From a virus, in the IMG/VR virus record IMGVR_UViG_3300034198_011861, positions 1 to 55,675 of that record: a stretch of 55,675 bases of DNA, one strand, 5' to 3'. The notes under the pieces were generated by a model that searched no databases, was not told the DNA's origin, and was given only the letters and a program-made list of their open reading frames with translations. Positions 1 through 55,675 of the stretch are shown here, one piece after another (the stretch's first letter is position 1; every line of letters begins with the position of its first letter). A program made the translations under genes and the position numbers.

Positions 1-1
1 A

Positions 2-703
2 ACACGCATATTAAGTGATGGAGCATTTAGTTATATTCAAACAGGCAATGGAACTGCTGGCACCACGGGTAACATTGTGTTTTCTCCCTATCAATCACCC
101 ACACAACGGGTGGTGATCAATACTGCCAGCGGCAACATTACGGCCACAGGCAACGTCACAGCACAAAACTTTACGGGCAACATTTCAATCACAGGCAATG
201 TTCAAGGAACCACGGCCAATGTGACCTTGGTTGCCGGTTCATACTCCACTGTGTTTGACAACACTGGTAACTTGACTTTACCTGGCAACACATTTGCTGT
301 AAACTATGCCAACAACACACCAGTAGATGTGGTCACAAGATTTGAGAGTTTCTGGACAGTGCCTGTGGGCAACAGCACCCAGAGTTTCACTGTGTCTGCC
401 AGCAATACCTACTACATGTGGGTTGATTGCAGTATCCCCAATGGTATCTTGACTTGGAACGCTACTGGCACTGTTACTAACACCAACGTACCTGTCGTAG
501 GTGCTCAGTATGCCTGGGTCTACACAGGTGGTGGAACCCCAATTGATTTTACCAGCATACCCGATCAGTTCGTAGGCACTGCCAACACCATAGTTCGTAG
601 CAATGTAGCTCCCAGTGCAACTACCAACAGATTTGACTTTGGTATCAACAACGCCAGCGGCAACGCTGTAACTGTTCGTTACGGTTGGATCCAAATCAGT
701 TAA
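2..703 (+). CDS. tail fibre-like protein, C-terminal part (5' truncated by window)
   Basis: The frame is open from the window edge, so the true start lies outside; the first internal start codon is a GTG at 77. The 233 visible residues are rich in Gly, Asn, Thr and Val, with repeated short beta units of the type TGNITATGNV and ITGNVQGTTANV, as in trimeric phage fibre shafts. The last ~120 residues are less repetitive and could be a receptor-facing tip or collar domain. The LamG-like gene follows 10 bases downstream on the same strand, so the two probably form a fibre module. The fibre assignment is from composition and repeat style; the adsorption role is inferred. Confidence 0.6.
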   Translation, partial: TRILSDGAFSYIQTGNGTAGTTGNIVFSPYQSPTQRVVINTASGNITATGNVTAQNFTGNISITGNVQGTTANVTLVAGSYSTVFDNTGNLTLPGNTFAVNYANNTPVDVVTRFESFWTVPVGNSTQSFTVSASNTYYMWVDCSIPNGILTWNATGTVTNTNVPVVGAQYAWVYTGGGTPIDFTSIPDQFVGTANTIVRSNVAPSATTNRFDFGINNASGNAVTVRYGWIQIS

Positions 704-713
704 TGGATCAACC

Positions 714-1418
714 ATGATTATATCGGGTGTAACACTCCGTGGCACAAGAGTATTGGATGGTGGCGTCATGCCCACCAACTTGATACTGTATCTTGATGCC
801 AACAATTCCGCCAGTTATTCCGGCTCAGGAACTACCTTGAACGACCTATCAGGCAATGGCTATACTCATACTCTAAGCAACAGTAATCTTTATACTGTCC
901 TAAGTGGGGTGAAATGTTTTAACTGTAGCGCCATTGGACAGGTTATTACTGCTGTTTCGACCACTATACAAATACCCACAAATTTTACCTATATTACCTG
1001 GACGCGAGTGCGGACAAGCACCACACCTTTTAGAACGCTACTTAGAACATTCGGCAACGGCGGTCATCCTATAATCGTCAACGCAGGAACCAATCTACTG
1101 GGCATGTGGGATAATCTTCCCGACAACACTGGATTTAACAGTTCAGGTTACGACATGGCGGCCTATGGCGATGTCTGGGCACAATTTGCCACTGTAGGTG
1201 ATTTGTCAGGACAAACATTTTACATCAACGGGCAACAGGTTGGATCCGGTGTGGCAAAGTCAGTGGCAGAACGATATCACTTTGCCTGGGGCAATATCCA
1301 GTCGGCCAATGATCAACCTTGGGGCTATGTGGCCAACTTGGAATTGTACAATATCAAACTTTCCCCTGAACAGCTACAACAAAACTACTACGGATTAAAG
1401 GGAGTGTTCGGCTTGTAA
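714..1418 (+). CDS. LamG/concanavalin-like fibre-associated protein
   Basis: This 234-residue protein has a short N-terminal strand region, then a sequence typical of LamG/concanavalin-like beta sandwiches: LILYLDANNSASYSG at ~22, LSGNGYTHTL at ~45, FYINGQQVGSG near 168, and a closing LELYNIKLSPEQLQQNYYGLK motif. Such domains bind glycans and occur at phage fibre tips. It starts with ATG 10 bases after the preceding fibre gene and overlaps the converging gene at 1395-1748 by 24 bases, so there is no room for a separate terminator. The sugar-binding role is inferred from the fold. Confidence 0.65.
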   Translation: MIISGVTLRGTRVLDGGVMPTNLILYLDANNSASYSGSGTTLNDLSGNGYTHTLSNSNLYTVLSGVKCFNCSAIGQVITAVSTTIQIPTNFTYITWTRVRTSTTPFRTLLRTFGNGGHPIIVNAGTNLLGMWDNLPDNTGFNSSGYDMAAYGDVWAQFATVGDLSGQTFYINGQQVGSGVAKSVAERYHFAWGNIQSANDQPWGYVANLELYNIKLSPEQLQQNYYGLKGVFGL

Positions 1419-1748
1419 TTCTGAAACGTGCTTACACGCACCGCGGAACTTCCAACCGGCACACGAACAAGCCCACTCACTGTTGTTCTCACTCACTGTA
1501 TAACTGTCACCTCGACTGCCTGCCACAGTCCAAGTTCGACCTTCGGGCTTGTCATCCACAGAGTAGCCCCATGTATTGGGAACTTCCCGAAACTTACGAC
1601 CCGAAGTTTTGAACTTCATTGGTACTCGGAACCGTTCGACCTCTCCACCACTGGCCTTGACGTAAGCATAGATCTTGTCCTTTGAATCGTTGGCAAAGTA
1701 GGTATGGTTGGGTGTGTCCCAGTCGGTGATCTCTTGTAGTATCTTCAC
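1395..1748 (-). CDS. small SWIM-type zinc-finger protein
   Basis: This 117-residue protein starts with GTG (cac at 1746-1748), five bases after the upstream gene stops. Near the C-terminus it has CSCAGWKFRGACKHV, the CxCx(n)CxH pattern of a SWIM zinc finger, which mediates DNA or protein binding. The N-terminal two thirds resemble small basic phage proteins of unknown role. It is the last gene of the early-type cluster that begins at the promoter near 2690. Zinc binding is read from the motif; its target is unknown. Confidence 0.6.
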   Translation of the reverse strand: MKILQEITDWDTPNHTYFANDSKDKIYAYVKASGGEVERFRVPMKFKTSGRKFREVPNTWGYSVDDKPEGRTWTVAGSRGDSYTVSENNSEWACSCAGWKFRGACKHVSELQAEHSL

Positions 1749-1752
1749 GGTG

Positions 1753-2193
1753 TTAGGCTTCCTGACGCAACGATGCTACAACCAAAGCCGGACTCAACGG
1801 TTCAAACGCATCACCCTGAGAGTACAACCATGTGCCCCGATCATACAGGTAATAGAACTGTTCGCCTGATTCAAACTCGTCCACAAACTGTTGCTCCGTT
1901 TGAAAAGTTCTAAAGCCTGCATCAGATTCTCCACGATCACGAGCATAAAAGGTACACTGTTCAGCAATGCCATTGTCCAAGTAGTTGGATCTATGAGAGA
2001 ACTTGACTTTTTCACCGATGGCAGCACCCAAACAGCTCATATCGCCCATGGCAATCAGTTTATTGACTTTGACGGAGTTGGGATAATACAACAACAATGT
2101 ACGTCCAACATACTCGGGATAACCATCATAATGGCAGTACACTGCCTTGATAATGTCACCGTGTTTGATACCAATGGCTGATCTTGTGCTCAT
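1753..2193 (-). CDS. conserved phage protein of unknown function
   Basis: 146 residues beginning MSTRSAIGIKHGDIIKAVYC, then a CHYDGYPEYVG motif. I recognise this N-terminal pattern from many large-phage genomes, where it is annotated only as hypothetical. It is acidic with many aromatics and no membrane segment. Its ATG shares one base with the stop of the 56-residue gene upstream (TAATG), indicating translational coupling. Function unknown. Confidence 0.75.
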   Translation of the reverse strand: MSTRSAIGIKHGDIIKAVYCHYDGYPEYVGRTLLLYYPNSVKVNKLIAMGDMSCLGAAIGEKVKFSHRSNYLDNGIAEQCTFYARDRGESDAGFRTFQTEQQFVDEFESGEQFYYLYDRGTWLYSQGDAFEPLSPALVVASLRQEA

Positions 2194-2363
2194 TATGCTA
2201 GTTCCCAGTTGTAGATTCTGCGTTCAATTTCAGCTTCGTAAAGGTCCAACATTGTTTGGTAGTTGATACCTCTTGGCTCGAAGCCGGAGTAATATTCAAT
2301 CTTGTCAAGAACCTCTTTGGTAGACAATGATTTTAGACTGTTCTTGAATTCAGTTGTGGTCAT
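2193..2363 (-). CDS. small phage protein, 56 aa
   Basis: The ATG at 2361-2363 follows a strong Shine-Dalgarno (AAGGAGCAAGT). The 56-residue product is helical and charged: KSLSTKEVLDKIEYYSGF in the first half and LYEAEIERRIYNWELA at the end. It is coupled to the next gene by a TAATG junction. The ribosome site, coupling and lack of empty space around it support a real gene; no function can be assigned. Confidence 0.7.
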   Translation of the reverse strand: MTTTEFKNSLKSLSTKEVLDKIEYYSGFEPRGINYQTMLDLYEAEIERRIYNWELA

Positions 2364-2372
2364 ACTTGCTCC

Positions 2373-2633
2373 TTATCTGCTCAAGTTAATTACACGACCT
2401 TGAAACTCATTGAAACTGACTTTCCAAGGCACAAATATTTCAATACCCTTACGACCTTGGTCTGTGGCATCTGACCATGAATCACGAGTAACACGGATCT
2501 TATATGCTTGGTAACCTTGGGTAGTGTCACCACAATCCAATACTTCACCTTCAACAAAACAGTCCTCACGACCCAGCATTGGTTTGAAATCATATGCACG
2601 AATTGTATCACCTTGAACGATTGTAAAATTCAT
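2373..2633 (-). CDS. small phage protein, 86 aa
   Basis: The start is the ATG at 2631-2633, preceded by AAGGAGTTGGAA; the frame extends two codons further to a TTG without support. The product (MNFTIVQGDTIRAYDF...) is a small beta-rich protein with a central CGDTTQGYQAYKIRVTR segment. It is the first gene after the sigma70-like promoter at 2664-2692 and probably an early gene. Function unknown. Confidence 0.7.
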   Translation of the reverse strand: MNFTIVQGDTIRAYDFKPMLGREDCFVEGEVLDCGDTTQGYQAYKIRVTRDSWSDATDQGRKGIEIFVPWKVSFNEFQGRVINLSR

Positions 2634-2663
2634 TTCCAACTCCTTATTGTTTACTATGTTAAT

Positions 2664-2692
2664 AGTATAACAAATTGGCTATTTCTGGTCAA
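2664..2692 (-). promoter_or_regulatory. sigma70-like early promoter (TTGACC-17-TATACT)
   Basis: Read on the minus strand: TTGACC at 2692-2687, 17-base spacer, TATACT at 2669-2664. The stretch GGTTGACCAGAAA is shared exactly with promoters at 3644-3672, 43285-43313 and 43764-43792. The 86-residue gene starts 31 bases downstream of the -10. Confidence 0.75.
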
Positions 2693-2729
2693 CCAAAACA
2701 CAGCATTTTGGTCTGTTTTTTAGGTGCTG

Positions 2730-2780
2730 TAAGTCATTGATTTTGTTACAAAAAAAATATCCTTACAAATCAATGACTTA
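2730..2780. repeat. inverted repeat TAAGTCATTGATTT, copy A
   Basis: A 14-base arm at 2730-2743 (TAAGTCATTGATTT) and its exact reverse complement at 2767-2780, with a 23-base A/T loop. A near copy lies at 3708-3759 and single arms occur at 43322-43335 and, diverged, at 43821-43835. Each copy lies just upstream of a GGTTGACCAGAAA promoter. It may be a terminator, an operator or both. Confidence 0.7.
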
Positions 2781-2876
2781 GCGATTGCTGACTTTGTTCC
2801 TGGATTTAGGACTTACAGTATTGGTTACCGGCCCAAGTCAACACCAGGTTTGGAAATTCACTATGACGCGAATACT

Positions 2877-3038
2877 TTACATTAGTTCTGTTCTGTTGTA
2901 CAGTTCGTCTTCCAACAATGTGAACATGATTTCATCACGCACACCCTTGGACTGTAATGTACGGTATTGATCGTATTCGGTTTGAACTTCGGATTCTGAC
3001 ATCTGTTGGATGCGGATTCTCAGTTGTTCTATCTTCAT
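2877..3038 (-). CDS. small phage protein, 53 aa
   Basis: 53 residues beginning MKIEQLRIRIQQMSES, highly charged and predicted helical throughout. Its ATG overlaps the stop of the 40-residue gene (TAATG). It is the last gene of the unit driven by the promoter near 3670. Function unknown; tight coupling and coding-like composition support it. Confidence 0.6.
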   Translation of the reverse strand: MKIEQLRIRIQQMSESEVQTEYDQYRTLQSKGVRDEIMFTLLEDELYNRTELM

Positions 3039-3160
3039 TATAAAGCCTCATATAAGTGAGCAAATTGATCGGGTGTGACATAGTCTTTGACATAGATATA
3101 AATGTCTGCCAACGAATAACCGCCACGTTTCATTCTAACAATTTCTGCGTTGACATCCAT
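3038..3160 (-). CDS. small phage protein, 40 aa
   Basis: 40 residues (MDVNAEIVRMKRGGYSLADI...). The ATG overlaps the stop of the upstream 151-residue gene in a TAATG junction and its own stop overlaps the next ATG the same way, so three genes form one coupled series. The 'RMKRGGYSLADIYIYV' segment resembles a small helix-turn-helix-like piece but is too short to call. Function unknown. Confidence 0.6.
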   Translation of the reverse strand: MDVNAEIVRMKRGGYSLADIYIYVKDYVTPDQFAHLYEAL

Positions 3161-3615
3161 TATGCTACCTCTGCTGTTTTACGACTACGACGCTTCTTTG
3201 GCTGAGCACGCACCAATAATTCCAAAGCACGGGCTGGAGAAATTTCTTTCACTGTCAGTGCCACACGAGCATTGGCTTCTGCAATTGACAGTTTCTTTTC
3301 AACTGTGACTTTCTTGCCCTGAAGTTCCATGGCAAAACGAGTCGGAACACGTACAATTACCTCACGTTTTGGTTTAGAAATTTTACCAGCCACTGCTGTC
3401 AACAATTCCAAAATATCAGTACGTCCATTGGCAAAATTACGTGATAGTAATTCTTGAGCGGCTGCTTCTTTGGTTTCAACATTGACATTGACCATTTCAA
3501 CATCTGTGTCGCCTAGTTTGCCCAACTGCTGGAAACGAGCCGGACTTGTTGCAGTACGGAACTTTAGTTCACCTGCTACACGACTAACACCTGCAAAATA
3601 AATTGCTTTACTCAT
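3160..3615 (-). CDS. basic phage protein of unknown function
   Basis: 151 residues starting MSKAIYFAGVSRVAGELKFR behind AGGAGCAAAA. The C-terminus is strongly basic (AQPKKRRSRKT) and could contact nucleic acid; a short mixed segment (KREVIVRVPTRFAMELQGKK) precedes it. It is the first gene after the strong promoter at 3644-3672, so it is likely expressed early and highly. No family recognised; nucleic-acid binding is only a suggestion from charge. Confidence 0.7.
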   Translation of the reverse strand: MSKAIYFAGVSRVAGELKFRTATSPARFQQLGKLGDTDVEMVNVNVETKEAAAQELLSRNFANGRTDILELLTAVAGKISKPKREVIVRVPTRFAMELQGKKVTVEKKLSIAEANARVALTVKEISPARALELLVRAQPKKRRSRKTAEVA

Positions 3616-3643
3616 TTTTGCTCCTTTTGTTAACTATAAAACT

Positions 3644-3672
3644 AGTATAGCAAAAGGCAGTTTTCTGGTCAA
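3644..3672 (-). promoter_or_regulatory. sigma70-like early promoter (TTGACC-17-TATACT)
   Basis: On the minus strand TTGACC at 3672-3667 and TATACT at 3649-3644 with a 17-base spacer, sharing GGTTGACCAGAAA with three other sites. It lies 29 bases upstream of the 151-residue gene. Confidence 0.75.
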
Positions 3673-3707
3673 CCGTTTGAGTAGATTTTGGTGTTTTTTA
3701 TGGTGTT

Positions 3708-3759
3708 GTAAGTCATTGATTCTAAAGAAAAAAAATCTTCAACTAAATCAATGACTTAC
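3708..3759. repeat. inverted repeat GTAAGTCATTGATT, copy B
   Basis: 14-base perfect arms at 3708-3721 and 3746-3759 around an A-rich 24-base loop. The distal arm contains the stop codon of the 141-residue gene (3756-3758). Closely similar to copy A at 2730-2780, including the flanking GGTG(T/C)TGT on one side. Confidence 0.7.
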
Positions 3760-4181
3760 GTCAACAACCAGCCTTGCCCACTGTGCTGGTGTAACCAATG
3801 GTAAAAAGGACGGTCAAATGTCAGTGTCCACTTACCATTGAACCCTAAATAATTGGTAGGGTTGTTGTTGTTATGATCGTTTTGATAATCAGCTAGATAA
3901 TCATATTTAGGAGTTAACTCAATATTATCTACGGATAATTGCTTGATAATTACCGCAGTTTCATATTCAGTGGTATAATGTTTATTACGCAATTCAATAT
4001 TAACGGCAAATAAATCAAGTAAATCAACGTGATAATCCAATATAATCGTATTGGATAACACAGGATAATGATCTACAACGTCATTAACAGATACTCTAAT
4101 ATCTGGAGTACCCACAGGTTCTAACTCAATATGCAAATGCAACCGAGAATCAATAGCCTGCAGATCGGAATAAGTCTTCAT
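3756..4181 (-). CDS. unknown protein coupled to the radical SAM gene
   Basis: 141 residues starting MKTYSDLQAIDSRLHLHIEL and ending FYHWLHQHSGQGWLLT. It reads as a small beta protein without membrane segments. It overlaps the end of the radical SAM gene by 32 bases, so its translation is tied to that enzyme. Such an overlap suggests a partner or substrate of the radical SAM protein, but that is inference; no known domain is visible. Confidence 0.65.
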   Translation of the reverse strand: MKTYSDLQAIDSRLHLHIELEPVGTPDIRVSVNDVVDHYPVLSNTIILDYHVDLLDLFAVNIELRNKHYTTEYETAVIIKQLSVDNIELTPKYDYLADYQNDHNNNNPTNYLGFNGKWTLTFDRPFYHWLHQHSGQGWLLT

Positions 4182-5448
4182 ATTGGGGTAGGTAAGTTAA
4201 AATACTATTGCCACGACTGGCTTCTAGCTGTTTAAGATAAGTCACAAGATCCGGTAATCTTGAGCTTTCATCTTCTACAGATTCAAGATAATTCAAATAG
4301 CTCGTTGCATCTTGTACAATCTGTTGTTGGAATCGATTTGGGTCTCGAGTGTTGACAATTTGATCACTATCAGCAACCGGGTGAGCAACAATCCAAGATC
4401 TTAAAGTTTCTGTTGCAGACTCACGTTGATGTTTGGGCAATACACTGATTCGAAAAAATGCAGGGTTATCAATAAAATTGCAACTTTCCACTGCCGTGCC
4501 GTGTTGCCAGGCATAGTCATACACTGTGGTCAACTCATGCACAGTCAAACAGGTAGGAGTAATTCTGATCTGAATTAACCATCCTTGTTTGTGTCCCAAT
4601 GCTACCCATCGGTCTAACAATTCTCGAGTACGGGCTTGTTTGCCAGGATATCTTACATAGTCGTTGACAGCAGTTAGCGTTTCTACGCTCATGCCTAAAT
4701 TTACCTGTTGAAATTGTGTCAGTAATTCAACCACTGAATCAGACCACACAGTGAGATTTGTAGTAAAACCAATGCTTATGTTTTTTGCTAGGCCACTATC
4801 AACCAAGGCTGACAATATTTTTTTAAAGCCAGGAGTAATTACAGTTTCGCCGCCAAGGAAATGTAGGTATTGTAAATCGGGACTTTGCGTCAGATCGCGA
4901 ATGAATTGATCCAGTAATTCTGGGTCGTCGCACCAAGCGGCTGGCGGTATCTGGTCAATTAGACCTATACGTTTAAATTCTGTAGCCAGGCTGCTTGAAC
5001 TTTCTGGACCGCAAAATACACAAGCACCATTACAATAGTTACCTAAGTCTATCTGCCAATCAACTACACTTCGAGTAGTACGGCCTTGATTGTTGTTACT
5101 GTAATCAAACGCACTCCGCAATGGTGAACCAGCTAGACTTTTTTCAAAATATTTGTCTTGTACACCAACTTTAAGTAATTGACGTTGTCGACCACTGGGT
5201 TTACCGTGTTGTTCCATGCCATGACAATCACTGCAAATTGCAGGTGCTTTGCCTTGCAACAAATCTGTTCTGAACTCAGACATCCCCTGTTGAAAATATG
5301 TCAATGGTGACATAGTTTTTATATTACGGGTCAAATTAACTCGTGCAGTTCCATTGTGTGTCATCCACCTACAAGGTTCGTAGGTACCCGAATTAGTGAT
5401 TCGCATACTTAACCACGGGCTAGAACAAAATGTTTTTTTAAAACTCAT
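4150..5448 (-). CDS. twitch-domain radical SAM protein
   Basis: 432 residues from the ATG at 5446-5448, which overlaps the clpP stop as TGATG. An N-terminal twitch/SPASM-like part holds FCSSPW at ~7, EPCRW at ~25 and CSDC at 72-75. The radical SAM core has C139, C143 and C146 (CxxxCxxC), the 4Fe-4S site, followed by a glycine-rich HFLGGETVITPGF motif that contacts S-adenosylmethionine. Relatives occur in marine and freshwater phage genomes with unknown substrates. A second, distant paralogue lies at 48175-49320. The overlapping small gene downstream is a candidate partner. Confidence 0.85.
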   Translation of the reverse strand: MSFKKTFCSSPWLSMRITNSGTYEPCRWMTHNGTARVNLTRNIKTMSPLTYFQQGMSEFRTDLLQGKAPAICSDCHGMEQHGKPSGRQRQLLKVGVQDKYFEKSLAGSPLRSAFDYSNNNQGRTTRSVVDWQIDLGNYCNGACVFCGPESSSSLATEFKRIGLIDQIPPAAWCDDPELLDQFIRDLTQSPDLQYLHFLGGETVITPGFKKILSALVDSGLAKNISIGFTTNLTVWSDSVVELLTQFQQVNLGMSVETLTAVNDYVRYPGKQARTRELLDRWVALGHKQGWLIQIRITPTCLTVHELTTVYDYAWQHGTAVESCNFIDNPAFFRISVLPKHQRESATETLRSWIVAHPVADSDQIVNTRDPNRFQQQIVQDATSYLNYLESVEDESSRLPDLVTYLKQLEASRGNSILTYLPQYEDLFRSAGY

Positions 5449-6041
5449 CAATCACGCTTAGATATAATTCGATCAGCCAGACCATATGCTACAGCTTCTT
5501 CTGCACTCATAAAGTTATCACGTTCCATATCTGCAGTGAGTTGTTCAAACGTCTTACCGGCAGTATTGTGTGTAACATAGATTTCTGTTAGGTATTTTTT
5601 CATTTTTAAAATTTCTTGTGCTTGAATCTGAATATCTGTTGCCTGTCCACGGGCGCCACCACTGGGTTGATGAATCATGTGACGAGCATTGGGCAAAATT
5701 AATCGTTTGCCAGCGGCCCCGGCTTGTGCCAAACAACTGCCCATACTACATGCTTGACCCATGACCACAGTTGATATACTGGGTTTGATAAAGTTCATAG
5801 TATCGTAAATGGCCATTCCGGCTGTGACCGAGCCGCCAGGAGAGTTGATGTAAAACAAAATATCACGATCCGGATCTTCCGATTCTAAAAACAACATCTG
5901 AGCAACAATCAAGCTGGCAGTGTGTTCGTTGACATCTGTATCCAACATCACAATACGGTCTTTTAACAGTCTTGAATAGATATCGTAGCTACGTTCACCT
6001 TTGCTTGTTTGTTCTACCACAATGGGCACTAGATTTGGCAT
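5448..6041 (-). CDS. clpP: ClpP protease subunit (canonical)
   Basis: 197 residues, the usual ClpP length. Substrate-binding [10 protein letters not shown] is at 66-75, and the catalytic triad is intact: S99 in GQACSMG, H124 in MIHQP and D171 in the [10 protein letters not shown] segment. ClpP forms a barrel that degrades substrates fed by ClpX, which this phage also encodes (35083-36285). The start has a good ribosome site (AAAGGAATCAA), and a sigma70-like promoter at 6100-6128 precedes it. Likely roles are host-protein degradation or head maturation; the sequence does not distinguish them. A divergent second ClpP lies at 8732-9322. Confidence 0.93.
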
Positions 6042-6099
6042 TTGATTCCTTTTTCAATAATAAGTTTTTGTTGTTGTACATATTCAGCAAAGTGTTTTT

Positions 6100-6128
6100 A
6101 TTATACAATATCTTGTCTTTTAATGCAA
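6100..6128 (-). promoter_or_regulatory. sigma70-like promoter for clpP (TTGCAT-17-TATAAT)
   Basis: On the minus strand TTGCAT at 6128-6123, a 17-base spacer and TATAAT at 6105-6100, 59 bases upstream of the clpP start. The 149-base gap upstream of clpP otherwise holds only weak short frames. Confidence 0.6.
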
Positions 6129-6190
6129 CAAATTTGGCTTGCCAATATTTAGAATCTTGGGGCACCATCTGTTGTTGAAGATTTTTATGA

Positions 6191-7099
6191 TCATACAACT
6201 GCCCGAGGCATGTCTTTGGGCATGGTAAACTTGTGATACTTTGTTAAATGTGTTCGATTGTGTTCGGCAATTTCTGCAGCCAGTTCTACGTTGTATCCAT
6301 TGCCAATAATACAATCCATTACTTGTCGTATGCCGTTCCAACGATCCAGACCTTGATATTTATCGTAGCTTTCGTCCCAACATTCACTGTAGGTTCTAAA
6401 TCCCAGATTGCGTAGATTGTTTAAAAAATTCAACGGTCCAAATACAACAAATGGCCTCCTTCCAGTCACAGGTCTAAATGTTTTTTCTGTTGGGAAAAAT
6501 GTAGTACCAGCACACATTGTTTCTGCCACTATTTCAATTTGAAATCGATGATAAAATTTTAACAAGCTCAAATTTGTGTCTACTGAATTCTGATATTGAT
6601 CGTCAATAGACATGTTGTCAATGGATGATATGGCCTGCACCGCCGGGTCCCAAGGAGAAACAGCACAGTCCTCTTTCATCATACTCATGACCACGTGTGC
6701 GTAATAGTTAGTTGCAATGTCTACTGCCATCCGATTTCGATCAGGTGTATGCCGCCCAACAAAAAATCCAAATTTGACAGCATCACAATCAATTGGCGGA
6801 ACTTCGGTGTAATAGTGTCCGCTCAGTTGTAAAAAATGGTTATCGGAATAATTTATATTTTGATACTGTGTTTTTTCATAAACGTTGGGACTGTTTATGA
6901 TCACACGATCTGCAGGATGTTGATTGGCACTGACCCACTGATTAATAAAATTTAAAATTCCACTGTGTTCAAGACTGATTCCTTCAGCACCGGTGTCAAA
7001 ACATACCCAATCTGTTGATTGAGTGTTTTTCAGCTGTTCCTCCACCTGTGTTCGGTTTATCCATGTGTCACCACTGGCTCTAACTGTTATGGTTTTCAT
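6191..7099 (-). CDS. virus-type glycosyltransferase-like protein
   Basis: 302 residues. The C-terminal ~110 residues carry TEKTFRPVTGRRPFVVFG, then LNNLRNLGFRTYSECWDESYD, a block I associate with putative glycosyltransferases of large phages and giant viruses. The same block, diverged, occurs in the 423-residue protein at 18828-20099 (TEKILRPIACKQPF, GFKTFEEIWDESYD), so the two are paralogues. No signal peptide. It diverges from the gene at 7160 with a 60-base gap. Sugar transfer is inferred; the acceptor is unknown. Confidence 0.55.
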   Translation of the reverse strand: MKTITVRASGDTWINRTQVEEQLKNTQSTDWVCFDTGAEGISLEHSGILNFINQWVSANQHPADRVIINSPNVYEKTQYQNINYSDNHFLQLSGHYYTEVPPIDCDAVKFGFFVGRHTPDRNRMAVDIATNYYAHVVMSMMKEDCAVSPWDPAVQAISSIDNMSIDDQYQNSVDTNLSLLKFYHRFQIEIVAETMCAGTTFFPTEKTFRPVTGRRPFVVFGPLNFLNNLRNLGFRTYSECWDESYDKYQGLDRWNGIRQVMDCIIGNGYNVELAAEIAEHNRTHLTKYHKFTMPKDMPRAVV

Positions 7100-7159
7100 T
7101 ACTTTTTACTTATTGTCCTGGGCAATCATAAGTAATAAAATAACCAAAGAAAACAAATT

Positions 7160-8731
7160 ATGCGCGAACTAATCAATCTAATCAACCATCTTGAAGAAGC
7201 ACGTGGTTTGAGTGCCCGTAAACCCGGGGAAGTATACAGTCGCGGTGACGCTGATGATGACAAAATTACGTTTCAAAACTTGACATTCTATCCCAAAGTT
7301 GGCAGTTTTACCAGCACAGCAGAAATGATCACTGCATTTGATGCTGTGCAAAAAAAAGCCGGGCATCCGATTGAAATGATCAATCAACCTGGACGGAATC
7401 TTGCATTTGCTGTGGCAGAGTTTGACACCGCAGTAGGACGTAGATATCTAGTTAAGTTTGCTCAGCGGATCAATCCTGTGCGTGAAAAAAATACATTTTT
7501 TCAAACTGACGACATTCCCGGCAACTTCAGTCAAACAGACGCTCGCGGATCAAAAGAAAAAGCCGGATACAAGCCCAGTGATGTACTAACAGAATTCAAA
7601 AGTCAAACTCCTGAATCAATCTTGAGTCAAATTGAAGCTAAGTTTGGTGCAGAATCAGCAGAATATCAAGCTGCTGTTATTATCACTTCAGCCCGATCGT
7701 TTCCTGTATCAGTGCCAGCTGGCAATATGGACTTTGCTGGGTTTAGAGATTACTTCTGTGAAATGCTACAACCTATTGTGTTGATCAATGGCCAGCCTGT
7801 CAAGGGAAATGCTGCTCAAGCGGCTGCAGTGTTTATGGGCAAAAATGGATTCTCTGGCAGTGTTGTGAGTTTCAATCAAAGCGTGTCTGGTGGGCTCTAT
7901 GATTCATTGTTGGTCAGCCCTCAAGGCAAACAGATCAAGTTGAGTTCCAAAGGCGCCAAAGGTGCCATGGCATCCAGTGTAAATTTATTGACCAGTGTGC
8001 GTGAACTAGAAGCAGCCGGTATGACTCAATTTCGTGAGCAATACAAAGACGTCATTGATATTTTAGAAACCATTGACAAAGGCAACCATGACTCGGGTCC
8101 GCTGGAGTTAGCTGTCCAACTTGACATGATTTCACCCGCAGAAGCACAACAAGTTATGACCCTAAAAGAGTACGCAGGGGTGCGAGGCTTTGACATTGAC
8201 CAAACCAACTTATCCAAGAATCTCAAACAGATATACCGAGATCGCACAGCTGAAAATCCAGAAAAAGTTATTCCACTGAATCACTTGGTATCAAGTATTG
8301 CCTACAAAGTGGTAAACCAAATCAACACCAAAACCAATTTTTCAGAAGCAGCTGCCGACATTCTCAATAACTCAGCCTTTGTTCAAATGTACACCGATGC
8401 CAAAAAAGGCAAAGATGAATTCATTGTTCAGGGCTTTACCACAGTATGGCCCAGCAAGTTGTTTACCAATGTGACACTGGAAGCCAGTAAAAGTTATAGT
8501 TCCACTGCCAGCTCTGGTGGTAAACTGGTATTCAATATCAACAAAGAACCCAAAAATGTTGCCAACAAAGAATCAAGCAGTGACAATGAAATTGTGGACT
8601 TCAAAGCAGACCCAGAAAAGCTAGATAAATTTGCGCAACAACGCACAGGTATTACTGCAACCGCCGGCGGTATCGAAGAGCCCAAAAAATTAGGGTCCGA
8701 AAAGACCCTTGGGCGCAAACGTCAACGATAA
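7160..8731 (+). CDS. large uncharacterised phage protein
   Basis: 523 residues starting MRELINLINHLEEARG, a helical N-terminus like those on many proteins of T4-like phages. The middle contains KQIKLSSKGAKGAMASSVNLL, a Lys/Ser/Gly segment, and the C-terminal ~60 residues are low-complexity and basic (EEPKKLGSEKTLGRKRQR). No enzyme motif, signal peptide or membrane segment is seen. The ribosome site is weak. It abuts the converging ClpP-like gene with no intergenic base. It could be a structural or DNA-packaging accessory protein, but nothing decides this. Confidence 0.7.
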   Translation: MRELINLINHLEEARGLSARKPGEVYSRGDADDDKITFQNLTFYPKVGSFTSTAEMITAFDAVQKKAGHPIEMINQPGRNLAFAVAEFDTAVGRRYLVKFAQRINPVREKNTFFQTDDIPGNFSQTDARGSKEKAGYKPSDVLTEFKSQTPESILSQIEAKFGAESAEYQAAVIITSARSFPVSVPAGNMDFAGFRDYFCEMLQPIVLINGQPVKGNAAQAAAVFMGKNGFSGSVVSFNQSVSGGLYDSLLVSPQGKQIKLSSKGAKGAMASSVNLLTSVRELEAAGMTQFREQYKDVIDILETIDKGNHDSGPLELAVQLDMISPAEAQQVMTLKEYAGVRGFDIDQTNLSKNLKQIYRDRTAENPEKVIPLNHLVSSIAYKVVNQINTKTNFSEAAADILNNSAFVQMYTDAKKGKDEFIVQGFTTVWPSKLFTNVTLEASKSYSSTASSGGKLVFNINKEPKNVANKESSSDNEIVDFKADPEKLDKFAQQRTGITATAGGIEEPKKLGSEKTLGRKRQR

Positions 8732-9322
8732 TTATTTTTTCATATCACTGATGTAGTCGCAGATGCCCAGTTCCAAAGCTTCTTCTGCACTGAGGTAAAC
8801 ATCATTGGCTGGCAACAACTTGGTCTTGATTGTTTCTTCGTTGAGTCCAGTGGTTTGTTGATAGTGACGAATCATTCGTGTTTGTGCCAACCCAAATTCT
8901 TTTGTGATCGCAAAAAGTTCATGATGTTTGCCATCACTGCCCCACGAATACTGATGACTCAGAATACTGGTATTGGGTGTGAGAATTCTACGTCCGGGAG
9001 CGCCAGCCAAAAATATCAACAAACCGCAACTGGACACAGATCCCAATCCCACTGTTTTGATTGGGATTGAACTGGCTTTCATCACATCAATCAAGGCAAA
9101 CGCATCTTCCATTGATCCACCGGCACTGCAGATCATCAGCAGTAGCTCTTTTTTCTTTTTCTTGGCCACATGATTTTCCACCAAAATCCACTCAATAATG
9201 GGCTTGATGGTTTCGCTAGCGACGTTGTCCATGAACACATACATGCCAGCATCTTGAAGAAGCTCGCTGTGGTCTTTGTCTACAAAGTTAATGTCTTTTT
9301 CCAGGGGCATTGGGTGAACCAT
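8732..9322 (-). CDS. ClpP-family serine protease, divergent
   Basis: 196 residues with the ClpP fold signature but clearly different from the gene at 5448-6041: CSAGGSMEDAFALID replaces NSPGGS, the putative nucleophile is S98 in GSVSSCG, the histidine is H123 in LSHQY, and D174 lies in PANDVYLSAEEAL. The triad is therefore intact. A poly-lysine patch (KKKKK) sits at 54-58. It may be the capsid maturation protease, a role taken by ClpP-like enzymes in some phages, or a second subunit of a mixed Clp complex. Ribosome site AAAGGACAC supports the ATG at 9322. Confidence 0.85.
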   Translation of the reverse strand: MVHPMPLEKDINFVDKDHSELLQDAGMYVFMDNVASETIKPIIEWILVENHVAKKKKKELLLMICSAGGSMEDAFALIDVMKASSIPIKTVGLGSVSSCGLLIFLAGAPGRRILTPNTSILSHQYSWGSDGKHHELFAITKEFGLAQTRMIRHYQQTTGLNEETIKTKLLPANDVYLSAEEALELGICDYISDMKK

Positions 9323-9394
9323 GTTGTTTGTGTCCTTTAAGTATGTATATAATTATACTGTATTTTCCGGGCATCAACTAGTACTTATGGCGAA

Positions 9395-10369
9395 CTAGCA
9401 GTCTTTTTGTGACAGAATTTTTACCTCAATTCTATCCACTTGCTTCAACCTGTGTGTATCCTGCCCAAAATTCAATGAAAGATCGCCACCTACACGATAT
9501 CCTGTGTCAAAAAACGGTGCTGTTTTGTGCCACATCAACAAGTATCTTGTGGGTTTGACGAACCCGGTATTTTCAGGACTGATGGTAAATGCTTTACATT
9601 CTTTTTGTAATACTGCGCCATGACTGTCCACTGCGGTCAATCGTATTGTGGGTTGTTGTGTCGTTGCCTGTTGGTACACCCAGGCATTTTTGGCCGGATC
9701 ACGAGTGAGTTTTAGCGTGTCATTGATTGCATCAACAAATCTAGAGTCCCATTGTATGGTTACATCAGTGGAAATTACGGCTCTGCGATATTCATCAAAT
9801 TTGACTCGACTTTTGCCTACTTGGACATCAAAAGCTCTATGAGGATAGTCTTGCATCACAGCATTGACCAGTCGATCACCTTGTTGCCGTTCATCCAACA
9901 ATGTTTCAATTTGGGTGCCAATTCTATCACCCGGAACCTGTTGACTGTTGTGGCTTTGTCCCAACAGCCTGTGAGCCAGTTTGCTCTCGGCTACCCAAAC
10001 ACGCATTTTTAGTCTGACTCGGTTGCCCACATCCTGTTGTTCCAAGATTTCAAAGCGATCAACAAATCCAGAACTGTAGTTGATGATTTCGTCACGCACC
10101 AGGCGTTGATTTTGTGTTTGAGTTTGGGTAGCAACCACTGATCCCACGGCTTGATTTACTGCGGTGCGAAATCCTTCTAACCTAGCTTGTTCAACAGTGG
10201 CACCTTCTGAAACAACATCAACCTGTGTGTAATTCTGTTTGCCTGATCCTAGATTGAGTGCAATACGTATCACACTCAGCACCACACTGGCTGTGCTCAT
10301 TGCAGGCGTTTGTGCTTGTGCTGGCCCAACGAGACTCAGCACAAGCATCAAGGCCACTAACTTGCGCAC
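9395..10369 (-). CDS. secreted protein with FlgT-like N-terminal region
   Basis: 324 residues beginning at a GTG (cac at 10367-10369), two bases after the preceding stop. Residues 1-19 form a cleavable signal peptide ending AQA. The segment EGATVEQARLEGFRTAVNQA followed by INYSSGFVDRFEILEQ resembles the N-terminal domain of the flagellar/outer-membrane assembly protein FlgT and related LPP20-associated proteins. It is coupled to the lipoprotein upstream. The two probably act together at the outer membrane. The FlgT relation is from pattern memory and needs a profile search. Confidence 0.6.
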   Translation of the reverse strand: MRKLVALMLVLSLVGPAQAQTPAMSTASVVLSVIRIALNLGSGKQNYTQVDVVSEGATVEQARLEGFRTAVNQAVGSVVATQTQTQNQRLVRDEIINYSSGFVDRFEILEQQDVGNRVRLKMRVWVAESKLAHRLLGQSHNSQQVPGDRIGTQIETLLDERQQGDRLVNAVMQDYPHRAFDVQVGKSRVKFDEYRRAVISTDVTIQWDSRFVDAINDTLKLTRDPAKNAWVYQQATTQQPTIRLTAVDSHGAVLQKECKAFTISPENTGFVKPTRYLLMWHKTAPFFDTGYRVGGDLSLNFGQDTHRLKQVDRIEVKILSQKDC

Positions 10370-10371
10370 TG

Positions 10372-11049
10372 TTACATTGCCATCAAGTTACGCAATACCG
10401 GACGTGCAGCATTGCTCTTGCGATCCCAACGATATACTGCACGCACATTCTTGCCGTCGTTGATTACTTCACCTTCTACCAAATACAATCCACCCAAAAT
10501 ACCACGATTGTTTACTGTGATAGTGGTTCGAACCTGACTGGCAATACGCAATGCATCGTTGCGAACAGCAGTGTTTTCTTCGCGATTGAGTTCGCCCTTG
10601 ACTTCTTCATCTGACGTTTCTTCAGCAACTATGTCGCGACTTTTGTTTGTGGCAAACTTGTTGGTTTTGTTGTCTTTGGCCTGTTCCAAGTTCTTGGAAA
10701 TCATGGCCACTGAAGTTGTGCTGGCAATTGACTCTTGGTTGATAAAGTCATTCAAACTTTTCTTTGCTTCAAGTTCAGCCACACGGAATGCTTCGCGAGA
10801 GGCATTTTGACTGTTGCCCCACACAGGCGCATAGCCAGTGGTTTCAATTGATTCTACTTCGCCGCCCAAGGTGTAAGTAACTCTCACACCAAGACGTTTA
10901 AAGTCATTGCTGAGTCTTTGTTCCGAGATTGCTTGTTGTGTGCCTGTGGGCAAAGAGGTACCCGGGCCCATGTTGGATACTTTGGTTGAACTACACGCAC
11001 CCAATCCTAACGTAGCCAAAATAGCTACTGCCAATACAGTTTGTTTCAT
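10372..11049 (-). CDS. outer-membrane lipoprotein, LPP20-like
   Basis: 225 residues. MKQTVLAVAILATLGLGAC is a lipoprotein signal with lipobox LGAC (Cys19). The mature part has an alternating amphipathic helix (ASREAFRVAELEAKKSLNDF) and a C-terminal beta segment (VRTTITVNNRGILGGLYLVEG), the build of LPP20/FlgP-type lipoproteins. Ribosome site GAAGGAATCAAA; a strong terminator lies immediately upstream at 11064-11104, which isolates it from the phasin-like gene. It leads a two-gene unit with 9395-10369. Confidence 0.65.
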   Translation of the reverse strand: MKQTVLAVAILATLGLGACSSTKVSNMGPGTSLPTGTQQAISEQRLSNDFKRLGVRVTYTLGGEVESIETTGYAPVWGNSQNASREAFRVAELEAKKSLNDFINQESIASTTSVAMISKNLEQAKDNKTNKFATNKSRDIVAEETSDEEVKGELNREENTAVRNDALRIASQVRTTITVNNRGILGGLYLVEGEVINDGKNVRAVYRWDRKSNAARPVLRNLMAM

Positions 11050-11063
11050 TTTGATTCCTTCAT

Positions 11064-11104
11064 TAAAAAATCCAGTATGTGTAATTTAACACAATACTGG
11101 ATTC
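11064..11104 (-). terminator. intrinsic terminator after the phasin-like gene
   Basis: On the minus strand, arms AATCCAGTATTGTGT and ACACATACTGGATT (one bulge) are followed by TTTTTT. It lies between the stop at 11138 and the lipoprotein start at 11049. A smaller hairpin (CGGGT-TTTG-ACCCG) precedes it at ~11112-11126. A TTGACT...TAAATT pair embedded in it could also serve as promoter for the lipoprotein. Confidence 0.7.
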
Positions 11105-11137
11105 TAGTCAACCGGGTCAAAACCCGTTCAAAATCAA

Positions 11138-11392
11138 TTACTTGCTTGTTGTTGCTTTTTTCAAGTTTGATTGAGCTTGTTCGGCGGCTGTTTGGAAAGC
11201 CTTGCCAAATGACTTGGCAGCAACCAAATTAGCACGAGCAAAGTTTGCGTTTGCGGCGTTCAATGTCAACAATGTTTCTTTGATCTCTGCCTGTGGCAAA
11301 TATGTCAATACTGATGCCACTGACTTTTCTGTTTGGTCTACGATTGCGTCTACGTTGAACATCTGTTCGATTTGTTTTGTAAATTGTTCCAT
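11138..11392 (-). CDS. phasin-like protein
   Basis: 84 residues from the ATG at 11390-11392, which has AAGGAGAAGCAAA directly upstream; the longer in-frame start is unsupported. The product is an amphipathic helical, Ala/Thr/Gln-rich protein (MEQFTKQIEQMFNVDAIV, then NAANANFARANLVAAKSFGKA) of the kind found in phasins, which coat polyhydroxyalkanoate granules. It is shorter than most bacterial phasins. If correct, the host accumulates PHA and the phage alters granule surfaces. A general helical scaffold is the alternative. Confidence 0.5.
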   Translation of the reverse strand: MEQFTKQIEQMFNVDAIVDQTEKSVASVLTYLPQAEIKETLLTLNAANANFARANLVAAKSFGKAFQTAAEQAQSNLKKATTSK

Positions 11393-11471
11393 TTTGCTTC
11401 TCCTTGAGTTTAAGCGAGTTTTAAAGTTGCTACTGCCCGACCTATTCGGCACAGTATTTCTTTAACAACTT

Positions 11472-11479
11472 TATTTATC
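11472..11479 (-). promoter_or_regulatory. late-promoter-like GATAAATA
   Basis: GATAAATA on the minus strand, 80 bases upstream of the phasin-like start. It matches the NATAAATA form of T4-type late promoters. A stem-loop (ATGTTGC-TTT-GCAACAT, 11496-11512) sits just upstream. Confidence 0.4.
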
Positions 11480-11531
11480 AAGTTTAACAGACTTTATGTT
11501 GCTTTGCAACATAAATTTACACCTTTTTTGA

Positions 11532-12248
11532 CTATTTTGGCAAAACTGCTCTGGGTTTTGCAAGCCCTAAAGTTTCAAGTATGCGTATATACATCCAACC
11601 AATATCAAACTCCCACCAACGCTGACTAAACTTTGGATTTGCACCATCTGCATGGTGTCCATTGTGTAACTCCTCACCGCCGATCCAGAACGCCCAGGGA
11701 ATCAAATTGGTTGAAGTATCTGGTGTATTGGTATTTCTATATCCCCACCAATGTGCTAGACCGTTGATAACTCCGGCTGCCCAAAATGGTACCCAAATCA
11801 TCTGAATACCCCAAATTACAAACCCCCACCAACCAAACAAAGCTAGATTGATCAACAACATAATCGAGATACCCAGACGGCTATGCTTGCTGTAGATGTT
11901 GCGTTCCGCCCAATCATCAGGAGTACCAATGCCTAGTCGTTCAACCATGTCACGGTCTTTGCTGGCTTCGTGATACAAAAACGCACCACTAAACAACACA
12001 CGCTTGATACCGTGTATTTGTGGTGAGTGCGGATCTCCTTCTTGATCACTGCGTTGATGGTGCCGGCGGTGTATAGCTACCCACTGTTTTGTCACCATGC
12101 CTGTGGTTAGCCAAAGCCAAGCTCGCATAAAATGATTAACTGCTGGGTGAAATGTCACTGCCTTGTGAGTTTGTGATCTATGTAAGTATAGAGTAACACA
12201 GGCTATAGTGATTTGTACCATCACCAAGGTATAGATTAGTTCAGTCAT
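11532..12248 (-). CDS. membrane fatty-acid desaturase
   Basis: 238 residues with the three histidine boxes of the acyl-lipid/acyl-CoA Delta9 desaturase class: HRSQTH at 23-28, HRRHH at 60-64 and HNGHH at 195-199, which hold the di-iron centre. Hydrophobic segments near 5-22, 41-53, 125-160 and 184-191 fit an integral membrane enzyme. It is shorter than bacterial DesC-type enzymes (~300-390 residues) but all ligands are present. It follows the GNAT gene by three bases. Expected effect: double bonds in host acyl chains, changing membrane fluidity during infection. Confidence 0.88.
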   Translation of the reverse strand: MTELIYTLVMVQITIACVTLYLHRSQTHKAVTFHPAVNHFMRAWLWLTTGMVTKQWVAIHRRHHQRSDQEGDPHSPQIHGIKRVLFSGAFLYHEASKDRDMVERLGIGTPDDWAERNIYSKHSRLGISIMLLINLALFGWWGFVIWGIQMIWVPFWAAGVINGLAHWWGYRNTNTPDTSTNLIPWAFWIGGEELHNGHHADGANPKFSQRWWEFDIGWMYIRILETLGLAKPRAVLPK

Positions 12249-12251
12249 ATG

Positions 12252-12797
12252 TTACTTAGCAACTGGCCAGCTGTTTTCCAATAACTTGGTAAAGATATTG
12301 CGGTTTATTGAAGCAAACTCTTTGCCCACTGAAATCATGCTAGGCGGAGGTAATTCCACATTGACATCGCCGTCGCCGTCTTGATTGTGTATTGCCAACT
12401 GATATTTTTTGCACAAATGCTGTATGGGCTGGTTCCAGCTCAAACAATGCAGACACAGTCTTGAGTATCTGCGATTCTGTGCCCAGGTAATGCCTTCATC
12501 CATCAAGCGATCAGCAATGCCTTGACCACGATGTTCAGGGTCAACAATAAACCCAAACTCAACGTCTGAAGCAGATTGTGTGGCCATATGCAATACTCCC
12601 AACCAACTTTCGTGATCAAACGCCACCAAAAAATGATGTTGGTCTGAATTTTTACAGATGCGACTCACTAGATTGTTAACGAATTCTGGTTTTACAGGAA
12701 TTCCAAAGTAAGTTTTCAACGTTTCTGAATCTTGGCGCAACAACCACTCTTTGTACAAAGGATAGTCTTGTTGCGGCAGAAACATTGTGGTAATCAT
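12252..12797 (-). CDS. GNAT-family N-acetyltransferase
   Basis: 181 residues. The acetyl-CoA site is visible as FGFIVDPEHRGQGIADRLMDE near 95-115 (R/QxxGxG/A form), following the beta strand ending DVEFG. The start is the ATG coupled by ATGA to the 31-residue gene upstream. The acceptor cannot be told; GNATs modify proteins, small amines or antibiotics. It shares a transcript with the desaturase, so a role in the same lipid or envelope process is possible but unproven. Confidence 0.8.
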   Translation of the reverse strand: MITTMFLPQQDYPLYKEWLLRQDSETLKTYFGIPVKPEFVNNLVSRICKNSDQHHFLVAFDHESWLGVLHMATQSASDVEFGFIVDPEHRGQGIADRLMDEGITWAQNRRYSRLCLHCLSWNQPIQHLCKKYQLAIHNQDGDGDVNVELPPPSMISVGKEFASINRNIFTKLLENSWPVAK

Positions 12798-12889
12798 TTT
12801 TGTTTTTTGTCTTTGTATGCCAAGTATGCGTTACGACCTTCAATCCATGCTTCCAGCATGTCTACTAGATATTTTTGTACGGCTTTCAT
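12794..12889 (-). CDS. small protein, 31 aa, upstream of GNAT
   Basis: ATG at 12887-12889 behind AAAGGAATTCGCAAA; 31 residues (MKAVQKYLVDMLEAWIEGRN..., ending in a Lys-rich tail). An amphipathic helix with an ATGA junction to the GNAT gene. A GATAAATA late-promoter-like site lies 49 bases upstream. Small basic helical proteins in this position are common in large phages. Function unknown. Confidence 0.55.
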   Translation of the reverse strand: MKAVQKYLVDMLEAWIEGRNAYLAYKDKKQK

Positions 12890-12937
12890 TTTGCGAATTC
12901 CTTTGGGTAATGTATAAACTCGTGGTTTATACTGATA

Positions 12938-12945
12938 TATTTATC
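12938..12945 (-). promoter_or_regulatory. late-promoter-like GATAAATA
   Basis: GATAAATA on the minus strand, 49 bases before the 31-residue gene and likely serving the GNAT-desaturase unit. Confidence 0.4.
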
Positions 12946-13038
12946 GTAAAATGTGCAGATGCACAAATTATGACTTGATTCTGTCCTCTTTTAGCCCATT
13001 TGGATAATATAGGGTTAAATACATGCAAGGAGATTTAT

Positions 13039-13263
13039 ATGTTAAACTTTATCAAGAAACTTTTTGGCACAGAAAAATCAGCAGAAACAACAACCGAAGT
13101 CAAAGGTGTTGAAGCCAAAACTACGTTGGAATTTCATGAAGAAATCAAGCAACAGGTAGAAGCTCAGCCTTTTCCGATAGCCAAAGAAAAACCGGCAGCT
13201 AAAAAAGCCCCGGCCAAAGCTACGGCTAAAAAAGCACCAGCTCGTAAATCAAAAAAACAGTAA
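13039..13263 (+). CDS. small Lys/Ala-rich basic protein
   Basis: 74 residues from the ATG at 13039, preceded by CAAGGAGATTTAT; upstream in-frame starts lack a ribosome site. The N-terminal half (MLNFIKKLFGTEKSAETT) is mixed, while the C-terminal ~25 residues are a histone-H1-like tail of PAKKA/KATAKKA units. Such tails bind DNA or RNA without sequence specificity. A lone plus-strand gene among minus-strand neighbours. DNA compaction is inferred only from composition. Confidence 0.65.
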   Translation: MLNFIKKLFGTEKSAETTTEVKGVEAKTTLEFHEEIKQQVEAQPFPIAKEKPAAKKAPAKATAKKAPARKSKKQ

Positions 13264-13548
13264 TTTAATCAAGGCCACTGTGTCCACTGCCACTAGGAAG
13301 GCATAGTTGGCCAACCCCCCTAGACTGTTGCGAGTCCATAATGCCCAGGCAAATATGGCACTGCTGGCCACAGTCAAACTCAAGAACCAAATAAACGGTA
13401 CGTTGGGTACTGTCCACATAAACATGATGTTGGCTGCTACGCTCATAGTCCAGCCTAGGATTTCCACAACACACCGAACAGGATGTTCGCGATAGTCTCG
13501 AGCTATCCACCCAAAGATATCGTTAAGCACGTTGCTTCCACTGATCAT
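13249..13548 (-). CDS. small membrane protein
   Basis: 99 residues with about three hydrophobic segments (ILGWTMSVAANIMFMW, VPFIWFLSLTVASSAIFAWAL, YAFLVAVDTVALIKLLFF). It overlaps the end of the UV endonuclease gene by 26 bases and the converging basic-protein gene by 15. Likely an inner-membrane protein; function unknown. Confidence 0.65.
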   Translation of the reverse strand: MISGSNVLNDIFGWIARDYREHPVRCVVEILGWTMSVAANIMFMWTVPNVPFIWFLSLTVASSAIFAWALWTRNSLGGLANYAFLVAVDTVALIKLLFF

Positions 13549-14554
13549 ACAACATTTGAGATGCTAAATTTTTACCCTTAGCTTCGCATTGAATATCAAA
13601 GTCCGGGGAGAAAGTCAATGCCCAATCATTCACAGCAGAGTTCCACATAAAGTCAGAATGTGCTCGGATTTTTTGTTTTTTCAAGCCTTGAGCAAGAAGT
13701 GATTCAAGATCTGGCCTAGTTCGGGTACAATGATCAACAAGAACATCTTCGCGACTAACACTGTAATGCATAGCAGGGCGCACACCACGCCAACTGTCAA
13801 TAACCCTCCGAACACGATCATCCTGCGGATCGATATATTCGCCCGTGTGGACCCAGTGATGATGTATATCCAATACAAGAGCGACATGCTCGCCCACAGC
13901 AAGAGTAGTGTCCAGACCATTTGTTATTTCGTCATTTTCTATAGTTATGAGATTGCGAGCCTCGGGTGACAGTTTTTGTAATGTACGCAAGAACTTTTCG
14001 GCACCGCCTTTGCCACTCAGGTGCACATTGATCTTGAATCCATGATCATGCCATGATGCACCATAGCCCATCCAACGTGCCATATCTGCGTGATATTCAA
14101 ATTCTGCAATACTGCGTTCCACAATACCGTCATTGGCCGAAGCCAACACACAAAATTGTCCCGGATGAAAGCTCAGTCTAACGTCCAGTCTGCGTGCAGT
14201 TTCACCTATGGGTGCAAAAATCTTCTCTAGATGATCCTGTATTGCTCTATCTTGCCACCAATCAATCCAGCTGGCTTCGGTATAACCTTGTAGCATTTCA
14301 CTACCCAGTCGAACCATTCTACGCTCAGGCGGCAATGTGGCCACACGCTCAATCATTTTGACAGCCGCTGTGGCATTGTGGTTCATAATGTCCCACTGAC
14401 GTTGTTCAGCCTCTAGTGGATGTTCGCGTAACCAACGCATGGTAGTTGAACGCCCGTTAAGGTCTCGATCCACGGCATTGACTTTCATACCACCGCATTC
14501 AGAAGGGTCATTGAGCCATTTGCAACAGAAGCCAAATCGATTAAGTGTAGTCAT
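13523..14554 (-). CDS. uvsE: UV-damage endonuclease (UVDE family)
   Basis: 343 residues. N-terminal RFGFCCKWLNDPSECGG and the TIM-barrel motifs LSFHPGQFCVLAS, INVHLSGKGG, ENDEITNG and LDIHHHW contain the metal-binding His, Glu and Asp residues of UVDE enzymes, which nick DNA beside pyrimidine dimers. The length is near the family norm. A sigma70-like promoter (TTGACA-17-TATAAT) lies directly upstream at 14561-14589. It probably repairs phage DNA damaged by sunlight, which suggests a surface-water habitat (inference). Confidence 0.9.
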   Translation of the reverse strand: MTTLNRFGFCCKWLNDPSECGGMKVNAVDRDLNGRSTTMRWLREHPLEAEQRQWDIMNHNATAAVKMIERVATLPPERRMVRLGSEMLQGYTEASWIDWWQDRAIQDHLEKIFAPIGETARRLDVRLSFHPGQFCVLASANDGIVERSIAEFEYHADMARWMGYGASWHDHGFKINVHLSGKGGAEKFLRTLQKLSPEARNLITIENDEITNGLDTTLAVGEHVALVLDIHHHWVHTGEYIDPQDDRVRRVIDSWRGVRPAMHYSVSREDVLVDHCTRTRPDLESLLAQGLKKQKIRAHSDFMWNSAVNDWALTFSPDFDIQCEAKGKNLASQMLYDQWKQRA

Positions 14555-14560
14555 ACAAGC

Positions 14561-14589
14561 ATTATATACACAATGCCTTTATGTGTCAA
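14561..14589 (-). promoter_or_regulatory. sigma70-like promoter for uvsE (TTGACA-17-TATAAT)
   Basis: Minus strand TTGACA at 14589-14584 and TATAAT at 14566-14561, both consensus hexamers with 17-base spacing. The -35 overlaps the stop codon of the 185-residue gene. The start codon is seven bases from the -10, so the transcript would be nearly leaderless. Confidence 0.7.
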
Positions 14590-15143
14590 CTGACCAGGAG
14601 TTTCAGCACACTGGCCAGTGAATCTTGTGTGATATTTGGTAAATCTTTGAGTTCTAGCATGAGTTCGGGCGTGTGATCAATCAGAACCCATTGTACCTGA
14701 CTGTTTTCTGCTATGGCTTGCTTGATCAACGTTCTATAATTTTGAGCACGGTGTTCTTGTAACCGATCTGGATTTTTTGGTCGAGGTTGCCAATCAAAAC
14801 CCAACAACAACACAAGATCACTTTGACTGCCTGCTAAGTGCATGGCAATGATTTCTTCTTTGTTTTCTAAATCTAGTTCGGTGGTTCCGTCATACAATTT
14901 TACTGCGGTTGGATGATCCAGTCGTTGATATATGGTGTTAGGTATATAAAAATTACAGCCTTCATTGAATTTTCTAACCAGCAATGATTGAGCACGATCA
15001 AAGTCATTGCAGATCACATTGTCGGTGCCACAACTACGCCATGTTTGCCACCCACCCCAAAACGGGCCAATTTCTTTGAGTTTGGCAAGATCAAGTTCTG
15101 GATCTGGAATCAGTCCATTGGCCAGTATCCAACTGATGTTCAT
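14586..15143 (-). CDS. conserved phage protein linked to fibre gene
   Basis: 185 residues starting MNISWILANGLIPDPELDLA, with FWGGWQTWRSCGTDNVICND near 28-47 and LVLLLGFDWQPRPKNPDRLQ in the middle. I recognise this pattern from large myovirus genomes next to tail-fibre genes, where it has no assigned role. Its start overlaps the fibre gene stop in an ATGA junction. Possibly a fibre assembly factor, by position only. Confidence 0.7.
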   Translation of the reverse strand: MNISWILANGLIPDPELDLAKLKEIGPFWGGWQTWRSCGTDNVICNDFDRAQSLLVRKFNEGCNFYIPNTIYQRLDHPTAVKLYDGTTELDLENKEEIIAMHLAGSQSDLVLLLGFDWQPRPKNPDRLQEHRAQNYRTLIKQAIAENSQVQWVLIDHTPELMLELKDLPNITQDSLASVLKLLVS

Positions 15144-16183
15144 TCAACCGCCCGGATTATCTTCCACTTGAATCCACCCAGACACTGCCATGCAAACACA
15201 TTGTCGTTTATGCTGGGATTGGCGTTGAATACCACATCGCCCTTGGTGCCAGCATAGTTTGGTACTTCTGTACCATGACTGATTCTGTGTACTCCTACCC
15301 GCAATTTTTTAACAGCAGTGACACCATCAATGTCAATTTCCACTGCCGGGGTACGGTTAACACCTAGCACAAGATTTTGTGATCGTCCTGTGCCAATGTA
15401 GGCTGACCGGTCTTTGAACTTGCCTGCTAGGATGGAAACTTCTTCGTCCCACACACTCAAGGCCATTTCTGGTTCTTGAGTATTGATTCCTACTCGCTTG
15501 TTGAGCACACTCACAGTGTTGTAGATATGTGCTTCTCCGGCAACTGTTAATTCTTTGAGTTCGCCCACTGACTGTAAATTGCTGTTGGTAATTTTTCTTG
15601 ACAGTGTGTCTCCGACCACTACACGTACCCCGTCAATCTGAACCTGGGCAAAATCAATACCATTTTCACGTATTTTATTTTCTACATCCGTAACCAATGA
15701 TTCTCGCCATTCTGTGTTTAAACGATCAAGAGTTTTTTTGCTAATATCTTCGCTGAGTGTTTGCCATGCATGGTTGTCAGTGTTGATTGATCCTGTGACA
15801 GTGAGTTCTTTGATTCGAGCCGACGTGACCACTTCTATTCTGTTGGCGGTCAAACAATGCTCAACCACAACGTTTTCATCTAACACAGTTAACTCAGGAT
15901 TGTGAGCATGATCTTGTATGCCGGGCGTATGCAATCTTGCAGCAACTCGGCTGTCCAAATCACTCATGTTTTCGTCTACACGTTGCTGAATCAATCCTCC
16001 AACATCAACAGAGCTTAACCCAGCAACAACTCGGCGAACCATTGCTTGATTGACCAGTTGTTCAATTTTTTCTACCCACGCTGGATCTGTGCCAAGATGT
16101 TGAATGGTGTTTACTACTTGATCATTGATGGATTTTTCAATCTGTTCTTCGACTAATTTATTTAGAGCTGTTTGGTCAAGCAT
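15140..16183 (-). CDS. tail fibre/virion fibre protein
   Basis: 347 residues. An N-terminal helical region (EQLVNQAMVRRVVAGL) is followed by repeated beta units (TANRIEVVTSARIKELTVTG, GELKELTVAGEAHIYN) and a C-terminal portion with GINTQEPEMALSVWDEEVSI and a terminal WQCLGGFKWKIIRAVE. This layout is typical of phage fibre proteins ending in a knob. Ribosome site CCGGAGAAAAC. Its start overlaps the amidinotransferase stop by eight bases, so an enzyme operon is translationally linked to a fibre gene. Confidence 0.7.
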   Translation of the reverse strand: MLDQTALNKLVEEQIEKSINDQVVNTIQHLGTDPAWVEKIEQLVNQAMVRRVVAGLSSVDVGGLIQQRVDENMSDLDSRVAARLHTPGIQDHAHNPELTVLDENVVVEHCLTANRIEVVTSARIKELTVTGSINTDNHAWQTLSEDISKKTLDRLNTEWRESLVTDVENKIRENGIDFAQVQIDGVRVVVGDTLSRKITNSNLQSVGELKELTVAGEAHIYNTVSVLNKRVGINTQEPEMALSVWDEEVSILAGKFKDRSAYIGTGRSQNLVLGVNRTPAVEIDIDGVTAVKKLRVGVHRISHGTEVPNYAGTKGDVVFNANPSINDNVFAWQCLGGFKWKIIRAVE

Positions 16184-17090
16184 GTTTTCTCCGGGTATCT
16201 AATGTCACACAATGAAATCCACCGCCCAGTGTACGACTGTGCCTGAGTTCCAACGGAATGACTGCAAATTTGTGTTGTTCCAACAATTGAATCAACTGTG
16301 TCTGATGTCGATCTACTATCACTGTGTGCGGATCTAGTACCAACATATTTAAGGCAATCCATTTTGATGCATAAGGATATTGATAGAATCCTTGAGGCAC
16401 TACTTCATCGACATAAATTTTTGTCCAACTATCAAACGCTCTAGGGCAATTTGATTCATTGACTCGGTGTCCATTCAACAACACCAGTCCTTCTCGTAAA
16501 GGAACAATGGTTGAATCAATGTGTACACCGGCATAAAAATTGCATAATTCAATGTTGATCTCTGGAAACTGTTCACGCAGCCAATCATAAGCCGTACGAT
16601 TGCCCGAATAACTTTCTAGGAACAACCAAGTATCACCAAGCCTACAAATGTTGGCGGCATCTAGTATCATGCCTGAATTTTTGGGCATGATCACGGGTTC
16701 GTACCCAACCCAGGCATGTTCCAACGATCCAAATTCTTGATTCCGGCACGGATACATCATTGATACATCAACTATCTTTTTGCCAGCAATCAACACCCGG
16801 TCACGTGGGCAATAGCCGTACATACCGTTGCGTTTGACATAATTGTAGGGTTGTGGTCTGTGTACCACTGCACCATAATCTCGGCAGACTTTTGCCAAGG
16901 CATTAAGGTCTTCATTGGCTTCGTCCACAATCCATTGTGGCACCGGCCCACTGGGCACAGGAGTTTCTGTCCAAAGAGTTTTTTTTGATTCTTCAGCAAA
17001 CACAGGGTCAGTTGTGGGCCAATTGGCATAGTCAGCACGGCCAACCACTACTTCCTCCAATGGATCCCATTCGTTTCTGCTGTCAATCAT
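16176..17090 (-). CDS. amidinotransferase (glycine/inosamine type)
   Basis: 304 residues from the ATG at 17088-17090, which overlaps the upstream stop as ATGA. The start MIDSRNEWDPLEEVVVGRAD is typical of the AGAT/StrB family, which moves an amidino group from arginine to an amine such as glycine or scyllo-inosamine. The catalytic triad is visible: D144 in ILDAANICRLGD, H190 in YAGVHIDS and C294 in GGGFHCVTLD. Shorter than human AGAT but close to bacterial StrB-like forms. Neighbours (NDP-sugar dehydrogenase, putative oxygenase) suggest a route to a guanidino-modified sugar or amine; the acceptor is unknown. Confidence 0.88.
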   Translation of the reverse strand: MIDSRNEWDPLEEVVVGRADYANWPTTDPVFAEESKKTLWTETPVPSGPVPQWIVDEANEDLNALAKVCRDYGAVVHRPQPYNYVKRNGMYGYCPRDRVLIAGKKIVDVSMMYPCRNQEFGSLEHAWVGYEPVIMPKNSGMILDAANICRLGDTWLFLESYSGNRTAYDWLREQFPEINIELCNFYAGVHIDSTIVPLREGLVLLNGHRVNESNCPRAFDSWTKIYVDEVVPQGFYQYPYASKWIALNMLVLDPHTVIVDRHQTQLIQLLEQHKFAVIPLELRHSRTLGGGFHCVTLDTRRKHA

Positions 17091-17605
17091 AGATGTCCTG
17101 TGATTTGCAAAGTATATCTTGGTTGTAATCCAATGTTGGCTGCCATGTGCGGAGTGTCGTGGATCCACTCAACCACTTGCCCTGCTTGCCAGTCAACTAT
17201 CGGACGATCCATGACTTCAAGATAATGACCAGATTTCCAATCCTCCAACAATACCAGAGCACGACGTATGAGATGCTCCTGGCCAGCAAGATCAAATAGC
17301 TCAATGTAACGTCGATATAGGTCGCTGTGAACTGGCATTACTGTTCCAGTATCCATACGATAATAAGAAACGCCAATGTCTTTCCATCCTAGATCAGCAT
17401 AGTATTCAACAAAATGATGATTCCAACTAGGTAGTCTGTGGCGCATGTCTGCCATGGCTCCGCATATCTTGGATTGATATCCTTGGCTGATCCACTGGTT
17501 GACACTAACAGGATCATTAAAAGGCTCATAGATATAATTGAGCCCTTTGAACTCATCATCCCAAAATACTTCTAGGTTATATTCACTGATTGCGTGTGTT
17601 ACCAT
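17087..17605 (-). CDS. putative 2OG-Fe(II) oxygenase-like protein
   Basis: 172 residues. H93-x-D95 in MPVHSDLY, a distal histidine (H153 in DTPHMAAN) and R163 in QPRYTLQITG have the spacing of an iron-binding facial triad plus a 2-oxoglutarate-binding arginine in a cupin-fold dioxygenase, similar to aspartyl/prolyl hydroxylase relatives. It overlaps the upstream dehydrogenase by 23 bases and the amidinotransferase by four, so all three are translated together. A hydroxylation in the same pathway is likely if the family call is right. Confidence 0.55.
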   Translation of the reverse strand: MVTHAISEYNLEVFWDDEFKGLNYIYEPFNDPVSVNQWISQGYQSKICGAMADMRHRLPSWNHHFVEYYADLGWKDIGVSYYRMDTGTVMPVHSDLYRRYIELFDLAGQEHLIRRALVLLEDWKSGHYLEVMDRPIVDWQAGQVVEWIHDTPHMAANIGLQPRYTLQITGHL

Positions 17606-18824
17606 AGTGTACTACGTTGATGTTGGGCATGTCCACGGGCAACTGGCGCCACGGATCCACAATAACTGAACCTGATTTGATTTCGCAATACGGCTTGGTG
17701 GCTTCCTGTTCGCCTGTGTATTCGTAAGTTATTCGGCGATTGTGTGCCCATAAAAATACAGCTGGCAAGTCCACACTTGCGACCACATTGGTTGCATCAT
17801 CTGCCAACGGATCAACATAGGTCACACGATGACCGGCCTGTTCAACATAGTGCCCAACCAAAGTTGAATAGCTTCCAATACAATAAGGAACATCTGGCTT
17901 GTATGCTTTGCCGTGAATCACAATTGGTAAGTTGTTTTTTTGTGCTTGTACCACCAAGAACAATGCCAAGTTTTTGGCCTGGATTTCTCTGGCATGCATG
18001 ATTGTGTCAAATAAATCATATCCAACTTCGTATTCCTGTGCTAACCAACGTAAGGCAATATTATCACGCGGATGACAGGCACCTGCATCGCCCATGCCTG
18101 CTGTCATGTACTTGGGTCCCATGATACGCATAGTTGATCTTGCTAGAGCATTGGTTACAACATCAACGTTGATGTTGCCAATTTTAAGTGCAAAGTCTTG
18201 AATCATGTTGGCCAGTCCAACTTTGGCACTAATAAATGTGTTGTAAAAAATTTTGATTGCTTCGCATTCGTCCCACGTACCAATTTCGTAACGTGGATTG
18301 TTTTGCATGATAGTCTTGTAGATATCAATCAACTCACCAGCCAATGTATTTGGGTTACCGTCCTCTGTGCCAATCATGATCATTTCTGGATTGACCATGT
18401 CCCATTTGACTGATCCCATGGCAATCAAATATGGATTGTACAGGAACTGATGTTTTTTATCCAACAAGGTAATAAAGTGTCGACGTGTTGTTCCCGGCAA
18501 TACAGTAGAAATCAGTACGACTTTTTTGGGAGTGGTAGCGTATTGGTTGACTTTTTGCAGTGCATCTTTGACTGCATCATGTCCAAAATCTTTGGGTGCC
18601 ATGTGACTTGATGGAACCGACCCATCATAGCCTTCTTCGTGCGGTGTTGGTACCGCAATAAAAATCCATTCGCTTTCGTTGACAGTTTCTTCAATGCTGC
18701 AAACTTTTACCTGGTCACTGGTTCTTGGGTAAATATCAAAGCCGCGTACAGTGTGTTTTTCTGCCATTACTTCAGCACAGTCCAGGCCAAGTTTTCCTAA
18801 ACCAATAAATCCTATATTTTTCAT
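17583..18824 (-). CDS. UDP-glucose/GDP-mannose dehydrogenase family enzyme
   Basis: 413 residues, full length for the family. The NAD-binding site is GFIGLGKLGLDC at 4-15; VPTPHEEGYDG marks the nucleotide loop; the central domain has an EAIKIFYNTFISAKVGLAN helix (lysine plus asparagine) and GDAGACHPRDNIAL with the catalytic cysteine; the C-terminal domain has HGKAYKPDV and YVDPL for the UDP-sugar. It should oxidise an NDP-hexose to the uronic acid or a related product. It is the first gene of the coupled four-gene operon. Its ATG is three bases from the start codon of the divergent gene at 18828. Confidence 0.85.
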   Translation of the reverse strand: MKNIGFIGLGKLGLDCAEVMAEKHTVRGFDIYPRTSDQVKVCSIEETVNESEWIFIAVPTPHEEGYDGSVPSSHMAPKDFGHDAVKDALQKVNQYATTPKKVVLISTVLPGTTRRHFITLLDKKHQFLYNPYLIAMGSVKWDMVNPEMIMIGTEDGNPNTLAGELIDIYKTIMQNNPRYEIGTWDECEAIKIFYNTFISAKVGLANMIQDFALKIGNINVDVVTNALARSTMRIMGPKYMTAGMGDAGACHPRDNIALRWLAQEYEVGYDLFDTIMHAREIQAKNLALFLVVQAQKNNLPIVIHGKAYKPDVPYCIGSYSTLVGHYVEQAGHRVTYVDPLADDATNVVASVDLPAVFLWAHNRRITYEYTGEQEATKPYCEIKSGSVIVDPWRQLPVDMPNINVVHYGNTRNQ

Positions 18825-18827
18825 ATT

Positions 18828-20099
18828 ATGAGTGTCCCTTTAGATCGTTTATATCACTACATTGAAAGCATCGCCCAAGAAGTCTACGGCGACGTATTAA
18901 TTTATCGCTTTTATCCTCATGGGTCAAAAAAAATAGAAGATTTAACATGCCCCAAAAAAAAGCACACACCTTATCATGGTGCATACTGCCCTCAGTTGAT
19001 ATGCTACGATCAGGAACCGTTAAATTATGATCTATACAAACATACTCCTGTTCGATTAGATAAAAAATTTTATTCGTGTGATCCTAGCGACTTGCCAAAA
19101 CGAAATCTTAGAGTTAAAGTTGGAAATATCTACGATAAATGCTTGTTGTTGCATAGTGAACTAAACAGTAACGAAGTTAATCGTTATCAACAAGATCAAT
19201 TTGTGCCTGTGTACTACTGGAGTCACGCTATTATATCAAGAGACTGGTTTAGATATGCTGTACATGTTGACTTTAAAAAAGATATCAACAAAACTTTTTT
19301 AATTTATAATCGTGCATGGACCGGAACTAGAGAATATAGATTAAAATTTATTGAAATGCTGGGTGAGAACAATTTAGTCAATCATTGCCAAAGCAATTTT
19401 AATCCATCCGACGGCGAGAGCTATTATAAAACATATAAATTTGCCAACCCGGTTTGGAAACCCAACTCCGACTTAGAGCAATATTTTGATCCAACAACAG
19501 CGTCGAGTGCCAGCAGTGCAGATTTTGATATTGATGATTACAATAGCACAGAGATTGAAGTTGTACTTGAAACATTGTTTGATGATCAGCGTCAACAGTT
19601 AACTGAAAAGATACTGCGACCAATTGCTTGTAAACAGCCGTTTATTTTGGCATCTACGGCTGGCAGTTTGACATATTTACGTACATATGGATTTAAAACA
19701 TTTGAAGAAATCTGGGACGAAAGCTATGATTCCATTGATGATCCAATCGAACGTATGCAAAGAATTATTAAAACAATGCGTGATATTGCATCATGGTCAC
19801 CAGAATACAAAAAAACCCAGATGCAAAAACTTAGAGAAATTGTTGAACATAATCATCAATATTTTTTTAGTGATAAATTTTTTCAGAGTGTAATCTTGGA
19901 ACTTAAAAAAAATCTATCCACGGCATTTGACCACATAGAAAATACCACAGTTGGAAAACACTACCTTGACGTTTCTATGAAGAATATACCCGGGATACGC
20001 GAACCCAGAAAAACTTCTAGTTACAATAGACAGTTTAAACACGACGTACTTAAAAAATTAAAAGAGTACAGAAAAAGAAATCGTAAAGGGGTTAAATAA
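18828..20099 (+). CDS. virus-type glycosyltransferase-like protein
   Basis: 423 residues. The middle has KTFLIYNRAWTGTREYRLKF and the C-terminal half TEKILRPIACKQPFILAST followed by GFKTFEEIWDESYD, the same block as in the protein at 6191-7099. The last ~40 residues are Lys/Arg rich. There is almost no leader: the start codon sits three bases from the divergent start at 18824 and has no clear ribosome site. It precedes the adenylate cyclase gene by three bases. Codons look more A/T-rich than in the cyclase gene. Function inferred only from the shared block. Confidence 0.5.
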   Translation: MSVPLDRLYHYIESIAQEVYGDVLIYRFYPHGSKKIEDLTCPKKKHTPYHGAYCPQLICYDQEPLNYDLYKHTPVRLDKKFYSCDPSDLPKRNLRVKVGNIYDKCLLLHSELNSNEVNRYQQDQFVPVYYWSHAIISRDWFRYAVHVDFKKDINKTFLIYNRAWTGTREYRLKFIEMLGENNLVNHCQSNFNPSDGESYYKTYKFANPVWKPNSDLEQYFDPTTASSASSADFDIDDYNSTEIEVVLETLFDDQRQQLTEKILRPIACKQPFILASTAGSLTYLRTYGFKTFEEIWDESYDSIDDPIERMQRIIKTMRDIASWSPEYKKTQMQKLREIVEHNHQYFFSDKFFQSVILELKKNLSTAFDHIENTTVGKHYLDVSMKNIPGIREPRKTSSYNRQFKHDVLKKLKEYRKRNRKGVK

Positions 20100-20102
20100 T
20101 TG

Positions 20103-22154
20103 ATGTTCAAAAAAGTTCTACTTAGCTCCTGGACTGCTCTATTAACCCTTGTGTTGATAGTGGGCATACGTGTAGCAGATCCCTCATTTGTCGAAAGCGT
20201 AAGACTACGGTATTTTGACACGCTGATTACTGCCAAAGCTCCAACTGAGAATAACATCTATACTGTCAACATAGATGAAGCCGCGCTAGACAAATATGGC
20301 CAGTGGCCTTTACCGAGAGATCAATATGCTAAAATCATTCAAGATTTGTATCAGCGTGGTGCTGGTGTTGTGGTTCTTAATGTGCTTATGGCTGAGTCTG
20401 ATCGCACCGGTGGAGACGTTGTACTAGCCAACGCACTAAAACAATACCCTGTGGTGCTTCCTAGTGTGCCCGGTGACAAAACAAAGAACAATCCACGACA
20501 ACCCGGGTCAGCTGTTATTGGTGCCGAGTACACTGATCTAATTGTACAGTATCCGGGATTAATTGCCAACGTTCGAGCTCTGGAAACCGGTGCAGTCGGA
20601 GTTGGTATTGTAAACACCTTGCCCGAAGTAGATGGTGTTAATCGTAGACTACCCATGGTAGTTGCTGTCAACGGACGAGTATATCCCAGCATGGCCATGG
20701 AGACTCTGCGTGTAGCCGCAGGTGATTCAACGTTTCAAGTCAAACTATCAGAAATTGGCGTAGAAAAGATGCGCATTCCGGCCGTTGGAGCTATCACCAC
20801 AGACAACCTAGGACGTGTATGGGTTGATCTAAGTCAGCAATCAAAGTCGGCGAGTTTAATGAACTTACCCAAAGACTTTGGTGGGGCTATTGTCATAGTC
20901 GGAGCAACGGCTGCTGGTATCGCCAACCCTGTTCCTACTGCCAAAGGTGCTGTATGGCCGCAGGAGTTTCAGGCCATGGCCATTGGCACAATGATCAATG
21001 GTGTGGTCATTGCCAGACCAGCATGGGCCAACGGTGCTGAACTTTTGACAATGTTGGCTGTTGGTGTTGTACTATTATTTTTAACAAGGTGGACTTATGT
21101 TGGTATTGCGTCGGTTATTGGTTTCATTGCTGTATTTGCGTATGGCAGTTACTTTATGTTTAGCAGTAGTCTTTGGCTATTTGACATTACCGGGCCAATC
21201 GCAGGAGTTGTCCTTGTTGCGCTCCATGCTTACGGAGTCAAGTTTGTTTCAGAGTTCTTACAAAAGCAACAGATAAAGAAACAGTTTGGCACATACCTAT
21301 CGCCAGCTATGGTAGAAAGGTTACAGCGGAATCCAGAGCTACTACAACTAGGTGGTGAGTCAAGAGAACTTTCGATTATGTTCACTGACGTTCGTGGATT
21401 TACCACAATCTCAGAACACTATGGCAAAGATGTACAAGGCTTGACCCGAATCATGAATCGCTACATGACAGCCATGACAGCAAAAATTATAGAGAACCAA
21501 GGTACCTTAGACAAGTATATTGGTGACGCACAGATGGCTTTTTGGAACGCACCCCTGGATGATGCTGACCATGCCAAGAATGCTGTGCGTACAGGTTTAC
21601 AAATGATGGGAAGTTTAGATGCATTCAATCAAGAAATTACAGCAGAAGGCATACCAGCTTTTGGTATGGGTCTTGGGATTAATACTGATACCGTTGTGGT
21701 CGGGAACATGGGCAGTGATCAGCGGTTTGACTATACTTGTCTCGGCGATGGCGTCAACTTGGCAGCTCGTCTGGAAGGGCAAAGCAAGCCGTACGGTGTC
21801 AAAATCGTACTGGGCCCGAAGACGGCGCAACTGGTAAAAGACGAATATTTTGTGCTTGAGCTAGATTGTATAGCAGTCAAAGGCAAAAAAGAAGGTGTAA
21901 CAATTTACACAGTGCTGGGTCGTAACAACGAGATCAATCTAGACAAAGGTGACGTGCAAATGCACGAAGCTATGTTGGTATTGTATCGTCAACAACGGTT
22001 TGACCAAGCCATTAAGTTCTGCCAAGACCTCAAGGGCAGATTTGCAGGTGAGATGGACCAATACTACGACGCTTGGATAGAGCGTTGTGAGGAGATGAAA
22101 CATGTTGAATTACCAACAGATTGGGACTCAGTTTACAGAGCAGTTTCAAAATAA
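20103..22154 (+). CDS. CHASE2-domain class III adenylate cyclase
   Basis: 683 residues from the ATG at 20103. One N-terminal membrane helix (~8-24) is followed by a periplasmic CHASE2 sensor (~30-310; RYFDTLITAKAP, VNIDEAALDKYGQWPLPRDQYA), a cluster of membrane helices (~315-390) and a cytosolic cyclase domain (~420-590). The cyclase has metal-binding FTDVRGFT, a DKYIGDAQMAFWNAP loop, FDYTCLGDGVNLAARLEGQSK with the Asn/Arg catalytic pair, and VKGKKEGVTIY. All active-site motifs look intact, so cAMP synthesis is expected. A C-terminal TPR-like helix pair follows. CHASE2 cyclases are normally bacterial sensors; one in a phage is unusual. Confidence 0.9.
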   Translation: MFKKVLLSSWTALLTLVLIVGIRVADPSFVESVRLRYFDTLITAKAPTENNIYTVNIDEAALDKYGQWPLPRDQYAKIIQDLYQRGAGVVVLNVLMAESDRTGGDVVLANALKQYPVVLPSVPGDKTKNNPRQPGSAVIGAEYTDLIVQYPGLIANVRALETGAVGVGIVNTLPEVDGVNRRLPMVVAVNGRVYPSMAMETLRVAAGDSTFQVKLSEIGVEKMRIPAVGAITTDNLGRVWVDLSQQSKSASLMNLPKDFGGAIVIVGATAAGIANPVPTAKGAVWPQEFQAMAIGTMINGVVIARPAWANGAELLTMLAVGVVLLFLTRWTYVGIASVIGFIAVFAYGSYFMFSSSLWLFDITGPIAGVVLVALHAYGVKFVSEFLQKQQIKKQFGTYLSPAMVERLQRNPELLQLGGESRELSIMFTDVRGFTTISEHYGKDVQGLTRIMNRYMTAMTAKIIENQGTLDKYIGDAQMAFWNAPLDDADHAKNAVRTGLQMMGSLDAFNQEITAEGIPAFGMGLGINTDTVVVGNMGSDQRFDYTCLGDGVNLAARLEGQSKPYGVKIVLGPKTAQLVKDEYFVLELDCIAVKGKKEGVTIYTVLGRNNEINLDKGDVQMHEAMLVLYRQQRFDQAIKFCQDLKGRFAGEMDQYYDAWIERCEEMKHVELPTDWDSVYRAVSK

Positions 22155-22314
22155 TTATTTTTTAAACGAGATATTTGACGGTTGGGCGTGGTTCATGCTC
22201 AAGCTAATGTATGCACCTTATGAATTACCTACTCAGTTAGGAGATGCCGAGTCCTGGATAAAGAACGCAGGGTTAAACGGTGCTTGTTGGTTTGATATGT
22301 TTAATCCAAAGTAA
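22102..22314 (+). CDS. small protein overlapping cyclase 3' end, 70 aa
   Basis: 70 residues (MLNYQQIGTQFTEQFQNNYF...), starting 53 bases inside the cyclase gene in another frame. The ATG follows GAGGAGATGAAAC, a good ribosome site. The sequence is aromatic-rich with a short hydrophobic stretch (GWAWFMLKLMYAPYEL), perhaps peripheral at a membrane. About 160 bases lie outside the cyclase and remain open, which supports a real gene. A partner of the cyclase is possible by position only. Confidence 0.55.
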   Translation: MLNYQQIGTQFTEQFQNNYFLNEIFDGWAWFMLKLMYAPYELPTQLGDAESWIKNAGLNGACWFDMFNPK

Positions 22315-22335
22315 CACAACTGTAACATGTTAAGT

Positions 22336-22343
22336 TATAAATA
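22336..22343 (+). promoter_or_regulatory. late-promoter-like TATAAATA
   Basis: Exact T4-type late promoter box on the plus strand, in the gap after the 70-residue gene. The terminator at 22395-22416 lies within ~80 bases, so the immediate product would be a short RNA; read-through would reach the 52-residue gene. Confidence 0.5.
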
Positions 22344-22349
22344 ATTCTA

Positions 22350-22416
22350 ATCGAGTGCAATGATCGAGCACAGTTGGAACTCGTAACCAACACTAAAGAG
22401 CCTAGGCTCTTTTTTT
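22350..22416 (+). ncRNA. candidate small RNA between late promoter and terminator
   Basis: About 67 bases from the expected start of the TATAAATA box to the end of an intrinsic terminator. It can fold (CGAGT at 22352-22356 with ACTCG at 22379-22383; GTGC with GCAC inside) before the terminator hairpin. No open frame with a ribosome site is present. It could instead be an attenuated leader of the 22494 gene. Confidence 0.35.
22395..22416 (+). terminator. intrinsic terminator
   Basis: Palindrome AAAGAGCCTAGGCTCTTT followed by a T run. It ends the plus-strand cyclase unit, or the candidate small RNA. Confidence 0.85.
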
Positions 22417-22493
22417 AATGACTTGTAATATTGTGTGTAATATTTTGTCCACAACAATTTGTTAAATAACTACACTACAAGGAGGAGTAAGCC

Positions 22494-22652
22494 ATGAAAC
22501 AAGAAAAACTTGTTCAAAAGCTGTATCGGGCCTGCTTCGACCACGACGCCGAGAAGATTGCAAAACTTCGCCAAGAAGAATTTGCCAAAATCTTGAAACG
22601 CAAGGCCGAAGGCAAGTCTTTTACTGCTGAGTGGACTGTTGTACAGATATAA
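22494..22652 (+). CDS. small phage protein, 52 aa
   Basis: ATG at 22494 after a very strong ribosome site (AAGGAGGAGTAAGCC). 52 residues, charged and helical ([20 protein letters not shown]), ending [10 protein letters not shown]. The C-terminal motif recurs, as I recall, in short proteins of T4-like phages. Its last 32 bases overlap the end of the converging GT4 gene. Function unknown. Confidence 0.65.
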
Positions 22653-23628
22653 GACTGCGTTGAAATATGTGCCAACAGGCTTCCCAGGTCCATCGTTGAG
22701 AAGCTTGTTGAACTCTGTTGCGATCTAACAACAAGCAGTGTTCCACAGCCGTGATTAGATTTTCATCCATCCATCCATTGATACCATTTTCCACAACATC
22801 TATGGGTCCTTGCACAGGAAATGCTGCCACTGGAGTGCCTTGTGCCATGGCTTCAATCATTACCAAGCCAAAAGTATCAGCTCTGCTGGGAAACACAAAC
22901 ACATCGGCGTTGTAGTATTGATTCACTAGATCTTGTCCTTGCTTGTAACCCAGGAACAATGCATTGGGTAACAATCTCTGTGCTTCTTCCCTATAGGGGC
23001 CATCACCAACTATGATTAGAAAATAACGATTCTGTATTTCGACCAGTTGATCTAGTCCTTTTTCGGGACTGACGCGACCCACACACAACACAATGGGCAA
23101 GTGTTTGTGGTCGACTCGTAGGATATTGGGTTCAATAGATCTATCTACTCCGCGAGCCCACACAGTGAGATTTTTAAATCCGTGTGAGTGTAAATCTTTG
23201 CGTATGGTTTCAGTTGTGACCAACACTCTGTGACTGTTTTTGTGAAACCAACGCAGATAAGCATAGGTCCAGCGAGCAGGAACTCCATACATCACAGATA
23301 AGAACTTAGGAAAGTCAGTGTGATAGCTAGTGTTATAACTATAACCATTACGCTCACACCACCAGCGAGCAAAAAGGCCCACAGGTCCTTCTGTAGCGAT
23401 GTGTATAAAGTCCGGCTGTATCTCCTTAATTTTTTTTGAGATACCCCAGGGCCACGAGAGCTTAACTTCAGGATAGCCAGGGCAATCACAATGAGGGAAC
23501 TGCCCGGGATCAAGATAAACAACGTCATAGCCGTTGCCAACAGCATGACTTTCCAAGTTTTTGAAAGTTGTGACCACGCCATTGATCTGCTCCTGTGTGT
23601 TGTCCGTGACAATTAATATTTTAGGCAT
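22621..23628 (-). CDS. GT4 glycosyltransferase, Agt-like (diacylglycerol type)
   Basis: 335 residues from the ATG at 23626-23628 ([10 protein letters not shown]); a longer frame adds eight codons. It is a GT-B enzyme: N-terminal [13 protein letters not shown], then [29 protein letters not shown] and WARGVDR, and C-terminal [21 protein letters not shown] and the E-x7-E region [20 protein letters not shown]. This combination is that of the bacterial glycosyltransferases that sit next to plcP and add sugar to diacylglycerol under phosphate limitation. Here it overlaps the Ugd-like gene by eight bases, with the PlcP-like gene just upstream. Confidence 0.85.
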
Positions 23629-24406
23629 TGCGATATTGTTTGTTAGATTCAATAGCAGTAGACAACATAGGCATGTGTACCTGTTGACCTTGGGCTAGAT
23701 AGTTCAATGCTGCGGTATCCTTGGGGAAGCATGCTCCGCCATAGCCATGTTCTCCGTCAGGCCCGGGTACAGCCCAGTGAGTATTGCCCAAGCGGCTATC
23801 TGTTTTGGCAATACTGGACAGTTTGTCCCAATCCAGTTCCAATGCATGAGCCAATACATACAACTCATTGTTCACAATAACCTTCATGGCCAGCATACAA
23901 TTGGCCATGTACTTGAAGTAACTGGCTTCTTCGATGCTACAGTATTCTATTTTTACTCGATCAAAGTTCACAGCACTGGACATCAATATGTCAGTGACTT
24001 CATCACGTAGTTTCTTTCGACATCCTACCACAATCTTGTGTGGGTTTACATAGTCAAACTTGGCACGAGCCTGTGTCAAAAACTCTGGTACATGTGCTAG
24101 ATTTAGATCTAGCTCTTTTTCCAACTGTCTATAAACTGTAGGACTTGCTGTGCTTTTGGCAACAACTATTCCGTTGTACCCAGATAGGCCTGTCAACACC
24201 TGTGTTAATGTTGAGGTATCACACTCGCCTGAGTCAGACTGAGGAGTTGGTACACAAACAAATATAGCACGGCATTTGTCACGAAGTTTGTCTATTGAGA
24301 CCGATTCTGATCCTAGCTTGGGATCATTTATCAAAATCTTGTCGTCAGGATAACTGGCAGCCACTGCCGAGCCAACATATCCATTGCCTATGATACCTAT
24401 TTTCAT
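23621..24406 (-). CDS. short UDP-glucose 6-dehydrogenase-like protein
   Basis: 261 residues. NAD site GIIGNGYVGSA at 4-14, VCVPTPQSDSGECD loop, FKYMANCMLAMKVIVNNE helix with the conserved Lys165, and GYGGACFPKDTAAL with catalytic Cys226. The protein stops ~35 residues later, so the C-terminal UDP-sugar domain of normal Ugd (~390-450 residues) is missing. It is coupled by ATGA to the PlcP-like gene and by an 8-base overlap to the GT4 gene. If active it would make UDP-glucuronate, a donor for glucuronosyl lipids; the missing domain makes this uncertain. Confidence 0.8.
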   Translation of the reverse strand: MKIGIIGNGYVGSAVAASYPDDKILINDPKLGSESVSIDKLRDKCRAIFVCVPTPQSDSGECDTSTLTQVLTGLSGYNGIVVAKSTASPTVYRQLEKELDLNLAHVPEFLTQARAKFDYVNPHKIVVGCRKKLRDEVTDILMSSAVNFDRVKIEYCSIEEASYFKYMANCMLAMKVIVNNELYVLAHALELDWDKLSSIAKTDSRLGNTHWAVPGPDGEHGYGGACFPKDTAALNYLAQGQQVHMPMLSTAIESNKQYRNA

Positions 24407-25164
24407 TTTTCGCTCACAATCTCATTCCAGTATACAATTTCCCAACGACCATCCCAGTGTTCAACCAATGCTGTACAACTTTCTACCCAGTCGCCGTCGT
24501 TCATGTACACAATACCATCAATGTCTCGTATTTCAGCTGTGTGTATGTGTCCACAGATGATGCCATCATAGCCTTTGGTCTTGCAATAGTCAGCCAACAA
24601 TGTTTCAAAGTTTAAGACATACGAAACAGCCTGTTTGGTATTTTGCTTGATCCAGCGACTCATGGACCAGTATCTAAGACCCAATCGAGAACGCACAAAG
24701 GACCATGCATCGTTCAAACGAATAATGATGTCGTACAACCAATCTCCAATGTGCATCAGCACTCGCCCTGAACTGATGTGCATCAATGTGTCAAACATAT
24801 CTCCATGTACCACTAGATACCGACGACCATCCAATCCTGTGTAATCACATCGGTTGACAACTTCAACATTGCCCACTGCAGGAATAAAGTTTAGCCATTT
24901 ACGTAGTACTTCATCGTGATTACCCACAATGTATTTGATTGTAGCACCTCGTTTGGCTGCTGTCAATATTTTACGGACAACGTTTGAATGTTCTTGGGGC
25001 CAAAACCATTTCTTTTGTAGACGCCAACCGTCAATGATATCGCCTACCAGTAATATTGTTTCGGCTGTGTTGTGTTTTAAAAAGTTACAAAGCAAATCTG
25101 CCTTGCATCCTCGGCTGCCCAGATGTATGTCGCTGATACTGATAGTTCTATATTTTGGTTGCAT
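24403..25164 (-). CDS. PlcP/LpxH-like metallophosphoesterase
   Basis: 253 residues with all calcineurin-type metal motifs: SDIHLG (D12, H14), GDIIDGW (D42), GNHDE (N82, H83), VVHGD (H120) and GHIHTAE (H206, H208). The family-specific parts SRGCKADLL, WPQEHSNVVRKIL and GDWVESCTALVEHWDGRWEI match the group annotated as UDP-diacylglucosamine diphosphatase that includes the phospholipase C PlcP, which removes phospholipid head groups to leave diacylglycerol. The Ugd-like and Agt-like genes follow on the same transcript, which favours PlcP over LpxH. The substrate is inferred from context. Confidence 0.87.
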   Translation of the reverse strand: MQPKYRTISISDIHLGSRGCKADLLCNFLKHNTAETILLVGDIIDGWRLQKKWFWPQEHSNVVRKILTAAKRGATIKYIVGNHDEVLRKWLNFIPAVGNVEVVNRCDYTGLDGRRYLVVHGDMFDTLMHISSGRVLMHIGDWLYDIIIRLNDAWSFVRSRLGLRYWSMSRWIKQNTKQAVSYVLNFETLLADYCKTKGYDGIICGHIHTAEIRDIDGIVYMNDGDWVESCTALVEHWDGRWEIVYWNEIVSEK

Positions 25165-25242
25165 ACACTATTTACAGTTTCTGCAACATTGCCCTATTAC
25201 ATTTGTGTTACATTAGAAGGCTTTGATTATCACAAATAACAT

Positions 25243-25653
25243 TTATTTGATAGGAATACGCAATCGTGCCGCAATACATCCAGCAACCATGTCTCCGACT
25301 TGTGGGATAATCATTGTGCATACCCAGCCATAACACACTTCGGGCAATGCCACAGGTATCACATTCTGTACAGCATAGCCAGTAACTGCGCCAGCGTTGA
25401 TACCTATGTCCCAGCGATTATTTTTATACAAAGAATATCTAGCATAGGCATACGTGCTGTAACGATACTCACTGTTTTTATAAGCGCCTGCTGCTGCTGT
25501 CCAATTACCACCAATTGTTTGCTCGTAACCAGCGCCCCAGTTTTGTTCGTTGTATCCAGATTTATTGTGTTTGCTTACACCATTGAAATGTACGTAAGAT
25601 TCTGCACTAGCAGTTGATGTGATGAATAGTAATAAGAAAAGTAGGCGTTTCAT
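25243..25653 (-). CDS. outer-membrane beta-barrel protein
   Basis: 136 residues. Signal peptide MKRLLFLLLFITSTASA, then alternating aromatic/polar strands (WGAGYEQTIGGNWTAAAGAY, YSTYAYARYSLYKNNRWDIG, INAGAVTGYAVQ) and a C-terminal strand ending in basic residues. Length and the AVTGY motif recall small 8-stranded barrels such as PagP-like proteins that I have seen in other phages. It could modify lipid A or block receptors; no catalytic residue can be assigned. It lies immediately before the lipid-gene set. Confidence 0.6.
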   Translation of the reverse strand: MKRLLFLLLFITSTASAESYVHFNGVSKHNKSGYNEQNWGAGYEQTIGGNWTAAAGAYKNSEYRYSTYAYARYSLYKNNRWDIGINAGAVTGYAVQNVIPVALPEVCYGWVCTMIIPQVGDMVAGCIAARLRIPIK

Positions 25654-25664
25654 ACACCTACTTA

Positions 25665-25997
25665 TTATCCTTCTCCGGATCCTGCTGTTTTCTTGTCTTC
25701 GTCGTTGACTTTTTTCATAGTTTGTTTGTTGATTTCAGCCTCAGCTTCCACACGCTCATATTCAATGGTTTTACCACGTAGGTGTAACACTGTGTTGACT
25801 TTCTGATTTAGTCTGATCAAATCGTTGTCCAACATGCGAATACGATCAATAAGTGCAATCAGTACAGTGTTGGCTTCTGATATAACCGGCTTGACTTCTT
25901 TGGTCGACCATTCCCATACATATTTTATTATATACCCAAGACCGACTGCCATAACAATCGGGAATCCATATTTTTGTATTAGTGCTACTACGTCCAT
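25665..25997 (-). CDS. holin-like small membrane protein (copy 2)
   Basis: 110 residues. One membrane segment at ~10-28 (KYGFPIVMAVGLGYIIKYVW), then a long charged helix (ANTVLIALIDRIRMLDNDLI, continuing to VNTVLHLR) and an acidic tail. Same plan as the 93-residue protein at 26397-26678, including the GFP(I/V)-V-A-(V/L) start and the D-x-IRL/ID segment, so they are paralogues. Good ribosome site AAGGAGAT. Holin or membrane-anchored coiled coil; lysis function is inferred from shape. Confidence 0.6.
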   Translation of the reverse strand: MDVVALIQKYGFPIVMAVGLGYIIKYVWEWSTKEVKPVISEANTVLIALIDRIRMLDNDLIRLNQKVNTVLHLRGKTIEYERVEAEAEINKQTMKKVNDEDKKTAGSGEG

Positions 25998-25998
25998 T

Positions 25999-26151
25999 TT
26001 ATCTCCTTAATTCCAATATACTTTTTATTGTTTTATTACAAAAGTCTTTTATCTGCTCTTCGAGTTTGATTATCAACCACACACAATACACACTCGCTGC
26101 CAATGTCAGAATGGAAATAAAATAAATTGCTAGGAGTATGTAGTTATTCAA
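25999..26151 (-). CDS. small membrane protein, TTG start, 50 aa
   Basis: A TTG start overlaps the stop of the 22-residue frame (TTGA junction). 50 residues: a 25-residue hydrophobic segment (NYILLAIYFISILTLAASVY) followed by a charged tail ending LELRR; the stop overlaps the ribosome site of the next gene. It fills the gap between two genes exactly, which argues for a real gene despite the weak start. Function unknown. Confidence 0.45.
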   Translation of the reverse strand: MNNYILLAIYFISILTLAASVYCVWLIIKLEEQIKDFCNKTIKSILELRR

Positions 26152-26216
26152 AATGCAACGTCCAATAAAACACCAATAGCAGGCAAACTGTCATACCACT
26201 GTTGCCATCTACTCAT
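26148..26216 (-). CDS. very small protein, 22 aa (possibly truncated family member)
   Basis: ATG coupled to the preceding TAG stop. The start MSRWQQWYDSLPAIGVL resembles the N-terminus (WQxWYDSLP) of longer small proteins found in other phages, but here the frame ends after 22 residues, so it may be a shortened remnant that keeps translation running to the next gene. Confidence 0.35.
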   Translation of the reverse strand: MSRWQQWYDSLPAIGVLLDVAF

Positions 26217-26397
26217 TGCCAATTCCATTACGCAAAAACTTTTCTAACGGGTCTACTTTAACTAACATAGTACGACCATTGACATTAATAACTTTAAAAT
26301 AGTCGCCGCTGCGCCAACCCAACTTGTCTGTATTAAGTTCGGCATCTAATACAATTCTGTTAGGTTCTAAATCCCACTCGTAGTCGTAATATTTCAT
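26209..26397 (-). CDS. small protein, 62 aa
   Basis: 62 residues (MKYYDYEWDLEPNRIVLDAE...), with a compact beta pattern (GWRSGDYFKVINVNGRTMLV) and acidic start. TAATG junction with the holin-like gene upstream. Soluble, probably a small SH3-like or beta-barrel fold by pattern. Function unknown. Confidence 0.6.
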   Translation of the reverse strand: MKYYDYEWDLEPNRIVLDAELNTDKLGWRSGDYFKVINVNGRTMLVKVDPLEKFLRNGIGNE

Positions 26398-26678
26398 TAG
26401 TCACGTCTCGCATCATTCTTGCCGTCGGCACGACTGATACGGTCAACATCAGGACGTAGACCCAGTGCGTTTGATACCACCGTATCAATACGAATAACAT
26501 CGTGATTCATTGTTTTGACACGATTGTCCAAAGCAGTAATAATGCCAGCCATGCCTTTGATAGACGACAATACACCCGCAAGTAAAAGTTTGATAGTCAA
26601 GTACACAAAGTATCCGCCTGCCAGCGCCACTGCAACAGGAAATCCTAGATCCCCTATTAGTTTGAATATTTCGCCCAT
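26397..26678 (-). CDS. holin-like small membrane protein (copy 1)
   Basis: 93 residues with a membrane segment at ~12-34 (GFPVAVALAGGYFVYLTIKL), a helix (GMAGIITALDNRVKTMNHDV) and a charged tail. Paralogue of 25665-25997. Ribosome site ACAGGAGCT; an AATAAATA late-promoter-like box is 25 bases upstream, fitting late expression of a lysis protein. Confidence 0.6.
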   Translation of the reverse strand: MGEIFKLIGDLGFPVAVALAGGYFVYLTIKLLLAGVLSSIKGMAGIITALDNRVKTMNHDVIRIDTVVSNALGLRPDVDRISRADGKNDARRD

Positions 26679-26702
26679 TTTAGCTCCTGTTAATTATGTA
26701 GG

Positions 26703-26710
26703 TATTTATT
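26703..26710 (-). promoter_or_regulatory. late-promoter-like AATAAATA
   Basis: On the minus strand, 25 bases before the holin-like gene, in the short gap after the FecR-domain gene. Confidence 0.4.
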
Positions 26711-26736
26711 CGTTTGTAAATATCCAAGGTCAATGC

Positions 26737-27834
26737 TTACTTTTGTACAATAGTAATCACTGTTGATCCGCCACGATTGATTTGCTGAGTTACTGGTGCG
26801 CTATCTTGCGAAATATTGAGAGTAACATCGGCTTCCTTGTTGATTGTGACCTGTGCAGTGTGCATAGTTTGTCTGCGTAAAATCAGTTTTAATTCGTCTT
26901 CATTGAAACCGTAGGTCAATCCAGATGCCGCATTGTATCCTGGTAACATGGTTTTTTCAGTCAATAGATTTTCTTGACTTTGTGCCAACTGTCGATTAGA
27001 AAGATCCAGCATATTCATCAACATATCTCCGTCGAGGTAGTTAAGGTCTAGATCGCGGAATGCTGCTAACGGATCTTCATCCAATGCGTTGTATTTCAAG
27101 AAGTCTTGATCCAAAAAGTTTATCAATGGATTGTCTCTGGACAGTGCATTAACAGCTTCTTCTATTTGCGGAGGTGGTTGAACAATCAGCATGTTGTTGA
27201 TGTTGGCTTGATCCAACACAATGGTCACAGGAATGCTAGGCATGGCTGACAGACTGGCAACCATGGTGGCTTGATATGCTTGGTCCAGGGTCACTTCGCC
27301 TGCGTCATTTGACACAGTAATGGCACCCGTGACACATCCGCGGTTATCGCAACTGGGCAACAGAATCACAAGACTGCGGCCTAGTTCGTCCACGGTCATT
27401 GAAAAGTCTGTGCCACGTACAGCCACAGTGGCAGTGGGAGTTTTCACATCAACATTCTGTGGGTTGGTCTTGGCAATCTGTCCTGAGGCATACCGAGCTG
27501 TGCCTAACACAACTTTCATGGCAATCTTGCCTGATCCTTTTTTGGGATCATACACAAAGTCATCAATTATCAGTTTTGATTGTTCTGTGATATTGACTGT
27601 GGTGTTGTCTTCGAATGTGAGTTTGGCTTTGGCTCGGGCAGTGACAATGGTGTCATTCATTTCCACAGGAGAATTCACTGAGGATGGCAGTGATTTTTTA
27701 GCACGTACAATTTCTGTTGGACCAGTTTGCTCTGTAATTTTACCTACAGAAGCCAAACTAGTCTGACTGAACAATGCTGACAGTATTGCTGTTGCCAGTA
27801 GTATTGACTGTGACAGTTTTTGCGGTAAGACCAC
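26737..27834 (-). CDS. secreted FecR-domain protein
   Basis: 365 residues from a GTG (27832-27834) with a GGAG 12 bases upstream. Signal peptide ~1-29 (ILLATAILSALFSQTSLA), then a FecR domain at ~30-170 (VNSPVEMNDTIVTARAKAKL, EDNTTVNITEQSKLIIDDF, TPTATVAVRGTDFSMTVDE). The C-terminal half has Asp/Asn-rich helices and a final beta segment. FecR domains here lack the membrane helix of TonB-system sensors; free FecR proteins are often found near CHASE2 cyclases in proteobacteria, and one lies 5 kb away. Its first 77 bases overlap the curlin-like gene, so the two are co-translated. Confidence 0.82.
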   Translation of the reverse strand: MVLPQKLSQSILLATAILSALFSQTSLASVGKITEQTGPTEIVRAKKSLPSSVNSPVEMNDTIVTARAKAKLTFEDNTTVNITEQSKLIIDDFVYDPKKGSGKIAMKVVLGTARYASGQIAKTNPQNVDVKTPTATVAVRGTDFSMTVDELGRSLVILLPSCDNRGCVTGAITVSNDAGEVTLDQAYQATMVASLSAMPSIPVTIVLDQANINNMLIVQPPPQIEEAVNALSRDNPLINFLDQDFLKYNALDEDPLAAFRDLDLNYLDGDMLMNMLDLSNRQLAQSQENLLTEKTMLPGYNAASGLTYGFNEDELKLILRRQTMHTAQVTINKEADVTLNISQDSAPVTQQINRGGSTVITIVQK

Positions 27835-28390
27835 TCTGTGTTACTCCAATTGTGTTTAGATCACCTGTGGCAGTGATAATGGTTGTGCTTGCGCCGCTGT
27901 TGGTGCTGGTATGGGTCACTGTGTTGGTGTCTCCGCTAATGTTGACAAAACTTGAGTGGTTAGCACCTGTGCCCAAGTTCTGTGTGATCACGTTGTTGTC
28001 ACCGGCAACTTGCTGGTTAATTACACTACCACTACAGCCAGCACTTTGCGTGGTTCCACAATTGATCACACTTTGGTTGCCTGAACCAGTAATACTCACT
28101 GTTGAACTAGTTGATGCACCATTCAACACCATGGCCAACTTATTGTTGCTGCCAATTTGTTCAATGATTACTGAGTTAGAACCGCCACCAACAAAAGCAT
28201 CAAGTCCTGCGCCCGGCTCTCCGACTCGGTTGCCTGTGCCATCTTGTGTGATGGTTATGGAGGAATTGTCACCAACTTGTTCAATGTAAATTTCGTTGGC
28301 AGAAACACCGCTAGACAACATCACTGTTGCCAGCAGTATGGCGGATATATGTTTGACCAATTCACCAACATTTGTTAATCTTGTTTTCAT
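27758..28390 (-). CDS. curlin-like secreted repeat protein
   Basis: 210 residues from the ATG at 28388-28390 (an upstream TTG would add four codons). Signal peptide ~1-31 ending SGVSA. The mature part has curlin-type units with the Q-x-G-x2-N pattern: IEQVGDNSSITITQDGTGN, IIEQIGSNNKLAMVL, INQQVAGDNNVITQN and ITATGDLNTIGVTQSG. Such repeats stack into amyloid fibres outside the cell. Export would go through the CsgG/CsgF pair encoded just upstream. No separate CsgB nucleator, CsgC or CsgE is seen, so this one subunit may self-nucleate or use host factors. Confidence 0.78.
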   Translation of the reverse strand: MKTRLTNVGELVKHISAILLATVMLSSGVSANEIYIEQVGDNSSITITQDGTGNRVGEPGAGLDAFVGGGSNSVIIEQIGSNNKLAMVLNGASTSSTVSITGSGNQSVINCGTTQSAGCSGSVINQQVAGDNNVITQNLGTGANHSSFVNISGDTNTVTHTSTNSGASTTIITATGDLNTIGVTQSGLTAKTVTVNTTGNSNTVSIVQSD

Positions 28391-28446
28391 TTTATTCAAC
28401 AAATCGAGTTGGCAAACATATTAGTCTGTACCCCGATCCTCTCCCT

Positions 28447-28464
28447 GGTCTTTGAGACCTTTTT
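28447..28464 (+). terminator. possible plus-strand terminator between csgG and curlin gene
   Basis: GGTCT-TTG-AGACC followed by TTTTT on the plus strand. All genes here run on the minus strand, so it would stop antisense transcription or act as an mRNA hairpin before the curlin-like gene. Confidence 0.35.
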
Positions 28465-28484
28465 ATCATTATATTTACAGGATA

Positions 28485-29549
28485 TCATGGTTTCATTAAC
28501 CTGTCGCTTTTGACCCAGCCTCGACGACCAACTGAGTCTTGCACTGCCATCCACGAGTCCGGTCCTGGAGTCACTGTTAACTCTGTGTTTTCTTTCAACA
28601 TCCATGTACGTTGACTACGTTCGTTGGGTTCTTTGTAGATGTAAGACGCTTCACGAAGTTTCATAGTTGACACTGACTCTTTGACCACTGCGGGTGGTTT
28701 GATTTCTGCCACTGGTTCTACAACCACCGACGTTGCTGTTGTGGTTGCAGGTACAGCAGATACAACATTGTTGGCTAGTTGTTTGTACTTCCACAGGCCT
28801 TTCTTTTCGCCTTCCACAATCATTTCGTAAACGGCCTGTTCAATGGCCACACGTACAGCATAGGTAGTAGGCTCATTGAGTGCTGCGCCTGATTCAAGTT
28901 CCAGACTTCTAGTTCCTTGATCCACAAATCTCAACACACTGACATTGTGCTGAGTACTGTAGATAGTTTTTGACACTGCCACATTCAACAACACTTCGCC
29001 GGAAGATATTGAAATTAGTCTAAGACTGATTACAATTTCATCCACACGATATTGTTGACTTCCACCGATACCCAAAAATCTAGCACCATTACCACCTGAT
29101 CGAATGTTGCTGTCATATCCAATAATGCCGCCTTCCAAGATCAAGCCGGCTACTGTGAGTGGCTTCAAAGGTTTGGCTTCTTTGCCCTCATAGACTTCAC
29201 GCTGATTTCTTATGAGTTGACGCTCTTTGATCAAGTTGTCCAGACCCACACGTTCAACAACTCGAAACCATTTTTTTGAGTCTTGTAAACTCTTGATCAA
29301 AAACACTTCGGATCCTTGTGTGACTGCACTGGAGAACAGAGCTAGATTTGTACTGGATTTTTTTTGTCCTGTTAGATCTTTGAATCCATACACTGCCACT
29401 GTCATGGGAGCACCATCCAATTCTGGCAGTTTGGTCAACAAGTTCTCTCGAGGGTTCAACGCAATAGGATCTTCCTTAGCTAGATCCATGTGAATCTGAG
29501 CACACCCCGACAGTGTGATTGCAACAAAAAAGATTAGCAAGTAGCGCAT
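28485..29549 (-). CDS. csgG: CsgG curli secretion channel, with extra C-terminal SH3-like domain
   Basis: 354 residues. Lipobox LSGC (Cys16). The CsgG core is clear to ~270: MTVAVYGFKDLTGQKK, WFRVVERVGLDNLIKERQLI, LTVAGLILEGGIIGYDSN, VDEIVISLRLISISSGEVLL and YAVRVAIEQAVYEMIVEGEK. CsgG forms the nonameric outer-membrane pore for curli subunits. An added C-terminal part (~275-354) is a linker and a bacterial SH3-like domain (LREASYIYKEPNERSQRTWM, DSVGRRGWVKSDRLM) that could bind cell wall or virion. TAATG junction with csgF. Confidence 0.92.
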   Translation of the reverse strand: MRYLLIFFVAITLSGCAQIHMDLAKEDPIALNPRENLLTKLPELDGAPMTVAVYGFKDLTGQKKSSTNLALFSSAVTQGSEVFLIKSLQDSKKWFRVVERVGLDNLIKERQLIRNQREVYEGKEAKPLKPLTVAGLILEGGIIGYDSNIRSGGNGARFLGIGGSQQYRVDEIVISLRLISISSGEVLLNVAVSKTIYSTQHNVSVLRFVDQGTRSLELESGAALNEPTTYAVRVAIEQAVYEMIVEGEKKGLWKYKQLANNVVSAVPATTTATSVVVEPVAEIKPPAVVKESVSTMKLREASYIYKEPNERSQRTWMLKENTELTVTPGPDSWMAVQDSVGRRGWVKSDRLMKP

Positions 29550-29992
29550 TAGAATGCAAAACTCCCTATGGGTACAGTAACCGTGGTAACTCCACCAGCG
29601 GCTTCTCTAATAGTCAGCGTAACGTCTGTGCCAGTTTTGATCCAAGAGATGTTGGTGCCTTGGAACGCCATTTCTCCTGAATTGGCGCCGTCACTGAACA
29701 TAGCATCTGCCAGTTGCTTTGAGAGTTGAGCATAAATTCTAGACTCTACGTTGACTAAAAATTTAGCCAGATTGGTATTTTTAGCATCTCGTGCCACCTG
29801 ATCCGCAGCTGATTTTTCTGCATCTTTGATGGTCTTGCGTCGGTTGGCTTCTAATTGCTCAATGGTCAACACATGGGTTGAATACCCATTGCCCGGTATA
29901 AATGCTGGAGACTGGAAAGAGTGGACCAGCTCTGTGGCCCATGCCGTTGCTGAAAAAACAGCGACTATTGTTATTGTTATTATTTTTTTCAT
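29549..29992 (-). CDS. csgF: CsgF curli assembly factor
   Basis: 147 residues. Signal peptide ~1-19 (MKKIITITIVAVFSATAWA), then ELVHSFQSPAFIPGNGYSTH, the CsgF N-terminal peptide (SFxxPxF) that inserts into the CsgG channel, followed by a helix and a C-terminal beta domain ending VTVPIGSFAF as in CsgF. Length is normal. Its ribosome site lies inside a 13-bp stem-loop (29994-30024), so translation may be regulated. Order csgF-csgG-curlin is compact. Confidence 0.9.
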   Translation of the reverse strand: MKKIITITIVAVFSATAWATELVHSFQSPAFIPGNGYSTHVLTIEQLEANRRKTIKDAEKSAADQVARDAKNTNLAKFLVNVESRIYAQLSKQLADAMFSDGANSGEMAFQGTNISWIKTGTDVTLTIREAAGGVTTVTVPIGSFAF

Positions 29993-29993
29993 T

Positions 29994-30024
29994 CTAGATC
30001 CTATTAGTATTTAATAGAATCTAG
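29994..30024 (-). promoter_or_regulatory. stem-loop covering the csgF ribosome site
   Basis: Arms CTAGATCCTATTA (29994-30006) and TAATAGAATCTAG (30012-30024), 13 bases with one mismatch and a 5-base loop. On the mRNA the AGGA of the csgF ribosome site is in the 3' arm, two bases from the ATG. Confidence 0.55.
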
Positions 30025-30028
30025 AGCA

Positions 30029-30053
30029 AACAATAAACGGCTAGTTTATTGTT
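30029..30053 (-). terminator. hairpin after the 80-residue gene
   Basis: Perfect 10-base arms AACAATAAAC / GTTTATTGTT with a 5-base loop, starting at the stop codon of the gene at 30052-30294. There is no clear T run, so it may be an mRNA-processing or stability hairpin. Confidence 0.4.
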
Positions 30054-30294
30054 AGCTGGGCATTGGCAAACTGGCTAGGACCTTGATCAGTTGATCTGCA
30101 AACAGCTTTTGTTCGTGGAATTGTGCTTCGTCTACTATGACTTGTGTTCTAACTAGATCTTCAAGTAAGGCCGCTTGTTCATCTGGGGCTATTTGCCCTT
30201 GAGCGAATGCTTGATTGATTTCTTGTGCTCTTGTTGCGAGATCAACAATGCCGGCATAGCCCGGCAACATACCGTACAATGTTTCGTAGCTCAT
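30052..30294 (-). CDS. small acidic protein, 80 aa
   Basis: 80 residues (MSYETLYGMLPGYAGIVDLA...), helical with an AFAQGQIAPDEQAALLEDLV segment. ATGA junction with the lipoprotein upstream and a GTAGGAGACC ribosome site. No known domain. It lies just before csgF and may belong to the same unit. Confidence 0.65.
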   Translation of the reverse strand: MSYETLYGMLPGYAGIVDLATRAQEINQAFAQGQIAPDEQAALLEDLVRTQVIVDEAQFHEQKLFADQLIKVLASLPMPS

Positions 30295-30689
30295 CTTGGT
30301 CTCCTAGCGTTCGTACGCTGAATAATTTCTATTTGTGTGGCAATATTTTTTAATCGCAATTCACAGAACACCTTGCTAGGCGCACGGTCAGAATCTCGAT
30401 ATCGCTTGGCAAAGTCAGCAGTGGTATTTTTCAATTCAACAGCCATCTTTTCTGCTGATTCATTGTTGGGTATGTATTGAGTATAGAACAGCAACCATGT
30501 TGCATCACTGTCTATGTTTTCAGCACTGTATCTTGCCAACTTTGGGTGGTCACAATGTTGTTCAGTTTGTGCCACATATACAGTGTGTCGAACATCGACC
30601 ATACGACTGTGTTCGATTGGGTCAAACTTGACAGCACAAGCTGTCAATGCAATGCTACTGACTACGAGCAGTTTTTTCAATAATGCCAT
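30291..30689 (-). CDS. small lipoprotein
   Basis: 132 residues from the ATG at 30687-30689 behind AGGAGAATCGTTTG. MALLKKLLVVSSIALTAC is a lipoprotein signal with lipobox LTAC. The mature part has helices (AEKMAVELKNTTADFAKRYR) and several cysteines. In size it fits an outer-membrane spanin subunit or an accessory of the curli genes; neither can be shown. Confidence 0.6.
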   Translation of the reverse strand: MALLKKLLVVSSIALTACAVKFDPIEHSRMVDVRHTVYVAQTEQHCDHPKLARYSAENIDSDATWLLFYTQYIPNNESAEKMAVELKNTTADFAKRYRDSDRAPSKVFCELRLKNIATQIEIIQRTNARRPR

Positions 30690-31023
30690 CAAACGATTCT
30701 CCTGGATCTTGTTGTGTATACTTAGTTATTCTTTCATTTAGACTGGTATAATAGCTATCCATGTCGGCGCCCCAATAGCCAAGTAAGTGCTCAAGAGCTT
30801 GAGTACAAAAATTCCAATCACGTTTGCGATAATTGATCAACAGATTTTCGTGTAGATTTTTCATACTTTCGGCTTTGGGCATGTTTAGAATAGGGATAGA
30901 CTCTACCAAACAATAAGCAGTGACTACCTGATTTGTTGGTAAAATTCGAACTGTATCCAATTCCAATATGGTGTATTTTTCTTCTACGTTGTGCAAATTC
31001 TCTTTGCCAAATATTATGTTCAT
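30655..31023 (-). CDS. conserved phage protein (MNIIFGKEN family)
   Basis: 122 residues from the ATG at 31021-31023 with AAGGAATTAAG; a longer frame has no support. Start MNIIFGKENLHNVEEKYTIL and the middle YRKRDWNFCTQALEHLLGYW are patterns I recognise from many T4-like phage genomes, always without function. Overlaps the lipoprotein gene by 35 bases. Confidence 0.75.
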   Translation of the reverse strand: MNIIFGKENLHNVEEKYTILELDTVRILPTNQVVTAYCLVESIPILNMPKAESMKNLHENLLINYRKRDWNFCTQALEHLLGYWGADMDSYYTSLNERITKYTQQDPGESFDGIIEKTARSQ

Positions 31024-31047
31024 CTTAATTCCTTTTAAATATGTATC

Positions 31048-31836
31048 ATGCAATTTAATTTTGATTTAATTTCTGATCTACACATAGAAACTTGGGACAG
31101 CTTTGATTGGTCAGGTCAACCTACCAGTCCTTACTGCGTTGTTGCCGGTGATGTTTGTAGAGATCGCGACGTATTGCGAGATACCTTGCGCCATTTGGGC
31201 ACTTGTTATCAAGGTGTGTTTTACATCGACGGCAATGATGAACATCGCAACGACCTTGATAATCTTGGAGAAAGTTACCAATATCTTGATCAAACTCTGG
31301 ACAACATCAAAAACGTAGTATACCTTCAGGACAATGTGGTCATCATCAACGGTGTTGCTATACTGGCCACCAACGGCTGGTGGAGCTACGACATGGATCC
31401 TGAAATTGACTATGAACAAAGTCAGTTTTGGTATCAGGACCGCATGCAAACGTTGCCCGGAACCACGGACTCTATCACCGGTATTGCGTTCAATGACGCC
31501 ACATACATGCTCAACAGTGTGAAAAAATTACAAACCCACCAAGATGTTCGTAGCATTGTAATTGTTACTCATACTGTTCCGGCACCTTGGATTTTGAGTC
31601 ATGATATTGACCTAGTTGACACCTGGCGGTTTAATTGCATGGGTAATCCACACCTACAGTTATTGCTCAACGAAGACACCGAAAACAAAATTCATACCTG
31701 GTGTTTTGGTCACTATCACAAATCAGTAGACCGTGTACACAACGGTATACGCTATGTCAACAACTGCCGAGGACGAGGTGATACCAAATGGTCTCAGCCG
31801 GCATATTACCCTCGACGTATCACTGTTGAGATTTAA
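31048..31836 (+). CDS. calcineurin-like metallophosphoesterase
   Basis: 262 residues with LISDLHIE (D, H), VVAGDVCRD, YIDGNDEHRN (GNxE variant of GNHD), VIVTHTVP and CFGHYHKSVD, the metal motifs of the calcineurin-like superfamily. GND instead of GNH is a noticeable change at a metal/catalytic position. No relation to the PlcP-like enzyme beyond the superfamily. It is the only plus-strand gene in this stretch and overlaps the converging clpS by four bases. Substrate unknown: nucleotides, DNA ends or phosphoproteins. Confidence 0.8.
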   Translation: MQFNFDLISDLHIETWDSFDWSGQPTSPYCVVAGDVCRDRDVLRDTLRHLGTCYQGVFYIDGNDEHRNDLDNLGESYQYLDQTLDNIKNVVYLQDNVVIINGVAILATNGWWSYDMDPEIDYEQSQFWYQDRMQTLPGTTDSITGIAFNDATYMLNSVKKLQTHQDVRSIVIVTHTVPAPWILSHDIDLVDTWRFNCMGNPHLQLLLNEDTENKIHTWCFGHYHKSVDRVHNGIRYVNNCRGRGDTKWSQPAYYPRRITVEI

Positions 31837-32141
31837 ACAGTGTCCGGTTCTAGTTTGATTTGTAACGGATAGTCTTGACTGCGTGCAGCCACAGTAACTT
31901 CAATGCCTTTTTGTTCTGCTACTTCATAAGGCAACACAGCAACCACAGCTGATCCAGCATGATGAATATCTTCTGTAATCTTTAGAGCTGTTTGTGCGGT
32001 GTAATTAAAAAAATCAATCAAGGTTTCAATAACAAATTCCATTGACGTTTGATTGTCATTGATATAGATGACCTTGAACATTGGAGGTTCTTTAAGTGCG
32101 GTATTGTTTTTTGTTTTTGTTACTGCATCTGGTTGTGACAT
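31833..32141 (-). CDS. clpS: ClpS-like adaptor
   Basis: 102 residues. After a 19-residue flexible start, PPMFKVIYINDNQTSMEFVI, DIHHAGSAVVAVLPYEVAEQ and the ending YPLQIKLEPD match ClpS, including the Asn-Asp pair and His that grip N-degron residues. ClpS normally hands substrates to ClpA, which is not in this window; the phage copy could redirect host ClpAP or fit the phage ClpXP. Ribosome site AAAGGACCAAGG; promoter at 32195-32223. Confidence 0.87.
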   Translation of the reverse strand: MSQPDAVTKTKNNTALKEPPMFKVIYINDNQTSMEFVIETLIDFFNYTAQTALKITEDIHHAGSAVVAVLPYEVAEQKGIEVTVAARSQDYPLQIKLEPDTV

Positions 32142-32194
32142 CCTTGGTCCTTTGTTGGGTGTGGAGAGCCGATGCCCTCCACAGTATTTACTAT

Positions 32195-32223
32195 ATTATA
32201 TCAGTTTTCGTATGAGATTGCAA
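32195..32223 (-). promoter_or_regulatory. sigma70-like promoter for clpS (TTGCAA-17-TATAAT)
   Basis: TTGCAA at 32223-32218 and TATAAT at 32200-32195 on the minus strand, 17-base spacer, overlapping the 3' end of hsp20. Confidence 0.55.
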
Positions 32224-32638
32224 TAGTCTTTGGCTTGGCTGATTCCGGCACAATGCGTTCCAACTTCACAGTTAGAATACCGTCACGAGCAATAGCTGTT
32301 CTAACTTCAACATAATCTCCCAGGCTAAATGTTCGAATAAACTTACGAGCACTGATACCGTGATGTCTGACTACATGTCCTTCGGGCAACACATCAGTTT
32401 TTGCTCCAGTGATAATAAGTTCTCCATCTTTGACTGTGATTTCAAGATCTCCTTGACTGAAACCGGCCACTGCTACCTGTACTTCATAGGTATTCTCGCC
32501 AGTTTCCACAATGTTGTATGGTGGGTAATTTGTTGATGCAGCATGATCGATCTGATTCACAATACGATCAAACAGTCTATCTACGCCAATGGCGTTGCGA
32601 TAGAATGGGGTTAGATCAAAAGCAGTAATTTTAGTCAT
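32201..32638 (-). CDS. hsp20: Hsp20/alpha-crystallin small heat-shock protein
   Basis: 145 residues. N-terminal LTPFYRNAIGVDRLFDRIVN is typical of IbpA-type proteins, followed by the alpha-crystallin domain (NTYEVQVAVAGFSQGDLEIT, VRHHGISARKFIRTFSLGDY) and GILTVKLERIVPE with the I-x-I-like tail KTIAI. It holds unfolded proteins for refolding by GroEL, encoded just upstream. Its leader shares 21 identical bases with the region before groES, and an AATAAATA box lies 67 bases upstream. Common in T4-like phages. Confidence 0.92.
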   Translation of the reverse strand: MTKITAFDLTPFYRNAIGVDRLFDRIVNQIDHAASTNYPPYNIVETGENTYEVQVAVAGFSQGDLEITVKDGELIITGAKTDVLPEGHVVRHHGISARKFIRTFSLGDYVEVRTAIARDGILTVKLERIVPESAKPKTIAISYEN

Positions 32639-32643
32639 TTGTT

Positions 32644-32664
32644 TTCTCCTTTGTTAAGCAAGTT
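32644..32664 (-). repeat. 21-bp duplicated leader, copy at hsp20
   Basis: The 21 bases including the ribosome site (core ACTTGCTTAACAAAGGAGAA on the minus strand) are identical to 34787-34807. In both places an ATG starting Met-Thr-Lys follows within a few bases. Confidence 0.75.
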
Positions 32665-32704
32665 GACTATACAGTGTGGACCCGACCATCGGCATCCACA
32701 CATG

Positions 32705-32712
32705 TATTTATT
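32705..32712 (-). promoter_or_regulatory. late-promoter-like AATAAATA before hsp20
   Basis: Minus-strand AATAAATA 67 bases before hsp20. A leader hairpin (GTGTGGA 32674-32680 with TCCACAC 32695-32701) follows. Confidence 0.45.
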
Positions 32713-32733
32713 TAGACAAGTCTATGATGTCAA

Positions 32734-34365
<1,632 letters not shown>

Positions 34366-34662
34366 TTATTCTCCTTTGTTTACAACTGCCATCACATCAT
34401 CTTCACGCATGATAAGATATTCTTGATCGTCAATCTTGACTTTTTGTCCTGCTGTTTTGCTAAACAACACCCGGTCGCCTGTTTGGATAACCATGGGCAC
34501 AATCTTGCCGTCCACGTCAATTTTGCCTGTGCCTGCGGCCAATACATCGCCTTGGCTGGGTTTTTCTGCGGCTGCATCAGGAATAAAGATTCCAGACTTG
34601 GTCACAGTTTCTGATTCTAGTACTTGGACCACTAATCGGTCACGAATTGGTTTTAACTTCAT
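34366..34662 (-). CDS. groES: GroES co-chaperonin
   Basis: 98 residues from the ATG at 34660-34662 ([17 protein letters not shown]), supported by AAGGAGAAAAA; an upstream in-frame start is rejected. The mobile loop ([20 protein letters not shown]) that docks on GroEL and the roof region are present. Normal length. It leads the groES-groEL operon under a consensus-like promoter with an internal palindrome. Confidence 0.97.
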
Positions 34663-34700
34663 TTTTTCTCCTTGGATAATTAGAATCTGCGTCAACAGAT

Positions 34701-34730
34701 AGTATAGCACACATCATGGATGTGTGTCAA
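34701..34730 (-). promoter_or_regulatory. groES promoter with palindromic spacer (TTGACA-18-TATACT)
   Basis: TTGACA at 34730-34725 and TATACT at 34706-34701 on the minus strand. The spacer holds a perfect inverted repeat CACACATC-ATG-GATGTGTG (34708-34726), well placed for an operator. It is not the CIRCE sequence. Confidence 0.65.
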
Positions 34731-34746
34731 CGATTATTTTTAGGAT

Positions 34747-34782
34747 TTAAGATGGCCAGGATGGCCAGAGTGATTTGGTCAT
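34747..34782 (-). pseudogene. 11-codon frame behind a duplicated hsp20-type leader
   Basis: ATG at 34780-34782 after AAAGGAGAATAAC, encoding MTKSLWPSWPS then stop. The leader is a 21-base duplicate of that before hsp20, and the start Met-Thr-Lys is shared. It may be the remnant of a lost second hsp20-type gene, or a leader peptide before groES. Confidence 0.35.
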
Positions 34783-34786
34783 GTTA

Positions 34787-34807
34787 TTCTCCTTTGTTAA
34801 GCAAGTT
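34787..34807 (-). repeat. 21-bp duplicated leader, copy before groES
   Basis: Identical to 32644-32664. It precedes the 11-codon frame and follows the TATAAATA box at 34840-34847. Confidence 0.75.
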
Positions 34808-34839
34808 TAATCGTTGTAGCCCATTAGGCACTACAACAT

Positions 34840-34847
34840 TATTTATA
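34840..34847 (-). promoter_or_regulatory. late-promoter-like TATAAATA
   Basis: Exact TATAAATA on the minus strand, in the gap between the bS21 gene and groES, 58 bases before the 11-codon frame. It could give groES-groEL a second, late promoter. Confidence 0.5.
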
Positions 34848-34861
34848 ACACAGATCTGAGA

Positions 34862-35086
34862 TTAGTACAATTTTTTTGGCAAACTTTGTTTTGCTAGTTC
34901 TTTACGATGACGGTTCTTTGCGGCTGCTTTTTTCTTTTTGCGGGCAGTAGTGGGTTTTTCATAGGTCTCACGTTCGCGAAGATCCTGCAATAGACCTGAT
35001 TCCATTACCTTTTTCTTGAATTTGCGTAGAGCTTGTTCAACTTTGTCGTCTTTGACCAGTACTGAATTTCCGTATATGGGTTTCAC
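34862..35086 (-). CDS. rpsU: ribosomal protein bS21
   Basis: 74 residues from a GTG that overlaps the clpX stop (GTGA). [20 protein letters not shown], then [20 protein letters not shown] and a basic tail ([15 protein letters not shown]) match bacterial bS21, which sits near the anti-Shine-Dalgarno region of the 30S subunit. Full length. Several very large phages carry bS21, thought to bias initiation toward phage mRNAs. Here it is cotranscribed with clpX. Confidence 0.93.
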
Positions 35087-36285
35087 TTATTTTCCTGTGC
35101 GAGTGTGGCAGGAATATTTACCTGATCTTTGTTGATAACTACCTTGATAATGTTTTGCTTGCGGTACTGCGACAGATCAAACATATGCGGCAACAACACA
35201 CGCTCTAGCTCACTGTGCAGTCCTCGAGCACCTGTTTTTGTGCTGATTGTACGTTCTGCTATGAGATCCAAACTTTCTGGATCAAATTCTAATTCTACAC
35301 CATCTTGATCAAATAACCATTTGTATTGTTCTACAAAGTTGTGTTTTACCCCGGTCAATATGTTGATCAATTGTTGTTTGGTCAGTTGTTCCAATGATAC
35401 TGCAACCGGAAAACGTCCTACAAATTCTGGAATTAGTCCAAACCGCACTAGATCATCTGCAGTATGTTCAACGTGATCTATATTGGTTGCGACCTCTGCA
35501 CCAAATCCAATACTGGTTCCTTTGACTCGATTTTTCACAATGTTTTCCAGACCCACAAATGCTCCACCTGCCACAAACAAGATACGACTGGTGTCAATTT
35601 CCACAGTGTCAGATCCTGAGGATTTTTTGTTGCCTTGTGTGGGTATTTTACATTTAGTACCTTCTACCAATTTAAGCAATGCCTGTTGCACTCCTTCGCC
35701 TGATACGTCTCTGGCCACTGTGGCATTTTCACTTTTGCGACTGATCTTGTCAATTTCATCAACAAATATAATGCCACGCTGAGTACGTTCTATGTCATAG
35801 TTGGCAGCCGCATACAATCTAGAGATCAATGTTTCAACATCGTCTCCCACATAACCGGCTTCGGTCAAACAGGTAGCATCTGCAATCACAAAAGGTACGT
35901 CAAGATAACGTGCCACAGTACGAGCCAACAGAGTTTTTCCTGTGCCCGTTGGTCCAATTATTAAGATGTTGGATTTTTGTATTTCAATTGAGGGATCTGT
36001 GTTGGCAATGCGTTTGTAGTGATTGGCAATGGCCACACTCAGTACACGCTTGGCATTGCTTTGACCAATCACATACTGATCAAGATATTGGTAAATTTCC
36101 CTAGGATCAAGATCAACGGAAGAGATTTTTTTGTTTGTTTTTTTGATCGAAGAATCTTTGAGCAAACCACTGCACAGTTCCACACACTCATTGCAAATTG
36201 AAACTTTGTGACTCACAATCAATTTGCCAACTTGATCTTTGTGTTTGTTACAAAAACTACAATGATTGATAGAGTTGTCCGTCAT
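35083..36285 (-). CDS. clpX: ClpX unfoldase
   Basis: 400 residues. N-terminal zinc-binding domain with C9, C12, C31 and C34; Walker A GPTGTGKT near 120; [14 protein letters not shown]; Walker [11 protein letters not shown]; sensor region [19 protein letters not shown]; and the C-terminal small domain ([20 protein letters not shown]). A complete AAA+ unfoldase, slightly shorter than E. coli ClpX (424). It should feed substrates to ClpP; the phage encodes two ClpP-type proteases. It starts one base after the stop of the large membrane protein gene. Confidence 0.95.
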
Positions 36286-36286
36286 A

Positions 36287-37816
36287 TTATTTGTGCTTTA
36301 GACGATGTTCAATTTGATCTTGTTCTGCTGAGCTCAGTAACTCAGGATCATACTCTCCGGACTCAATCTTGTCAATCAAATGATCAATATAAGCAGTATC
36401 ATAGGCATACTGATCGCTCAATGATTTGTCAACTTCGATCCAACGAATACCATTGAACTTGTATAAAACACTGGGGATACGATCCACTCTCAAAAATGTA
36501 TCACCCTTGTTTGCTGGCGCAGGAAATGCTGTGCCAAATCCCAACATAGTTCCTGCATGTGGCAATACATTGTCTGGTTGCAGTGTCAAATCTTCCCAAG
36601 GTAAATGACTAATCTTGCCGTGCTCCAATAGGTCTCGTTGATGCTTGATTGTATCATTGGGATTAACTTGTTTCCATTGACGCATGGCTTCTTTATCTGG
36701 ATCGGTTAAATAATCACCAGGACGATTGTCGCTGATAACAACTGTTGGATCCTCGAATAGAGATTCGGTGGCAATAACATTGCCCGTGGGCAAATCATCT
36801 TTGACTGTTTCTTTGATTTGTGCGACTTGCTCGTCTGTTAAAGCACCATCATCTGGCTCGTAATTGGGTTCTTTATCAACAACTTTAGGACTGCCAAACG
36901 CCGCCGTCATGGGCCACGGAAATCCAGCAAACCTAATTGGTTTGATTTTGGGTTTGGATTGGGATTCTTGTTGTCGATCCCAAAAACGAGCACGTTGCTT
37001 GGCACGATTGAACCAATTCATTATGCCCAAATTTTCTTCAAAATCAATGCCACGCTTGCCTTGACGTTCCCATCGGATCGATTCTGTGGCGGCCAACACC
37101 ATCATGATGGCCAATGGATCAAACACCAACACCAGTATAATGATAACCCAGCGTACTGCTTTTTCCAACAAATTAGCATCAGGATTGTCACCATAGATCA
37201 AAGCGGCAATGTATTTGATTGGTCCTACTTCTGCTTCAACTTTGCGCAATTCGCTGGCAATAGGAGCACGTTCTTGATTGAGTGCGGCAATTTTCTTCTG
37301 TGCTTGAGCTATATCATTTTGCAATGCGGCACGCTCTCTAGCCTGACTTCTACGAATCTGCACTGCTTTGTCTGCGCCTTGCTCTGTGGTTGATCGACCC
37401 ATTGTTTGATCGACTGCATTGTCCATCTGTGCAATGGCTCGTCGAGCAGAGTCTATTGTGTCGCGTTCAGTTTTGATTTTTTCATCCAGAATCTGTACCT
37501 GGGCAGTTACGTCACCTGTGGGCACTGCTTGATCTAAGTGTGCTTTGGATAAAAATCCAAATATGCCCATTGAAGTGATAAACATCAAAACTATCACACT
37601 GACAGTCAGTTGTACCTTCATTGAACGTTTGCAATATTGCCAATATTCGTGTAGCCATATAGTCACAGTTACCTTGGCCACTTCCATGATACCGCCCATC
37701 ACAATGATAGGAATAGCAGCCGCGGCGAAAATAGCGGTCAAGCCAATAATACTATACCATGCAGCAACAAGACTCAAACTCAGTGCTACTGCCAACGTCC
37801 AATAACTCAAAATCAT
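36287..37816 (-). CDS. large membrane protein with coiled coil
   Basis: 509 residues from MILSYWTLAVALSLSLVAAW (ATG at 37814-37816); a longer frame would overlap the upstream gene by 44 bases. Three hydrophobic segments at ~4-55, then one at ~78-95, a long coiled coil (~110-205; QIRRSQARERAALQNDIAQA), another membrane segment (~225-255; VRWVIIILVLVFDPLAIMMV), and a soluble C-terminal half with TPDP/Asp-rich repeats and a carbohydrate-type FNGIRWIEVDKSLSDQYAYD motif. Similar proteins occur in marine T4-like phages; function unknown. It lies directly before clpX. Confidence 0.7.
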   Translation of the reverse strand: MILSYWTLAVALSLSLVAAWYSIIGLTAIFAAAAIPIIVMGGIMEVAKVTVTIWLHEYWQYCKRSMKVQLTVSVIVLMFITSMGIFGFLSKAHLDQAVPTGDVTAQVQILDEKIKTERDTIDSARRAIAQMDNAVDQTMGRSTTEQGADKAVQIRRSQARERAALQNDIAQAQKKIAALNQERAPIASELRKVEAEVGPIKYIAALIYGDNPDANLLEKAVRWVIIILVLVFDPLAIMMVLAATESIRWERQGKRGIDFEENLGIMNWFNRAKQRARFWDRQQESQSKPKIKPIRFAGFPWPMTAAFGSPKVVDKEPNYEPDDGALTDEQVAQIKETVKDDLPTGNVIATESLFEDPTVVISDNRPGDYLTDPDKEAMRQWKQVNPNDTIKHQRDLLEHGKISHLPWEDLTLQPDNVLPHAGTMLGFGTAFPAPANKGDTFLRVDRIPSVLYKFNGIRWIEVDKSLSDQYAYDTAYIDHLIDKIESGEYDPELLSSAEQDQIEHRLKHK

Positions 37817-37826
37817 AGCTTGATAT

Positions 37827-38408
37827 TTACCGCCATTGTTTGTGCTTTTCTGCAATCCATTCAAGACCATCGTACTCGTTGATGACCCACTCTACGTCTC
37901 CGGGAATTTTGACCACTTTTAAACTGGCAAGGTTGCTGTTTACTGCATCCCCCATCTCACGCACCAATGCAACAAGTATGGGATCGTCACGAGCAATGTT
38001 GTGTCGGTCGTTCCAGTCGTTGCCATTGGACAATTTGATTTTTGAACCAAACCTAACAGTGTCATCTCTTGACTCCCTGTCTTCTAAACTATAGGCAATA
38101 CCGGCTCTATCCAAGTATTCAATTTGAGCCTCTCGACTGAGTCCAAATCCGCCATGATCACAATTGATCACTATGTGTCGCACACCTTTGAGTGCTTCAA
38201 ATGTTTCTTCGGCTTCCTCAGAGAGTTCTTCTTCCTCAAACTCCATGTCGCCCACATCAAGATATTGTTCGGCCATGTCAATCATGCAACTAAAACAAGT
38301 TGGACAGAATGCCACAGGCAATATGCCAAAATGCCCATCTACGCCACCTTCGTCTTCGGTGAATGTGCATGAACACACACTACATTTATAGCTTAGGATT
38401 TCTTCCAT
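37827..38408 (-). CDS. zinc-ribbon phage protein of unknown function
   Basis: 193 residues. Two CxxC pairs in the N-terminus (CSVC at ~9-12, CPTC at ~35-38) suggest a zinc ribbon. The C-terminal half (LKGVRHIVINCDHGGFGLSR, DDPILVALVREMGDAVNSNL, VEWVINEYDGLEWIAEKHKQ) is a conserved block I have seen in several unrelated phages. An acidic Glu-rich linker joins them. Function unknown. Confidence 0.72.
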   Translation of the reverse strand: MEEILSYKCSVCSCTFTEDEGGVDGHFGILPVAFCPTCFSCMIDMAEQYLDVGDMEFEEEELSEEAEETFEALKGVRHIVINCDHGGFGLSREAQIEYLDRAGIAYSLEDRESRDDTVRFGSKIKLSNGNDWNDRHNIARDDPILVALVREMGDAVNSNLASLKVVKIPGDVEWVINEYDGLEWIAEKHKQWR

Positions 38409-38623
38409 TGTTCCAACGTTAGGTTATAGTCTCGTTCGGCATGAATCAGTCTGTTTTCTAGTTGATTGATCCGGTGTTCACATCTGAACAGACGCACTGC
38501 TAAAAACACTATTATAGCAATAACCACGCTCATAGTCAAGCCCCAACCAGCCAATAGGCTATAGATGCTGTACCATAAATTTTCAACGTTGTTTTGTAGA
38601 AAGGCGATTGGATTTAGATTCAT
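38393..38623 (-). CDS. small membrane protein, 76 aa
   Basis: One strong membrane segment (LTMSVVIAIIVFLAVRLF, ~28-46) then a charged helix (RCEHRINQLENRLIHAERDY). TGATG junction upstream and a 16-base overlap downstream. Could be a spanin-like or anchor protein; unknown. Confidence 0.6.
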   Translation of the reverse strand: MNLNPIAFLQNNVENLWYSIYSLLAGWGLTMSVVIAIIVFLAVRLFRCEHRINQLENRLIHAERDYNLTLEQWKKS

Positions 38624-39150
38624 CAGTCGTTGGCCTCATCTTCGATAGTTTTAAACGGCCATATTCTACCTTGTACTGATTCTAATTTAGTAGGTTTGAC
38701 TTCTTGACCTTCACTGCCATACACATCTTCATCTACTAATTCAATTTTTACAGGACCCAAAATAGCCACATGGTCGTCTTCAATTTCCCAATTATGATCT
38801 CCATCATACAACCAAGCAGTACCACAGCGTCCGTCATCATCCTCGGATTCCCAACGTAAGATACTTTCAATCTTCTCTTTCTCTTGGTCGGTAAACCCAT
38901 CTGAAAAATTTACGTACACTGCACACAAGTCATCTAGTTCACAGCCCCAACCTGTTTCCGGGCGGCAATATACTCGGTCAGATTCTGACTCCCATACTTC
39001 GTTATCTTCTTCTCTGAATCCTTGGCCCCAGCGCCATGTTTCTGTGACGTCAAACCCACGCATGGAGCCATCAGGCAAGGTTTCAAATACATCAACAAAA
39101 TATTCTACGGATTTCTTTTCCAGTGGAGTGATTCTATATAGTTTGGCCAT
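38623..39150 (-). CDS. acidic phage protein, 175 aa
   Basis: The ATG at 39148-39150 forms a TAATG junction. 175 residues, very acidic and Trp-rich (ETWRWGQGFREEDNEVWESE, ILRWESEDDDGRCGTAWLYD), ending GRIWPFKTIEDEAND. Same style as the 330-residue protein at 39764-40756, which also has a CELDDL segment, so they may be distant relatives. DNA mimicry is possible from charge but untested. Confidence 0.65.
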   Translation of the reverse strand: MAKLYRITPLEKKSVEYFVDVFETLPDGSMRGFDVTETWRWGQGFREEDNEVWESESDRVYCRPETGWGCELDDLCAVYVNFSDGFTDQEKEKIESILRWESEDDDGRCGTAWLYDGDHNWEIEDDHVAILGPVKIELVDEDVYGSEGQEVKPTKLESVQGRIWPFKTIEDEAND

Positions 39151-39365
39151 TATACAGTTTCCCAACGATCAGTTTCAATAATTTGACGTGCTTTGTGTTC
39201 TGCTTCTTGTTGAGTCAATGCCGGAATTTCCACAGTCAATATTCCGTTTTTGACCTTGATGTTCCACGGTGCCGGTTGTTTCAAACTGAATGACCCAATA
39301 CGGGCCTGCACTGTAAAAAGCTCACTGTAGCGAGCTTGATTGATTATGTCATTTGCGTTTAACAT
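39150..39365 (-). CDS. small protein, 71 aa
   Basis: ATG at 39363-39365 after AAGGAACACA; the longer in-frame start is unsupported. 71 residues (MLNANDIINQARYSELFTVQ, then VEIPALTQQEAEHKARQIIE). Mixed beta and helix. It overlaps the 51-residue gene upstream by 17 bases. Unknown. Confidence 0.6.
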   Translation of the reverse strand: MLNANDIINQARYSELFTVQARIGSFSLKQPAPWNIKVKNGILTVEIPALTQQEAEHKARQIIETDRWETV

Positions 39366-39504
39366 TGTGTTCCTTACATTCTTGATTGCATTGGTCTCTA
39401 CCTTGGCGACAATCGCCCCAACATCCACTTGGTAATTTTTTCACAAGCCATGCCACTGCAACCACAGTCACAGCAAATATTGATCCCATGGCTATGGCTG
39501 TCAT
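39349..39504 (-). CDS. small cysteine-rich membrane protein, 51 aa
   Basis: ATGA junction with the gene at 39501-39752. 51 residues: a membrane segment (AMGSIFAVTVVAVAWLV) followed by a Cys/Gln-rich tail (CWGDCRQGRDQCNQECKEHN) with four regularly spaced cysteines, possibly metal-binding or disulphide-linked. Unknown function. Confidence 0.55.
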   Translation of the reverse strand: MTAIAMGSIFAVTVVAVAWLVKKLPSGCWGDCRQGRDQCNQECKEHNVKRK

Positions 39505-39752
39505 TTACGACTCAACTCCCTGGCAATACGGTCTTGTTCGGTACGATACAGATAGTATTGAAATTTAACTGTCCACACAACAGCATCAACAAAACTGATC
39601 ACTATACCTGTGATCAGTATGCCCAACGGCCACGGATCTGGGCAAGACGCTAGCTTGGCCACAACGGCCAAAATAACTAGCATAAGTGCCCAAAATTGAA
39701 CACTCTTGTAGCAGTCTTGAAACTGCCATCTTAAAAACCCCAACATTTTCAT
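39501..39752 (-). CDS. small membrane protein, 83 aa
   Basis: Two hydrophobic segments (VQFWALMLVILAVVAKLA, LGILITGIVISFVDAVVW) and a basic C-terminus (YRTEQDRIARELSRK). Ribosome site AAGGAATAAT. Unknown; part of a cluster of small membrane proteins. Confidence 0.6.
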   Translation of the reverse strand: MKMLGFLRWQFQDCYKSVQFWALMLVILAVVAKLASCPDPWPLGILITGIVISFVDAVVWTVKFQYYLYRTEQDRIARELSRK

Positions 39753-39763
39753 ATTATTCCTTA

Positions 39764-40756
39764 TTATTTTATTTCTACTGGATCAACAGCAAGTCCTCGC
39801 CACGCAACCACGTCCTTGATGGATTGGCCTTCTGCATTTTTCCAAGTACGACCGGACCATTCTGCACGAACAATTCTTGCAAACGGCCAGGCAATGTCTT
39901 TGCCTAGGTCAATTTCGTATTCGCCTTGGCGCACAGGTTTGATATCCACTGGGTACCAATCAGTCATCATGTCTTCGCCGAGTTGATCTAGTTCTGCAAT
40001 CAAACCATCTTCGATAGTAAACGAACCCGGAGTAGCGAACTCATGTGGAGTCTCGTCCTCTTCATCTTCGTCTTCATCGTCTTCGTTTCGATATTTGCCT
40101 TGATAGACTTCATCTCCGTTGCAAAGAATCCACTTGTTTTCGTTCCACTTGCCAGTGGTTGAATATCCACCTGTGCCGTCAATTTCTACCCCATCATATT
40201 CCACACTGCTGATCAGCCACCAACCATCACAGTTTTCATAGTACACAGTGAGTTTCTTTGGATCAAACGGCTGTGTAAGTTCAATTTCACCATCAAAGAA
40301 TGTGCCTTTTTCACCTTGACCGCCCCAGTGTACAATAGTATCTTTTGGTAGGTCATCAAGCTCACATCCACCCGATTTGTTTACCTCAACACCTGCATCT
40401 TCAAGTTCATTGAGTCCTGCAGCACAACACCAGTGCTGGTTGCCGTGCTCATCATTGATTTGAATTTCGTTTGAGCTGGATAGTTCTGCACCTGATGCAT
40501 GAAACAAGTCGTCACAGTCATAGGGACTGCCAGGGCTGAATGGCATTAACTCACGAGGGACATCGCCAAACACATCGTCCCAATCATTGGCATACTGTTC
40601 AATGTCAATTTTGTTTTGTTTGAAGTATTCGTAAGTAGCACGATCCACCTTGCCGGCATAGGATTCGCCACCGTAGCCACCAATGTAGATTGTGTAGGTT
40701 CGTGGTGTAAATTTAAGAGTTTGAATCAACTCTTCATGCTGTTTTTTAGTTGCCAT
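39764..40756 (-). CDS. conserved acidic phage protein (MATKKQHEEL family)
   Basis: 330 residues from the ATG at 40754-40756 (MATKKQHEELIQTLKFTPRT) with an upstream AAGGAAAGC; a start 42 bases earlier, coupled to the 26-residue gene, is the alternative. The N-terminal block (YIGGYGGESYAGKVDRATYE, SPYDCDDLFHASGAELS) is familiar from other large phages. A poly-Asp/Glu stretch lies near 220-235. No function known. Confidence 0.72.
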   Translation of the reverse strand: MATKKQHEELIQTLKFTPRTYTIYIGGYGGESYAGKVDRATYEYFKQNKIDIEQYANDWDDVFGDVPRELMPFSPGSPYDCDDLFHASGAELSSSNEIQINDEHGNQHWCCAAGLNELEDAGVEVNKSGGCELDDLPKDTIVHWGGQGEKGTFFDGEIELTQPFDPKKLTVYYENCDGWWLISSVEYDGVEIDGTGGYSTTGKWNENKWILCNGDEVYQGKYRNEDDEDEDEEDETPHEFATPGSFTIEDGLIAELDQLGEDMMTDWYPVDIKPVRQGEYEIDLGKDIAWPFARIVRAEWSGRTWKNAEGQSIKDVVAWRGLAVDPVEIK

Positions 40757-40797
40757 CAATGCTTTCCTTGTAAATCTGCCCAACTTGGGCAATGTCA

Positions 40798-40878
40798 TCA
40801 ACCTACATATTTGCTCTTTTTAAATAGCTGTTTGATCCGCCACTTGATATAGTGTAGCCATTCTTTTCTATGAATCAT
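40798..40878 (-). CDS. very small basic protein, 26 aa
   Basis: 26 residues (MIHRKEWLHYIKWRIKQLFK...), very basic and amphipathic, joined by ATGA to the 33-residue membrane peptide gene. Supported only by coupling and composition. Confidence 0.4.
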   Translation of the reverse strand: MIHRKEWLHYIKWRIKQLFKKSKYVG

Positions 40879-40976
40879 TTATCTTCTCCAAACCGATCTA
40901 TAAAACAATCTACAATTTTGTCTATAATTAATACACCAACTATGGCCGCTAGTATCAATATAATGTATGCTAACAT
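40875..40976 (-). CDS. very small membrane protein, 33 aa
   Basis: 33 residues, mostly one membrane segment (MLAYIILILAAIVGVLIIDK) with a short charged tail. AGGA ribosome site 10 bases upstream. It lies in the gap after the DNA ligase gene. Unknown. Confidence 0.45.
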   Translation of the reverse strand: MLAYIILILAAIVGVLIIDKIVDCFIDRFGEDK

Positions 40977-40996
40977 AAATTCAATATCCTGTCAAA

Positions 40997-42370
40997 TTAA
41001 ATTTTGTCACCGGCTTCAAAATCTCTAAAGCGTAAAAATCTTGGAAACCTTAGCGAGTATGATCCGTCTTGGTTTTGCGTAACTGCATCAGCTTGGACTT
41101 CAACCAAGTGACCAACAATGGAATCCCGACCGGACCAGAAAACATCCCTATTGCTATCAGACAAACCACTGCCCACATTAACATGAATGTGTCGTTCATT
41201 ATCAACTCCTTCACAAATTAGTGCGCCTAAACGTCCGGCATTACGACCTGTACCTTCTTCCATACCAATCACCGTTAGGTCTACACTGATGGTTGGTTTC
41301 CACTTCATCCAAAAACTACTGCGTCTACATTCATATGGCGCATCCAAGTCCTTGATCATGATTCCTTCAAATCCATCTGCCACAGCATCATCTGCAAACC
41401 TACGCATTTGATCATGTCCCTCGGCAGTGTCCAAATCAACTTCAAATCCAGGCATAACTTGTAGGCCAGTTTCGGTTTCAATCTTACTACGATTGTTCAT
41501 TAACCATGCCGTACGCTTGTGTTGTTGTGCGTTCCAATATCCACGTTCAAAATCCTCAAATGGCATGGCATCGAAGATACAGTAAGTCATACCTTCAGTT
41601 TCAACATCACTTTTACGCTGTGCTTGGCGCATCAAGGCTTGAAAACTTTCACCGATGATCTCACCATCCAACACAATCCGACCACCATAGGTTGGTGTAA
41701 GATGTTTGGCCACACGTCGAATTGATTCCTGAATCTGCGGAAAGTTATCAAAGGGTTTGCCGTTGCGGCTGTACAAGTTTACTGCGGTACCATGAATAAT
41801 TGCCAGTACACGCACTCCGTCCAGTTTCTTCTCAATCAGCTTGCGTCCCTTGAGCTTGCTTTGATGATCATTGGAATCTGTAGCCAACTGGCATGAGAAC
41901 ACAGGAATCTTCCATTCTGTTTTGCCCAACACCTTGTTTAGAGTCTTTTCCGAAATACCACAGCGTAGATCTTTGATCAGGACTCTACGAGCAAGTCCGT
42001 TCCACTCCTCAGAGTCAAACTGTTGTGCTATGTCTTGAATAGCATCTCTAGCATTGTGTCCTGTGACACTACGAGTTCTCAGTGATTCAAGCAAGCCCCA
42101 GAATCGAGGCCATGGGTTTGCGGCATTCTTGATATCTTGGGTTTCCAATACTTGTTTGACGCCAAACACATAATAGGGGTTGTAGGCCTGGTAGCAGTTG
42201 AACAAAAAGGATTGAGCATTGAGACTGCCCAACTTCGAGGCCATTAATGCTTTCTCGATCACTTTCTCTTTGTGTAATCTGCTGTCGCTTGATTCTAGGT
42301 CTCTGATCCAGTCCGCGGCCAACTTTAGTCCTTTGCATTCATGTACTCGTGTTTGAAATGAGTCATTCAT
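40997..42370 (-). CDS. ATP-dependent DNA ligase
   Basis: 457 residues from the ATG at 42368-42370 (MNDSFQTRVH). Nucleotidyl-transferase motif I is IEKKLDGVRV with adenylated Lys182; later motifs include LYSRNGKPFDNFP, LDGEIIGE, DGFEGIMIKD and WMKWKP; an OB domain follows (DLTVIGMEEGTGRNAGRLGA). Length and layout are like phage T4 gp30 and T7-type ligases. It seals nicks during phage replication and repair. Confidence 0.93.
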   Translation of the reverse strand: MNDSFQTRVHECKGLKLAADWIRDLESSDSRLHKEKVIEKALMASKLGSLNAQSFLFNCYQAYNPYYVFGVKQVLETQDIKNAANPWPRFWGLLESLRTRSVTGHNARDAIQDIAQQFDSEEWNGLARRVLIKDLRCGISEKTLNKVLGKTEWKIPVFSCQLATDSNDHQSKLKGRKLIEKKLDGVRVLAIIHGTAVNLYSRNGKPFDNFPQIQESIRRVAKHLTPTYGGRIVLDGEIIGESFQALMRQAQRKSDVETEGMTYCIFDAMPFEDFERGYWNAQQHKRTAWLMNNRSKIETETGLQVMPGFEVDLDTAEGHDQMRRFADDAVADGFEGIMIKDLDAPYECRRSSFWMKWKPTISVDLTVIGMEEGTGRNAGRLGALICEGVDNERHIHVNVGSGLSDSNRDVFWSGRDSIVGHLVEVQADAVTQNQDGSYSLRFPRFLRFRDFEAGDKI

Positions 42371-42377
42371 ATATTTA

Positions 42378-42788
42378 CTACCAGCTTGAATTATAAAATA
42401 CACGCAGTCCTAAAAACAGTTCTGCACGAGCTTGTCGGACGAATTCTAAATCTTGGGTACGATAGTAATCGTCGGCACCTTCACCAAAGAAGAATCCCGA
42501 AGTTCTTGGGAAATCTCCATTGACCACCGCCGACTCCAGGCGTTCCAACATATCCCAATCGATTTCCAACTGGTCACCGTTGAAGTCACCAGTGTTGCCT
42601 TGGTCTAGCCATTCCTTGTGGAACCATCCGTGTAAATTTGGATGCTTTCGCCAGTATGCTAGTTCTTTGGGTTTGGTTACTGTTGCACTAACAAATTCTT
42701 TTGAATCTTTGTCAAGCTCGCAGGAGTCCCAATATTCTCCATACTGTTTCTCGCTGGCGGCTGCATAAGCATACATGTCCAGACCCAT
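42378..42788 (-). CDS. conserved phage protein (MGLDMY family)
   Basis: 136 residues starting MGLDMYAYAAASEKQYGEYW, with LAYWRKHPNLHGWFHKEWLD in the middle. This small family is common in phage and some bacterial genomes and has no established role. The gene at 42790-42978 ends one base before its ATG. Confidence 0.75.
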   Translation of the reverse strand: MGLDMYAYAAASEKQYGEYWDSCELDKDSKEFVSATVTKPKELAYWRKHPNLHGWFHKEWLDQGNTGDFNGDQLEIDWDMLERLESAVVNGDFPRTSGFFFGEGADDYYRTQDLEFVRQARAELFLGLRVFYNSSW

Positions 42789-42789
42789 A

Positions 42790-42978
42790 TTATTGCTCCA
42801 TCACAGCTTTGAGAACTTCTTGAACTTGTGGGAAGCCTTTGCGTTCTTCACGACGTACCAGTTCTTCGATCATGTCGGCCTGCATGTCATGTAGACCCGA
42901 CACAAATGTCATGATGTCTTCTCTTTTCATGATATATTTGAGTCCCATGATCTTTTTTGGTTCTTTGCTGTATTCCAT
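42790..42978 (-). CDS. small protein, 62 aa
   Basis: 62 charged helical residues (MEYSKEPKKIMGLKYIMKRE; ELVRREERKGFPQVQEVLKA). Ribosome site GGGGAC. Unknown. Confidence 0.6.
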   Translation of the reverse strand: MEYSKEPKKIMGLKYIMKREDIMTFVSGLHDMQADMIEELVRREERKGFPQVQEVLKAVMEQ

Positions 42979-42987
42979 ATTGTCCCC

Positions 42988-43254
42988 TTAGTCCCAACTC
43001 TTTTTGTCGCCGTGCAATTCATTCCATTCGTAGCCAGCTAGGTACTCAGCTACTTCGTCTGCTGTCAAATTGACCACTGCTGTGCCGTTGTAGCTACCTG
43101 TCGGATGCCAATGCGGTGCAGGTGGTCGACTGTAATAACTGTCTGCTGATCCGCGATCAAACAACCCACCGTGACGTTTACGATCAAACTGTGGACCACG
43201 CAAAGCTCTGACCACTGCTTGTTGTTCTTTTTCATCCAATATCTGCAAGTACAT
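42988..43254 (-). CDS. conserved small phage protein
   Basis: 88 residues. LFDRGSADSYYSRPPAPHWH and VNLTADEVAEYLAGYEWNEL are conserved in small proteins of many phages. First gene after the promoter at 43285-43313, ribosome site GGAGCAAAT. Unknown role, probably early. Confidence 0.72.
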   Translation of the reverse strand: MYLQILDEKEQQAVVRALRGPQFDRKRHGGLFDRGSADSYYSRPPAPHWHPTGSYNGTAVVNLTADEVAEYLAGYEWNELHGDKKSWD

Positions 43255-43284
43255 ATTTGCTCCTAAATTCTAACTATATGTAAT

Positions 43285-43313
43285 ATTATACTGTTTTGGG
43301 TATTTCTGGTCAA
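43285..43313 (-). promoter_or_regulatory. sigma70-like early promoter (TTGACC-17-TATAAT)
   Basis: TTGACC at 43313-43308 and TATAAT at 43290-43285 on the minus strand, with shared GGTTGACCAGAAATACCC. Drives the 43254-to-40997 gene series. Confidence 0.78.
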
Positions 43314-43325
43314 CCGCCTGCTAAG

Positions 43326-43481
43326 TCATTGATTTTGATGGCGAAATTCACGCTTTAACCAGTATTTGAACTTGTTAAAATATTCCTGTTGGCTAAGTGG
43401 TTGCTCATTGAACGCATCACGCTCGCGACAGTTTTCCTGCCAAAGTTGGCGCAACCAAGATCTAAATTCAGTGTTTTTCAT
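43326..43481 (-). CDS. conserved small phage protein, 51 aa
   Basis: 51 residues (MKNTEFRSWLRQLWQENCRE, ending YFNKFKYWLKREFRHQNQ). The pattern WLRQxWxENCxE...LSxQEYFxKxKYWLKREF is a familiar small-phage-protein family. ATGA junction with the gene upstream; its stop codon lies inside one arm of the TAAGTCATTGATTT repeat. Unknown function. Confidence 0.75.
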   Translation of the reverse strand: MKNTEFRSWLRQLWQENCRERDAFNEQPLSQQEYFNKFKYWLKREFRHQNQ

Positions 43482-43732
43482 ACCGCACCCAGATATGGTG
43501 AGTAAACTTCTTCAGGAGCCTCAACAAAATCAAAAGCATATTTGCCTGTGTCGCCAATAGCAGTAACTTGCACTGTACCTACTCCCAATGATTGACTGAG
43601 TCTGTGAAACACTGTGCGAGCTTGACCTTCGTTGATAGGACTCACGAACAAACATCCGTTGTAGAACTCAGTTCGGACTGATTCATTTGTAAGGGCAGTT
43701 TTAACTATTTGACTTACACAAGTTTCAAACAT
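43478..43732 (-). CDS. small phage protein, 84 aa
   Basis: 84 residues (MFETCVSQIVKTALTNESVR, then FVSPINEGQARTVFHRLSQS and GKYAFDFVEAPEE). Mixed helix and strand. First gene after the promoter at 43764-43792, ribosome site GGAGAAGTT. Unknown, probably early. Confidence 0.68.
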   Translation of the reverse strand: MFETCVSQIVKTALTNESVRTEFYNGCLFVSPINEGQARTVFHRLSQSLGVGTVQVTAIGDTGKYAFDFVEAPEEVYSPYLGAV

Positions 43733-43763
43733 AACTTCTCCTGATGTTTAACTTTATAACAAT

Positions 43764-43792
43764 ATTATAGCAAAACGGGTATTTCTGGTCAA
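43764..43792 (-). promoter_or_regulatory. sigma70-like early promoter (TTGACC-17-TATAAT)
   Basis: TTGACC at 43792-43787 and TATAAT at 43769-43764 on the minus strand; GGTTGACCAGAAATACCCG shared with the site 480 bases away. A terminator sits directly upstream. Confidence 0.78.
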
Positions 43793-43794
43793 CC

Positions 43795-43820
43795 ATGAAA
43801 AACCCCTAGTAATAGGGGTT
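43795..43820 (-). terminator. intrinsic terminator before early promoter
   Basis: On the minus strand AACCCCTA-TTAC-TAGGGGTT followed by TTTC. It separates the 74-residue gene from the next early unit. Confidence 0.75.
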
Positions 43821-43846
43821 GTAAGTTGTTGATTTGTAACAGTTTT

Positions 43847-44071
43847 TTATTGTACGGGACCTGTAGTGTCTATTGGATGTACCCGATCACGTCTACTGAC
43901 CACATCGTCAACAATTTGTTTGTACTCTTCAGGATCCAGTACTGTTTTGTAGATACGCATTCCCATGACCATCAATACCGCGGCCAACGCTAGAGAATCG
44001 TGTTCTTCCAACAATGTAGCAGTGACTCTGCCCACTACATCATACACATCTGCAACCTTGTCGTCGTTCAT
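43847..44071 (-). CDS. small acidic protein, 74 aa
   Basis: 74 residues, mainly helical (MNDDKVADVYDVVGRVTATL; LALAAVLMVMGMRIYKTVLD). Overlaps the upstream gene by four bases. The hydrophobic middle is too short for a confident membrane segment. Unknown. Confidence 0.62.
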   Translation of the reverse strand: MNDDKVADVYDVVGRVTATLLEEHDSLALAAVLMVMGMRIYKTVLDPEEYKQIVDDVVSRRDRVHPIDTTGPVQ

Positions 44072-44220
44072 TTCTTAAGATCCTTATCGAACAAACTGTT
44101 TATAACGCTGGTCCAATAACGTAACCAAAGTTTGGTTTGTTGTTCTTGATACTGAACCCAAGGACTCCATGGGTTTGCCGGAGGTTGCTGCTTTGGTTGA
44201 TTATTGTTTTGTTCTGACAT
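44068..44220 (-). CDS. small Gln/Pro-rich protein, 50 aa
   Basis: 50 residues from the ATG at 44218-44220 (MSEQNNNQPKQQPPANPWSP), ending in an aromatic helix (QQTKLWLRYWTSVINSLFDK). A consensus promoter lies upstream at 44248-44276. Unknown. Confidence 0.6.
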   Translation of the reverse strand: MSEQNNNQPKQQPPANPWSPWVQYQEQQTKLWLRYWTSVINSLFDKDLKK

Positions 44221-44247
44221 AAGGTTCTTTCTAAATTCTATATTGTG

Positions 44248-44276
44248 ATTATAGCAAGAAAAATTCAATTTGTCAA
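44248..44276 (-). promoter_or_regulatory. sigma70-like promoter (TTGACA-17-TATAAT)
   Basis: Both hexamers are consensus: TTGACA at 44276-44271 and TATAAT at 44253-44248 on the minus strand, 28 bases before the 50-residue gene. The -35 overlaps the stop of the virion gene upstream. Confidence 0.75.
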
Positions 44277-45268
44277 ATAATTTTTTGACTAGTTGCTTGT
44301 GCTACTGTATATTGACCGGTTCCTAAATCAGCCTGTGGTTCGGCAACTTCGTCACTGACAATGATATCAGTGGTAATACCTGCGGCACTTAATCTGTTTT
44401 GATTTCTGGCTTCTCGCATGGTACTGATTATTGCTTGCCCGCCTTGTGTGTTGGTTGCCAAACTTTGCATGATATAAGCAGCTCCGCCTTCTGTGGTATC
44501 AAGGCCATTACTAGCCAAACCAGTTACCAAACCCATTGGTGTCATACCAACAACCAAATCTGCCAGTACTACGTCGGCCAAAGCAAGATTGGTGATTTCG
44601 AGAGCAATCTGCGCAGACATGTTGTTAAAATCAGTTGTGGTCTGTGCTACATTGGCACTGTTGCTTGATATAATAGGTGCCACTGCTGACAACATCGCTG
44701 GTGTTAGCCCATTATCAAATGCCAACTGTATAGATGCAGATGCACTATTAGCAGTGTAAGTTCCGGCGCCGGGCAAGCCACCTGGAATGGTAGTGGTACA
44801 ACTAAGCACTGGAGGAGGTCCTGGATCTACTTCCGAACATACTGTATATGCGCCAGAAGCAGTTGTTGCCATCACAGTATACACCCCTGTGGTTGAATTG
44901 GTTAATGTAGAGAATGCTCCAGCCGTGGTCATGGCAGTTAAGACAGCAGTGGTGTTGGCCAATGCTTCGTTGTGTACCCATCCTGTGGGAGTACCAATAA
45001 AATCTGTCAGCAAAAACAATCCATCCTCACCAGTGCCAGTGGAGAAGGTAGTAGTAAAATATGCTAGCACGTTGGCCGGCAATGGCTCTGTCAATGCGTT
45101 AATTAAGTCTAGACCTACATTGGATTCTAATCTTGCAGTTGCTTTGGCAACCAATGGCAACGAACTATCAAAAATTGTTTTGATTTGTTCAAAAGCAGCT
45201 TGCAATGCTTTGTTAGACAATGCCTGATCTGCAGGAATAATCTGTCGTAACTGACTGTAGGTGCTCAT
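44273..45268 (-). CDS. virion-associated protein, Ala/Thr-rich
   Basis: 331 residues, rich in Ala, Thr, Ser and Leu (ANTTAVLTAMTTAGAFSTLT; SANVAQTTTDFNNMSAQIAL), without signal peptide; such composition is typical of tail or baseplate proteins. A short Pro/Cys insertion (CSEVDPGPPPVLSC) sits near 143-156. ATGA junction with the next structural gene and close to the PAAR gene, so a baseplate/spike role is likely. Exact function unknown. Confidence 0.6.
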   Translation of the reverse strand: MSTYSQLRQIIPADQALSNKALQAAFEQIKTIFDSSLPLVAKATARLESNVGLDLINALTEPLPANVLAYFTTTFSTGTGEDGLFLLTDFIGTPTGWVHNEALANTTAVLTAMTTAGAFSTLTNSTTGVYTVMATTASGAYTVCSEVDPGPPPVLSCTTTIPGGLPGAGTYTANSASASIQLAFDNGLTPAMLSAVAPIISSNSANVAQTTTDFNNMSAQIALEITNLALADVVLADLVVGMTPMGLVTGLASNGLDTTEGGAAYIMQSLATNTQGGQAIISTMREARNQNRLSAAGITTDIIVSDEVAEPQADLGTGQYTVAQATSQKII

Positions 45269-46239
45269 AATGCGTTGTTTCCTTGATTCTGCAAAGGATT
45301 GCCTTGCAACGGAGCCAATACACTGGCTGGCAACGATGTTGCCAAATTTGAATTTACTGATCCGGCTGTGTCTATATAGATGCCTCGTAGACCGTTGGCG
45401 GTAGGAGCTGTCAATGTTATGTAACTGCGAGGAAATATCTTGTAGGGATTCAACAGGTCAGCCATAGTGGCGATACCAGCAGTGGTCACTCTCAACAACT
45501 TTAAAATCTGTGCAAGATCTGTTCCGGTCACTGTGGTCATGGCCTGATAAATTAGTTTTTGTTCAGCCGGAGTAAAGGTTGTGGTACCAATGTTGTCAAT
45601 GGCATCTTGGCTTATTCCCACACCCAATAAAGCTGTTGTTAGGCCCGGAGTCGGATAGCTCAATGTTGCTACTTGTTCCAACAATGCTGCTGGACTACCT
45701 AAATTATTCAAGTTGTTCAAATCAATCAGCACACCCAGTTGTGCTACATCCGCACTGAACGCTGCAAAGGCCTGAGTAACATCACTGAACCCACCAGTGA
45801 TGGTGTTGTCCTGACTGGTAAATCCTGTGACCACATTTGGATCGTTGGCGTTAATTGTACTTTTAATAAGTTGATTGGCCTGCGCCTGGTATCCACTGGC
45901 AGAGTTAAATATTTGTTCAAACTGACCTAGATCCCCGTTGCCCAAGATGTTACCAGACTGCGTGTTGATTTTTCCAGTCATTGTGCCCGTTCCCAAAGAA
46001 CCTTGATAGGCAGTGGGAATGGCGTTGGTCAATGCAGGAAAGGTATTGGCCACAACGTTGACAGAAATGTATCCAGTGCCGGCGATGGCGGCAAATTGAC
46101 TTACTACGGGAACACTAGTATAGGCACTGATGTTGCTGGTAAGCTGAGCATTGGCTTGAATGGCAACTCCGCCAATGTTGCCCAGTATGCCGGCACCCGC
46201 AATAAGATTAACAGAACTTAATGTTCCAAGAATAGTCAT
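45265..46239 (-). CDS. virion-associated protein, second
   Basis: 324 residues with the same Ala/Asn/Thr/Gly composition (MTILGTLSSVNLIAGAGILG; INTQSGNILGNGDLGQFEQI) and a C-terminal YKIFPRSYITLTAPTANGLR block. It forms a TAATG junction with the PAAR gene and an ATGA junction with the following gene. Probably part of the tail tip or baseplate with the spike; I cannot match it to a named protein. Confidence 0.6.
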   Translation of the reverse strand: MTILGTLSSVNLIAGAGILGNIGGVAIQANAQLTSNISAYTSVPVVSQFAAIAGTGYISVNVVANTFPALTNAIPTAYQGSLGTGTMTGKINTQSGNILGNGDLGQFEQIFNSASGYQAQANQLIKSTINANDPNVVTGFTSQDNTITGGFSDVTQAFAAFSADVAQLGVLIDLNNLNNLGSPAALLEQVATLSYPTPGLTTALLGVGISQDAIDNIGTTTFTPAEQKLIYQAMTTVTGTDLAQILKLLRVTTAGIATMADLLNPYKIFPRSYITLTAPTANGLRGIYIDTAGSVNSNLATSLPASVLAPLQGNPLQNQGNNAL

Positions 46240-46526
46240 TAACCAACCCTGACATTTCTGCTGCCACTGCTACTTCTTCCGTGTGCGCAGGTATCTTTAT
46301 CACCGCCGGTCAACAATGGTTTACCATTGACCAACACACTTCGACTACCCCCACGAGTACTAGCCGCACAATGTTGTGGAGCTTTTTTACTACATGGAGG
46401 ATGTGGAGTAACAGAACTTCCGGGAGATGCTGCCGGACGACCGTTAATCAAAACAGAACTATCGCCGGATTTAATAAGTCCGCCGCCCTGATTTGGATCG
46501 CCTTTTCTCTGTGCTCCACCTGCCAT
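46239..46526 (-). CDS. PAAR-domain spike tip protein
   Basis: 95 residues: GGGLIKSGDSSVLINGRPAA, then CSKKAPQHCAAS, VLVNGKPLLTGGDKDTCAHG and a Gly/Ser tail. His and Cys residues are placed to bind the single metal ion at the apex. PAAR proteins cap the membrane-piercing spike of phage tails (T4 gp5.4) and type VI systems. Full length for a single-domain PAAR. Confidence 0.92.
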   Translation of the reverse strand: MAGGAQRKGDPNQGGGLIKSGDSSVLINGRPAASPGSSVTPHPPCSKKAPQHCAASTRGGSRSVLVNGKPLLTGGDKDTCAHGRSSSGSRNVRVG

Positions 46527-46529
46527 TGA

Positions 46530-46832
46530 TTATCCCATTAAAATTTTACTGCTCACAGGCTTGATACCTGTGGTTGCTTCAATGTAGCTGTCACGTACTT
46601 CATCACGTGCTAGAGCAACCATTGAACATGCTGTTTTATTTAGTGTCATGGTTTTGTCAGGATTTGCTGTGAACAAGCTCATGATCATTTGAATGCCTTG
46701 TGGTCCGGGTACCACTGTCAGTGGCTTGTTGATCAAAAAGTTGCCTTGTTCGTCAACGTCAATTACTTTGGTTACAATTTCGTCACCATTAGAAATTTTG
46801 ATTGTGTAAATTAGTTCTTTTTCGAGTTGCAT
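46530..46832 (-). CDS. small beta-rich phage protein, 100 aa
   Basis: 100 residues (MQLEKELIYTIKISNGDEIV, then VTKVIDVDEQGNFLINKPLT) with a small-barrel, Sm-like pattern, followed by LNKTACSMVALARDEVRDSY. Similar short proteins occur next to baseplate genes in T4-like phages. The Sm resemblance is weak and from pattern only. Confidence 0.6.
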   Translation of the reverse strand: MQLEKELIYTIKISNGDEIVTKVIDVDEQGNFLINKPLTVVPGPQGIQMIMSLFTANPDKTMTLNKTACSMVALARDEVRDSYIEATTGIKPVSSKILMG

Positions 46833-46833
46833 A

Positions 46834-47058
46834 CTATCCTTGTAAATGTTTTTGAAGTTCTATAAATCCGCCAATTAATTCGTTATCTAAGAAAATTTGC
46901 GGAACTGTTCGTGCTGTGGGTACTGCTTCTAATAAATCTTCTCGAGTAAATTCGTGTCCAATCCGTTTTTCTTCAAACTCAATACCTTTTAATTTGAGCA
47001 GATTTTTGGCCTGATCGCAGAAAGGACAGGAGTCTTTTGACCATACTATTGCTTTCAT
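46834..47058 (-). CDS. grx: glutaredoxin
   Basis: 74 residues from MKAIVWSKDSCPFCDQAKNL (ATG at 47056-47058, ribosome site AGGAGAAAAAT). CPFC redox motif, TVPQIFLDNELIGGF with the cis-proline and glutathione-binding loop. It supplies electrons to the class Ia ribonucleotide reductase; nrdB lies just upstream. A promoter at 47077-47106 allows separate expression. Confidence 0.93.
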   Translation of the reverse strand: MKAIVWSKDSCPFCDQAKNLLKLKGIEFEEKRIGHEFTREDLLEAVPTARTVPQIFLDNELIGGFIELQKHLQG

Positions 47059-47076
47059 ATTTTTCTCCTGTGCGCT

Positions 47077-47106
47077 ATTATAAACTGGGCAATGCGTTGT
47101 AGTCAA
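47077..47106 (-). promoter_or_regulatory. sigma70-like promoter for glutaredoxin (TTGACT-18-TATAAT)
   Basis: TTGACT at 47106-47101 and TATAAT at 47082-47077 on the minus strand, overlapping the end of nrdB. Confidence 0.6.
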
Positions 47107-48178
47107 GTGTATCGGACATTATTCCGATTACATAATTGGTTGACTCATTTTCCTGCAATGCAGTTTGTTTGTTTGAAGTATTGACGTGTTTGTTGAACCA
47201 CGGGATTGGTGTTGACTTTGGCGCCGGTGTTTGATACTTGATGCCAATTTCTTTGAGTGCGCCCACTGCTGTGTAGTCCACAAAGTCCTTGAGAATAGCG
47301 GCGTTGAGGCCAATCACAGGGCCTCGGTTGAACAAATAGTCTGCCCATGATTTTTCTTCGCGAATCACATCTGCATACATGGCATAGACTTCTGCTTCAC
47401 ACTCCGCTTTGGCTGCCAAGAAGCGTGGATCCTCTTTGACCACCTGATTGATCAAGAATGCTGTCCAATCTTTGTGTAAAATTTCGTCTTGTAGAATCAA
47501 GCTGATGATGTTGCCGTTGCCGATAAAAATACGATTCTCTACCATGGCCAAACTGGTGGCAAACGATACCATAAAGCGGAATGCTTCCAGTCCGTAGCTG
47601 GCATTGAGCGCCAACCAAATTGCTCTAATGTGTTCGCGCTCGTCGATTGTTTCCCCAGCTTCTTTTCTACAGTTAATCACGTGTAGGTCGTCGTAGTAGC
47701 GACCAATACTGGAAGCCATGTTGATAATTTCTTGGGTGTCGTGAATTGTGTTGAACACATCTTTTGGCACATTGTAAACGTTACGAATAATGTGACTGTA
47801 TGAACGACTGTGAATATTGGTTTCAAAGAATGTCCAGTTGTAGACCAACGCTTCTAGTTCTGGCAAACTGATCACAGGTGTAAAAATTTGGCTTGGACCA
47901 CGACCTTGTAAACTGTCCAGTGCTGTTTGACGCAACAGGTTTGATGTAAAAATATGACGCACTGTTTCAGATGCATCTTTGAAATCTGCTGCATCCTTGG
48001 TCAATGATACTTCTTCGGGTACCCAAAAGAAACCACGGGCCTCTTGTTCAAATTTTACAATCTTGTTGTACTTGACTTCTTCAAAGCGTTGAATGGTCAC
48101 AGGACCGGCGGGATCCAGGAACATCTTGCGTTGCAGATAATCTGTTTTTGTTGTTAGGTTATATTGTTGTTTGCTCAT
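47078..48178 (-). CDS. nrdB: ribonucleotide reductase class Ia, beta subunit
   Basis: 366 residues. Radical tyrosine Y127 in IHSRSYSHIIRN, metal ligands D88 (LDSLQGR), E119 and H123, then a second EEREHIR/ EAFRFMVSFAT region and LQDEILHKDW. The C-terminal peptide that binds NrdA is present (DTLDYNALPSL). It starts with an ATGA overlap with the radical SAM gene. With NrdA (52318-54645) and glutaredoxin it makes dNTPs for phage replication. The one-residue longer ETNIH segment is unlike E. coli ETIH. Confidence 0.95.
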   Translation of the reverse strand: MSKQQYNLTTKTDYLQRKMFLDPAGPVTIQRFEEVKYNKIVKFEQEARGFFWVPEEVSLTKDAADFKDASETVRHIFTSNLLRQTALDSLQGRGPSQIFTPVISLPELEALVYNWTFFETNIHSRSYSHIIRNVYNVPKDVFNTIHDTQEIINMASSIGRYYDDLHVINCRKEAGETIDEREHIRAIWLALNASYGLEAFRFMVSFATSLAMVENRIFIGNGNIISLILQDEILHKDWTAFLINQVVKEDPRFLAAKAECEAEVYAMYADVIREEKSWADYLFNRGPVIGLNAAILKDFVDYTAVGALKEIGIKYQTPAPKSTPIPWFNKHVNTSNKQTALQENESTNYVIGIMSDTLDYNALPSL

Positions 48179-49320
48179 AATTTTTCTTCGATTAAATTAG
48201 ATAAGTTAGTGCCACGAATATTATCCAGTGTTAACAAATATTCGTCTCTTTGATTTTTCAATACTGGATCAAACTTGTATTTTTTTAACTCTTGTATTGT
48301 TTGGTCTACTATGTGTTGATTGGTTGTAGAAGCTATCTGCAACAATTCATTCATAAAGTTATTGACAATATCTGGTTCAATACTATTTATTGTGAGATAA
48401 TCAGGATTGGTTAACACTGTACTGCCTATAGACAGTTGATGTTTGTCGCACCATTGTATCACTGGTATCAACGTCTTTACACTAAAACATTGCAACACAT
48501 AATTAATATTAAAATACACATTTGGCAAGGCACTTAACCTCAATGCATTGGACTCGACCGCGTTCCAAGATGAAAGAAATCTAATTTCATTGTTATCACT
48601 GCCAATGCCATCTAGGCTTACGCTTATCCAGGCCTGTTTGAATTTTTCAAGTGTGTTTAAAAATTCAGTATTGAGTTTGGTAGCATTGGTAGTTATGCTT
48701 ATTGTTACCAACTCAGGATTTGGTATTTCGTTCAACAAATTTATCACATATGGAATCATAGTAGGTTCGCCGCCGGTGAATTTGATCCATCGTGCTTGTG
48801 ATTTAAATTTGTCAAGAAAATTTTTAAATTCTTCAGAATCTGGCCAATTATAATTTGCGTCGGTATTTGGAATATTGTAGTAATCTAGATTTTTAAATGT
48901 ATCAAGATGAATTTTGTATTCGGACATTAATTGGCTTGACGAATGACCGTTACACATTACGCATTTTAAATTGCACAAATTACCTAATTTAAAATCAAAT
49001 GTAGTTACAGTATCATCAACTATCCAATCTTTATTTAATTTTGAAAAATCAAAATATTTTGAAAACTCAGCATTGTAAATCTTTCGTAAACTTTTTTTCC
49101 CATTGTCTTCATCATTCCAACATTGAGAACAAGATTTTATTTTAGTTCCATTGTGCAAATCCTTGCGAACTTCTTGCATCTCGACTGAATTAATCCAGTT
49201 ATCAAATTGAGTAAAATAATACTCATCGGAACCCTTCCACACACAGCATGGCGTTAATTTACCAGTCGGAGTCACGCAGGTATGTGTCCAGGGAGCAATA
49301 CAAAAAGTTTTAGAGTTCAC
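48175..49320 (-). CDS. twitch-domain radical SAM protein (second)
   Basis: 381 residues from a GTG (49318-49320). N-terminal FCIAPWTHTC and PCCVW, then CSQCW; the radical SAM core has C116, C120, C123 (CNLKCVMC) and WIKFTGGEPTMIPY. Same domain order as 4150-5448 but low visible similarity outside motifs. Rather A/T-rich codon use compared with nrdB. Coupled to nrdB by ATGA, so it may modify a peptide or protein made at the same time; the target is unknown. Confidence 0.85.
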   Translation of the reverse strand: MNSKTFCIAPWTHTCVTPTGKLTPCCVWKGSDEYYFTQFDNWINSVEMQEVRKDLHNGTKIKSCSQCWNDEDNGKKSLRKIYNAEFSKYFDFSKLNKDWIVDDTVTTFDFKLGNLCNLKCVMCNGHSSSQLMSEYKIHLDTFKNLDYYNIPNTDANYNWPDSEEFKNFLDKFKSQARWIKFTGGEPTMIPYVINLLNEIPNPELVTISITTNATKLNTEFLNTLEKFKQAWISVSLDGIGSDNNEIRFLSSWNAVESNALRLSALPNVYFNINYVLQCFSVKTLIPVIQWCDKHQLSIGSTVLTNPDYLTINSIEPDIVNNFMNELLQIASTTNQHIVDQTIQELKKYKFDPVLKNQRDEYLLTLDNIRGTNLSNLIEEKL

Positions 49321-49395
49321 AAATAATTAGTCCGATTGTAATGGTTAAGATATAAAATAATAAAGCATACCAGCAATCTGTCTGCTTTGATTGCT

Positions 49396-49425
49396 ATTAT
49401 AGCATGTTTTCAGACTAGTTGCCAA
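49396..49425 (-). promoter_or_regulatory. sigma70-like promoter (TTGGCA-18-TATAAT)
   Basis: TTGGCA at 49425-49420 and TATAAT at 49401-49396 on the minus strand, 76 bases before the radical SAM-nrdB unit. Confidence 0.55.
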
Positions 49426-49436
49426 CTATGTTTAGT

Positions 49437-49937
49437 TTATTTTCTTACTTCTTTGGTCGCGTCCGGCCACCATTCTGGATCAGGATCCAGCTTGTTTTTG
49501 TACAGTTGTTTGATACGGCGTTCGTATTCTTCTTTGGAGCCTTTGATTCTTTCTGAAACCACATCCAACACATAGTTCAATGTTACAGCGTTGGCGCTGA
49601 GTGTGGCGCATCTTGCAGTGACTTCATTTTTCAACAAATCCAACAGGATGCTTTCTGATGATTCTGCCAGTACACGTACAAAACGTTTGGGCACATGCAG
49701 ATCTATTGTGCTGTACACATAGTCATAGTGAGGTGCCGGACAACAGTGCAAAATATATTCATCTTTGACTTCGATGCGTTTGAATCCATCCTTGTCGTAC
49801 CACACTGCACGATTGTCGGTGAGTTCGGCTGGTACGCCCAGTTTTTTTGTCAGACTTTTTACAAGCTCTACAGGCTCTTCGTTGCGCCAGGCCGCAGTGG
49901 TGTTTTTTGATTCTAAAAGTATGTCTGATATTTTCAT
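49437..49937 (-). CDS. phage protein of unknown function (MKISDILLE start)
   Basis: 166 residues from the ATG at 49935-49937; the frame runs 19 codons further upstream into another gene. MKISDILLESKNTTAAWRNE is the sort of N-terminus seen on many proteins of T4-like phages. FVRVLAESSESILLDLLKNE and SERIKGSKEEYERRIKQLYK are helical. Unknown. Confidence 0.65.
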   Translation of the reverse strand: MKISDILLESKNTTAAWRNEEPVELVKSLTKKLGVPAELTDNRAVWYDKDGFKRIEVKDEYILHCCPAPHYDYVYSTIDLHVPKRFVRVLAESSESILLDLLKNEVTARCATLSANAVTLNYVLDVVSERIKGSKEEYERRIKQLYKNKLDPDPEWWPDATKEVRK

Positions 49938-49947
49938 GATGTATTTA

Positions 49948-50550
49948 TTATTGCTGAACCCAAAAGCCCAGACGATCGCCTCCGGGACTTGCATACCATG
50001 TGGTATTTGGGGGTTGTTCAGTGGGCTGATCTTGCCAAACTGGATATATGACGTTGCCGTTGTGATTGCTAAAATCGTCGTTCCACCGCAGATGCACTTC
50101 TATAACCTTGCCATCTACATATTCCACATTGACCCAGGGTGCCATCTTCCATAAATCTTCCAGTACTGCGGGAAACGGATATTGATCTGAGATTCGTTCC
50201 CAGCGACAGAATCTATCCAATCGGTCACTGTTTCTAAATCCTTCTACTGCTAATTCTTGTATGCCATAATGGAAATCCACTGATGTGTGGCGACCTTCAA
50301 AACATTCTGTCCAGAAAAAACCATCCGGTACAGAATCTGTGTCTGCAGGAGTCAACCAAACTTTTTGGGCACCTCGGCTCATCATGCGAATGTTGGTTAT
50401 GGGACGCACAATATACCAGTCTGCTCGAGGAACTGCAATGCCTGCTGGTGCTGCTAGGTGGCCCATTTTGCGTGCCAGTATCAGTTTGTCGTAGATCCAC
50501 AAGTAATCCACAGGACACTGCGACCACACATCCTTGTCATCTATAAACAT
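49948..50550 (-). CDS. phage protein of unknown function, 200 aa
   Basis: 200 residues, Trp/Asp-rich (MFIDDKDVWSQCPVDYLWIY, ARKMGHLAAPAGIAVPRADW, then WQDQPTEQPPNTTWYASPGG). Its N-terminal ATG-grasp-like pattern is familiar from large-phage proteins next to the aldolase-like gene, but no motif identifies a reaction. One base separates it from the upstream stop. Confidence 0.6.
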   Translation of the reverse strand: MFIDDKDVWSQCPVDYLWIYDKLILARKMGHLAAPAGIAVPRADWYIVRPITNIRMMSRGAQKVWLTPADTDSVPDGFFWTECFEGRHTSVDFHYGIQELAVEGFRNSDRLDRFCRWERISDQYPFPAVLEDLWKMAPWVNVEYVDGKVIEVHLRWNDDFSNHNGNVIYPVWQDQPTEQPPNTTWYASPGGDRLGFWVQQ

Positions 50551-50551
50551 G

Positions 50552-51187
50552 TCAGTACTTGTTGCTGGCCAACACTATCCGGCAAATGTGTTCCAATCGT
50601 TCTATGTGTTCATAGGCACGCCATGGACTAGTGTCAATAGCAACTACTCCGTGTCCTTTGATGCCCACAATATCATAGCCAATGTTGCCTTCGCGATCCA
50701 ACTTTAGATTTTCATGACAACGATCCGCAAGTTCTTGACTGATTGGAGGCACATCTCCCACATTAGGTGCTACTCTGGTATAACGATTGAGTTCTGGAAA
50801 TGCCGCACTCACAGTACTCAAATCAATCCCGGCATGCATAGCTGCAATACAGTAGGTGGGGTGAACGTGTACTACCACTCTCACTTCGTTTGAGTGTTGT
50901 CCCATTCTTTTTTGCAACCCAAAATGCAAAGGTATTTCTCCACTGGGTCGTAATCTGGCACTGATATCAGTGTATGGCAATTCTACCCAGTCGATGTCCT
51001 GATCTGGACGTGTGGTTATACCAATCTTTTTAAACTGATCTGGTTGCAGAGTTTGCTTACGCACACCACTGGGAGTGATGTAGAAATGATCACGGTCGTG
51101 ATGACGGATACTTACATTGCCATCACGACTGGTAATCCAATTGCGTTTGTACGCATCCAACATTACATCACATATAGTTTCTAACAT
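50552..51187 (-). CDS. class II aldolase/adducin family protein
   Basis: 211 residues. ITSRDGNVSIR, ITPSGV, SGEIPLHFGLQ (catalytic Glu), VVHVHPTY (zinc His-x-His) and IKGHGVVAI (third His) are the family motifs. Members cleave or isomerise phosphorylated sugars (fuculose-1-P, ribulose-5-P) or act as methylthioribulose-1-P dehydratase. All metal ligands are present, so it is probably active. Its role in a phage is unclear; sugar supply for glycan synthesis is one option. TAATG junction with the YHYH lipoprotein. Confidence 0.85.
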   Translation of the reverse strand: MLETICDVMLDAYKRNWITSRDGNVSIRHHDRDHFYITPSGVRKQTLQPDQFKKIGITTRPDQDIDWVELPYTDISARLRPSGEIPLHFGLQKRMGQHSNEVRVVVHVHPTYCIAAMHAGIDLSTVSAAFPELNRYTRVAPNVGDVPPISQELADRCHENLKLDREGNIGYDIVGIKGHGVVAIDTSPWRAYEHIERLEHICRIVLASNKY

Positions 51188-52305
51188 TATTGGAAAGACC
51201 CAATCGGAATTGCAATAATACCTTTAGGCCCGTGATCCTTGTGTCCGCCCTTGCCGGGTACACCATGAGGTTTGTTGTGTGCCCGCATATCAGCTGACCC
51301 TAGGGCTTGGTCATAGTTGACTTCCCCTCTGAAACAGCCAATGGCATATGGAAATTCACGGTTCAAGTGATAGTGATAGATATTCTGTATCTTGCCGTCC
51401 CACATAACTGGATGAGTGTGTCCATGACATTCATCTAATTGTTTGTTGGTAACCATCTTACCATCATCGCCTCGTGGGCCATAGATACCGAATCCATCCA
51501 GTGCATAGCCAAACAGGGGCGAATGTCCTTCGGTTCCTTGATTGGGGAAACATTTCCAGCTGTAACCATGCAGGTGATACTGTTGAGCATAAGGATGTCC
51601 CCAGCACTGATCAACGGGCAAGATTGAAGCTGGCGGATACCAAGCTGTGGCACTGGCGTTGGCAATCTCAGCGTGCCATACTGTGCCTGTGAGTGTGACG
51701 CCAATTGGCAATGCCGCAATGGGATTTGGCTTGGCACTTAGCTTTGGGATTTTGGGTAGTTGAATATTCAACTCGTAAGGACTAATGCCAATGGCCGCGG
51801 CACTTGAATAGTCATGACCGGGAAAGCCTGTTCTAAAGTCATGGCCGCCCGGAGCTTCTTGGTAAAACTTGTAGGCAGGAGTTCCGGGTTGCACAGGAAA
51901 GTTGCCCATGGCAGTGTTTGGCAATCCATTGCCCACAAAATAACGATACCGGTCATCTTCGGTTATAGCAAACACACTGCCTTCTTTGGCATAGTCTTTG
52001 GCATATTTGGTACCACTCACATATGGCATCTTTGAGATAACCACAGTATTGTTTGTGGTATCCATCCAGGGCTGGGTGCTCAGTTCGAATCGTGTGTTGC
52101 CAGGTACTGCCGCAAGAAAATCTGCAGCCATGAATAGTCCGTTGCGTTGAGCCTGATAAGGACTTATGGTTCCAGAGCTTAGTAATGTTGTTGGTGCATT
52201 AGCATCTTCTGTGACAGCGGTAGTTGTTGTAGTTGCTGTTGTAGAGGTGTCTTTAGAACAACCTACCATAACAAGCAACAACATCATTGATACAAAGTAT
52301 TTCAT
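51187..52305 (-). CDS. YHYH-domain lipoprotein
   Basis: 372 residues. Lipobox MVGC (Cys16), a Thr-rich linker, then a YHYH domain with several His-rich motifs: QYHLHGYSWKCF, LDGFGIYGPRGDDG, HGHTHPVMWDGKIQNIYHYH and FPYAIGCFRG. Such domains are found in secreted bacterial proteins and probably bind metal. It would be exported to the outer membrane of the infected cell. It sits between nrdA and the aldolase gene. Function unknown. Confidence 0.82.
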   Translation of the reverse strand: MKYFVSMMLLLVMVGCSKDTSTTATTTTTAVTEDANAPTTLLSSGTISPYQAQRNGLFMAADFLAAVPGNTRFELSTQPWMDTTNNTVVISKMPYVSGTKYAKDYAKEGSVFAITEDDRYRYFVGNGLPNTAMGNFPVQPGTPAYKFYQEAPGGHDFRTGFPGHDYSSAAAIGISPYELNIQLPKIPKLSAKPNPIAALPIGVTLTGTVWHAEIANASATAWYPPASILPVDQCWGHPYAQQYHLHGYSWKCFPNQGTEGHSPLFGYALDGFGIYGPRGDDGKMVTNKQLDECHGHTHPVMWDGKIQNIYHYHLNREFPYAIGCFRGEVNYDQALGSADMRAHNKPHGVPGKGGHKDHGPKGIIAIPIGSFQ

Positions 52306-52317
52306 TTCTTTTCTTCC

Positions 52318-54645
52318 TTAGAGTTTACAGCTTTCACAATCTTCCTCATCATCAAAGTTGATTGGTTCCAACGCTTGAACATTGTTGGGTTGAGTGTTGT
52401 TGGATTTACTGCCGGCCTTGTTGATTAGACTGTAGTAAAATGTTTTTAATCCCCAGTGATGTGCCTTCATCAAATTTGTAGCAATCAGTGTGGTTGGCAC
52501 TTTACGATCTGCCCAATGTGCAGGATTGTAAAAAGTGTTGGTACTTATTGATTGATCAACATAGGCAGCAATAACAGCCGCAGTTTTTAGATAACCGTCG
52601 CAGTCTCTTTGTTCCCACATCAGTTGGTACCGGTTCTTGAGTTTGTGATACTCTGGTACAACCTGTGTCAATGATCCAGCTTTTGATTCTTTGACAGTGA
52701 TCAAACTCATGGGCATTTCAATACCATTGGTTGAGTTGATAACCACCGAGCTAGATTCCACAGGAGCCACTGCCATTTGTGTGGCATTACGAACGCCGTA
52801 GTGTTTCATGTTGATTCGTAGTGTTTCCCAATCCAGTTCTGGTGCAAAGTTTGCCAACTCGTTGACTCCACGAGCACGCAGTTCCCACGGGAATGTACCT
52901 TGTCCGTAGCGGGTTTTTTCGCTGTGTAAACATGCACCGCGTTCCTTGGCCAACTCCACTGACGCTTCAGTCAAGTAATATGCTTGATGTTCCATCCAGC
53001 TCTTGAGCTCCTGTAGTGCGTCCTTATCACCATAACGTAGGCCGCGCTTGGCATGCCAGTAGGCCAAGTTTGTGATGCCAATGCCCAAGGGACGAATTTC
53101 GTCATTGCTTAATTTTGATTGAATACTCAAAAAATCTTGATAATCCAATATGTTGTTCAAACTGCGATGCAAAATACGGCAGGCACGGCGCATGTCTTCA
53201 GGATTACGGAACGCACCAAAGTTGATTGAGCCCAAGGTACATAGTGCGATACGACCTTGGTCATCATCCAATCTTTTGAATGATTTGGTTGGCAACAAGA
53301 TTTCACAACACAGGTTTGACTGATAGATTGTGTGGAATTCAGGATCAAATGATCCTTGCTTGGCCACGTTGTCAATATACACAAGATAGATACGTCCTGT
53401 GTCTGTGCGCTCTTTTAAGATGCCACCTTTGAACACGTCTTCTGCGGCCATGGTTTTCTTGCGTAGGTCTGTGCGCTTTTCATATTGGACATACAGTTCT
53501 TCAAACAACTCTGTGTTGGCATAGAATGCTTGGTAAAGATCCGGAACTTCGTTGGGATCAAAGAATGTTATTTGTTCTTTGTTTTTGAATCGTCTCCAAA
53601 AGAACGCAGACAGAACCACACCGTAGTCCATGTGTCTGACTCTGGTTTCTTCTGTGCCTTGATTGTTCTTCAGCACAATAAGATCATCAAACTGTAGATG
53701 CCAAATTGGATAGAACACAGTGGCTGATGCATTTCTAATGCCGCCCTGACTGCAACTACGCAAATCGCCAAACCATTTCTTCAAGAATGGAATCATACCC
53801 GTGTGCATGATTTCACCACCACGGATGGGACTGCCTAATGATCTCAGTCTACCAATCTCTAACCCTATGCCAGCACGCTTGCTGGCATACTTGGCCATCA
53901 TTTCTCCCGAAGCAAAAATACTGTCAAGATCATCGTCACTGCGTATAAGCACACAACTTGAGAACTGCTTAGTGGGGGTACCGAGGCCAGCCAACACAGG
54001 AGTAGCCAAAGTAAAAAGGCCGTCACTAGCCGCGTTGTAATATTCTTTGATGTAGCGCATTCTAGCGGCGTTAGGTTCCTCGCGATGGAACACAGTGGCT
54101 GCTGCAATGATGTAACGAATTTGTGGTGTTTCATAAATTTCCTTTGTGGCTCGATTTTTGACCAGGTACTTTTCAATCAACTGTTCAATGGCCGCATAAC
54201 TGTAACCTTCATCTTTGTCATGATCCAGGATGTCGTTCATGCGATTCCAGTCATCCTCTGTGTACCATTCTAGCAGTTCGGGTGTGTAAAGACCCGTGGC
54301 CACATTGGTCTTGACAATTTCGTAAAGATGTGGCGGAGTGTAGGTGCCATAGACATTTTTACGCAACATGCTGAGTCGTTGTTTGCCGGCCACGTATTGA
54401 TAATTTGTGTGTCCCACATCAGGATTCTGTTCTACATCAATTAGATCAACAATAGCACGTAGAGTAATACCGTCAATTTCTTCTGTGGTGATGCCATCGT
54501 AAAAATGCAACTGTGCTTTGATCTCAATCATGGATTGTGAGACATCTGCTATACCTTTACAGACTTTTGCTACCTGGGCTTGCCACTTTTCAATGTGCAA
54601 TGGCTCTTTGGCCCCGCTTCTTTTAACTACTGTAATCTGCGTCAT
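52318..54645 (-). CDS. nrdA: ribonucleotide reductase class Ia, alpha subunit
   Basis: 775 residues, full length. N-terminal ATP-cone (ITVVKRSGAKEPLHIEKWQA), the conserved cysteine in FSSCVLIRSDDDLDS, SNLCCEILLPTKS and the NxCxE-type loop, radical-transfer region, and a C-terminal CESCKL pair that accepts electrons from glutaredoxin or thioredoxin. Makes dNDPs together with NrdB. The gene is separated from nrdB by five other genes, unlike the common nrdAB order. Confidence 0.96.
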   Translation of the reverse strand: MTQITVVKRSGAKEPLHIEKWQAQVAKVCKGIADVSQSMIEIKAQLHFYDGITTEEIDGITLRAIVDLIDVEQNPDVGHTNYQYVAGKQRLSMLRKNVYGTYTPPHLYEIVKTNVATGLYTPELLEWYTEDDWNRMNDILDHDKDEGYSYAAIEQLIEKYLVKNRATKEIYETPQIRYIIAAATVFHREEPNAARMRYIKEYYNAASDGLFTLATPVLAGLGTPTKQFSSCVLIRSDDDLDSIFASGEMMAKYASKRAGIGLEIGRLRSLGSPIRGGEIMHTGMIPFLKKWFGDLRSCSQGGIRNASATVFYPIWHLQFDDLIVLKNNQGTEETRVRHMDYGVVLSAFFWRRFKNKEQITFFDPNEVPDLYQAFYANTELFEELYVQYEKRTDLRKKTMAAEDVFKGGILKERTDTGRIYLVYIDNVAKQGSFDPEFHTIYQSNLCCEILLPTKSFKRLDDDQGRIALCTLGSINFGAFRNPEDMRRACRILHRSLNNILDYQDFLSIQSKLSNDEIRPLGIGITNLAYWHAKRGLRYGDKDALQELKSWMEHQAYYLTEASVELAKERGACLHSEKTRYGQGTFPWELRARGVNELANFAPELDWETLRINMKHYGVRNATQMAVAPVESSSVVINSTNGIEMPMSLITVKESKAGSLTQVVPEYHKLKNRYQLMWEQRDCDGYLKTAAVIAAYVDQSISTNTFYNPAHWADRKVPTTLIATNLMKAHHWGLKTFYYSLINKAGSKSNNTQPNNVQALEPINFDDEEDCESCKL

Positions 54646-54662
54646 TTAACTTCCGTATGTGT

Positions 54663-55088
54663 TTATAGGTACTGCTGTTTTACTGCTGACTGCGTCAACT
54701 GCCGTTTGATGTTCATTGCTTGGATGGTATTTACGATTGTGTCTTGGTCCCAATTAAGTATATATTTTGATTTTGCCACCTGTACTAAATTATCTCCGGA
54801 ATCCGTCAAAACCAGTGCGGCATCATCTAAATCTTCACGGTCCAGCAAAGTTATAGTATACAGGATTCCTAACCCTCTTGCAAGATCACAGTAGTGATTG
54901 TCGCTCAAAAGTTGCCAAGGATCGGGCCAATTTGCCTGATCATCCCAGTGCAGATAGTATGGACGCCAAGGTACTGCAAACCACCATAAGTTGATGTCTT
55001 CCAATGCTTTTTCTAGAGGTAATAGTTGGCAGGTATCGCGGAGATGGTTCCACGACTCTAGCCGTTGGGCAAAATTAACGGGCCACAT
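54663..55088 (-). CDS. conserved phage protein adjacent to fibre genes
   Basis: 141 residues from the ATG at 55086-55088 (MWPVNFAQRLESWNHLRDTC). The block INLWWFAVPWRPYYLHWDDQ and WPDPWQLLSDNHYCDLARGL is one I recognise from T4-like phages near tail genes; function unknown. It starts three bases after the fibre-like gene upstream. Confidence 0.75.
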   Translation of the reverse strand: MWPVNFAQRLESWNHLRDTCQLLPLEKALEDINLWWFAVPWRPYYLHWDDQANWPDPWQLLSDNHYCDLARGLGILYTITLLDREDLDDAALVLTDSGDNLVQVAKSKYILNWDQDTIVNTIQAMNIKRQLTQSAVKQQYL

Positions 55089-55091
55089 CAA

Positions 55092-55675
55092 TTACAGTGT
55101 TGAGTAAATTGAATAGATAAATGTACCGTTGGCACCTGCTGTTGCAGTATACTTGACGTCTGCGGTACCGGCATTGTTGACCACTGTTATTACCACACCA
55201 GTGGCAGCTGTTTGGTTGAAATCATCAGTGTATATCACATTGCCCACTAGATCATTGGCCACAGTAATTATGCCAGTACGTTTGTTTGTGCCACGTACAA
55301 CGCTATAGTTTACGCTAAATGCGGGTAAATTAGATGATACAATTGTGGCAGCACTTACAGTATTACCAATCACTACTTCTGTAAGTCCACTTTCGCGACG
55401 GAAAGCACCAAGTTGAATTTCTTTGCCATTGGTTGTGGCAATGACTTGTCGGCTGTTGATATTGATTCGAGGATACGTGTCTACATAGTCGTCGCCGCGC
55501 TCAAACATATCCCCAAAGCAAACATTGTTGTTGCCATCAATATCAATGATTGTGGTCGCGGGTTGTAACACACCATCAAAATGATTGCCCACATCATAAA
55601 AAATATTGTGTCCTGTTCCGTTGAGACTGATTGCACCCATTTCAATGCCCTGAGCATAAATGTTGTCAAACAAGT
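55092..55675 (-). CDS. tail fibre-like protein, C-terminal part (truncated by window)
   Basis: The frame is open to the window edge; the start lies outside. Visible residues are beta-rich with Asn/Gly/Thr motifs (IIDIDGNNNVCFGDMFERGD, ASIVSS-type repeats, TADVKYTATAGANGTFIYSI), like fibre shafts and tips of large phages. It mirrors the fibre module at the other end of the window. Confidence 0.6.
   Translation of the reverse strand, partial: LFDNIYAQGIEMGAISLNGTGHNIFYDVGNHFDGVLQPATTIIDIDGNNNVCFGDMFERGDDYVDTYPRININSRQVIATTNGKEIQLGAFRRESGLTEVVIGNTVSAATIVSSNLPAFSVNYSVVRGTNKRTGIITVANDLVGNVIYTDDFNQTAATGVVITVVNNAGTADVKYTATAGANGTFIYSIYSTL

Follow-up and report, generated by a model that had tools for sequence, protein, structure and literature searches.

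A probable PlcP-Agt lipid-renovation cassette of bacterial type in a phage, preceded by a Pho-box-like element

Can a phage draw phosphate from the membrane of its host while leaving that membrane intact? Phages are rich in phosphate, which is limiting in many lakes and seas, and phospholipids constitute a large pool of phosphate in the cell; to our knowledge, the phage responses to phosphate described so far comprise uptake and nucleotide recycling. A three-gene locus in an IMG/VR virus record raises the question of whether the membrane itself may be a further source. The window, by which we mean the whole stretch of DNA analysed, is a linear fragment of 55,675 bp.

The three genes lie on the minus strand and encode, in order of transcription, a PlcP-type phospholipase C of the calcineurin-like phosphoesterases (24403..25164; 253 aa; Pfam Metallophos), a compact UDP-glucose 6-dehydrogenase-like protein, or Ugd (23621..24406; 261 aa), and a GT4 glycosyltransferase orthologous to Agt (22621..23628; 335 aa; Pfam Glycos_transf_1/Glyco_transf_4). 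The open reading frame of the last was originally listed as 22621-23652, with a TTG start and an N-terminal extension not found in its relatives; an ATG start at position 23628 is consistent with the alignment of those relatives. With this start, plcP and ugd overlap by 4 bases (24403-24406) and ugd and the GT4 gene by 8 bases (23621-23628), which confirms the coupling of three minus-strand genes reported in a preliminary description of this DNA. The Pfam domains likewise agree with the phosphoesterase, short UDP-glucose dehydrogenase, and GT4 gene types given there.

Identity of the three gene products

In a maximum-likelihood tree, a branch with support of 100/100 divided seven LpxH sequences from the whole set of viral and bacterial PlcPs, and the PlcPs of S. 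meliloti and P. aeruginosa fell on the window's side of the split; the viral clades were deep and mostly viral in composition. The window phosphoesterase is 49% identical to an S. meliloti protein whose gene adjoins acyl-homoserine-lactone synthase and LuxR-type (sinI/sinR-like) genes, a position that is probably that of SMc00171, the first characterized PlcP. It is 46-48% identical to the PlcP of P. aeruginosa, in which a glycosyltransferase gene directly follows plcP, the pair being PA3219/PA3218 (PMC8528852). The metal-ligand-type residues D12, H14, D42, N82, H120, H206, and H208 are present in the window protein and are kept in 106/106 viral and 85/85 bacterial homologs. LpxH was the top NCBIfam match of the window protein, a weak one at 36 bits against a cut-off of 134, and so falls short of an assignment to that family; six bacterial genomes with a true LpxH (220-300 bits) also carry PlcP as a separate, low-scoring gene. 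A PDB sequence search with the window phosphoesterase returned no match. On the tree and the NCBIfam score together we reject identity as LpxH, and we assign the protein by sequence to the PlcP-type phospholipases C, with a predicted activity of hydrolysing phosphatidylglycerol (PG) and phosphatidylethanolamine (PE) to diacylglycerol.

The window GT4 was searched genome-wide in 20 bacterial genomes. Its best match was the plcP-adjacent gene in 19 of them (E 1e-66 to 1e-81), and in the twentieth that gene was a close second behind a paralog; other GT4s scored about 1e-10 to 1e-15, except for a few Agt-like paralogs. Identity is 38-42% to PlcP-adjacent Agt enzymes, 38% to P. aeruginosa Agt1, and 20% to WaaG. 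We rest the orthology on this best-hit test because a tree rooted with distant GT4s of E. coli lipopolysaccharide (LPS) and colanic acid synthesis was poorly resolved, with very long branches. The GTcp enzyme of Ca. Pelagibacter HTCC7211 has a catalytic His-Asp pair and the motifs GRVAXEKN and FPSXTDTFG, and loses more than 90% of its activity when the Asp is changed to Glu (PMC8231724). The window GT4 matches it in H103, D251, GRVSPEKG, and FPSRADTFG; the catalytic Asp, which it keeps, is replaced by Glu in 17 of 69 viral GT4s. We reject an LPS or capsule transferase on the best-hit test, together with the low identity to WaaG, and the protein is classed on sequence as an Agt ortholog, that is, a predicted diacylglycerol glycosyltransferase. 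The preliminary description had proposed a phage lipid-renovation cassette in which the phosphoesterase groups with PlcP rather than LpxH and the GT4 with Agt rather than capsule or LPS enzymes; both placements are upheld, and the reading built on them is supported.

The compact Ugd contains NAD-binding and central domains only (PF03721 and PF00984), the protein stopping after the central helix, so that the C-terminal UDP-binding domain (PF03720) is missing. Aligned phage relatives are similarly short, at about 243-293 aa, and the compact form is already known from Campylobacter phage F379 and Microbacterium phage Fireman. Structure prediction bore out the dehydrogenase-like assignment: the AlphaFold model of the 261-aa protein (mean pLDDT 93.2) has UDP-glucose dehydrogenases as its top Foldseek matches (TM 0.84), a confident fold corresponding to the first two domains of that enzyme. 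The catalytic residues T86, E108, K165, N169, C226, and D230 are invariant among the phage relatives. Its nearest relatives (62%) are in a 329-kb phage contig (L109) with the arrangement PlcP-GT4-ORF-Ugd, and a more distant one occurs in contig L039 as PstS-PlcP-GT2-ORF-Ugd; most other compact phage Ugds are located amid sugar-metabolism genes. Activity must be regarded as putative because the UDP-binding domain is missing, though the catalytic residues are complete. A role in supplying UDP-glucuronate to the cassette is plausible, since fold and catalytic residues are kept and the gene recurs beside PlcP, even if it mostly lies elsewhere. With only a few viral cassettes possessing it, and without the normal C-terminal domain, Ugd is the weakest part of the cassette.

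A sub-variant that overlaps with our preferred explanation would accordingly have lipid renovation proceed with the Ugd inactive on its own or engaged in another sugar pathway, the product being glucosyl-diacylglycerol only. We regard this as a serious contender, falling somewhat short of an even prospect. The truncation and the rarity of the gene speak for it, as does the restriction of P. aeruginosa Agt1 to UDP-glucose as sole donor (PMC8528852), but GTcp uses UDP-glucuronate almost as readily as UDP-glucose (PMC8231724), and the conserved active site, the confident fold, the overlap of the gene's ends on both sides, and its repeated association with PlcP and a glycosyltransferase argue for a part in the cassette. 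Also in favour of an idle compact Ugd is a second, longer UDP-glucose dehydrogenase-like gene elsewhere in the window (17583..18824, minus strand; 413 aa; phrog_9148, E=4e-89, with nearly the whole profile covered), whose counterparts, at 60-83% identity, lie close to plcP-GT4 in phages related to that of the window (L063, L083, and L093) and which is a possible alternative source of UDP-glucuronate.

Occurrence in phages and the upstream element

One scan of viral contigs yielded 125 PlcP relatives. We kept 80 plcP-selected viral loci, excluding from the counts those fetched with a GT4 query, and counted a glycosyltransferase if its gene followed plcP on the same strand by no more than 1.8 kb. 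Such a gene was found in 66 of the 80 loci (40 GT4 and 26 GT2; 14 had neither), a recurrence from which we conclude that the arrangement is not due to chance. A pstS gene lay within 5 kb of plcP in 13/80 loci; NCBIfam identified PstS above cut-off in L040 and L106, and in L039 and L131 by a broader PstS subfamily, below its cut-off. None was found in the window. A terminase gene was present in 10 of 11 tested plcP-bearing contigs of more than 190 kb, and Synechococcus phage S-SRM01 encodes a more distant PlcP relative. PlcP is common in phages, and the cassette is widespread among large phages of lakes and seas, its location differing between otherwise related phages such as those represented by the window and L106. 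The sampled phage cassette genes are under purifying selection, with dN/dS of about 0.01-0.17 in the pairs compared.

The cassette also includes a Pho-box-like direct repeat upstream of plcP, TGTAACA-CAAA-TGTAATA (25195..25212, minus strand), an element absent from the preliminary description. Within the upstream sequence TGTAACACAAATGTAATA, two TGTAAYA copies are spaced 11 nt apart and end 30 nt before the start codon; this is the sole exact match in the window to TGTAAYANNNNTGTAAYA (TGTAAYA-N4-TGTAAYA, a perfect copy). We tested TGTAA pairs upstream of viral plcP, with the remaining genes of those loci as controls, for all periods between 6 and 22 nt. The 11-nt period stood out by far (37/85 for viral plcP versus 23/1394 for other genes), and 10 of the 23 control matches at this period precede pstS. 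With pstS set apart, the repeat precedes 37/85 viral plcP, 10/12 viral pstS, and 13/1382 other genes, giving Fisher p values of about 6e-39 for plcP and 1e-17 for pstS that are overstated because the loci are partly related; the matches are spread over many distinct PlcP clusters. The motif was picked after viewing upstream sequences, and pstS and the Burkholderiales served as independent checks. Bacterial plcP promoters gave a peak at the same period (40/82, compared with 20/414 for other genes). In the Burkholderiales, a repeat with an 11-nt period lies in 25 of 30 pstS promoters, several in the TGTAA form. To find this repeat before phage plcP and pstS is new here.

The published Pho box consensus, CTGTCATNNNNCTGTCAT, also has a period of 11 nt (PMC8528852), and cyanophage genes under host PhoBR control provide a precedent (PMC10976474). 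The phage element departs from the textbook form. A strict CTGTCATANNNNCTGTCATA search gave no match, and an E. coli-type Pho-box matrix ranked the window plcP promoter 11th of 68, so that it did not stand out. The window cores are TGTAACA/TGTAATA against a canonical CTGTCAT, the TGTAA form being found also before some Burkholderiales pstS genes; among viral cores TGTAA is commoner than the textbook TGTCA, and the motif occurs in under half of the viral plcP loci. Matches in a sigma-70 scan were no more numerous than expected by chance. Because bacterial plcP and Burkholderiales pstS promoters share the 11-nt period, the most fitting reading of the repeat is a host Pho box, with PhoB binding predicted.

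A proposed route to membrane phosphate and its alternatives

The observations above establish the identity of the genes, their orthology, their conserved pairing, the purifying selection on them, and a promoter element common to plcP and pstS. They make it likely, in our judgement, that the cassette gives the phage its own version of the PlcP-Agt lipid-renovation pathway of bacteria, turned on by the host regulator of phosphate starvation. From sequence we infer PhoB control, enzyme activity, reuse of the phosphate, and a benefit to the phage, in the following manner. In a starved infected host, PhoB would bind the TGTAAYA repeat, leading to transcription of plcP-ugd-agt; PlcP, acting as it is known to do in bacteria, would cut the phosphate headgroup off PG or PE to give diacylglycerol; and Agt would add glucose and/or glucuronate from UDP-sugars, so that the bilayer would be kept as glycolipid while the headgroup phosphate would be freed for phage DNA. 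In the least certain step, the compact Ugd would make UDP-glucuronate for an acidic glucuronosyl lipid, a possible stand-in for acidic phospholipids. The PstS encoded beside the cassette in related phages would add phosphate uptake. Independent support for a phosphate logic comes from these pstS neighbours and from the Pho-box-like element common to phage plcP and pstS, and phages with the cassette probably obtain phosphate for their DNA from the host membrane. Our confidence is evenly poised on a fuller version, a host-PhoB-controlled salvage programme of large aquatic phages in which phospholipids would be dismantled in lytic infection and rebuilt as glucosyl or glucuronosyl lipids, with Ugd setting the charge and PstS adding uptake.

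The main alternative, which we consider unlikely, is that the same enzymes make glycolipids for the sake of an altered membrane or surface (blocking of rival phages, resistance to envelope stress, or timing of lysis) and not for the release of phosphate. Glycolipids do alter the envelope behaviour of P. aeruginosa and protect it against polymyxin (PMC8528852), published pelagimyophage work interprets the glycosyltransferases and Ugd of phages as serving to modify the surface (PMC7029224), and the sugar-metabolism genes around most other short phage Ugds would suit such a role. Surface glycosylation does not, however, require a phospholipid-specific PlcP, and the pstS neighbourhood and shared promoter element indicate phosphate. 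Far less probable is an LpxH-type lipid A enzyme working jointly with an LPS or capsule GT4 to alter host LPS, as the weak LpxH match and the annotation of a PlcP homolog in the isolated phage Mosig as a UDP-2,3-diacylglucosamine hydrolase might suggest; against it are the split of LpxH in the tree, the coexistence of LpxH and PlcP in single genomes, and the orthology of the GT4 to plcP-adjacent Agt, with its distance from WaaG. Equally hard to credit is a transient, hitch-hiking acquisition without function in the phage, which the many host-derived genes of aquatic phages and the varying position of the cassette might favour, but which is disfavoured by purifying selection, by the universal retention of the PlcP metal-ligand-type residues among viral homologs, and by the deep viral clades.

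Relation to described systems and to the rest of the window

The phage copy of the PlcP-Agt pathway that we propose resembles its bacterial counterparts (P. aeruginosa PA3219-PA3218, Ca. Pelagibacter HTCC7211 plcP-GTcp, S. meliloti PlcP, and A. tumefaciens Agt) in its orthologous PlcP and GT4, in the order plcP then agt with ends overlapping, as in P. aeruginosa, or adjacent, in the conserved catalytic residues, and in the Pho-box-like element upstream. It differs in being phage-encoded, in the Ugd gene placed between plcP and agt in the window, in the pstS, GT2, or RimK-like ATP-grasp genes that join the cassettes of other phages, and in proteins only about 40-50% identical to the bacterial ones. 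With cyanophage phosphate-stress genes, which include pstS and are under host PhoBR control (PMC10976474), it has in common that phage genes are apparently placed in the host phosphate regulon, and pstS often adjoins the cassette in related phages of the window; those genes serve uptake or nucleotide recycling, whereas the cassette would draw phosphate from the membrane itself.

Among pelagimyophages and Melnitz-type phages, the only isolate with a plcP match is the SAR11 phage Mosig (Pelagibacter phage EXVC030M). Its Mosig_00120 product is a PlcP 53.5% identical to that of the window, and the gene adjoins that of a putative phosphate ABC transporter; it has no adjacent Agt or Ugd. Its annotation as a UDP-2,3-diacylglucosamine hydrolase explains how phage plcP genes could be overlooked. 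Phages of this type share csgF, csgG, FecR, curlin-repeat, and cyclase genes with the window, but plcP-agt is absent from the stretch of Melnitz inspected, and the relatives that share gene order with the window are contigs reaching 357 kb.

No description of a phage PlcP or of a phage lipid-renovation cassette was found in the open-licence papers searched, nor did term searches return such a report from the Mosig, Melnitz, and pelagiphage papers; novelty is provisional with this coverage. The preliminary remark that no described phage version was known holds for that literature, but a phage plcP had already been deposited, misnamed, in Mosig, and the cassette is widespread. Phage auxiliary genes for phosphate stress and bacterial PlcP-Agt are known; their combination is, provisionally, what is new. 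If the proposal is correct, the membrane would be a viral phosphate route not found described in that literature, and its use without membrane breakage would shift estimates of burst size and of phosphorus flow in infection. Lipid biomarkers taken as signs of bacterial phosphate stress could in part signal infection. Since one of the phages with PlcP, the SAR11 phage Mosig, is an isolate, part of the proposal is open to direct test.

From its gene content (ribonucleotide reductase, GroEL, DNA ligase, UvdE, curli CsgG/CsgF, and a CHASE2 cyclase) and from its synteny, with gene order shared with terminase-bearing contigs of up to 357 kb, the window belongs among large curli-bearing phages; one of its proteins, without a known function, has matches of 70-71% in two contigs, 317 and 337 kb long. 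The window also encodes a shortened DesA-family fatty-acid desaturase (11532..12248, minus strand; 238 aa; NCBIfam NF049918, above cut-off), 51-61% identical to Burkholderiales DesA, a similarity compatible with, rather than proof of, a Burkholderiales host. A desaturase gene lies near plcP-GT4 in the related phages L083, L089, L091, and L093 and near plcP in L007, and that of the window is possibly a further membrane-lipid gene.

Placement and gene content of the plcP cassette

In otherwise syntenic phages, the cassette beginning with plcP, the gene for a phosphate-stress phospholipase C, is placed differently (24403-25164 in the window versus 7080-8996 in the related locus L106), as though it were a mobile module. 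In 26 of the 80 viral loci compared, plcP is followed by a gene for a GT2-family glycosyltransferase in place of GT4 (e.g., L043, 5105-5815; L020, 8737-9444; L039, 5520-6290); this suggests an alternative lipid glycosyltransferase. Five loci carry a RimK-like ATP-grasp ligase gene directly 3' of plcP (L005, 7113-7997; L017, 8786-9670; L042, 2926-3816; L066, 8746-9633; and L089, 7126-8007), and in some loci this gene separates plcP from GT4. The putative role of the ligase is perhaps aminoacylation of lipid or protein.

One short contig of 3.7 kb (L140) is filed as bacterial, within a Hyphomonas metagenome-assembled genome. Its PlcP shares 62% identity with that of the window and clusters among phage PlcPs, and the contig is probably a mis-binned phage contig.

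Catalytic residue of the viral GT4s

In 17 of 69 viral GT4s (e.g., those of L003, L008, and L060), the DTFG motif has Glu in place of its catalytic Asp. The same change in GTcp, the SAR11 enzyme, strongly lowers activity (PMC8231724). Phages with a Glu-type GT4 may use a different donor or acceptor.

Other genes of the window

A DesA-family fatty-acid desaturase is encoded at 11532-12248 (minus strand); it comprises 238 amino acids, whereas bacterial members of the family have about 400. This gene, conserved close to plcP-GT4 in several phages related to the window, may represent a second membrane-lipid gene.

Genes for CsgF, CsgG, a curlin-repeat protein, and FecR, together with a CHASE2 cyclase, lie at 26737-29992 (minus strand) and 20100-22154 (plus strand) and are common to the window and Melnitz-type phages. 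The cyclase gene is immediately 3' of plcP-GT4 in three loci (L082-L084). The window also contains, within one phage fragment, two ClpP-type protease genes, both on the minus strand: one predicted from sequence reading alone (5448-6041), the other confirmed by Pfam (8732-9322).
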